From positions 1-28,845 of the IMG/VR virus record IMGVR_UViG_3300029923_000343: a stretch of DNA of 28,845 bases, one strand, 5' to 3'. This document shows positions 1 through 28,845 of the stretch, piece by piece; position 1 is the stretch's first letter, and each line of letters begins with the position of its first letter. Position numbers and translations under genes: made by a program. This DNA comes from a virus. The notes under the pieces were generated by a model. The model had not been told where the DNA came from, made no database searches, and saw nothing but the letters and a program-made list of their open reading frames with translations.

Positions 1-1
1 G

Positions 2-640
2 GGTGTCTTAGAAGAGTTATATTATGGCGATGATGATAGTACTATTGTGACGCCTAATAAAATGACTGCTATGCTCCGCGCGCGTCAGTTGCTTGTTTCA
101 CCTAGGTTATTAGGTATTGATGAAGATGGAGCAGGTTTAGATTATATTAGAGAGGCCGGAGAAGCTTTATTAACTGCTGGTCGGCCTTTTGTAGTGTTTA
201 CTCCGTTTAAGCAAGCCCTATCTATAATTCAAGATGTTATCTTTGAGATGGGTATGGCAACGAAAATCTATCTTATAAGTGGCGGTATGACACCTGCTGC
301 TTTTGCTAACTCTTGGCAGGGGTTTGAAAGTGATCCGTCTAGAAATAAAGCAATGATTTGTGTTATCAAAAGTGGTGCCTCTTTTCATGCTACTACAGCA
401 TCGGATTGTTTCTTTTTAGGTTATGAGTGGGATTTCAATTTTAACACGCAATCAGAAGATCGCTTATGCCGCCTAGGACAATCTAACTTCGTTAATTGTA
501 ATTACCTATTGCATAATGGTAATTCTGTTGATGAAGATGTCAAACGCCGCTTGAATGAAAAGCAGGATTCAGCTAACTGGATTATCGGTACAGAGGAACA
601 ATATCAGATGATGTTACGTAAAGTTGGCCCAAGAAAATAA
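2..640 (+). CDS. SNF2/superfamily 2 helicase, C-terminal part (cut by window start)
   Basis: The reading frame is open to the first base, so the gene begins upstream; the GTG at 47 is an internal codon, not a convincing start, because no ribosome site precedes it. The visible part is the second RecA-like lobe of a superfamily 2 helicase. A motif V/VI region ends in S-E-D-R-L-C-R-L-G-Q, which matches the Q-x-x-D-R-x-x-R-x-G-Q motif VI of SNF2-type ATPases, and an earlier segment (PFVVFTPFK) matches the strand before motif IV. Phage SNF2-like proteins take part in replication or recombination; the neighbours (nuclease, Sak4-like ATPase, polymerase) agree. The Walker A lobe lies outside the window, so ATPase activity cannot be judged. 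An exact family assignment is inferred from motif VI only. Confidence 0.75.
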   Translation, partial: GVLEELYYGDDDSTIVTPNKMTAMLRARQLLVSPRLLGIDEDGAGLDYIREAGEALLTAGRPFVVFTPFKQALSIIQDVIFEMGMATKIYLISGGMTPAAFANSWQGFESDPSRNKAMICVIKSGASFHATTASDCFFLGYEWDFNFNTQSEDRLCRLGQSNFVNCNYLLHNGNSVDEDVKRRLNEKQDSANWIIGTEEQYQMMLRKVGPRK

Positions 641-649
641 ATAATAACT

Positions 650-689
650 CCGTTAAAAATCGATTTTATTTTTATATTATATTAATATA
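650..689 (+). promoter_or_regulatory. 40-bp repeated AT-rich element, copy 1; probable promoter
   Basis: Forty bases identical to 4042-4081. The element has a 12-bp palindrome (AAAATCGATTTT) followed by a T-rich run and TATATTATATTAATATA, which offers several -10-like hexamers. It sits in an 87-bp intergenic gap, 38 bp before the nuclease start codon. Perfect conservation in two intergenic sites, each before a new gene group, argues for a promoter or operator and not for chance AT-richness. No good TTGACA -35 is visible, so a phage-encoded activator, an alternative sigma factor or an UP-like element may be involved. Strand is inferred from the genes downstream. Confidence 0.6.
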
Positions 690-727
690 GACCACTTATC
701 ATAATTTATTTTGAAAGGGTTGTTTTT

Positions 728-2206
728 ATGAACGCTATCATTCCGGAGTCAGCTACAATAGTAGTCCCGAATGTGCGAAGTAAATTCACTATCAGAACTT
801 CTGATAGAAGAGTTTTTCGTCGTTGTTTACGCAAATGGGACCACACGTCCTCATTGAGGCAGAATCTTGCCTCGGTAGGATCAGAGCAGAATATTAATTT
901 CTGGTTTGGTTCTGCTATCCATTTTGCCTTGGAAGATTACCATGGCTATAATCGGTTTAAAGATCCGCGACGTGCACTTTATGCTTATTATCATGCATTC
1001 AAATCGGACGATCTTCCTATGGGAGCAGATGCTTGTTATGAATTAGGTATTGCAATGTTAAGTTATTATCTAACTTGGCACGAGAGACACAATGAGCAGC
1101 CTGGGTTTACTACTATCTGGTTTGATGACAAGATGAATGTAGTACAGCCCTTTACTCCTGGCGCTACTCCTGCGGTTGAGCAAAGTTTTAATATACCACT
1201 CGATATACAGGTAATTACAGATGCGGTAACAGATACGATCTATGCCGTATATACACCGGGGGCGGAATATAGGCAGGGAACTTATGATACAGGCTATCTT
1301 ACTAAGAAGGTTATAAATGCCCTCTATGGTGATGATAACGTCGTTGAAATTGATGGAGAACCGATAGAAGAATATGTTTGGACTGATACTACCGGGGTTA
1401 AACATCCCGTTAATCTTGTTCCAATCTATTATCACGGCACAATGGATAAATTGGTTATAGATCGGTTTGGGCGTTGGTGGATTGCTGATTACAAAACAGC
1501 TAAGGGCGCCGATACAAACAAGTTAGACACAGATGATCAAATTAGTGCTTATTGCTGGGCGGCTGAGCTTTGGTTTAAACATCCTATCTATGGCTTTGTG
1601 TATATACAACTCACCAAAGATAAAGTACAGGCCCCTAAGAGATTAAAGAGCGGCGAGCTGAGTGTGGACAAGAAACAAAAAACCACGTACGGCTTACTTA
1701 AGCAAGAGCTCATTGCTGATTTCGGTTCTGTACAAGCAGCCCCAAGCAAGCTTATTCAATTCTTAAACGCCTTAGCTGAAAAAGAAACGCCTGAAGGTGA
1801 CCGCTTTGTTCGTTGGGATTTTGTAACAAGGGATAGAAATCAAATTGAATCCACCTATGAAAACATTATGGGTGAAGTTCGTATGATGCTTTCTAAAGAC
1901 TTGTATTGTTATCCCAATCCGACAAGAGATTGTATTTGGGATTGCCCTTTCCGTGATATGTGCGTCGCCATTGACAAAAAAGATGACATCCTTGTCAGAG
2001 AATTGATGCTCCAATGGAAACAGCGCCCACGTACAGAGGATGGCAATATTGATGATTGGCGTAAAGACATCGTATGGCCCGAATCCGATGAAGATTTAGT
2101 CTCTATGGAAACTATCATGCAAACGGCAGAAGAGTTAAATATTGAGTTAAATGAAAATCCTGAAGATGCTCCCGGCTTCCAGTTTGCTTACGAAGAGGAG
2201 TGTTAA
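728..2206 (+). CDS. PD-(D/E)XK nuclease, Cas4/RecB-like
   Basis: 492 aa. The core nuclease motif appears as a strand reading W-I-A-D-Y-K-T-A-K (around residues 250-258), the D-x-K form of PD-(D/E)XK, followed by a Q-x-x-x-Y helix (QISAYCWAAE), typical of RecB/Cas4 exonucleases. An N-terminal FRRCLRKWD and the helix containing GSAIHFALEDYH fit the same family. Near residues 390-415 a cysteine cluster (C-Y-P-N-P...C-I-W-D-C-P-F-R-D-M-C) together with the N-terminal cysteine resembles the Fe-S cluster of Cas4 and AddB nucleases. It starts at ATG after a GAAAGGG ribosome site and follows the 40-bp repeat. It probably resects DNA ends for phage recombination or replication together with the Sak4-like ATPase downstream. 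Nuclease family is well supported; the Fe-S cluster is inferred. Confidence 0.8.
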   Translation: MNAIIPESATIVVPNVRSKFTIRTSDRRVFRRCLRKWDHTSSLRQNLASVGSEQNINFWFGSAIHFALEDYHGYNRFKDPRRALYAYYHAFKSDDLPMGADACYELGIAMLSYYLTWHERHNEQPGFTTIWFDDKMNVVQPFTPGATPAVEQSFNIPLDIQVITDAVTDTIYAVYTPGAEYRQGTYDTGYLTKKVINALYGDDNVVEIDGEPIEEYVWTDTTGVKHPVNLVPIYYHGTMDKLVIDRFGRWWIADYKTAKGADTNKLDTDDQISAYCWAAELWFKHPIYGFVYIQLTKDKVQAPKRLKSGELSVDKKQKTTYGLLKQELIADFGSVQAAPSKLIQFLNALAEKETPEGDRFVRWDFVTRDRNQIESTYENIMGEVRMMLSKDLYCYPNPTRDCIWDCPFRDMCVAIDKKDDILVRELMLQWKQRPRTEDGNIDDWRKDIVWPESDEDLVSMETIMQTAEELNIELNENPEDAPGFQFAYEEEC

Positions 2207-2207
2207 T

Positions 2208-2630
2208 ATGGTTGGGCATAAAAATGAACATTTATCTGTTGTCGGTATGAAGAATAAAATCGCGCAACAGGAGAATCAGCTGGCTAATCTGGGGGAAGAA
2301 AAAATGCTCGCTATTGCTGATTACAAAGAACAGCTGACGGCATATAATAACCTTGTCACTGAGTATAACACCATGACAGATAATTTAACAAACACTGTTT
2401 CATTTGTTATTATGCAGGCTGGTATTCTATATACAGCAATCACCGGCGCAGTGCCCTTGGATCCATTAATGGAGATTTCTCCTCTAATGCAAAAGATCGA
2501 TGGTACAGATGATTTGCAATATATGCGTAACGGCTTTTTGGTGTTCATTAAGACGTTACAAAAAGAATCTTCTGGCGTAGCTGCGATGGCTGCTTGGCGT
2601 AGTTTTACTGAGAATCAATCATTGACATAA
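2208..2630 (+). CDS. Small protein with N-terminal coiled coil, function unknown
   Basis: 140 aa from the ATG at 2208, chosen because GAGGAG lies 8 bases upstream inside the end of the nuclease gene; the open frame extends further back but without a ribosome site. One base separates it from the nuclease stop, so the two are translationally linked. Residues about 12-60 are a heptad-like helix rich in Q, N, E and K (KIAQQENQLANLGEEK...), followed by a mixed helical segment and no cysteines. I do not recognise the family. The tight coupling suggests a partner of the nuclease or a small recombination accessory protein, but that is inference. Confidence 0.6.
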   Translation: MVGHKNEHLSVVGMKNKIAQQENQLANLGEEKMLAIADYKEQLTAYNNLVTEYNTMTDNLTNTVSFVIMQAGILYTAITGAVPLDPLMEISPLMQKIDGTDDLQYMRNGFLVFIKTLQKESSGVAAMAAWRSFTENQSLT

Positions 2631-2676
2631 TATCGACAGGATAAGTTATACATACTCTTGAAAGGAGGTGTAAAAT

Positions 2677-2988
2677 ATGAAACATGCTTTTATTATTGGC
2701 TTATCCTGCCTCATGCTATTATCTTTTAGCGGTTGCACAGAAGAGCAACAAGTTATGACTTCTGGTCTAACGACTACTTCATCTGTACAACAAATCACAT
2801 CAAGTAAGAAAACAGCGCAGAAGTATTTGGATGATGTCAAAAAGGAATTACAGAAAACTAAGAAGGATGACTATTTCAAAACAAAAGAATGGACTTCTTT
2901 TGTTGATGGTTTCTGGAAGGGTTATAATGATTCCCAAAAGACAAACAAGGAACCTGATCTCATGACTTCTAGCGAAATAACTTACTGA
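2677..2988 (+). CDS. Small predicted lipoprotein
   Basis: 103 aa with a strong AAAGGAGGTG ribosome site. Residues 1-20 form a bacterial lipoprotein signal: basic Met-Lys-His start, a hydrophobic core (IIGLSCLMLLSF) and a lipobox ending S-G-C, so cleavage before the cysteine near residue 20 is expected. The mature part is a short hydrophilic chain, Thr/Ser/Gln-rich at first and then Lys/Glu/Asp-rich, with no membrane segment. It should be anchored on the outside of the cytoplasmic membrane. Phage lipoproteins of this size are known in some cases to block superinfecting phage DNA entry (for example Ltp of Streptococcus thermophilus phage TP-J34); whether this one does is inference. Its place inside an early/replication gene group, away from the lysis genes, makes a role in host takeover or exclusion more likely than one in lysis. 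Confidence 0.7.
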   Translation: MKHAFIIGLSCLMLLSFSGCTEEQQVMTSGLTTTSSVQQITSSKKTAQKYLDDVKKELQKTKKDDYFKTKEWTSFVDGFWKGYNDSQKTNKEPDLMTSSEITY

Positions 2989-3015
2989 GTACAGCGCCTT
3001 AAATAGGCGCTGTAC
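2989..3015 (+). promoter_or_regulatory. Perfect 10-bp hairpin between genes
   Basis: GTACAGCGCC pairs perfectly with GGCGCTGTAC around a 7-base loop (TTAAATA). It begins right after the lipoprotein stop codon and ends 23 bases before the next start. No T-run follows, so it is not a standard intrinsic terminator. It may protect the 3' end of the upstream message, act as a processing site, or serve as a leaky terminator. Confidence 0.6.
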
Positions 3016-3037
3016 ATAATATAAGGAGGATTTTATT

Positions 3038-4012
3038 ATGGCTTTATCAGGTACATCTTCGAGTACTCCAGCACCATCAATGCCTAGCGTACCAGTAGTT
3101 TCAGCTGCTCCGGTTCCGTCCGCTAATAACCCCTTTATTGCAAGAGACTTAGACTTTGCTTCCGATTGGCTATCCGCTTTGTGGTATGGCGATTTCGGTG
3201 TAGGTAAAACTTTTCTCGCTTGTTCTGCCGCCTTAGTCGATGCCTATAGTGATGTGCTTTATATCACTTTGGAAGGCGGCGAAAAAGGAATCAAGCAGTT
3301 GATTAAAGAAGGCAAGAAATTGAATATTGATGTCGGTAAGAGGGTACTTGTTATCCCTGTGCAGACGTACAAACAATATTCCAATATCTATGAATTCCTT
3401 AAGATTCATGTGAAATTCCGCGACAGTAATGACATTAAAAACTTACGTCGTCTTGAAGCACAGATTAAGGGATTCCCGCCTGCCGTATGTTCGGATGATG
3501 CCAAATTAGCGGAGATGATCCCCCAGCCCAAGATGATCCGTACAGTTATTACTGACTCCTTAACTGAGGCACAGAAATACTGTATGTATCAGTTACTCGG
3601 CATTGATCCGCTTACACAAAAACTGGATGCTGAACCAGATCAGGCTCAATTTGCTGAGTGGGGCAGATCACGTGAAATGATTCAGTTTCTTGTGCGCAGA
3701 TTGCGCGATCTGCCAATCAACAGTATTTTTATCTGTGGCCAAGATACCGATCAGGATACTTCAAAGAGATGGTTCTATACACCATTGCTTCCTGGTAAGT
3801 TAGCCGGCGATGTCCGCGGTCTTGTAGATGTCGTTGGTTATTATGGTACTATCCCATTAGAAGGTGGTAAGGTTACTCGCAGATTATTCCTTGTCGGTGG
3901 TGATTATAGTAATGCTCACATCGCCGCTAAGAACCGTTTCGGTGATAACCTCAAGGCAGCATACGTAGATAATCCTACGATGGAAACTATCTATCACTTA
4001 GACAACGATTAA
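3038..4012 (+). CDS. RecA-fold ATPase, Sak4-like recombination protein
   Basis: 324 aa with an AAGGAGG ribosome site. After a low-complexity Ser/Pro/Ala N-terminus (residues 1-35) comes a Walker A loop, G-D-F-G-V-G-K-T-F, near residues 51-59. A strand reading VLYITLEGGEKG and a Walker B-like strand (TVITDSL, near residue 170) follow, giving the layout of the phage nucleotide-binding AAA_24/Sak4 group. Sak4 proteins are RecA-like single-strand annealing or strand-exchange proteins. The DUF669-type gene after the RNA region is a common neighbour of Sak4-like ATPases in phage genomes and may be an SSB-like partner. The long insert between the Walker motifs is typical of these phage ATPases. Subfamily assignment is from motifs and context only. 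Confidence 0.75.
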   Translation: MALSGTSSSTPAPSMPSVPVVSAAPVPSANNPFIARDLDFASDWLSALWYGDFGVGKTFLACSAALVDAYSDVLYITLEGGEKGIKQLIKEGKKLNIDVGKRVLVIPVQTYKQYSNIYEFLKIHVKFRDSNDIKNLRRLEAQIKGFPPAVCSDDAKLAEMIPQPKMIRTVITDSLTEAQKYCMYQLLGIDPLTQKLDAEPDQAQFAEWGRSREMIQFLVRRLRDLPINSIFICGQDTDQDTSKRWFYTPLLPGKLAGDVRGLVDVVGYYGTIPLEGGKVTRRLFLVGGDYSNAHIAAKNRFGDNLKAAYVDNPTMETIYHLDND

Positions 4013-4041
4013 AAAATAAAAATCAAAACCCGCTTATTTAC

Positions 4042-4081
4042 CCGTTAAAAATCGATTTTATTTTTATATTATATTAATATA
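4042..4081 (+). promoter_or_regulatory. 40-bp repeated AT-rich element, copy 2; probable promoter of the RNA region
   Basis: Identical to 650-689. It lies 29 bp after the ATPase stop codon and directly before the long non-coding, structure-rich stretch. This is the position expected for a promoter that drives the structured RNA and tRNAs and possibly the DUF669 gene beyond. Confidence 0.6.
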
Positions 4082-4164
4082 AGATAGATAAGCAAAACGC
4101 AGTAATTTACCTTTAAGAAGTACTTTGGCATGATCCGAAGTATGTTGCTCGATAAAATATGATT

Positions 4165-4197
4165 CCGCGAAAGCGGCGGCAGCTGAGTAATCAGCTG
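4165..4197 (+). other. Two adjacent GNRA-tetraloop hairpins
   Basis: CCGC-GAAA-GCGG (4165-4176) is followed three bases later by CAGCTGA-GTAA-TCAGCTG (4180-4197). Both stems are perfect. GNRA loops often dock into receptors, so these look like tertiary-contact elements at the 5' end of the large RNA. Confidence 0.7.
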
Positions 4198-4262
4198 TTG
4201 TAAGTCCCCTAGTGCTTTCGAATAGCCGCGAAAGAACAAATACAACACTAGGAGATTTACAA
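4198..4262 (+). other. Nested RNA stem element
   Basis: TTGTAA (4198-4203) pairs with TTACAA (4257-4262). Inside, CCTAGTG (4208-4214) pairs with CACTAGG (4246-4252). Inside that, CTTTCG (4215-4220) pairs with CGAAAG (4229-4234). Three nested perfect helices with purine-rich asymmetric loops show a folded RNA and not a coding or spacer sequence. Confidence 0.7.
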
Positions 4263-4317
4263 CTGCTGATTAAGGGTTTCTTCCTAAAATTTTCCTTTCT
4301 TTAGCAGTTTGGATAGG

Positions 4318-4415
4318 TAGCTGGTTATTCAAGCCACTCAGACGGACAAAAATGTAGCTATATTATCCGTCCGATAATTATCCTGCATGGGCTGAGTGAC
4401 TTGAATAATCAGCTA
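4318..4415 (+). other. Long RNA stem with 24-nt arms
   Basis: Bases 4318-4341 pair with 4392-4415 over 24 positions, with one G-T wobble and one C-A mismatch. The 50-base head carries a smaller stem (ACGGA/TCCGT at 4342-4346 and 4366-4370) and a short palindrome at 4373-4382. It ends 7 bases before the first tRNA-like unit. There is no T-run, so it is a structural helix and not a terminator. Confidence 0.75.
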
Positions 4416-4422
4416 CTGATAT

Positions 4423-4516
4423 GAGAGTGTGATGCATGGTGACATACGAAGAGGCGCCCGCTGTTATTACAGTGACTTATCTCGGTACTACGGTTCAAAT
4501 CCGTACACTCTCACCA
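4423..4516 (+). tRNA. tRNA-like unit with encoded CCA; anticodon not assignable
   Basis: A 7-bp acceptor stem (GAGAGTG/CACTCTC, 4423-4429 and 4506-4512) is followed by A and an encoded CCA. The T arm is canonical: TACGG-TTCAAAT-CCGTA at 4489-4505. The interior, 59 bases, resembles a long-variable-arm (serine-type) tRNA but does not fold normally. The best anticodon-arm candidate is CGCTG-TTATTA-CAGTG (4459-4474), with a 6-base loop where 7 is standard, and the D arm is unclear. It may be a degenerate or highly atypical tRNA, or a tRNA-mimicking domain of the large RNA. Confidence 0.6.
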
Positions 4517-4552
4517 CGCGTTCCCGACGCGATTCGGCATGGTAAGGCCGAA
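4517..4552 (+). other. Two hairpins directly after the CCA end
   Basis: CGCGT-TCCCG-ACGCG (4517-4531) begins at the base after the tRNA-like CCA, and TTCGGC...GCCGAA (4533-4552) follows after one base. Hairpins abutting a tRNA 3' end suggest a processing border. Confidence 0.6.
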
Positions 4553-4580
4553 GTAAAATAAGCTTATGTTTCCCGGTGAT

Positions 4581-4661
4581 GGATCCTTGACCGTATAACG
4601 GAGTAATTCCATATTGAATCTGTGTATTGTATTTGAAGTATACACAGGTTTGGTAGGATCC
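4581..4661 (+). ncRNA. 81-nt cloverleaf-like element without a T loop
   Basis: GGATCCT (4581-4587) pairs with AGGATCC (4655-4661) as a 7-bp closing stem. Inside are three arms in order: CCG-TATAA-CGG (4591-4601), ATTC-CATATT-GAAT (4606-4619) and CTGTGTAT/ATACACAG with a 12-base loop (4620-4647). Size and layout copy a tRNA cloverleaf, but the conserved TTCRA T loop and D-loop GG are missing. It ends three bases before the next tRNA. It is probably a domain of the large RNA. Confidence 0.45.
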
Positions 4662-4664
4662 CAT

Positions 4665-4742
4665 GGTTCAGTAGTTCATGCATGCGGAAGAACAATGTGG
4701 TAGTAATACTGCAGTAGATGAGTTCGAGCCTCATCTGAACCA
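4665..4742 (+). tRNA. tRNA with 8-base anticodon loop; identity uncertain
   Basis: Acceptor stem GGTTCAG/CTGAACC (4665-4671 and 4735-4741) is perfect, with discriminator A and no encoded CCA. The D stem is GTTC/GAAC (4674-4677 and 4690-4693). The T arm is ATGAG-TTCGAGC-CTCAT (4718-4734). The anticodon arm fits only as TGTGG/CTGCA with two wobbles around an 8-base loop TAGTAATA (4701-4708). No 7-base-loop alternative pairs, so the anticodon is not assigned. An expanded loop is the kind seen in frameshift-suppressor tRNAs. Confidence 0.75.
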
Positions 4743-4755
4743 ACAATGATAAAGA

Positions 4756-4822
4756 GATTAGATGCCCAGAAGCCGATCGAAAGATGCAGGTGCGGATACC
4801 CAGGTGGTTAAGACATCTAGTC
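4756..4822 (+). other. RNA stem domain with internal GAAA hairpin
   Basis: GATTAGATG (4756-4764) pairs with CATCTAGTC (4814-4822), nine pairs with one G-T. The interior holds ATC-GAAA-GAT (4776-4785) and GGT-GCGGAT-ACC (4789-4800). It starts 13 bases after the second tRNA. Confidence 0.55.
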
Positions 4823-4861
4823 AATAGTCTGTGGAAACAAAAAGTCGTAAGACAGGGGACG

Positions 4862-4982
4862 CTCTAAACTTACAGTAGTGGGAAACGCCTTGCTGCGAAG
4901 TAACTTGCTATGTAGAACAATATGCGCTACACAGATTGGGATGTGCTATTGAACAAACCTACATCTTAGGTAAGCATGAGAG
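4862..4982 (+). other. Long-range RNA domain
   Basis: CTCT (4862-4865) and CTTAC (4869-4873) pair with AGAG (4979-4982) and GTAAG (4970-4974). Enclosed are CAATA/TATTG near 4918-4950 around CACA-GATTGGGA-TGTG, and ACCTA-CATCT-TAGGT (4957-4971), which competes with part of the closing stem. The pairings are plausible but individually short. Confidence 0.4.
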
Positions 4983-5066
4983 AATGGGTCCAGAATTGAT
5001 GTGCACTGCACTGTGTGTACAAACCAGCAGATAGGTGGAAAGCCTATAGTCATTGTTTTATTTTGC

Positions 5067-5129
5067 GTCTAAAGGCTGAGGTAAGAGGACCTACGTAAGT
5101 AGTTGATAGTGGAACAATAACCTTTAGAC
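5067..5129 (+). other. Perfect 9-bp stem with internal hairpins before the third tRNA
   Basis: GTCTAAAGG (5067-5075) pairs perfectly with CCTTTAGAC (5121-5129). Inside, two mutually exclusive hairpins can form: AGGT/ACCT (5079-5092) and CTAC-GTAA-GTAG (5091-5102). Competing folds inside one closed domain could be a switch or simply alternatives. It ends 10 bases before the tRNA. Confidence 0.65.
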
Positions 5130-5139
5130 AGTTTTACAT

Positions 5140-5212
5140 CCGAGATTAGTAGAAGTGGCATAACATGCGGGTTTAAGACCGCATAACGCAGGTTCGATTC
5201 CTGCATCTTGGA
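5140..5212 (+). tRNA. tRNA with 8-base anticodon loop (UAA or UUA anticodon)
   Basis: Acceptor CCGAGAT/ATCTTGG (5140-5146 and 5205-5211) has one G-T; the discriminator is A and CCA is not encoded. The T arm GCAGG-TTCGATT-CCTGC (5188-5204) is canonical. The anticodon stem TGCGG/CCGCA (5166-5170 and 5179-5183) closes an 8-base loop GTTTAAGA. Depending on which base is extra, the anticodon is UAA (leucine, codon UUA) or UUA (would read the stop codon UAA). The variable loop has 4 bases, unlike the long arm of bacterial tRNA-Leu. The D stem is weak although the loop has the conserved GG. Confidence 0.8.
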
Positions 5213-5262
5213 CAAGTGCTTAAATGCACATATCATCACGGGCTAAAATTTAGTGGGTGGAT

Positions 5263-5282
5263 AAGTTACGCCGTGGTAACTT
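5263..5282 (+). promoter_or_regulatory. Leader hairpin before the DUF669-type gene
   Basis: AAGTTAC (5263-5269) pairs perfectly with GTAACTT (5276-5282) around GCCGTG. Upstream, CTAAA/TTTAG near 5243-5253 forms another small stem. The hairpin ends 33 bases before the start codon, leaving the GTAGGAGG ribosome site free. It could insulate translation from the upstream structured RNA. Confidence 0.5.
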
Positions 5283-5315
5283 TGGTCGGGCGAAAGGATG
5301 GCGTAGGAGGATTCT

Positions 5316-5831
5316 ATGGATAATACTTTTAATCTCGGTGGAGCCACCGAAACAGCCGGCGTCAAAGCAACTGCGAATACCGAATCGATGGTATTCAACC
5401 TCAATGATGTTGAGGAATCGGCATCTTCCTTTGAAGTGCTGCCTAAGGGTACATACAATGCTGTGTTCGAAGAGTTTGAATTAACTGAATCGGCCAGTAG
5501 CGGTAACCCAATGTTGAAGGCCGTGTATTCGATTACCGACGGCGAATTCGCCGAAAGAAAAGTTTTCGATTACTATGTGCTTGCCGGCAAAGGATCCGAG
5601 TTTGCATTACCGAAGGTCAAGCAAATTCTTTCTCGCGTTTGTCCTGAAGTGGATATGTCAACTTTCAATCCGAAGAAATTTACGGATGACGGCACGATCA
5701 TTAACAGACTGTGCCAGATCAAGCTGGGTATCACCACGCAGAAAAAAGGCGATTACAAGGGAGAAAAACGTAATCAGGTCAAAGAGATCTTGGCTGCGAA
5801 TGAAGTCGGCGGCGGTTCATTCCTAGGATAA
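5316..5831 (+). CDS. DUF669-type protein, probable single-strand DNA-binding partner
   Basis: 171 aa with an AGGAGG ribosome site 5 bases upstream of ATG. The body from about residue 30 (a VEESASSFEVLPKGTYNA segment, then ELTESASSGNPMLKAVYSI) matches the DUF669 pattern: a beta-rich domain with a P-x-G-x-Y start and a conserved central helix. The C-terminus ends in a flexible GGGSFLG tail, which recalls the protein-contact tips of SSB proteins although it is not acidic. DUF669 genes commonly accompany Sak4-like ATPases in phages, and here one lies just beyond the RNA region, so an SSB-like role in recombination or replication is likely. An intrinsic terminator follows 15 bases after the stop. 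Confidence 0.7.
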   Translation: MDNTFNLGGATETAGVKATANTESMVFNLNDVEESASSFEVLPKGTYNAVFEEFELTESASSGNPMLKAVYSITDGEFAERKVFDYYVLAGKGSEFALPKVKQILSRVCPEVDMSTFNPKKFTDDGTIINRLCQIKLGITTQKKGDYKGEKRNQVKEILAANEVGGGSFLG

Positions 5832-5846
5832 TCTCCTAAATGAAGG

Positions 5847-5879
5847 TAAGGGTGTCAGATTTCTGGCACCCTTATTTTT
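5847..5879 (+). terminator. Intrinsic terminator
   Basis: A 12-bp stem (5847-5858 with 5863-5874, one G-T) with an ATTT loop is followed by TTTTT. It ends the ATPase/RNA/DUF669 group. Confidence 0.85.
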
Positions 5880-5921
5880 ACGTTTGTAGGGGAGAGACTT
5901 TATATGTAAGGAGGCAAGATA

Positions 5922-6191
5922 ATGTCAGCTGAAGACTTTGAAGGTATTAAGGAATTAGCTAAACGTAATCACACAGAAAGAGTTGCTAAAACTCCAGAGC
6001 GAATTCAATACGCATTAGACCAGCTTGCAAAAAATGAAATTGAATTTACGCTAAAGAATTCACAAACGGGACATTTTCATGCACGATCTAGGAATGGTAA
6101 ATTATATCAATTCTGGGCTAGCACGGGAAAGATCTTAGGTTGTGAAACTCGCGGGATACACAATTTCATAAAGCTCTTGCTTCGTGATTAA
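5922..6191 (+). CDS. Small phage protein, function unknown
   Basis: 89 aa with an AAGGAGG ribosome site. The N-terminal half is a charged helix; the second half reads as a compact beta/alpha unit (an IEFTLKNSQTGHFHA strand pair, then a QFWASTGKI strand and a C-terminal helix). The alternation of strands with aromatic and basic residues is like small phage proteins that bind nucleic acid or other proteins, but I recognise no motif. It lies just after a terminator, so it needs its own promoter in the 42-base gap or read-through. It is followed by another small gene 17 bases on. Confidence 0.65.
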   Translation: MSAEDFEGIKELAKRNHTERVAKTPERIQYALDQLAKNEIEFTLKNSQTGHFHARSRNGKLYQFWASTGKILGCETRGIHNFIKLLLRD

Positions 6192-6208
6192 AAGAAAGGG
6201 ATGATATT

Positions 6209-6388
6209 ATGCCAGATCAAGAAGTAACAAATTGGGACGTTTTTAAAGATCGTACAGAGTCGCTGTTACGCCGATGGGATAAGTTTGCAAAAGCTAATCC
6301 AACAGAAGCACAGAAATCTATAAAGGGATTTCTTGCTGAAGTAAATGACGGTTATACAACGGCATTATTGAAGGATTTATTTAAATAG
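6209..6388 (+). CDS. Very small acidic/basic helical protein, function unknown
   Basis: 59 aa from ATG 6209 to TAG 6388, with an AAAGGGATG ribosome site. The sequence begins MPDQEVTNWDVFKDRTES and is predicted wholly helical, with alternating charged and hydrophobic residues and two tryptophans. No family recognised. It follows the 89-aa gene closely and precedes a structured leader. Codon use and the ribosome site match the neighbours, so I take it as real. Confidence 0.55.
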   Translation: MPDQEVTNWDVFKDRTESLLRRWDKFAKANPTEAQKSIKGFLAEVNDGYTTALLKDLFK

Positions 6389-6510
6389 GTGTTCTGGAGA
6401 TGGGCCAAGGCTCGCCCGGGCGTGTAGTTACAAGCGGATAAGTGTTAACAGTTTACGTCAGTGAGGGTGTTACCTCCATATGACGTTTCTGAATAAAAAT
6501 TTCCAGGAGG
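6389..6510 (+). promoter_or_regulatory. Structured 5' leader upstream of the MazG-kinase/preQ0 operon
   Basis: Over 130 bases without a gene, with three stems in a row: GGGC/GCCC (6402-6417), GTTACA with a bulged TGTTAAC around AGCGGATAAG (6427-6449), and ACGTCA/TGACGT (6455-6486) carrying an inner GAGG/CCTC hairpin (6463-6476). The last ends about 20 bases before the AGGAGG site. An RNA leader in front of an operon that makes or imports preQ0 invites comparison with preQ1-type riboswitches, but I cannot match a known consensus, and a tandem of stems could have other roles. Confidence 0.4.
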
Positions 6511-6519
6511 TAAACAAGT

Positions 6520-7494
6520 ATGTTTGGTGATTATCAAGAGCAGACACAGTCAGCCTACATCAAGGAACATATTGCATTGACACCAGAACAAGCGATGTTG
6601 ATGGATTGGGGACTTGGTATCGGAGGCGAATCAGGCGAAGTACAAGATATTATAAAACATCACGTATTTCATCATGCCGATCTAAACAAGATGGAATTGG
6701 CGAAAGAATTAGGTGATGTTCTTTGGTATCTTACAGCTATTGCTGAAGCCACTGATATGAAGGTAGACGATATCGCCGATTTGAATTTGGCTAAAACTGC
6801 TATGCGTTATTCCGATGGGATAGCGGCAACAGCTTTAAAAGAAAATCGGCAGGCTAAAGATGAGTTGTTTAAAGCTTCCATTCCTTATCGGGTTATTTCA
6901 TCGCGTATTACGCATTCAAAGGCGCCGATGAATATTATCTTTGTTGGTCCGGATGGTGGAGGCAAAACGACACTGGCAAAAGCGGTAGCGGAAAAGGTCG
7001 GATTCAAATATCAAAAGTGTGATTGGCGTCAAGAGGATAAGCCTGAATTGGCTGTTTCTTTATTAGAATCACAAATTGATGTTGTTTATGACCGTTTCTA
7101 TTGGCCAGACGAAGCAATCTATAGCAAGGTCAAGAAAATTGATATGCCCGCCGAATATTGGAAAAAATTCGATAAGGTAGTCGAGCTTCTTTGTGATTAC
7201 AACACCCTAATTATTTATGTCGACGCTTCAGAAGCAATTTTGCGCGCGCGTAGTAAGGTATGGGCAGATGATTACATAAACGTCAATCAATTGGAAACAA
7301 TTAAGAGGCAATATGCCGGATGGCTTCGATATCTGGAAACCATCCGTATTTCAACGATGAAGATAGATACTTCAACCATTCTCCCGGAGTCAGCTGAGTT
7401 CGACATGCTTGTTACAGGCTGCGTCGAGGCAATCAAAGCAGGACAAAAAGTTTATGCACGTGTGTTAGTTGAGGGTGAAATCGATGAGGGCTAA
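6520..7494 (+). CDS. MazG-like pyrophosphohydrolase fused to a nucleoside monophosphate kinase-like domain
   Basis: 324 aa, AGGAGG ribosome site. Residues about 25-105 are a MazG-type all-alpha NTP pyrophosphatase: G-E-x-G-E-V-Q-D (E-x-x-E) followed by E-L-G-D-V-L-W-Y (E-x-x-D), the metal-binding set of that family. Residues about 143-300 are a P-loop kinase of the thymidylate-kinase type: Walker A G-P-D-G-G-G-K-T-T, then D-R-F-Y-W-P-D (the DR motif of dNMP kinases) and a lid-like region with R-A-R-S-K. The fusion could hydrolyse one nucleotide triphosphate and phosphorylate a monophosphate product. It is the first gene of the preQ0 operon and overlaps the transporter gene by 11 bases. The substrate is not shown by the sequence. 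It may tune the dNTP pool for replication of modified DNA; that is inference. Confidence 0.8.
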   Translation: MFGDYQEQTQSAYIKEHIALTPEQAMLMDWGLGIGGESGEVQDIIKHHVFHHADLNKMELAKELGDVLWYLTAIAEATDMKVDDIADLNLAKTAMRYSDGIAATALKENRQAKDELFKASIPYRVISSRITHSKAPMNIIFVGPDGGGKTTLAKAVAEKVGFKYQKCDWRQEDKPELAVSLLESQIDVVYDRFYWPDEAIYSKVKKIDMPAEYWKKFDKVVELLCDYNTLIIYVDASEAILRARSKVWADDYINVNQLETIKRQYAGWLRYLETIRISTMKIDTSTILPESAEFDMLVTGCVEAIKAGQKVYARVLVEGEIDEG

Positions 7495-8203
7495 AAAAGT
7501 CAATCGTGTAACACCGCTTTTCATGTTCTTCGGTATTCTCTTTACGGCCTGTATTTTAATTTCCAACATCATCGCAATCAAGCTGATTACTATCGGCCCG
7601 TGGACATTAACAGCAGGTGTTATTGTCTTTCCCATTTCATACATACTGAGCGATATCGTCGCAGAAGTATACGGATTCAAAGCTGCTAGAAGCATTATGT
7701 GGACAGCATTCGCAATGAATCTGTTAATGGTTATTATGTTTGAGATTACCATCGTACTTCCCGCACCAGTGTATTTTACATTATCCGGTGCCGTCGCTTC
7801 AGTATTAGGTAATACGCCCAGATTGTTAGTTGCTGGACTTACTGCTTATGTTTTAGGCTCCTATGCGAATGCCGCTGTGCTAAGCCGAATGAAAGTTCTT
7901 TCCGCAGCAAGACAGGGTAAGAAGGATATTGCTATTAATTCAAATAAGGGATTCGGTTGGCGTGCTATTATTTCTACTATTGTCGGCGAAACGATTGATT
8001 CATGTATTTTTATTCCTCTTGCATTTATAGGATCGGTACCAGCGGCGCAAATACCTTCGATGATTATTCTTCAGATTTGTGTTAAGACCTGCTATGAAAT
8101 TGTTGTGTTACCCATAACGCGTATATTGGTTAAGTGGGTAAAACAATATGAAAGTATCGACACATATGATATTGGCGAAAAGTATCATATTGTCGGCGAA
8201 TAA
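7484..8203 (+). CDS. yhhQ: Queuosine precursor transporter, YhhQ (VUT/QPTR) family
   Basis: 239 aa from the ATG at 7484, chosen because GAGGGTG lies about 6 bases upstream; it overlaps the preceding gene. Six or so hydrophobic segments are visible. The family signature is clear: a first membrane segment followed by S-N-I-I-A-I-K, then P-I-S-Y-I-L-S-D-I-V-A-E-V-Y-G and A-A-R-S-I-M-W, and a later G-E-T-I-D-S-C-I-F. YhhQ family proteins import preQ0, preQ1 or queuine through the cytoplasmic membrane. Beside the full QueD-QueE-FolE-QueC set this gives the phage two routes to the modified base: synthesis and scavenging. The length fits the family. Confidence 0.85.
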   Translation: MRAKKVNRVTPLFMFFGILFTACILISNIIAIKLITIGPWTLTAGVIVFPISYILSDIVAEVYGFKAARSIMWTAFAMNLLMVIMFEITIVLPAPVYFTLSGAVASVLGNTPRLLVAGLTAYVLGSYANAAVLSRMKVLSAARQGKKDIAINSNKGFGWRAIISTIVGETIDSCIFIPLAFIGSVPAAQIPSMIILQICVKTCYEIVVLPITRILVKWVKQYESIDTYDIGEKYHIVGE

Positions 8204-8214
8204 GGAGAATCGCT

Positions 8215-8658
8215 ATGGAAGTAACAAAAGAAGTCACATTTGATTGCGCGCATATGTTATCCGGCTATAAAGGCCTGTGTTCTAACCTACACGGCCACAC
8301 GTACAAATTACAGGTTACACTCTGCGGCACAGTAGATAGTGAAACGCATATGCTAATGGATTTTAATCTCCTGAAAGAGATGATCCAAGAAGAAGTTATG
8401 GCTAGATTCGATCATGCTACTGTGTTTAGCTCGCCTAAATATAGGAACTGCGTCGAAGAGGCCATATTCGGTACCTGCAGCATATACGAATTGAAGTTTT
8501 TCGAAATGCCGACTATTTATCCCAGATCAACAGCAGAGTGTATGGCACGCTATATTCAATCAAGATTCAAGCAACGCATGAACGGCTTGCGTCCAATTAC
8601 TATTTCGCAAATAAAAGTTAAGCTGTGGGAAACGCCCACATCTTTCGTGGAGGTATAG
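8215..8658 (+). CDS. queD: 6-carboxytetrahydropterin synthase QueD
   Basis: 147 aa. It converts dihydroneopterin triphosphate to 6-carboxy-tetrahydropterin, the second step of preQ0 synthesis. The zinc histidines are seen as C-A-H (residue about 12) and H-G-H (about 27-29), and the catalytic cysteine lies in L-C-S-N-L-H-G-H. M-D-F-N-L-L-K, F-D-H-A and P-T-A-E-C-M-A match conserved QueD segments (usually P-T-A-E-N). A short insert near residues 80-95 makes it longer than the common 120 aa. An AAGGAG site precedes it and it is 11 bases after the transporter. Confidence 0.9.
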   Translation: MEVTKEVTFDCAHMLSGYKGLCSNLHGHTYKLQVTLCGTVDSETHMLMDFNLLKEMIQEEVMARFDHATVFSSPKYRNCVEEAIFGTCSIYELKFFEMPTIYPRSTAECMARYIQSRFKQRMNGLRPITISQIKVKLWETPTSFVEV

Positions 8659-8660
8659 CG

Positions 8661-9308
8661 ATGTTTATAGCAGAGATTTTTGCCAGCGTACAAGGCGAGG
8701 GACATTATCTTGGCGTCCCGGCAGTATTCGTTCGTACTATGGGATGCAATCTCAAGTGCAGTTTCTGTGACACAAAATCAACATGGATTAATGCCCAATC
8801 AGGCGCGGCCAGAGCATTATCCGTAGCCAAAGTAGTTAGCGCAGTAAACTATGCGGCAGATGCAGCTAGAGAGTCATCGACTATCAAAGCGGAATTAGGC
8901 AGAACAATTCAACTTGTTGTGCTTACTGGCGGTGAACCTTGTTTGCAGGAGGATCTACACGCTTTGATCGATGCACTACATGGTGAGCATTATATTGTAG
9001 CCATTGAAACCAATGGTACGTTGGCTACTCCGTTGAATGCTGATTGGGTAACATGCTCACCAAAAGGTGATGCTAATTACATGATTAATGAATCATGCCT
9101 TCCGGATGAACTGAAATATGTTGTCACGGAAGACTTTGACGAGAAGGTAATTACCGAATCCATCAGGGATCGTTTCTTAGGCAATATTTGGTTACAACCA
9201 GATGGCTATCACATGCAACCGACTTGGGAAAAGTGTTTTGCGATTGCGCAATCTGATTCACGTTTGCGCGTCGGAGTACAATTACAGAAACTCATGGAGG
9301 TAAGATAA
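8661..9308 (+). CDS. queE: 7-carboxy-7-deazaguanine synthase QueE
   Basis: 215 aa from the ATG at 8661, 8 bases after GGAGG; an earlier in-frame ATG at 8625 lies inside queD and lacks a ribosome site. This radical SAM enzyme makes 7-carboxy-7-deazaguanine. The N-terminal [11 protein letters not shown] motif and the 4Fe-4S triad C-N-L-K-C-S-F-C (C-x3-C-x2-C) are intact. L-T-G-G-E-P (SAM-binding GGE motif) and E-T-N-G-T follow. It is followed by folE with a one-base TAATG overlap, so the two are translationally coupled. Confidence 0.93.
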
Positions 9309-9892
9309 TGGGTGAATATTTAACAGATTTGCATGAGCGTAGAGCAGCGGCAGTATTTGAATTACTGAATACGATTCCTGGTGAGTATGCTTCGCGTGAA
9401 GGCCTCCAAGAAACACCAGGTCGTGTTGCTCGTATGTATGATGAAATCTTCGGCGGATATGATATGTCGCCGGAAGCTATCTTAAGTAAGACTTTTCGCG
9501 ATGAAGAGCATAAAGAAATGGTCATTGTAAAAGATATCGATTTCTTTAGCCATTGTGAACATCACATGGTGCCCTTTATTGGAAAAGTGCATATTGCTTA
9601 CATACCAAATGGAAATTTGGTAGGTCTCAGTAAACTGGCGCGTCTTGTTGAATGTTATGCAAGACGTCTTCAGATACAAGAGCGCATGACTTCTCAGATT
9701 GCTGATGCGATTGAGGAGCAATTGAAGCCGATTGGTGTTATGGTTGTTATTAAAGCTGAGCATATGTGCATGGCAATGCGCGGTGTCAAGAAGCCGGGCG
9801 CCAATACCATTACCTCAGCTGTGCGGGGAGTTTTTCAAGATAATACCAATGTGGCCAGAGCTGAGTTTCTTAGCTTAATTGACTTAAAGTAA
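9308..9892 (+). CDS. folE: GTP cyclohydrolase I FolE
   Basis: 194 aa. It opens GTP to dihydroneopterin triphosphate, the first step of both folate and preQ0 synthesis. Zinc ligands appear as H-C-E-H-H-M around residues 79-84 and C-M-A near 156; G-L-S-K-L-A-R and the C-terminal M-R-G-V-K-K-P-G-A segment are family hallmarks. Length is normal. A phage copy beside queC, queD and queE indicates supply for preQ0 and not for folate. Start overlaps the queE stop. Confidence 0.95.
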
Positions 9893-9904
9893 GGAGCGCT
9901 TATT

Positions 9905-10588
9905 ATGAAGATTTTAGTTTTATGTAGCGGTGGTTTGGATAGTACAACACTATTGGCTATGGCTGCCAATGAAGCTGGCAATGATAATGTTGTTGCATTG
10001 AATATGTTCTATGGACAGAAACATGCGAAAGAGCAAGAGTTCGCCGTGTTCCAATGTGAAAAATATGGCGTCGAGTTGCTAAACGCTGATCTGTCCGAAG
10101 TCTTTCGCTTTAACAAAGATTGTTGTGCCTTATTGCAGGGAAGCAAAAGAGAGATCGCGCATAAGTCATATGCTGAACAGTTGGCTGAGCTTGGTGGCTC
10201 AGGCACAGTGTCCGCTTATGTTCCTTTTCGTAATGGCTTATTTTTGTCATACGCTACCGCCGTAGCAATCCAGCTTGAATGTGACGTAATTTATTATGGG
10301 GCACACGCTGATGATGCTGCCGGCAGAGCTTATCCTGATTGCACTCCTGAATTTATTGAAGCGATGCAGAATGCTATTTACGAAGGCACAGGAGGCAAAG
10401 TAAAAATGGAAGCGCCGTTCTGGAATAGTAATAAAGCGGGCATTGTTAAAATAGGTAAAGAGCTCGGTGTTGATTATGCACACACATGGAGCTGCTATGA
10501 GGGAAAAGAAAAACCTTGTGGCACATGTGGCACATGTATCGATCGTAAAGCGGCATTAGTCGCAAATGGTATCTATAATATAGATTAA
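9905..10588 (+). CDS. queC: 7-cyano-7-deazaguanine (preQ0) synthase QueC
   Basis: 227 aa. It turns 7-carboxy-7-deazaguanine into preQ0 using ATP and ammonia. The PP-loop S-G-G-L-D-S-T-T is at residues 8-15. The zinc cysteines are C-Y-E...C-G-T-C-G-T-C near residues 198-213. No glutamine amidotransferase domain is fused, in contrast to the Gat-QueC forms linked to archaeosine-type (dG+) phage DNA. An AAGGAGC site lies upstream, and an intrinsic terminator follows 10 bases after the stop. Confidence 0.95.
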   Translation: MKILVLCSGGLDSTTLLAMAANEAGNDNVVALNMFYGQKHAKEQEFAVFQCEKYGVELLNADLSEVFRFNKDCCALLQGSKREIAHKSYAEQLAELGGSGTVSAYVPFRNGLFLSYATAVAIQLECDVIYYGAHADDAAGRAYPDCTPEFIEAMQNAIYEGTGGKVKMEAPFWNSNKAGIVKIGKELGVDYAHTWSCYEGKEKPCGTCGTCIDRKAALVANGIYNID

Positions 10589-10598
10589 ACCGAAGATG

Positions 10599-10630
10599 CT
10601 GCTGGGGTTATTCCCAGCAGTATTCTTTTA
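10599..10630 (+). terminator. Intrinsic terminator after queC
   Basis: CTGCTGGG (10599-10606) pairs perfectly with CCCAGCAG (10613-10620) around GTTATT and is followed by TATTCTTTTA. The T-run is interrupted, so some read-through into the next gene is likely. Confidence 0.75.
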
Positions 10631-10651
10631 CGTTAAGAAGGAGAGAAAGAT

Positions 10652-11443
10652 ATGAAAGTAGCAACAATTTTGCCTCAGAATTTTTTAAACCTAGTTAAAG
10701 GTGATTCTTATCATATGTGCCTTGCCCATTTAATTGATAAGCCGGGTATGGAAAATTACACGCGCTTCTTTAAGAATGGTATCGCTGATGATAGTTATGT
10801 CATTATGGACAATGGACTGATTGAGGGTAATCCTCGCCCCATTGAAGAGCTGATTGAAAAAGCGGATATGCTCGGCGCGAACGAGTTGATATTACCAGAT
10901 GTCTTTAAAAACAGCGTGGAGACGATAAAAGCTGTGGGCGCGGCAATGTCGTATCTGGAAAACCATCCTACGGATATTAACTTGATGGCTGTACCGCAAG
11001 GTAAGAACCTTCCTGATTGGTTGTGCTGTGCAGAAATGTTATTGCAGTATCCAATCAAATGTTTAGGGATTCCAAAAGTACTTGTATCTATGGGTGGACG
11101 AGACGGCCGCTTACAAGCATTGGATGCCTTATATCAAAGATGTCCTGAGATAAGCGGATTGGACATTCATTTACTTGGCTGTTGGCAGACGCCGTTAGAA
11201 ATATTGACGATCGCCAAAGCGGAATCTCAGGGATTAATTCCGACAATTCGCGGAGTCGATTCGGCTATCCCTTATGTATATGCTCGTGCTGGATTACGTA
11301 TCAGCGATGATGATCGTCCAGACAGTGAGCCAGTTAATTTTGAACATGGTGAAGTTCAAAATGACTTACTGCTTGCCTTGAACATCGAAGCATGGCGTGA
11401 TTCCGCCAGACTTGATAAGAAAGATAATGTTTGGTTCCTATAA
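10652..11443 (+). CDS. dpdA: DpdA-like DNA-guanine transglycosylase (TGT superfamily)
   Basis: 263 aa, GAAGGAGAG ribosome site. The chain reads as a TIM-barrel protein of the phage DpdA type: a start with H-M-C-L-A-H-L, a strand V-I-M-D-N-G-L-I-E-G (an acidic residue suited to base exchange), A-N-E-L-I-L-P-D-V-F-K-N-S, M-A-V-P-Q-G-K and L-G-I-P-K, each near a strand end. It lacks the zinc site of tRNA-guanine transglycosylases, as do phage DpdA proteins. DpdA replaces guanine in DNA with preQ0. Its location straight after queC, with preQ0 synthesis and import genes in line, strongly supports the role. Sequence similarity among DpdA groups is low, so the exact subgroup is not assigned. Confidence 0.75.
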   Translation: MKVATILPQNFLNLVKGDSYHMCLAHLIDKPGMENYTRFFKNGIADDSYVIMDNGLIEGNPRPIEELIEKADMLGANELILPDVFKNSVETIKAVGAAMSYLENHPTDINLMAVPQGKNLPDWLCCAEMLLQYPIKCLGIPKVLVSMGGRDGRLQALDALYQRCPEISGLDIHLLGCWQTPLEILTIAKAESQGLIPTIRGVDSAIPYVYARAGLRISDDDRPDSEPVNFEHGEVQNDLLLALNIEAWRDSARLDKKDNVWFL

Positions 11444-11482
11444 AACGCTTGTCAATTTGACCTAAAGAAAGGAGCGACATGA

Positions 11483-14005
11483 ATGTCGTGTGCAAATTGC
11501 TCATGTAATCATTATCCGCGACTTGGTAATGCTGCAATAGATATACAGCATACTTATGATTTAATGGTCATTGGCGAATCACCCACAGTAGCAGAAACAA
11601 GGCAGAATATAATGATGGGTGGTCCTGGAGGACAAGTATTAAAGGATACCTTAAAAAAAGTTGGTATGCCTTATTCATCCGATTTGGTATATTACACTGA
11701 TGCTATAAAATGTTCTGTGCCTAAGAAAAAAGGGCAGAAGTTTCCGAAGGACGCACCAGGATGTTGTAGAGATTACCTCTTATGGGAATACCGCGAAGTA
11801 AAGCCCAAATTGATACTTGTCTGTGGTGCAGTTGCCTTGCAGACTCTTACTGGTAATGATAAGCTGAAAGTTACAGAAGAGTATGGCAGGATAAAAGAGT
11901 ATGATTTTCTCCCTGGCGTCAAAGTAATACCGGTAATGAATCCTGGTGTTTTACTGCATAAGCCGGGAGACTACAAACCCTTTTTGTCGATGTTTCAATT
12001 AGCGGCCACAGTCTTTAATGACGGCGAATCAACTGATCCAGGTGAAACTAAATGGATTGTCTGTGATACAGAGGATAAATGTCGTGATTTGTGGAAATTG
12101 ATGATGTCCCAATATAAAGCGGGTACATTTGAATGTGCCTCTTATGATATTGAAACAACGGGATTGGATTATCGAATCGTTGATTTTCTTGTTTTGGGCA
12201 TCTGTTTCAAGAAAAATTTATCCTATGTTATTCCACGTGAGATGCGCCATGTAGTACACAACTTTATTGCAGGGATACCTTGGAAATGTGTCTGGCAGAA
12301 TGGTAAGTATGATAAAAAGGTTATGTGGCGCCGCCAGCTTGGCAATGTACAGATCGATGAAGATACTGAGTATCAACATTATACTTTGGATGAGACATCA
12401 GCGCATGACCTAGGTTACTTGACAAAGACATTCTTAAATGCCAAGGCGTATAAGTACAAGATGAACCAGAATTGGAAAGTTGTAACACTGGAGAATTTTG
12501 AAACTTATCGTGAAGCTATCTATGAGCGTGTTGCCGTTGACTGCGATTACACATTGCAATTAAAGCAAGTATTGCAGAAGAAGCTCGAAGAGCCAGGTAA
12601 CGAGAAGTTAATGAATCTGTATAAAACACTTCTTATTCCTGCGGCGAACTATCTTTCAAGGGTAGAGCAAAATGGTATGCTGATTGATCCTGAGTATCTT
12701 AACGTACTGGATAAGAAATACACTATTCTACTTGAACAGCTGTTAGTTGAAATCCAGGAATGTGCTGAACCATTCTGGAATCGTGAAATGTACATGGAAC
12801 AGATGGGTGCAAAGTCTGCAAGTGATATCTTCAAACCGAGTTCACCCAAACAGATGTCTTGGATGGTGTTTCGTCGATTAAAGCTACGCCCCCGCATTAA
12901 GAAGGGGGAAAGCACAAACAAAGAGATACTCGGTTCTATTGAGAATCCACCCCCTCTTATTAAGAAAGTGCTTGAATATCGTACAGTGCAAAAAGAGCAT
13001 TCCACATATGTACTTGGTCTATTAAATGCACGTGATGAAGATGGGCGTGTACGAACGACTTTTAACTTACACATTACTGCTACAGGCAGATTGAGTAGTA
13101 AAGAGCCGAACGTGCAGAATCAACCATCTGCACATGGCGTTGGGAATATACGTAAAGCATTTATTTCTAAACCGGGATTTATCTTGGCGGAGATTGACTA
13201 TTCAGGAGCTGAGCTACGTTGGCTGGCTTTCATGAGCAAATGTCCGGTTCTATCTGAAGTATTTATTCAAGGGCGTAACTTGCATAAAGAGACAGCAACA
13301 ACCTTATTTGGGCCACACTATACACCACAACAGAAGATGCGTGCTAAAGCCGTTAACTTTGGTATCCCATACGGACGTGAGGCCCACTCCATCGCGGAGG
13401 AGTTTAATATCTCAGATGCAGAGGCGCAGGACATGCTCGATGCCTGGTTGGATAAATACCATGGTGCGCGAGACTATCTGAAATGGTGTGCTGATCAGGT
13501 AGCGTTAGGTAAGTATTTGGAAACTCCTTTCGGTAGGCGTCGTCGCTTTGGTTTAGTATCACCGCAATCTTTACACGGCTTACAGAATGAAGCAAAGAAC
13601 TTCCCAATTCAATCGGCATCTTCAGACACACTTCTTTGGAGTTGTATGCAAATGGAAGATAAGCTCAGAGATGACTATCAAACGAATATGTTAGATCTGA
13701 TACATGACTCCACTGTACTTGAAGTTCCTGCTGATCCACGTATCATACAGGCAGTGGGCACTTATGCTAATCACATAATGGTAGAGACACCAAAGAAGTT
13801 ATTCGATTGTCCTATTCCATTTACTACTGATTTTGAAATTGGCGTAAATTGGGGAGACATGGGCGGTGTAGAATTCGATTACAATGATCCGAATCCTACG
13901 TCTGGTGAAGTCATGCATATCGAAAACAAAGACGGCTCAATCACAGATATGACCTTTGCTGATTGGTATAAACAAGTAACACAGCCACAAATTTTAATTG
14001 CATAA
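11483..14005 (+). CDS. Family A DNA polymerase with N-terminal uracil-DNA-glycosylase-like domain
   Basis: 840 aa. Residues about 1-180 look like a family 4 (Fe-S) UDG fold: cysteines at 3, 6, 77 and 94/95, a G-E-S-P start and a C-terminal strand before N-P-G-V-L-L, where active enzymes have H-P-x-x-L-L. The 3'-5' exonuclease has D-I-E-T-T (residue about 221), N-G-K-Y-D and Y-E-R-V-A-V-D-C-D-Y-T. The polymerase motifs are A, I-D-Y-S-G-A-E-L-R (about 571); B, R-A-K-A-V-N-F-G-I-P-Y-G (about 620); and C, I-H-D-S (about 742), where most family members have H-D-E. UDG-like N-termini also occur in SPO1-type polymerases. This is the likely phage replicase. The UDG-like part is probably not a normal uracil excision enzyme, because its key histidine is asparagine. 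Confidence 0.9.
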   Translation: MSCANCSCNHYPRLGNAAIDIQHTYDLMVIGESPTVAETRQNIMMGGPGGQVLKDTLKKVGMPYSSDLVYYTDAIKCSVPKKKGQKFPKDAPGCCRDYLLWEYREVKPKLILVCGAVALQTLTGNDKLKVTEEYGRIKEYDFLPGVKVIPVMNPGVLLHKPGDYKPFLSMFQLAATVFNDGESTDPGETKWIVCDTEDKCRDLWKLMMSQYKAGTFECASYDIETTGLDYRIVDFLVLGICFKKNLSYVIPREMRHVVHNFIAGIPWKCVWQNGKYDKKVMWRRQLGNVQIDEDTEYQHYTLDETSAHDLGYLTKTFLNAKAYKYKMNQNWKVVTLENFETYREAIYERVAVDCDYTLQLKQVLQKKLEEPGNEKLMNLYKTLLIPAANYLSRVEQNGMLIDPEYLNVLDKKYTILLEQLLVEIQECAEPFWNREMYMEQMGAKSASDIFKPSSPKQMSWMVFRRLKLRPRIKKGESTNKEILGSIENPPPLIKKVLEYRTVQKEHSTYVLGLLNARDEDGRVRTTFNLHITATGRLSSKEPNVQNQPSAHGVGNIRKAFISKPGFILAEIDYSGAELRWLAFMSKCPVLSEVFIQGRNLHKETATTLFGPHYTPQQKMRAKAVNFGIPYGREAHSIAEEFNISDAEAQDMLDAWLDKYHGARDYLKWCADQVALGKYLETPFGRRRRFGLVSPQSLHGLQNEAKNFPIQSASSDTLLWSCMQMEDKLRDDYQTNMLDLIHDSTVLEVPADPRIIQAVGTYANHIMVETPKKLFDCPIPFTTDFEIGVNWGDMGGVEFDYNDPNPTSGEVMHIENKDGSITDMTFADWYKQVTQPQILIA

Positions 14006-14020
14006 CAGGAGGAATTTATA

Positions 14021-16480
14021 ATGGTAAAAAATCCGGTAGAAGCAAATCGCATACGTCCTACAATCATCGACCACATTCTAAACCAAACGTATTATAGTAA
14101 AACGGAACCCCTACCCTGTACATTATCTGATATGGCAATGCAGATATTGGAAAAGAAGTATCTGAAGGGAGAAACCCCTGAAGAAATGTTTAAAAGGGTT
14201 GTTAATGCAGTTGCAAAACCTTTAGAGGATAAGATTTCATTTGATGACTACACGGCTATAAAATTTGTCTTTTATAACCTTATGGCGTCTAAAGACTTCT
14301 TACCAAATTCACCCACATTGATGAATGCTGGTAGACCACTTAATCAATTGGCTGCTTGCTTTGTCGTACCAGTTGGTGATTCGATGGAGGATATCTTCCG
14401 CCACGCTATAGCCGATATGGCTATGATTCAACGTACAGGTGGTGGTACTGGTTTTGACTTCTCTGAATTACGCCCTAGAGGTTCTGTTGTAACTTCTACA
14501 CAGGGAGAATCTTCGGGGCCAATCTCATTCATGCGGGCTTTCAATGCATGTACGGATACGATTAAACAAGGCGGTGCACGTCGCGGAGCAAACATGGGAA
14601 TCATGCGCGTTGATCATCCAGACATTATGGAGTTTATCGATGTCAAGAGTGATCCGACAGAAATGACCAATTTTAATCTATCTGTAGCTATAACCGATAA
14701 GTTCATGGCTGCTGTAGAAGCGGATACGAATTATGAACTTGTACATAAGGGAAAAGTGTACGGTAAGTTAAAAGCAAGAGAAGTGTGGGATCATATTGCA
14801 CAGCACGCATGGCAGACAGGTGAACCAGGTATTGTCTTTATTGACACCGTGAATAAAGACAATCATTTACCGGGTTTAGGTAATATGGCTGCTACTAATC
14901 CTTGTGGTGAACAGCCGTTATTACCTTACGAAGCGTGCAATCTTGGCTCTATTAACCTCATGTGTGGCTTTGTGCCAGAGAGAGCTTATGATTATGCCAA
15001 GTTAGAAGTTGTGACAGAGATTGCAACGCTGTTCTTGGATTGTGTTATTGATGCCGGAACTTATCCACTACCAGAGATCGATACAATGGTTAAGGGTAAT
15101 CGTAAGATCGGTCTTGGTGTTATGGGCTTCGCTGATTTGTGCTATGCCCAAGAAAAAGGGTATGACACGCCGGAAGCTAAACAGTTAGCGAATGTATTAA
15201 TGCGTACAATACAGGATTCTTCACATGTAGCTAGTTTTCAATTAGCGGATGCTTTTGGGCCTTTTCCTAATATCGATAAGAGTATTTTTGCCAATGCACC
15301 GCTTAAACCAAGAAATGCTACCACTACCACTATTGCACCTACTGGTACGATTTCAATCATAGCGGGTGTGAGTTATGGTATTGAACCTTTCTTTGCACTT
15401 AGCTATACTAAGTATCTTACAGAGGGAGGCACATTGGAATTTGTAAATGAAGCTTTACTTGCTTATATGCAACACTACAATTTCAGTGAAGATCTCAAGC
15501 AAGCAATATTGGCTCATATTAAGCAGTATGGGACATTGCAGAACTTTTCATGTGACTTTCCTGAGCCATCATTTAAAGCACCCGCTTTAGCAGATATGAA
15601 AGGTATTTTTGTAACAGCACAAGATATTGTACCTTCAGATCATATTGGAGTACAGGCATGTTTCCAGAGACATACAGACAATGCTGTAAGTAAAACCATC
15701 AATTTTAGTAACAATGTATCTGTCGAAGATATACAGCATGCTTTTGCACAGGCGTATAAGATGAAGTGTAAGGGTGTTACCGTATATCGTGATGGCTGTC
15801 TTGCGAGTCAACCAATGAAAGTGGATTCCACTCCCGTACCAGTGGTTTCCGAAATAGAATCCCAACAAGTTATGTCTGCTTTAAAACGTCCGAAGCAGCT
15901 TCCGGGGATTACGCGTCAGATTGATACTGGGTGTGGCATGATGCTAGTTACGGCTAACATGGATGAAAACAACAATGTCTTTGAAGTGCTAATGCGCGCT
16001 GGGGCTACTGGAGGTTGTTCAGCATATACAGATGCTGTGGCTAGATTGTTATCTATTGCATTGCGCTGGGGTGTTCCTATCGACGTGTTGATCGATCAGT
16101 TACGTTCAGTCAAATGTGATAATTTCCGCTTCCAGGCAGGACGTAATCCTGAACTCAAGGGTAAATCCTGTCCTGATGTCGTAGGTAAGTTCTTACAAGA
16201 CATCGTGGATGAACAAAAAGACAAATCCAATTCTGTTGCATCGCTTACTCCTGAACAGTTAATGGGAATTGTACAACAAGCAGCTGAACACACTGGTTTG
16301 GATCTGGGAAAAATTACCATAGACGGTAAAGAAGTTCCCAGATATGCTACCGGAGGCATTATGATGATTGATGCCCCTAAGAAGGGTGATCCGCTTTATC
16401 TATGCCCTGAATGCCATGCCAAGCTTCAACATAGTGAAGGCTGTTTAGTTTGCGCAAGTTGCGGCTTTTCAAAATGTTAA
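14021..16480 (+). CDS. nrdJ: Class II (B12-dependent) ribonucleoside-diphosphate reductase
   Basis: 819 aa with an AGGAGG site, 15 bases after the polymerase. It reduces ribonucleotides to deoxyribonucleotides with adenosylcobalamin. Class II features are the R-T-G-G-G-T-G-F-D-F-S-x-L-R-P segment, S-G-P-I-S-F-M-R, G-G-A-R-R-G-A-N-M-G, N-P-C-G-E-Q-P-L (active-site cysteine) and C-N-L-G-S-I-N-L, and the C-terminal zinc-finger-like C-P-E-C...C-x-x-C tail that recharges the active site. No NrdB-like radical subunit gene is adjacent, as expected. The host must supply cobalamin. The position after the polymerase is ordinary for a phage nucleotide-supply gene. Confidence 0.93.
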   Translation: MVKNPVEANRIRPTIIDHILNQTYYSKTEPLPCTLSDMAMQILEKKYLKGETPEEMFKRVVNAVAKPLEDKISFDDYTAIKFVFYNLMASKDFLPNSPTLMNAGRPLNQLAACFVVPVGDSMEDIFRHAIADMAMIQRTGGGTGFDFSELRPRGSVVTSTQGESSGPISFMRAFNACTDTIKQGGARRGANMGIMRVDHPDIMEFIDVKSDPTEMTNFNLSVAITDKFMAAVEADTNYELVHKGKVYGKLKAREVWDHIAQHAWQTGEPGIVFIDTVNKDNHLPGLGNMAATNPCGEQPLLPYEACNLGSINLMCGFVPERAYDYAKLEVVTEIATLFLDCVIDAGTYPLPEIDTMVKGNRKIGLGVMGFADLCYAQEKGYDTPEAKQLANVLMRTIQDSSHVASFQLADAFGPFPNIDKSIFANAPLKPRNATTTTIAPTGTISIIAGVSYGIEPFFALSYTKYLTEGGTLEFVNEALLAYMQHYNFSEDLKQAILAHIKQYGTLQNFSCDFPEPSFKAPALADMKGIFVTAQDIVPSDHIGVQACFQRHTDNAVSKTINFSNNVSVEDIQHAFAQAYKMKCKGVTVYRDGCLASQPMKVDSTPVPVVSEIESQQVMSALKRPKQLPGITRQIDTGCGMMLVTANMDENNNVFEVLMRAGATGGCSAYTDAVARLLSIALRWGVPIDVLIDQLRSVKCDNFRFQAGRNPELKGKSCPDVVGKFLQDIVDEQKDKSNSVASLTPEQLMGIVQQAAEHTGLDLGKITIDGKEVPRYATGGIMMIDAPKKGDPLYLCPECHAKLQHSEGCLVCASCGFSKC

Positions 16481-16494
16481 AGGAGTATTAAAAA

Positions 16495-16704
16495 ATGAAA
16501 GATTTTTGGTATAACTTGATTAAAATGGCAGTGATGATATTTTTTATGCTTAATATTCCGTGGTTTAAGGATGTTGCTCTTTGGCAAATGATCGGTATGT
16601 ATTTTATATTTTCCGCGTTATGGGATTTTTCCGCTTATATAAAATACGCGCCGAAGAAGCCGCCAATAATTCCTTACCATGGACCACCGACAGCGCCACA
16701 ATAA
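16495..16704 (+). CDS. Small two-segment membrane protein
   Basis: 69 aa with an AAGGAG site. Two hydrophobic helices (residues about 7-24 and 32-50) are followed by a proline-rich cytoplasmic or external tail (KKPPIIPYHGPP). It closes the rightward operon directly before a terminator. Function unknown; a small holin-like or superinfection-control membrane protein is possible, but the lysis cassette is on the other strand. Confidence 0.65.
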   Translation: MKDFWYNLIKMAVMIFFMLNIPWFKDVALWQMIGMYFIFSALWDFSAYIKYAPKKPPIIPYHGPPTAPQ

Positions 16705-16710
16705 AATAAT

Positions 16711-16746
16711 AAAGGGATACAACTATTACGGTTGTATCCCTTTTTT
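16711..16746 (+). terminator. Strong terminator of the rightward operon
   Basis: AAAGGGATACAAC (16711-16723) pairs perfectly with GTTGTATCCCTTT (16731-16743) around TATTACG and is followed by further T residues. Confidence 0.92.
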
Positions 16747-16817
16747 GTTGCCTATTGATATCCCTATGAACGCATACCACGTGGGCGAGCTTTCGCCTCT
16801 CTCTTGTTACCAGCAGA

Positions 16818-16852
16818 AGAAAAGGGAAGCTAATACGTAGCTTCCCTTTTCT
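16818..16852 (-). terminator. Terminator of the leftward operon, likely bidirectional
   Basis: A perfect 15-bp stem (16818-16832 with 16838-16852) with a 5-base loop, flanked by A-runs on one side and T-runs on the other, so it can stop transcription from both directions. It lies 10 bases beyond the holin stop. Confidence 0.85.
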
Positions 16853-16862
16853 GTACATTATG

Positions 16863-17354
16863 TTATTTTATTTCTGTGCTATCAGGAACTGGAGTATCTA
16901 CTGGGGTAGCTACAACAGGTGTAACCGTATTATCTGTAGCTGTGTTTGTATCGGGCGGATCAGCATTCTTTATGGCTACTTGAATTGCTTCCTGCACATT
17001 TTTAATAGTATCGGCAGGAATTGCCATAAGAGGTGCAGCGGCTTGGGCTATTAATTGTTCATCTGTGGACGTAGTCTTTGTTGCCTGTTTTAAGACTTGA
17101 TCGGCACCAATAGCAGTACCAGCGCAAAGAATACCTTGCGTGATAGCCGAGAATATTGCCATACCCCACTGTTGCGACGTAGTAAGCGATGTTTGGCAAA
17201 TGATCCATAGACCAGCCAACATAATACCACATGCAAATAGGATAAGAGGAATCTTCTCATCTGCTACTTTGCTCTTTTTAATTACATAACCAATTACCCA
17301 TAAAACGGGTATCAGTAATAGTAATTCGGGAAGAATGTACTTTGAAAAATCCAT
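16863..17354 (-). CDS. Phage holin, superfamily V-like
   Basis: 163 aa, AGGAGGG site. Four hydrophobic stretches lie in residues about 8-110 (a first segment ELLLLIPVLWVIGYVIK, a second LFACGIMLAGLWII, a third SAITQGILCAGTAI...), and the C-terminus from 120 is a Thr/Asp/Pro-rich tail. The first-segment pattern P-E-L-L-x-L-I-P-V-L is typical of Phage_holin_5 proteins. It sits after the endolysin and the XhlA-like gene, as in Bacillota lysis cassettes. The holin makes lesions in the membrane that free the endolysin. The long hydrophilic tail is unusual and could be regulatory. Confidence 0.75.
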   Translation of the reverse strand: MDFSKYILPELLLLIPVLWVIGYVIKKSKVADEKIPLILFACGIMLAGLWIICQTSLTTSQQWGMAIFSAITQGILCAGTAIGADQVLKQATKTTSTDEQLIAQAAAPLMAIPADTIKNVQEAIQVAIKNADPPDTNTATDNTVTPVVATPVDTPVPDSTEIK

Positions 17355-17411
17355 ATAAAACCCTCCTAATAAAATTTATGTCATTGCAAATGCAATTACA
17401 TTTCGGTAATA

Positions 17412-17720
17412 TTATTTTCCAAAAAGACCTGTTTTAGACGCCGCCAGGATGGCGATGATCAGCCATTGTATAATACTCAGTACCATAGCATCATAGCGTT
17501 TACCCGGCTTCATCTCGAGATCGCGAATCTTGTTAGTATTAGCAGCGGTGTCCTTAACTAGCTGTTCCAATATAGTACCCATCTTGATATCCAATTGTTC
17601 CAGCTTTGTTGTGCGTAAAGATTGATCCTCAAGATCTTTTTCAATCCTTACTGCCGCTTCTTTAAATTGTGTCTGCCTCTCATTACAAACCTCTTTAGAC
17701 ATGCTTTCAGAAATGGCCAT
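17412..17720 (-). CDS. XhlA-like lysis protein
   Basis: 102 aa. Residues about 10-70 form a long charged coiled coil with heptad spacing (N-E-R-Q-T-Q-F-K-E...K-L-E-Q-L-D-I-K), ending in a single C-terminal membrane helix (WLIIAILAASKTGLF). This layout matches haemolysin XhlA-type proteins, which sit with holins in prophage lysis cassettes and are thought to help endolysin release. The position between endolysin and holin supports it. An AAGGGG ribosome site lies upstream. Confidence 0.75.
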   Translation of the reverse strand: MAISESMSKEVCNERQTQFKEAAVRIEKDLEDQSLRTTKLEQLDIKMGTILEQLVKDTAANTNKIRDLEMKPGKRYDAMVLSIIQWLIIAILAASKTGLFGK

Positions 17721-17786
17721 TGTGTAATCCCCTTACTTAATATTTATAACAAACATCCTTTCTCGTCTGTTTATATCTTCGTATGA

Positions 17787-18701
17787 TTAAGCCACTCTGG
17801 CTACAAAACGTTTTGTTGGCTGTTCTCCAGGGGCTGCGGTGTATATACCAGCGGCGGCACCACTCTTTCCAATAAAGAACAAGTGCCAGTAGTCATACCC
17901 CATCTCACGACGACAGTGCATCATTTGAACTACACCTGATGTACCATACGTTACAGACGGAACTTGCGTACATTCTGTTCTGAATGTATATACATCTCCG
18001 TTTGCTTTTGTTACATCCATTGTAGTATCAATTTTCACTGCCGTTTGTGGTTGCTTTGGATAGCCATTGTAGCCCCCCGCTTGGATGATTGTAGGATAAT
18101 CCCGGAAGCATACATCCATATCGACGTTACCAACAATTCCAGGTACTGAACCTGTACTGCCTGTCTGTTGAATGTAACAAGGATAATCTGGCCCACCTGT
18201 GTAATCAGCAAGCCATACGTCATACTTCTTCATTGTGGCTGCACTTACTTTGCCAGACTTGATATAATCACCATTCATATAGGTGTTTACAAACCACCCA
18301 TATGAAGCTAGTCTATCATTGAAGGCATTGATGAAACTATCAATCTCCGCATTCGTAGGTGCTCTGCCCATAACCTTTACAAAGTAGTCATAACTGGCAT
18401 ACTCATAATCATAAGCGATTGGGAAAAGAAGCTTGCCCCTATAGGGCTGTAAAATTTGATTGCACACGTCTGCTTCTCTTTGGGCATCCGGGATTGACGT
18501 TGCATACCCGAAATAATAACCGCCAACGTGTATCCCATGCTTTAATGCTTGAGTTACATTGGCATCAAAAAATGGATCTTTTTGGCTTATGACATTACCG
18601 TGTCCAATAAGAGCAAGGATAAAATTAATGTCGCTAGCGGCGACTTTACTCATATCTACCCTATCTTGCCATTTGCTAATGTCTATACCTTTTGTAGTCA
18701 T
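17787..18701 (-). CDS. Endolysin, GH25 muramidase
   Basis: 304 aa from the ATG at 18701, chosen because AGGAGG precedes it; a longer open frame exists upstream but without a ribosome site. The GH25 domain (residues 1-200) begins G-I-D-I-S-K-W-Q, has A-Y-D-Y-E-Y-A (catalytic acids) and W-L-A-D-Y and ends V-D-M-D-V; it cleaves the glycan strand of the cell wall. The C-terminal 90 residues (after a linker rich in P/Q/T) hold a beta-rich segment that is probably a wall-binding domain of an unrecognised type. No signal peptide, so release needs the holin. Confidence 0.93.
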   Translation of the reverse strand: MTTKGIDISKWQDRVDMSKVAASDINFILALIGHGNVISQKDPFFDANVTQALKHGIHVGGYYFGYATSIPDAQREADVCNQILQPYRGKLLFPIAYDYEYASYDYFVKVMGRAPTNAEIDSFINAFNDRLASYGWFVNTYMNGDYIKSGKVSAATMKKYDVWLADYTGGPDYPCYIQQTGSTGSVPGIVGNVDMDVCFRDYPTIIQAGGYNGYPKQPQTAVKIDTTMDVTKANGDVYTFRTECTQVPSVTYGTSGVVQMMHCRREMGYDYWHLFFIGKSGAAAGIYTAAPGEQPTKRFVARVA

Positions 18702-18737
18702 ACTATTTTCCTCCTTTTTATTAATGTCTATCTTCAT

Positions 18738-18752
18738 CTGGGTAATACCCAG
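18738..18752 (-). promoter_or_regulatory. Perfect hairpin before endolysin
   Basis: CTGGGT pairs with ACCCAG around three bases. The 105-base gap here is the longest inside the leftward operon and also has GAATAG/CTATTC pairs near 18771-18800. It might be a weak terminator or a processing site that sets lysis gene expression apart from tail gene expression. Confidence 0.4.
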
Positions 18753-18806
18753 GCACCTCTTTTAAATAGGGAATAGAGCCTATATACTCTACTCCTATTC
18801 GCTACA

Positions 18807-18959
18807 TCATAGTCCCAGGTAGTTCTTGATTGCTTCGAGTTGGTCAGCAGTGAGTTTTGGATATCTAGCGATGGATGTTTCCCAAGTCATTCCATCAATA
18901 TCCATGCCTGATTGAATTGCTCTCGCAGCAACTCTAAGTGAAGCTGTCATTGGAATCAT
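18807..18959 (-). CDS. Fifty-residue protein in the tail-lysis region, XkdX-like in position
   Basis: From ATG 18959 to TGA 18807, with a GGAGGTG ribosome site inside the end of the preceding gene. The protein starts MIPMTASLRVAARAIQSGMD and ends in a short helical segment with LTADQLEAIKNYLGL. Size and position (between a tail-fibre accessory gene and the endolysin) are those of XkdX-type small proteins of Bacillota phages, but no diagnostic motif is visible. The ribosome site and one-base gap to the previous stop make it a real gene. Confidence 0.7.
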   Translation of the reverse strand: MIPMTASLRVAARAIQSGMDIDGMTWETSIARYPKLTADQLEAIKNYLGL

Positions 18960-18960
18960 T

Positions 18961-19314
18961 TTATACACCTCCAAACATTAAATCAGCAAGCATTGAATTT
19001 ATATCTGTAATATCACTTGCTTGTTTGTCATACTTTGCTTGAAGAAGTTCCAACTCAGTTGGTTTGTTTGCATCCTCTAAAGCGGCTGCTTGCTCTCCTA
19101 AAATATGATTGATATGATTTTGTGCAGATTCCTCAATTGTTGCGCCTTTAATGGGAGCATTATCTTGAGTTTGGACTATCCAATCTGCACCATCCTCGTT
19201 TACAATGATGTAAACTTGATCCGTTGTTTTTATTCCAAGAGATTCAATTGCTTTGTCAGCAGGGCATGCGTTGATGGGACTTGTTTTGTCCCAAATTCGA
19301 TAAGTTAATGACAT
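18961..19314 (-). CDS. Probable tail-fibre accessory protein
   Basis: 117 aa with AGGAGGAA. The N-terminal 80 residues look beta-rich (a Y-R-I-W-D-K-T segment, then V-Y-I-I-V-N-E-D-G-A-D-W-I-V-Q), and residues 80-117 are a helix with Glu/Leu/Ala heptads. It follows the fibre gene, the usual site of fibre chaperones or XkdW-like proteins. I do not recognise a family with certainty. Confidence 0.6.
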   Translation of the reverse strand: MSLTYRIWDKTSPINACPADKAIESLGIKTTDQVYIIVNEDGADWIVQTQDNAPIKGATIEESAQNHINHILGEQAAALEDANKPTELELLQAKYDKQASDITDINSMLADLMFGGV

Positions 19315-19332
19315 GTTAATTTCCTCCTGTTT

Positions 19333-20946
19333 TTATCTTATTTTATTCCAATTGGTTCCATCACCAATGTAGTACGATGGGTAAGTGAGATTTGCACCTG
19401 TGAAAAATAGTACATCCTTAAATCCTACTGGTAATACTGGACATGTCTTGCTTGTAGATAATGAAGCCGAACGAGTAGCATCATTTTTTAGCCAATAAAA
19501 AACCACTGTTGGATCATCATCGTATTGCTTTGGTGTTAATGCCATTTTAACGGGTGATGGTGTTGCATAACTACCTGCTTGATCATCCCCCCATAATCCA
19601 TAAAGGAAATTTCCTGCTTGACCAAATCCCATTACACTTGATGTGGTGGTATACACTGTACCATACGTGTTGGTAGCAGGGTCATATGACGTTAAACTAA
19701 GATAATAATGAAAGAATATTTTATTGCCCACTAGAATAGAATGAGTAGCATATGCTGGAGCGGTAGTAGCCGCAGTGTAAGTGTCAGTATCGGCATGGTA
19801 CACGTAAGCAGTAGTGTAACTTATCAGATACAAATTGCTTCCAATTGCCCATGAACTTCCCTCATTAGACATATTAACAGGTGCGGCAGATATTGATGTA
19901 TACGTGTTGGTTGCAGGATTATAGTACCTTGATGCTTTTTGCGCCGCTGATGAATTAAACCCACCAAACAAATAAACTAACCCATTGTATACTGCGGTCA
20001 TTATACCTCCAAATGCAGATGGGTAATTGGCTATTGCTACAGGAGCATTAGAAGTAAAGTCCCATTTATAGGCAGTCGTTACATAAGCATTTGTACTTGT
20101 TTGACCTGCAAAAGTATACATAACGCCATTAACTATTGCAGGATTTATTCCTGTTTTTGAAAATGCGGGACTTGATGCCATCATTTGGGTATATACATTT
20201 GTTAATGGGTCATATTGGAATACAAGACCAAGCAATGAACTACCACCAGTGTATCCACTTACTGAGTATAACTTATTATTATAACTTATAACTTGACCCA
20301 TTCTTAAAAGGGTAGACGGTTTTGCAATCCCGCTACCATCAACCCATGTATAAGCGGTATATGGATTACCGTCAAACACAATCTTTTTAGGTTTCAATGC
20401 TGTTGCATTGTATATCCAAACACCATCTTTACCCACGGGCGCAGTCGGTTGTACATACACATTAACACTCGCGCCCGCCGCCGCGCCCCCTTTAAAAAAA
20501 GCTGTATAACATGTGGAAGCTCCCCAACCCGTCGGACGATCATGAGATAGGGTAACAGTTATTTGAGTTCCTATTGCCCATGTGTCACTGACCACATAAC
20601 CCTTTGATAGAGTAATGAATACAAACTGTTCACCGCCATTAATTGTTATCCTATTCCCATCGGGTGTAGTATCAGTGGGTATTTGTACTGTCTTAAAAGT
20701 AACCTGACACCCCTCAGAAAATACAAACCCCGGAATTGTTAGCGCTTGATTCCAGCCATCTGCACTAGACACAACAGTCGCTATCCAGCAAGTAGGTGTA
20801 GCTAATTGAGAAGTATTTACTTTGCCCCCTACAAGGTCAGCTTTATTAGTGTGCAAGTCTAGGATGTTTGCTTCGATACGGTTAAAGTCTGTATTCTTAA
20901 CCCCATCAACAGCGGCCCAATCAACTTTTGGTGCTACCCATGCCAT
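19333..20946 (-). CDS. Tail fibre / receptor-binding protein with kelch-like repeats
   Basis: 537 aa. After an N-terminal 190 residues of unknown tail-attachment type, residues about 215-450 carry about five kelch-like units: each has an aromatic-hydrophobic strand followed by Y-D/N-P-x-T-N-x-Y (seen as FQYDPLTNVYTQM, YYNPATNTYTSI, YHADTDTYT, SYDPATNTYGT) and a preceding Gly/Ser strand such as LVYLFGGFNS. Kelch beta-propellers bind proteins or glycans, fitting a receptor-binding tip. Residues 490-537 form a small C-terminal domain with an F-Y-W motif. The gene follows the large tail-tip gene directly. Which host molecule it binds cannot be told. Confidence 0.8.
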   Translation of the reverse strand: MAWVAPKVDWAAVDGVKNTDFNRIEANILDLHTNKADLVGGKVNTSQLATPTCWIATVVSSADGWNQALTIPGFVFSEGCQVTFKTVQIPTDTTPDGNRITINGGEQFVFITLSKGYVVSDTWAIGTQITVTLSHDRPTGWGASTCYTAFFKGGAAAGASVNVYVQPTAPVGKDGVWIYNATALKPKKIVFDGNPYTAYTWVDGSGIAKPSTLLRMGQVISYNNKLYSVSGYTGGSSLLGLVFQYDPLTNVYTQMMASSPAFSKTGINPAIVNGVMYTFAGQTSTNAYVTTAYKWDFTSNAPVAIANYPSAFGGIMTAVYNGLVYLFGGFNSSAAQKASRYYNPATNTYTSISAAPVNMSNEGSSWAIGSNLYLISYTTAYVYHADTDTYTAATTAPAYATHSILVGNKIFFHYYLSLTSYDPATNTYGTVYTTTSSVMGFGQAGNFLYGLWGDDQAGSYATPSPVKMALTPKQYDDDPTVVFYWLKNDATRSASLSTSKTCPVLPVGFKDVLFFTGANLTYPSYYIGDGTNWNKIR

Positions 20947-20959
20947 AAAAGCATCTCCT

Positions 20960-23617
20960 TTATTTCAAATATTTTAAGTCCATATTAACATCTAACCCGC
21001 CGGCCCAATCAAGTGTTTGACGATATAGCAAAAACTCTGAAGTATCATAAGCGATCTTATCGCCAAGCGTAACAGCTATATCACCTAAACCATCTACATT
21101 GAGATCTTTCTTGGCATTATCATAACTAGACAATACATACGCAGCGGCTTGTTGCGCTAAAGAATAATCTTGTAATAATGCCGGAGCGATCGTCTTCTTC
21201 AATGCGCCATCCTGTAAAATACCTAATTCATCTCTTGCCGTTGCCGTATAGTTAACTGCAGGCTTAAGTATTTTACCAGTAAGATTAGCGGTAGTTACAC
21301 TACCGGCATTCACTGCTGTAATAATAATAACTGCCTCATAAGAAACATAGCTAGTTAAAACAACAGTAATACCTGCATCAGCAGTAACTCCAGATAATAT
21401 AACATCTGTACATGGCGCAGATGTAAAGCTAATAGTTAAAACAGTAACTCCAGCCGGGACAGTAAGATTACTTATCTCCCCTACAGACTCATCATTACCT
21501 AATGCATAAGAAGTAGCAATTACTTCTACGTAATTCGGCAATCGTGTGTAGGCTAGATTTTCTGACTGCTCTATGATATTGGTGTCTTCCGATATTGTAA
21601 TCATAGGATAAGGAGTACTAGCAACTCGTCGCACTTGCACTATACCCTGTCGGTCACAATACACAGTAACAATCCAACAACTAACAAGACGAAGTAAGGC
21701 ATTACTGACTGTGCCTTTTTCAAACCAAGTATAAGGTAAGATAATATCATCAAGTGATATATCTACATTATATTGCTCTGCTGTTAAAACTTCGGCTAAT
21801 AGCATATTGAATAACCAATACAAAGATTTATTTACATAAAGATATGCACCAATCAAATCAGCACCTGAACACAAAGTAAGACTATCTTGTGCTGTAACGG
21901 TAGCCGTCAAAGCGTCTGAAGTATTGCTCCATTGCGTACTATAAAATACTCCCAATGAATGCCATTCTATGACATCATTTACTACGGCACCTAGCCAAGC
22001 GTGAATTCTCCTATTACGCTTTATAAGGCCGTATAACTTAGAAGAAGTATTCAATGCATTAAATACTTTATCCGTATTGTTTAATGTGGTATCCAATTCA
22101 TTGCTTGAAATAGTACCTAAGCAATTATTATCGCCTAATGCACTCGAATCGGGACCATACTCTTCTAACAATGACAAAGAAACTAATCTATCATTGTTAT
22201 AATAGGTTTCAACAACAGAAGTATAAAGCTCTAATACATGTATCAATGAATCAGCCTTATTTAGTTTGGTAATTGAGATTTGCATCTTAGCACACCCGGC
22301 GACATAATCAATTGATTTAGACCAATTCGGTAATGTATTGCCTGTAGTAACATCTACAAATAAAACACCCCCCTCAGCATCATATAAAGTAAAAGTAAAA
22401 TCTGTGGCATATAAATTATTATACGTATCACAGATCAACTTCAACTCATATATCATACGTGGGGAAAAACTCAAAGTAATGCTCTCAGCTACTGGTAAAG
22501 AGCCATCAGCATTACTAATAATATTTCCTAACCAACCGACTTCGGCTGTATCATCGACGGGGTTATAATAACCAGTTAAATCGTTATGGTTTAAGATAAA
22601 ATAATGTCCCTGTGCTACTTTTACATTGTCAAGTAACTGATTGATATTACTTACCCTATTCTCAGAACTAGCAACAATATTAATTTGGCTATCAATAAGC
22701 GGATCAGTATACGTAATCTCTACCTTACCAAATACCTGTCTATTCGGGTCAGTCATAACTGTATGTATATTATGCATACTGCTTACTTCCTCTAAGGACA
22801 GTGATAAAGAATCCATAGCAACTAATAATGCTTTAACCGTCAAAGCATCAGTAGCAGTAAGAGAAACTAGCTCTTGCCAATTTGCATTAACCGTAATGTA
22901 ACTCTGTTCCGTACCAGTAGTGTTTAAACTATCTGTGCCGTTCAGCTGAGCCCTTATTGCAATGGCATCATTTAATGTTCCACTAAATAACATTGACGAA
23001 GATAACGATGCGACTATCTTATCGTTATCCTGCAACGTTAGATTGATAGGATCCACCAATGATTTCATTTCAATAACATGCGTATCTATGATAGTATCCG
23101 CCAGAACAAGGGAACTTGTGTCCGCTCTTGTAAAGAGATGATAATCAAAGATACTTTGGATTCTCGCTACTCGATTAGCGGCGGAGATGGATAAGATTTC
23201 AATTGTCAATTTATCCGCGTCTATCGCCGTAGGTAGCGGAACCGACCAATTGAAAGAAGCTATGCTATGCGTTTGTTGATATTTTACTGTAGCACCACTA
23301 TAGAGCGTAAATTTGGCACTAGTGATATGAGCGTCATACGCATCATCTGTAACTACATGTAACTCATGGTACGTACGGGGTGCTGTTTCAGTAATAGTTA
23401 GCGTTTCCGTAGGTGATAAAGCACCTGCAGTTCCTGATAAGATATTACCCCACCATCCTATATGCACTGTGTCATCTATAGGATGATAGGTACCACCTAA
23501 ATTATTGAGGTGTAAGCTAAACCAGGAATTATCCGCTTTCTGAAAAGCAGAGAGGATAGTATTTAATTGTGTTTGAGTGGTAACTCTATTATTACTTGAA
23601 CTACTTACTGTAGCCAT
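20960..23617 (-). CDS. Large tail-tip (baseplate) protein with duplicated N-terminal domain
   Basis: 885 aa, AGAGGGG site. A domain at residues about 8-165 (starting N-N-R-V-T-T-Q-T-Q, with D-D-T-V-H-I-G-W-W-G-N-I-L) is repeated at about 318-475 (E-N-R-V-S-N-I-N-Q, D-D-T-A-E-V-G-W-L-G-N-I-I), linked by a beta/alpha segment. Residues about 480-720 resemble the hub-like part of Bacillota siphophage tail-tip proteins, with an I-x-x-W-x-x-L-G-V-F-Y strand and a Y-P-M-I-T segment. It lies between the small tail genes and the fibre, the place of a tail-associated protein. No lysin domain is visible. Confidence 0.65.
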   Translation of the reverse strand: MATVSSSSNNRVTTQTQLNTILSAFQKADNSWFSLHLNNLGGTYHPIDDTVHIGWWGNILSGTAGALSPTETLTITETAPRTYHELHVVTDDAYDAHITSAKFTLYSGATVKYQQTHSIASFNWSVPLPTAIDADKLTIEILSISAANRVARIQSIFDYHLFTRADTSSLVLADTIIDTHVIEMKSLVDPINLTLQDNDKIVASLSSSMLFSGTLNDAIAIRAQLNGTDSLNTTGTEQSYITVNANWQELVSLTATDALTVKALLVAMDSLSLSLEEVSSMHNIHTVMTDPNRQVFGKVEITYTDPLIDSQINIVASSENRVSNINQLLDNVKVAQGHYFILNHNDLTGYYNPVDDTAEVGWLGNIISNADGSLPVAESITLSFSPRMIYELKLICDTYNNLYATDFTFTLYDAEGGVLFVDVTTGNTLPNWSKSIDYVAGCAKMQISITKLNKADSLIHVLELYTSVVETYYNNDRLVSLSLLEEYGPDSSALGDNNCLGTISSNELDTTLNNTDKVFNALNTSSKLYGLIKRNRRIHAWLGAVVNDVIEWHSLGVFYSTQWSNTSDALTATVTAQDSLTLCSGADLIGAYLYVNKSLYWLFNMLLAEVLTAEQYNVDISLDDIILPYTWFEKGTVSNALLRLVSCWIVTVYCDRQGIVQVRRVASTPYPMITISEDTNIIEQSENLAYTRLPNYVEVIATSYALGNDESVGEISNLTVPAGVTVLTISFTSAPCTDVILSGVTADAGITVVLTSYVSYEAVIIITAVNAGSVTTANLTGKILKPAVNYTATARDELGILQDGALKKTIAPALLQDYSLAQQAAAYVLSSYDNAKKDLNVDGLGDIAVTLGDKIAYDTSEFLLYRQTLDWAGGLDVNMDLKYLK

Positions 23618-23635
23618 TGCTATCCCCTCTTTCTA

Positions 23636-24016
23636 TTAAGAAATCGAAATTGTAACTGTAACTGTAATAACCCATATCTGGCCACTAAGTTTTGTGCCAT
23701 TGTATTCAACTTTCCTACAAAGCATGTCACCTTCAGTAGCGGCATTAAAAATACCCCATTCCTGCCATGGAAAATTAGCTAACAGCTCTGTGAATGTTGC
23801 TTTGAGCGTAATTACGTTAGCTACAGTTAATGGATATGTGGCATCCATGCCTACGCGTAGCTTATTAGTGTCTGCCTGTAGATCCGTTTGTGCTATATCA
23901 AAAACCGTGGCGCTATCGCCAACACCAATCTGGGCATTAGCGTTATTAAGTAATGTGGTATTAACGCCCGTCATACAGGCGACTAAATAATTTTGTCCTG
24001 CAGTTGTTATAGGCAT
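23636..24016 (-). CDS. Small tail/baseplate protein
   Basis: 126 aa with a GGAGG site. It contains beta-strand rich segments (I-G-V-G-D-S-A-T-V-F, T-F-T-E-L-L-A-N-F-P-W-Q-E-W-G-I-F-N). The pattern of an E-W-G-I-F strand with an I-G-x-G-D start is seen in phage tail proteins of the tail-fibre N-terminal type, and it lies before the tail-tip gene. Starts overlap the upstream gene by ten bases. Confidence 0.6.
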   Translation of the reverse strand: MPITTAGQNYLVACMTGVNTTLLNNANAQIGVGDSATVFDIAQTDLQADTNKLRVGMDATYPLTVANVITLKATFTELLANFPWQEWGIFNAATEGDMLCRKVEYNGTKLSGQIWVITVTVTISIS

Positions 24017-24228
24017 TTTAATTCCTCCAATGTTGCTAAAAATTTATCGCTAGTAATTTCGCCATTGCGTAATTGTGTGATTAACGTTTGTGGCGCGACA
24101 ACTTCGATAATGTTGTCGTCTAATGCTTTTACTTCAAACGCGACACCTTCAGTAAAAGCATTAGAGGTAGCAAATTTCTGTAATACGCCGCGGATATGCA
24201 ATTGCACAGTTCCCATAATCTCTGTCAT
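24007..24228 (-). CDS. Small tail-region protein, function unknown
   Basis: 73 aa with AAGGAGG. Mixed composition, an N-terminal beta-strand pair (MGTVQLHIRG) and a C-terminal helix (D-K-F-L-A-T-L-E-E-L). It has no motif I recognise. It shares ten bases with the next gene, showing translational coupling, so it is a real gene. Confidence 0.6.
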   Translation of the reverse strand: MTEIMGTVQLHIRGVLQKFATSNAFTEGVAFEVKALDDNIIEVVAPQTLITQLRNGEITSDKFLATLEELKCL

Positions 24229-24240
24229 AGGATAACCTCC

Positions 24241-24594
24241 TTACTTTTCTATCAAGCTGAATGTTATGGTTTTGTAATACCAAATTGAACCAGTACGCCA
24301 TTTCTTATATTTCAATGAACCAGGATATACTACGCATGGATAAGTTATGTTACCTTCCACGTATGTGAATTTATAGAAACACTTCGGAAGATTGATAATG
24401 TTTTTAATAGTATCAAGTTCTTTTTGACTCATCACTTCGTATGAAAACGTAACTTTACGTTTAGTGGCAATATAATCCATTGTCATATCACCATTGGCTA
24501 AACGCCCATTCTTTGTAACTTTAAACCATTCGATATCAGGGGCAACATCAGGAATTTTAAAGCTTGCCCCGTCTAAAGTATAATGCTCTATCAT
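24241..24594 (-). CDS. Small tail protein (distal tail / Dit-adjacent type)
   Basis: 117 aa with a GGGGGG ribosome site. Strand-rich throughout; F-K-V-T-K-N-G-R-L-A-N-G-D-M-T-M-D-Y matches a pattern found in small siphophage tail proteins that begin with a 'xxGRxxNGDMxx' segment (DUF6711-like). It follows the tape measure, where distal-tail proteins normally lie. The assignment is by sequence feel and position, not by a domain I can prove. Confidence 0.55.
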   Translation of the reverse strand: MIEHYTLDGASFKIPDVAPDIEWFKVTKNGRLANGDMTMDYIATKRKVTFSYEVMSQKELDTIKNIINLPKCFYKFTYVEGNITYPCVVYPGSLKYKKWRTGSIWYYKTITFSLIEK

Positions 24595-24610
24595 AAAGAT
24601 GTCCCCCCTT

Positions 24611-27600
24611 TTATTGATTTAATATCCTGCCATCTTCGCTTTTACGAATAATGGTAAGTTTACGCTCTAACTTCTTTAACCCGGCATCATCTGCAATTAA
24701 AGTACCTACGATTGCATAAATAGGCTGTTGAGCACTCTCAGCACCGTAAGTAACTTCTTGTTCTTGATTACCTTGAATTTGTGCTAAACGCGTTGCAACT
24801 GCTTCGACAAATGGTGCCATAGCGGCTTCATTCTGTAATGGGATAATTGCTTCAGATTTACCCCCTTCAGCAAATGTAGCTACATGCTCTCTATTGAAGA
24901 TACCACCAGTTGCATGGCCAATTACACGTGCGCCTGAGATATCACCAACTATACCGCCATTAGCATAACCGCTAGAGAAAACAGAGGCAGCTCCGGTAGA
25001 AGTCTTAAGACCAGTTTGTTTAGAACCAGCATCGGCTAATCCACCTAAAGCATTTTTAAGATCTTTGATTCTGTCACCAATCCAACCAAACACTGTGGTA
25101 AAGCCCTTTGTTAAAGGATCCCATACATTTGTTTGGAACCAGGTGCCAATATTAACCCAAGCCCCTGTAATCGAATCTTTAGCTTCACCAAACTTAGTGC
25201 CAATCCAACTACCAATCTTTGTAGCATCTGCTGTTACTGGCGTCCATACATTAGCACCAAACCAAGCGCTTACTGTATTCCAGCCACCCTGTATATTGGC
25301 TTTAGCTTCATTAAACTTATCACCAAGATTTTGTTTAGTGTCAGCTACACCCGCTTTTAAAGGTGACCAAACGTTAGTACCAAACCAAGTAGAAAAATTA
25401 GACCAATTAGTGTTTATTCCTGCTTTAGCTTCATTGAACTTGTTACCTAAATCTGTCTTCACAGCAGTCGCCCCATTTTGTACGGGCGTCCAAACATTGG
25501 TACCAAACCAGGTGGAGAAATTACCCCAATCAGTCTGTACTCCTGTTCTAGCTGTATTGAATCCTGTCGTAACCGATTTATTCATATTAGTGGCATCATT
25601 AGACATTGGTGCCCATACATTTTTTTGGAACCAATCGGATACAGGTTGCCAATCGTTATTAATATCCGTATTTGCTTTGTCAAAAGCACCTACCGCGATA
25701 TTAATACCTGTTACACCTGCATCAGATACTGGAGTCCAAACATTTGTTTTGAACCAACTATCTACTGGTGCCCATGCGGTAGTTACATTTGTTTTTGCCG
25801 TATTAAAAGCATCACCAATAGAATTCTTTGCACTAGTAGCACCATCGGGAAGAGTTTTATTAAAGAAGGTATTTAGATTGGCACCACAATCATTAATGAA
25901 AGTACCAACACTTGCTTTAGCGCCAGCAAATCCCTTTGATATATCAGTGCCCATCTGATTGAACTTAGCTGAAATAGCTGGCCAGTTATTTTGAATCTGT
26001 GTAGCTATCCAACCTACTAGGGCACCAATAGCGGCACCTATAAGAGCACCACCTGGACCACCTACGACCATGCCAATTGCACCACCAATAAGTACCCCTA
26101 ATGGGGCGGCTATACCTGCCGTATCCCATTTACCAGTAGCAAAGCCATCAGTTACCTTACCCATAACATCGCCTACTAAAGTACCTATCGCTGCGCCTAT
26201 AGCAGCACCAGCCGGGCCGCCCATAACCATACCAATACCGGCTCCAATAAGAGTTCCTAGTGGTAAAGCTATTGCCTTTGAATCCCACTTTCCTGTCTTA
26301 AATCCGGTGATAATCTTACCGACGATATCTCCTACCAATCCACCGATAGCAGCACCAATTGCGGCGCCAGCAGGACCACCAACTACCATTCCGATAGCAG
26401 CGCCAATGCCTATACCAATTGAAGTACTTAAGCCATTATAATTCCATTTACCATTAATGAAACCATCGGCAAGCATTCCACCGATATTACCTACAAGTGC
26501 GCCAATAGCAGCACCGATAAGAGCTCCTGTTGGACCAGCTACGGCCCAACCTATTGCAAAGCCAAGACCGGCACCAATAGATGTTCCGATCATTTGAAAT
26601 GCGGATATACCTAATTGTTTCTGAATCTCAGGCCAAAACAAACCGACTATATAACCAATTAAAGCACCGACAGCAGCCCCTATTAATGGATGACCAATAG
26701 CCAAACCAATGGCACCACCTATAAGAGCGCCGATACTAGTTCCAACCCACTCTGGGGCTTGAAACGCTTGAACCAATTGTTGCCAAAATGTATTAGACCA
26801 TGTCTTTAAGTCAAATCCACCAAGTAAACTATCTGGATTAATAGCTCCCCAGTCTTTAGCAAAATCGCCCGACATTTTAAGGTCATCCAGCTGATCCTGT
26901 ACTCCAGTTAAGCCCTTAGATAATTCATCAAGTTTATCCAAACCTAATGTTGAAGCGGCATCGGTATCCTTGGTAGGATCGATACTATACACCTCATCAA
27001 AAGACTGATTAAACGTATCCTTTAACTTATTTTTAGTCTTATCGGCATTCTTACCTACATCGTCTAAATTATCCGCGATATCGGCTAAAGTACCGTTATA
27101 CTTATTTGCACTAGGTTCAGCCGCTTTAAATGTAGGTTGTAAAATCTTATTCGGATCAAAACCTATATTCAATGACGGCGAAACTGTTTTATTAGCCCCT
27201 TGCGAGAAAGCACCAAATAGCTTTGATAGTGACGCTCGAGCACGTTCAGAAGTCATTATTAAGGCCACTAATGCAGCAACGATAAGCATCAAAGCAATTG
27301 CCCATTTATTTGCGGCAAAGAAAGCAACCGAAGCTTTCATTGTGCCCCATAATAATGCGAACTGCTGTGCTAACCAAGTACATATAGCGCCTATTTTCAA
27401 AACATTCCAAAGTAGCATAAAGGATTTAGCAAGTAATAACACGATAGCATAAGCGGCCACTATACCCAATAGTTGTTTTAACCCTGGTACGTTTGCAATA
27501 ACCCAATAAGCCATTTGCGCCAGAGCATTAACAAGAATAGATATGGGAGGTAACACATAGCTTAAAACTTGCATCATAATTGTGGCCATTGAACCAAACA

Positions 27601-28845
27601 CTTCACCAGCAATTTTACCTAAGAAGCTCATGGCACTTCCCAATTGCTGTAATGCACCAACAACATTACGTATAGCCGGCATTAAAGCAGGAGGAAAAAT
27701 AGCAGACACTAAACCACCAGAACCATATGCTCTTGTGATTACGGCTAAAGCCTGAACCCTAGTAGAAATCATATTTATCCACTTGGATAACTGTTGATAA
27801 GGTACTTGGAAAGCATCATTGAAGATAATGTTTAAACTATCTTCAATAGTAGAAAAAGCACCTGGGATAGTTTGTGTAAATTCTTTAGCAGCGCCTGCGT
27901 AACGTTTCTGCATACCTTTAAGTAATGCAGTAATAGCTACATCTGCACTTATCCCTTGCTTACCTATATTACGTATCTGATTTGCCGTTAACCCCAACTG
28001 CTCTTTAAAGATTTCAAATACAGGTATACCCGCATTATACAATTGGCGCATTTCCTGCCCCATCATTGTTCCAGAAGCTTTAATCTGCCCAATAGCCAGT
28101 GTCATACGTGAAATCATATCATCGATACCACTATCGCTACTAGAAAATACTGAAGCCGTATCAGCCAATGTACGTAATGTAGGAATTACAGATTTTGCAG
28201 AGAAGCCCATCGCCATTAATTGTCTGGAAGCATTCATTGTAGCAGCGGTATCAAGAGGAGATGCCACAGCAAAATCTTGCATCGATGTAATCATAGATTT
28301 TGCATCTGTTGCACTACCAAGTAAATGCGTATAGGCTATTTGCGCTTGCGCCATGTTATTCATGAAATCGGCGGAACCACTTACTAACCCTTCTACGACA
28401 TTTAACATCTTATAAAACCCTTGCGAAATAACGATACCAGAAACTATACGCGACATATCCGTGGCTAATGATTTAGTAGCACCAGATACCTTATTAGCGG
28501 CATTAGCACTATTACCTAATTCATTTTTAAGCACCTTAGCGCTTCTACCTGCGGAATCTGTAGATGTGCCTACTGCAGCTGCCCCTGTTGCTGTTTCCTT
28601 AGCCCCTTGAGTAGCATCATCAAAACCATTTGCTAGACCACCTATTTTTGTAGCAGCGCCATCAACACTATTTGCTAAATCTGCTACTCCTGTAGTAACC
28701 CCGGAAATATCTTCTCCAATCCAAGCAGAATACTCTTGCATCTTTTCAAAGCCACTAACTGAACCTTCCATTTGAGTGGACGCGGCAAAGCTAGACATTT
28801 GACCTTGTAATGATACAATACTCTGTTGCAACTCACCTACTTGCC
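24611..28845 (-). CDS. Tape measure protein (N-terminus cut by window end)
   Basis: At least 1411 aa; the frame stays open to the last base, so the true start is outside. Residue numbers here count from the codon at 28831. In order: coiled and Ser/Ala-rich start; tape-measure N-terminal domain (about 145-340) with the A-S-P-L-D-T-A-A-T and M-G-Q-E-M-R-Q-L segments; hydrophobic helices (about 430-530); glycine-zipper repeats (about 695-945) with at least five copies of a G-A-A-I-G-A-A-I-G-x-L-V-G-like unit; seven repeats of about 40 aa (about 1010-1240), each centred on N-V-W-x-P-x; and a C-terminus with F-A-E-G-G-K-S-E-A-I-I-P-L, typical of tape measure proteins. It sets tail length and may help DNA pass the membrane. 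Confidence 0.93.
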   Translation of the reverse strand, partial: QVGELQQSIVSLQGQMSSFAASTQMEGSVSGFEKMQEYSAWIGEDISGVTTGVADLANSVDGAATKIGGLANGFDDATQGAKETATGAAAVGTSTDSAGRSAKVLKNELGNSANAANKVSGATKSLATDMSRIVSGIVISQGFYKMLNVVEGLVSGSADFMNNMAQAQIAYTHLLGSATDAKSMITSMQDFAVASPLDTAATMNASRQLMAMGFSAKSVIPTLRTLADTASVFSSSDSGIDDMISRMTLAIGQIKASGTMMGQEMRQLYNAGIPVFEIFKEQLGLTANQIRNIGKQGISADVAITALLKGMQKRYAGAAKEFTQTIPGAFSTIEDSLNIIFNDAFQVPYQQLSKWINMISTRVQALAVITRAYGSGGLVSAIFPPALMPAIRNVVGALQQLGSAMSFLGKIAGEVFGSMATIMMQVLSYVLPPISILVNALAQMAYWVIANVPGLKQLLGIVAAYAIVLLLAKSFMLLWNVLKIGAICTWLAQQFALLWGTMKASVAFFAANKWAIALMLIVAALVALIMTSERARASLSKLFGAFSQGANKTVSPSLNIGFDPNKILQPTFKAAEPSANKYNGTLADIADNLDDVGKNADKTKNKLKDTFNQSFDEVYSIDPTKDTDAASTLGLDKLDELSKGLTGVQDQLDDLKMSGDFAKDWGAINPDSLLGGFDLKTWSNTFWQQLVQAFQAPEWVGTSIGALIGGAIGLAIGHPLIGAAVGALIGYIVGLFWPEIQKQLGISAFQMIGTSIGAGLGFAIGWAVAGPTGALIGAAIGALVGNIGGMLADGFINGKWNYNGLSTSIGIGIGAAIGMVVGGPAGAAIGAAIGGLVGDIVGKIITGFKTGKWDSKAIALPLGTLIGAGIGMVMGGPAGAAIGAAIGTLVGDVMGKVTDGFATGKWDTAGIAAPLGVLIGGAIGMVVGGPGGALIGAAIGALVGWIATQIQNNWPAISAKFNQMGTDISKGFAGAKASVGTFINDCGANLNTFFNKTLPDGATSAKNSIGDAFNTAKTNVTTAWAPVDSWFKTNVWTPVSDAGVTGINIAVGAFDKANTDINNDWQPVSDWFQKNVWAPMSNDATNMNKSVTTGFNTARTGVQTDWGNFSTWFGTNVWTPVQNGATAVKTDLGNKFNEAKAGINTNWSNFSTWFGTNVWSPLKAGVADTKQNLGDKFNEAKANIQGGWNTVSAWFGANVWTPVTADATKIGSWIGTKFGEAKDSITGAWVNIGTWFQTNVWDPLTKGFTTVFGWIGDRIKDLKNALGGLADAGSKQTGLKTSTGAASVFSSGYANGGIVGDISGARVIGHATGGIFNREHVATFAEGGKSEAIIPLQNEAAMAPFVEAVATRLAQIQGNQEQEVTYGAESAQQPIYAIVGTLIADDAGLKKLERKLTIIRKSEDGRILNQ

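Follow-up and report, generated by a model that had tools for sequence, protein, structure and literature searches.

Structured non-coding RNAs lie among the tRNA genes of many phages, and the roles of the orphan RNAs of these tRNA islands, such as T4 species 1 and 2, GOLLD and ROOL, are largely open. GOLLD (RF01998) is a large structured phage RNA found near tRNAs, and its linkers can themselves contain tRNAs (PMC12286853). ROOL (RF03087) is a non-coding RNA of phage tRNA islands, including those of rumen phages, and the cow-rumen-3, cow-rumen-4 and skipping-rope RNAs (RF03083, RF02948, RF02924) are small structured RNAs found in phage tRNA arrays. Theta (HDV-like) ribozymes, which occur next to the tRNAs of gut phages, tie a structured RNA to phage tRNA maturation (PMC10879173). 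In T4, rnaC (species 1) and rnaD (species 2) are stable non-coding RNAs packed against the tRNA genes; rnaC is annotated as a small stable RNA and carries a T arm (GGGTTCGAATCCC) on a non-tRNA body. The T4 record gives no function for these RNAs, and as an analogy the precedent speaks to stability, not function.

The locus described here lies in a 28,845-base IMG/VR virus record, probably a fragment, from a virus of bacteria; this whole stretch was analyzed and is called the window. Between a Sak4-like annealing ATPase gene (3038-4012) and a DUF669 single-strand-binding-like (SSB-like) gene (5316-5831), the ORF listing shows no ORF of at least 60 amino acids on the + strand of 4013-5315, in agreement with an earlier claim of some 1.1 kb without a credible gene. 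The sole ORF entirely within this interval encodes 86 amino acids from a TTG start on the − strand. We found 14 relatives of the ATPase, most with the same gene order, and between the ATPase and SSB-like genes these relatives differ completely in sequence, over lengths of ∼0.2-1.4 kb in those displayed. What they have in common there is a promoter-like element at the start and, judged by eye, a G-rich leader before the SSB-like gene. The promoter-like element (CGTTAAAAAT-N13-ATATTATATTAATATA, 4042-4081, + strand) is an AT-rich, exact 40-bp duplicate of 650-689, and in the relatives it is kept upstream of a nuclease gene as well as of the RNA array, with 23 sites in the syntenic relatives against a shuffle mean of 0.3; the repeated promoter-like element noted ahead of this region is therefore real and recurrent. 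The leader (5250-5310, + strand) combines a strong ribosome-binding site with the G-runs GGGUGG...GGUCGGG, which by eye are present in most relatives while the remaining intergenic sequence is not conserved, and it may form a G-quadruplex or be a site of SSB autoregulation.

The preliminary description had proposed that this region is a giant structured RNA, either a GOLLD or ROOL RNA, a divergent member or a new class, and had suggested a search with covariance models. Using cmscan with Rfam 15, neither GOLLD nor ROOL nor any other large RNA was matched in the window at the gathering thresholds or in 3950-5400 at E ≤ 10, and the same search does detect ROOL in other records; ROOL also had zero matches in 13 syntenic records. 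At gathering, the only Rfam family in the window is tRNA. The permissive matches (E ≤ 10) besides tRNA are weak, mostly eukaryotic microRNA-type families placed on the long hairpins, with no HDV-like family among the matches of 3950-5400. Unlike GOLLD, the region has no single conserved long unit, and unlike ROOL, its two conserved elements, modules AB and C, are short (316 and 63 nt); Rfam matches them neither to cow-rumen-3, cow-rumen-4 or skipping-rope nor to any other family. Membership of GOLLD or ROOL thus finds no support, and the option of a new class fares better, as this is structured RNA linked to tRNAs with no Rfam class match.

All of the elements of the locus are on the + strand, in the order hairpin D, hairpin E, tRNA-like 1, linker, tRNA-like 2, module AB, module C and tRNA-like 3. 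Hairpin D (4160-4280), with an RNase III-like stem, and hairpin E (4312-4421), whose 25-nt arms are 92% complementary, are far more stable than shuffled sequences (z of −6.1 and −7.4, respectively), and the hairpin-bearing linker F (4517-4664) has a z of −2.9. The reported density of perfect helices is thus correct for the long hairpins but not uniform, since the segment occupied by AB (4742-5057) is unremarkable by folding energy (z of −1.0). Homologues of hairpin D with different stem sequences lie elsewhere in the array order in L003 (5333-5472) and L006 (6160-6270).

We scanned the whole 28.8 kb for strict tRNA-like units, defined by a 7-bp acceptor plus a T arm, with shuffled sequences as the control. 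There are three such units, at 4423-4512, 4665-4741 and 5140-5211; the remainder of the 28.8 kb has none, and the shuffles give 0.0. Each of the three has a perfect 7-bp acceptor and a canonical T arm, which confirms that the array is interleaved with tRNA-like units as first described. tRNA-like 1 (4423-4516) starts six bases past hairpin E, has an encoded ACCA end and a non-canonical anticodon region and is not accepted by ARAGORN. tRNA-like 2 (4665-4741; z of −2.2) has acceptor, D and T arms, and a GUAA (GNRA) tetraloop closes the 7-bp stem that forms its anticodon arm; AB starts one base past the 3′ end of this unit. Only tRNA-like 3 (5140-5213; z of −3.7) is accepted as a tRNA, with an RF00005 and ARAGORN match that units 1 and 2 lack, and it has an 8-nt anticodon loop (GUUUAAGA). 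A 7-nt decoding anticodon loop is hence absent from all three units, the loops having 4 nt in units 1 and 2 (constrained fold) and 8 nt in unit 3, and this suggests that tRNA-likes lacking an anticodon act as marks for RNA processing. Stop-codon recoding by these units was considered and rejected, as TAA ends 23 of the 25 genes examined. The same locus of the relative L007 contains more tRNA-likes with anticodon loops other than 7 nt (6151-6222, 6902-6967 and 7036-7152).

Module AB (∼316 nt, 4742-5057) corresponds to two of the three blocks common to the window and L003, the closest relative; the two form one RNA and co-occur in diverse phages. Its structure is evident from covariation among homologues. 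An outer helix P0 (4742-4749/5050-5057) encloses helix P1 (4756-4764/4814-4822), the core AAUAGUCUGUGGA directly after it (4823-4835), a variable domain, CAAACCAGC (5020-5028) and a terminal hairpin with a UGGAAAG loop (5031-5047). P1 flush with AAUAGUCUGUGGA, followed by CAAACCAGC and the UGGAAAG hairpin, defines the family, and all of these are present in the window. Core and hairpins are common to ∼15 diverse metagenomic phages and to cultured Acinetobacter and Ochrobactrum phages. The last hairpin is fully paired in each of 15 sequences and shows 22 double changes, a level reached by 0 of 500 shuffles, and P1 lies flush against the AAUAGUC core in most members, being individually significant in 9 of 15 (combined p ∼1e-8). 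P0, which stands out in L141, L144 and L148 and is also plausible in L003, L142 and the window, may be a further helix, a lead given that it is individually significant in few members. In L142 and L145 the AB copy is embedded in a tRNA array, several other copies have no tRNA within the retrieved stretch, and two are near genes that by inspection look similar to the replication neighbors. Module AB is a new RNA family, uncatalogued in Rfam.

Several other ideas about AB were dropped. The position of its rRNA-like words (GUCGUAAGACAG) is a variable GNRA-type hairpin in other members, and a role as guide RNA of the neighboring TnpB-like gene in L144 was set aside as other members have no such gene. 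A pattern scan of genome contigs gave two matches without the full AB signature, L174, on inspection an apparent chance match, and L175, which the AB search did not recover.

In cultured phages, blastn with AB members recovered the full AB signature in the Acinetobacter phages fJoAci01, fJoAci04, EAb13, TCUP2199 and Mystique and in Ochrobactrum phage ZX86. The Acinetobacter copies sit in ∼1.3 kb devoid of conserved genes, a stretch that follows tRNA-Asn downstream in the records that annotate this tRNA. Their P1 domain, G-CCCGnAUCCC...GGUYAAGA-C within a covarying stem, is 27/27 identical to that of many Ackermannviridae phages, in which it is part of an ∼200-nt RNA beside tRNAs, and in Klebsiella phage KP13-26 the domain lies between tRNA-Asn and tRNA-Thr. 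Matches to this RNA occur in 275 records (267 of them covering 80% or more of the query), and the hosts of the ∼270 sequenced phages, mostly Ackermannviridae, are mostly Salmonella, Klebsiella, E. coli and Dickeya. In a set of 14 sequences that includes two metagenomic AB members, covariation in the P1 domain is 0.672 versus 0.188 for shuffles (0/500), and the consensus fold of 14 Ackermannviridae sequences contains 10 doubly changed pairs. No Rfam match covers the P1 domain in the cultured phages, and in the records we looked at the RNAs either lack annotation or lie under small hypothetical ORFs. A search of the available literature on Ackermannviridae non-coding RNA or transcriptomes found nothing relevant. 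The domain has no match in the T4 tRNA region, which also differs from the locus in having two stable RNAs rather than a longer shuffled array.

A covariance model built from the P1 domains of cultured phages (CCCGNAUCCC..GGUYAAGA loop) plus the AB members L146 and L151 reached an E of 3.6e-4 in Vibrio phage K476, which is outside the model, and a marginal E of 0.17 in L003. In the window it gave a 7.8-bit, 9-nt partial match at the expected place (4805-4813), where the loop has an extra hairpin. The link of AB to the Ackermannviridae RNA runs through the P1 domain alone, and the window appears to join the wider P1-domain family only through L003 and other AB members.

The non-coding stretches of these phages have further contents. 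Klebsiella phage 0507-KN2-1 (L195 888-4406) has 3.5 kb without an annotated protein gene that holds the P1-domain RNA and four tRNAs, and a non-coding stretch of Shigella phage AG3 (L187 2207-2316) has a sub-threshold match to the sRNA STnc100 (33.7 bits, E of 5e-4). Several Ackermannviridae encode a conserved ∼147-nt tRNA-like RNA with a T arm, in a layout like that of T4 rnaC (L187 4217-4365, L191 3724-3873, L195 4088-4233 and L200 2135-2283).

Module C (∼63 nt, 5067-5129) was uncovered by an IMG/VR scan for one of the three blocks common to L003 and the window. It consists of helix P1 (5067-5075/5121-5129), a GGU..ACC hairpin (P2) and an invariant 3′ part (GUUGAUAGUGGAACAAUAA); the family is defined by covarying P1 and P2 with a GUUGAUANUNNAACAAUAACC 3′ core, all found at 5067-5129, where the covariance model scores 73.1 bits (E of 1.4e-19, the window being among the model's own sequences). 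The core GGCUUGGGUAAGAGGACCCUGUAAGUAGUUGAUAGUGGAACAAUAACC is near-invariant, and the outer stem varies freely in sequence with its pairing kept. Across 36 distinct sequences covariation is 0.302 versus 0.126 for shuffled alignments (0/500), with 0.123 for the best slide; P1 and P2 are supported, and the P3 pairs are invariant and hence uninformative. Covariation in homologues, the check proposed in the preliminary description, therefore supports AB and C alike. Module C had zero blastn matches in 50,697 phage and 72,556 plasmid records and is a new RNA family, uncatalogued in Rfam. Its AGAGGACC and GUAAGAG elements bear what we presume to be a likeness to the sarcin-ricin loop or to P12 of RNase P, and the idea of mimicry was set aside.

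A tRNA on the same strand lies within 1 kb of module C in 31 of 35 copies, often at 5-12 nt, as against 0 of 88 decoys, these being chance occurrences of the same 16-mer. ROOL is present in 18 of 33 C-bearing records and in 0 of 43 controls, which is to be read as an association and not as a rate because the controls are smaller on the whole and from mixed habitats; ROOL itself has no match in the window. Cow-rumen-3 or -4 or skipping-rope RNAs occur in two of the arrays with module C. In many arrays, the tRNA closest to module C is hundreds of bases away, and because of this variable distance module C is unlikely, in contrast to theta ribozymes, to be a cutter of tRNA ends in cis. Elsewhere (L078 906-962), a sub-threshold HDV-like ribozyme match (31.7 bits) lies directly 3′ of tRNA-Leu in the fashion of theta ribozymes.

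The arrangement of these elements is not fixed. Where the window has the block order A-B-C, L003 has A-C-B, with C inserted within AB, followed by tRNA-Met and then by hairpin D, which has shifted from first to last. Module C is absent from the 13 AB records searched, the 34 C records contain the AB 3′ pattern only as one opposite-strand match, and both modules are absent from the other 12 syntenic records. Judged from this distribution, AB and C are independent modules that are moved or exchanged separately.

We think it rather probable that the gene-free 1.3-kb stretch is an array of separate structured RNAs and tRNA-likes, in which tRNA punctuation releases trans-acting RNAs. One promoter, at ∼4042-4081, would read through D, E, AB, C and the three tRNA-likes and possibly into the SSB-like gene, and a single long primary transcript over the array is possible. 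tRNA punctuation is the most likely mechanism because the tRNA-likes retain the acceptor and T arms recognized by RNase P, RNase Z and CCA enzymes and yet, with no normal decoding loop, cannot decode; end-processing at these units would free AB, C and other elements as separate stable RNAs. Cleavage of the long hairpins by RNase III would perhaps contribute, and tRNA processing is presumably not the sole release route, given that C is often distant from a tRNA and several AB copies have none nearby. AB and C stand next to many different genes, from which we infer a trans-acting role for the released RNAs; their target would most plausibly be host translation or RNA metabolism, a guess based on the neighboring elements.

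The modularity bears directly on whether the stretch could instead be one giant ornate RNA of >1 kb, a new class with the tRNA-likes as internal domains and a cage or scaffold role like that of GOLLD or ROOL. Gene-free stretches of 1.3-3.5 kb with an AB domain also exist in Acinetobacter and Ackermannviridae phages, GOLLD linkers can hold tRNAs (PMC12286853) and ROOL is frequent in C records, all of which would suit such an RNA. However, its parts are separated by tRNA-like units, stand alone in other phages and are reordered in the closest relative, no giant-RNA family of Rfam matches, and in syntenic relatives the whole stretch is swapped for unrelated sequence of 0.2-1.4 kb, so the region is probably not one giant RNA and we consider this reading unlikely.

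That same hypervariability is what a host-conflict locus would show, and with the acceptor and T arms kept and the anticodon arm replaced, as by the GUAA loop in the window, the tRNA-likes together with AB and C could be decoys, immune-evasion mimics that bind tRNA-targeting defense enzymes or aminoacyl-tRNA synthetases. In C, however, the core scarcely varies, in contrast to an element caught up in an arms race, which makes this explanation improbable. The position between Sak4-like and SSB-like replication genes, in the window and its relatives alike, and the two AB copies beside similar-looking genes would fit a long regulated leader or replication element acting in cis on the SSB-like gene or on phage replication, with trans-acting RNAs unneeded. 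Against this, unrelated phages carry AB and C in their tRNA arrays, where the annotation places no SSB-like gene beside them, and relatives with a 209-nt intergenic region have neither module; we regard a purely cis-acting element as very unlikely. The array of separate RNAs released by tRNA punctuation thus remains our preferred reading.

More broadly, we see an even chance that the window is one case of a widespread, unrecognized phage locus, in which shuffling RNA arrays are punctuated by tRNA-likes and include an uncatalogued AB-P1 superfamily found in ∼270 cultured Ackermannviridae and other phages. If so, the role of this superfamily could be tested directly in cultured phages. AB and C add two covarying families to the orphan RNAs of phage tRNA islands, and because relatives of one of them occur in phages of Salmonella, E. 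coli, Klebsiella, Dickeya and Acinetobacter that are easy to grow, its function becomes directly testable in tractable systems.

Outside the array, three other parts of the window are of separate interest. A DNA polymerase A with an N-terminal domain of the uracil-DNA-glycosylase superfamily is encoded at 11483-14005, and a MazG domain is fused to a nucleotide-kinase-like domain at 6520-7494. The region 7469-10588 has a Pfam match to the transporter Vut_1 beside ORFs that by inspection resemble a queuosine/preQ0-type gene set (QueD, QueE, FolE and QueC).

Follow-up and report, generated by a model that had tools for sequence, protein, structure and literature searches.

A predicted phage DNA hypermodification module combining the preQ0 pathway, a CP220-type DpdA homologue and a putative precursor transporter

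Modification of guanine in phage DNA is a counter-defence against restriction, and the locus described here raises the question of which base its genes would supply and what a precursor transporter contributes beside a full biosynthetic pathway. The window, the whole stretch of 28,845 nucleotides that was analysed (IMGVR_UViG_3300029923_000343, positions 1 to 28,845), is a 28.8-kb record of a virus of gut-type Clostridia, and is probably a fragment of an incomplete virus genome; the nearest relative (G001) spans 63.5 kb. The six genes named in the initial annotation, yhhQ, queD, queE, folE, queC and a dpdA-like gene, are all intact and lie in the order given there, collinear on the + strand from 7484 to 11443, where the E-values of the family matches exclude chance. 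Just upstream, a gene at 6520..7494 (+) fuses a MazG-like pyrophosphatase to a deoxynucleoside/thymidylate-kinase-like domain (PF03819 2.4e-7, PF01712 6e-6, phrog_229/761); it is conserved in this position in the two nearest relatives, G001 and G002, and may at most have a putative role in DNA modification. On the other side, the gene at 11483..14005 (+) encodes a UDG-like domain, a 3'-5' exonuclease and a family A DNA polymerase (polA; PF03167, PF01612 and PF00476). A 13-bp hairpin with a short T-rich tail separates queC from the dpdA-like gene (10595..10624, +) and is a possible attenuator or terminator, such sites being no commoner in the region than in shuffled sequences.

The route from GTP to preQ0 is predicted to be encoded in full, with matches above curated or strong thresholds and with catalytic motifs for all four enzymes, in agreement with the coverage of every step that had been claimed initially. 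The folE product (9308..9892, +) is a GTP cyclohydrolase I (PF01227 E 4e-75, TIGR00063 above cut-off) that retains the Cys/His zinc ligands within CEHH and EHMC. The queD gene (8215..8658, +), preceded by the ribosome site AAGGAG at 8202, encodes a 6-carboxytetrahydropterin synthase (PF01242 E 1e-30, QueD/PTPS matches in the PDB) with the CAH and LHGH motifs and the catalytic Cys. The radical SAM protein QueE (8661..9308, +; PF04055 1.3e-10, phrog_2076 E 8e-40) carries the CxxxCxxC motif and has the QueE structures 6NHL (9e-24) and 4NJG as its nearest solved relatives, and QueC (9905..10588, +) matches PF06508 (E 1.5e-53), TIGR00364 barely above cut-off and the structures 2PG3 and 3BL5.

We suggest, with moderate confidence, that these genes form a phage DNA hypermodification module with preQ0 as the base. 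FolE, QueD, QueE and QueC would convert GTP via H2NTP, CPH4 and CDG to preQ0, DpdA, with its TGT fold, would exchange guanines in phage DNA for free preQ0 after replication, and the modified DNA would be poorly cut by restriction enzymes, while YhhQ would in addition bring a 7-deazaguanine precursor into the cell. The gene content resembles that of the dPreQ0 pathway group (Hutinet 2019, PMC6884629), whose phages encode FolE, QueD, QueE, QueC and DpdA without an amidotransferase and are predicted to carry dPreQ0; here the four enzymes are likewise present and a DpdA homologue, recognized by profile, fold and synteny, lies alongside. The window differs from those phages in its DpdA lineage, its clostridial-type QueC and the presence of yhhQ in the same operon.

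The dpdA-like gene (10652..11443, +; 263 aa) could be identified only by profile (51 relatives, 250 positions) and fold searches. The protein alone gave no Pfam or NCBIfam match, nothing useful from a single-sequence search of the PDB and no relative in a single-protein scan of viral contigs; it matches phrog_20335 (E 1.2e-10), for which no function is annotated, and hhalign against single TGT/DpdA sequences is weak. The best PDB match of the 51-relative profile is the DNA-guanine transglycosylase DpdA 7UI4 (1.9e-4), followed by archaeosine TGT. The AF2 model (pLDDT 93.9) adopts the TIM-barrel TGT fold, retrieves 7UI4 in Foldseek at about 3e-8 (3.1e-8) and superimposes on TGTs with a VIA Z of about 17 and about 240 residues aligned at 3.7 Å. 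Catalysis in the TGT/DpdA superfamily relies on a nucleophilic Asp in a DC/DS motif and a second Asp in a DS/DN motif. Residues D53, N54, G117, H173, G176 and D203 are invariant across the 51 sequences of the family, and D203 aligns with the IDS/FDS motif of 7UI4 and 1IQ8, such that D53 and D203 are the predicted TGT/DpdA catalytic aspartates, the equivalence of D53 being by motif position. The zinc domain of tRNA TGT, with its Cys3-His site, is absent, and no Cys follows D203 in the window protein. The earlier naming of this gene as dpdA-like is thus borne out.

Within the DpdA family, the window protein groups by profile with that of Campylobacter phage CP220, and not with the 9g/CAjan (DpdA1) lineage. 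The profile finds CP220 CPT_0056 with an E-value of 9.5e-32 over positions 7-242 of 250, and the family is present in phage phiST as well, whereas 9g and CAjan give no profile match at E<=1 and no significant hhalign score. Vibrio nt-1 (DpdA2) is matched weakly and in part (2.5e-4, positions 94-179 of 250), and Acinetobacter phage SH-Ab 15497 and Pseudomonas phage Iggy are not matched by the profile. The DpdA3 subfamily of Cui et al. 2023 is said to be the DpdA type of phages in which guanine is completely replaced, and such replacement is also reported for CP220, whose DpdA is homologous to that of the window. In the DNA of the 9g/CAjan lineage, dG+ or dPreQ0 has been measured (PMC6884629).

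Linkage of the pathway genes to this DpdA family is conserved among related IMG/VR loci. At least one of folE, queD, queE and queC lies within about 7 kb of the dpdA-like gene in 73 of 76 loci, all four are found in 43, and polA sits beside dpdA in 56. A poorly annotated transglycosylase lineage for which there is no Pfam model is thereby tied to the pathway in >70 loci of uncultured phages, and its genes can be named. Weizmannia phage Youna2 and Bacillus phages BSTP5 and BSP7 resemble the window in having queC, queD, queE, folE, the kinase-like gene, the dpdA-like gene and polA in one run, an arrangement verified in the isolated phages Youna2 and BSTP5, but they differ in order, with queC first; yhhQ is absent in Youna2 and BSTP5. 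The paper describing Youna2 is silent on DNA modification. In Cellulophaga phage phiST the dpdA-like gene likewise lies near queD, queE and folE, but queC is absent, and the base would therefore not be preQ0 made by its own genes; the expected product is CDG. Base supply thus appears modular around the same DpdA family, comprising full synthesis, synthesis that stops at CDG (no queC), a transporter with queC, and a transporter alone.

QueC has 227 aa and no fused amidotransferase (Gat) domain, as initially annotated, is 63-67% identical to QueC of Caloramator and Thermotalea, and shares the signature of clostridial QueC, a His at the GVCETD position. Among ten genomes with this QueC type that we tested, QueF is present in six and TGT in all ten; in Caloramator and Thermotalea, which have the closest QueC, there is no QueF match above cut-off, a point against preQ0. 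QueF acts on preQ0. Because the clostridial QueC type coexists with QueF in 6/10 genomes, preQ0 appears the likeliest base in the phage DNA, held with moderate confidence, and dADG (7-amido-7-deazaguanine) is its main rival. The combination of FolE, QueD, QueE, QueC and DpdA yielded dPreQ0 in CAjan and Rosebush (PMC6884629). The initial proposal of preQ0 is plausible, with QueC in its favour. CP220, the nearest experimentally typed phage with such a DpdA, is reported to have 100% dADG, which counts against preQ0, and low dADG was found in other dpdA phages (PMC8306585). ADG is an intermediate of QueC on the way to preQ0 (PMC5372724), and the same module would yield dADG, possibly with near-complete replacement of guanine as in CP220, if QueC released ADG or if this DpdA lineage preferred it. 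CP220 shares with the window a homologous DpdA and a QueC with His at the GVCETD position; however, its modification genes are scattered, its QueC is only 37% identical to that of the window, and clostridial QueC proteins from genomes with QueF ordinarily carry this His as well, which weakens this motif as a marker of ADG synthesis. We regard dADG as rather unlikely.

Conversion of preQ0 to preQ1, archaeosine or another derivative, before or after insertion, by an enzyme outside the 28.8-kb fragment or by one of the host is, in our estimate, improbable. In phages that carry an amidotransferase or a QueF-like gene the product is dG+ or dPreQ1 (PMC6884629), QueF is often present in clostridial hosts with this QueC type, and a further tailoring enzyme may lie beyond the fragment. 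The initial statement that QueF and other preQ0-modifying genes are lacking accordingly holds for the families searched in the window, but does not extend to the whole phage. Hits to QueF, both in the window and in related phages, turned out to be FolE, which shares the T-fold and is the sole such match among the module proteins. The 63.5-kb relative G001 likewise has no QueF match other than FolE, and among 20 of its proteins, mainly non-structural, there is no Pfam match to a known preQ0-tailoring enzyme, only ligase, ThyX, Prim-Pol, HNH and sigma-like genes. That the genes instead serve tRNA queuosine, for host supply or codon use, with the dpdA-like protein as a tRNA transglycosylase, is very improbable: although the fold is common to tRNA TGT, and phages that have preQ0 genes without a dpdA are proposed to boost host Q (Hutinet et al., PMC6884629), the protein lacks the tRNA TGT zinc domain, the solved structure nearest to it is that of a DNA enzyme, its gene is kept beside a DNA polymerase, and the DNA of CP220, a phage that encodes a homologue, is modified. 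It is extremely improbable that the pathway genes are decaying or a backup and that the base is mainly imported via YhhQ. Relatives bearing yhhQ have indeed lost queD, queE and folE, to the point that L016 and L021 retain just yhhQ and dpdA around polA, but all four pathway genes of the window are intact with their motifs, and G001 keeps the four without yhhQ.

The yhhQ product (7484..8203, +) belongs to the QPTR family of queuosine-precursor transporters (COG1738), matching PF02592 (E 1e-40; 140 bits against a cut-off of 27.2) and TIGR00697 (86.7 bits against 50.95); its start is ATG 7484, and a longer open frame begins at TTG 7469. The initial proposal of precursor import names no substrate, and substrates vary among QPTR/YhhQ transporters (PMC11130926); where the phage encodes the whole pathway, the pump is redundant. 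The window YhhQ is a putative importer of a 7-deazaguanine precursor. While the gene kit itself is of a known kind, a transporter alongside full synthesis is unusual and new here, and related phages that retain just yhhQ, queC and dpdA suggest a candidate import route. In 10 other yhhQ-bearing phage records queD and folE are absent, and queC-yhhQ-dpdA cassettes recur in two DpdA lineages, with the CP220-type DpdA in G002, G030 and G033 and with a DpdA1-like gene in G028 and in the Lachnospiraceae prophage in L160. Together these patterns point to CDG uptake or use of host CDG, and suggest that the window yhhQ is part of a distinct form of the module that relies on import. A tentative possibility is that phage YhhQ carries CDG (7-carboxy-7-deazaguanine), the substrate of QueC, such that transporter, QueC and DpdA would be enough without FolE, QueD and QueE, and the window phage would combine salvage with full synthesis.

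We found no demonstration of CDG uptake in the literature; CDG salvage has been predicted in gut bacteria as the 'Ac' variant of queuosine metabolism (PMC6593275). This variant resembles the phage cassettes in having QueC without QueD and QueE, plus a Q-precursor transporter, but it is a prediction that concerns tRNA in bacteria, whereas the same logic appears here in cassettes for phage DNA modification. The form with transporter and QueC offers a genetic lead on CDG uptake, so far a prediction of gut-microbiome reconstruction, which the recurrent cassettes would make testable.

The module occupies positions 7484–11443 of the plus strand, where the initial annotation had placed a 7-deazaguanine pathway with transporter under gene names that proved correct, the motifs being readable in the pathway proteins. 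It comprises yhhQ (7484–8203), queD (8215–8658; CAH and LHGH), queE (8661–9308; CxxxCxxC), folE (9308–9892; CEHH and EHMC), queC (9905–10588; SGGLDST and four cysteines) and a dpdA-like gene (10652–11443; 263 aa), and the closest solved structures of QueD, QueE, FolE and QueC are the enzymes expected from each name. TAATG is common to the end of queE and the start of folE, and the remaining gaps from yhhQ through queC are tight at 2 to 12 bases; the 63-base queC-dpdA gap contains a 13-bp hairpin (10595–10624). Immediately upstream is a fused MazG-like pyrophosphatase and deoxynucleoside-kinase-like domain (6520–7494), present in both near relatives, and downstream a DNA polymerase I (11483–14005) whose N-terminal domain resembles uracil-DNA glycosylase, polA being the usual downstream neighbour of this type of dpdA. 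Replication genes (helicase end, PD-(D/E)XK exonuclease, Sak4-like annealing protein and DUF669 SSB-like protein) lie on the plus strand in the left half of the 28,845-base window, with lysis and tail genes on the minus strand in the right half.

As a single sequence, the dpdA-like protein had no match in Pfam or NCBIfam, and its sole PHROG match is of unknown function. Distant relatives were found by tblastn in the isolated phages Weizmannia Youna2, Bacillus BSTP/BSP and Cellulophaga phiST, with the Youna2 and BSTP5 genes located within a que gene run immediately upstream of DNA polymerase, and a five-sequence alignment used as query in IMG/VR yielded 76 dpdA-like loci. The top PDB match of a 51-member profile is the DNA-guanine transglycosylase 7UI4 (1.9e-4), followed by archaeosine TGT, and in this profile D203 of the window protein aligns with the IDS/FDS motif of both. 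7UI4, DNA preQ0 insertase DpdA, also ranks top in Foldseek (3.1e-8) for the AlphaFold2 model (pLDDT 93.9), a predicted fold that VIA-align superposes on TGTs with Z about 17. D53, N54, G117, H173, G176 and D203 are invariant across the 51 sequences, and the zinc site typical of tRNA TGTs is absent from the window protein. Within the fetched flanks, at least one of folE, queD, queE and queC accompanies 73 of the 76 loci, all four accompany 43, and polA 56; these neighbourhoods agree with profile and fold in the DpdA reading.

With the window DpdA profile, Campylobacter phage CP220 gave a hit over the full length (9.5e-32), nt-1 (DpdA2) a weak hit over part of it, and 9g and CAjan (DpdA1) none. 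The lineage comprising the window and CP220 proteins is presumably DpdA3 of Cui et al. 2023.

The base inserted by the module is probably preQ0; CAjan and Rosebush, with FolE, QueD, QueE, QueC and DpdA, produce dPreQ0 (PMC6884629). CP220 suggests 7-amido-7-deazaguanine (ADG) as a rival, because the QueC reaction proceeds via ADG (PMC5372724) and a passage of PMC8306585, citing earlier work, reports all dG of this phage, whose protein matches the window profile at full length, to be replaced by dADG. We consider insertion of ADG less likely, since the window QueC is of the ordinary clostridial type, which in most cases tested occurs alongside QueF. It has GAHADDAAGRAYPDC at the position where E. 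coli QueC has GVCETDFSGYPDC, and a genome scan identified the GAHADDAAGRAYPDC type as ordinary clostridial QueC, with identities to the window protein of 63–67% in Caloramator and Thermotalea and 53–60% in Ruminococcus, Lachnospiraceae and Selenomonadaceae. Many clostridial genomes with this QueC have a queD-queE-folE-queC run resembling that of the window, and among ten genomes with this QueC type, QueF is above the cut-off in 6 and TGT is present in all 10, so that such a QueC most likely serves preQ0. This argument is weakened by the four genomes closest by QueC (Caloramator, Thermotalea), where no QueF exceeds the cut-off. In trees, QueC, QueD and QueE of the window group with Caloramator, and FolE with phages. 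The preQ0 assignment of the initial annotation appears likely for this phage.

The nearest relatives are the records G001 (63.5 kb) and G002 (17 kb). G001, with DpdA 57% and QueC 74% identical, has the same run (mazG-kinase, queD, queE, folE, queC, dpdA, polA) but without yhhQ. A QueF search of G001 found none, and 20 mainly non-structural G001 proteins matched no known tailoring family, which makes further tailoring by an enzyme of the window's phage less likely. We note that a 95-aa DUF4406-like (nucleoside deoxyribosyltransferase-like) gene of G001 (1294–1578 of locus L009) is flanked by queC on one side and dpdA on the other.

The transporter makes the module an unusual variant: among the loci examined, only the window combines yhhQ with full synthesis. 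Scanning with four phage YhhQ proteins as queries found few phage copies, and Hutinet et al. describe YhhQ in phages as uncorrelated with any group (PMC6884629). All ten yhhQ-bearing records tested, most of them fragments, lack queD and folE, including L016, which like L021 is a 7.7-kb fragment with only yhhQ and dpdA of the module genes. In three records (G002, G030 and G033), yhhQ adjoins queC and a CP220-type dpdA, with polA; in record G028 and a Lachnospiraceae prophage (L160), queC-yhhQ lies next to a DpdA1-like or similarly placed gene. The prophage gene, consecutive with queC and yhhQ (L160 4564–7088), is DpdA1-like (phmmer against 9g, 1.4e-13), and the genome that carries it gave no match to QueD; the G028 gene, partly masked in sequence, shares its position and a similar motif. 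Import of preQ0 by YhhQ would leave QueC idle; either the pump would import 7-carboxy-7-deazaguanine (CDG) or QueC would use host CDG. CDG uptake is predicted for gut genomes with QueC but without QueD/QueE (PMC6593275), and QueC without a QueD match is found in Agathobaculum butyriciproducens, Anaerocolumna genomes and the L160 prophage host (a MAG, possibly incomplete). On these grounds, CDG uptake by phage YhhQ is a live, if doubtful, hypothesis. The clostridial genomes G023 (locus L162, 4944–5471) and G027 have QueC and QueF with no QueD match, and in A. butyriciproducens a QueT transporter gene is close to queC.

In 16 of the 76 loci, dpdA, folE and queE occur with no queC in the fetched stretch. 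Such loci include L043, L058, L064, L074, L080 and L081. The isolated phage phiST (L003) is alike, with no QueC across its whole record; the base predicted in the DNA of all these is CDG. Record G011 (locus L015, 18015–19904) has two QueC matches in one 679-aa open frame, as if an insertion, for example an intein, interrupted QueC.

Positions 4013–5315 of the window form about 1.3 kb free of plus-strand genes, with tRNA-like pieces and two long near-perfect hairpins (4188–4273 and 4314–4419). Its predicted fold is much more stable than those of shuffled versions (z -5.7), Rfam found only tRNA matches in it, and a related structured RNA is present at the same place in G002 (L010 2728–3073; nhmmer 1.4e-19). 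Plus-strand positions 5064–5131 hold a conserved, roughly 50-nt structured RNA, whose core GGCTTGGGTAAGAGGACCCTGTAAGTAGTTGATAGTGGAACAATAACC lies within a variable outer stem, and this part of the window has no Rfam match; the RNA recurs in 30 IMG/VR contigs, many copies lying inside phage tRNA arrays, and covariation is seen at 9 of 12 pairs (score 0.406 versus 0.151 for shuffles, 0/500). The adjacent plus-strand tRNA gene (5140–5213) has an 8-base anticodon loop, with a four-base anticodon, ttaa, assigned by ARAGORN; the tRNA may decode UUA or UAA, or the gene may have degenerated.
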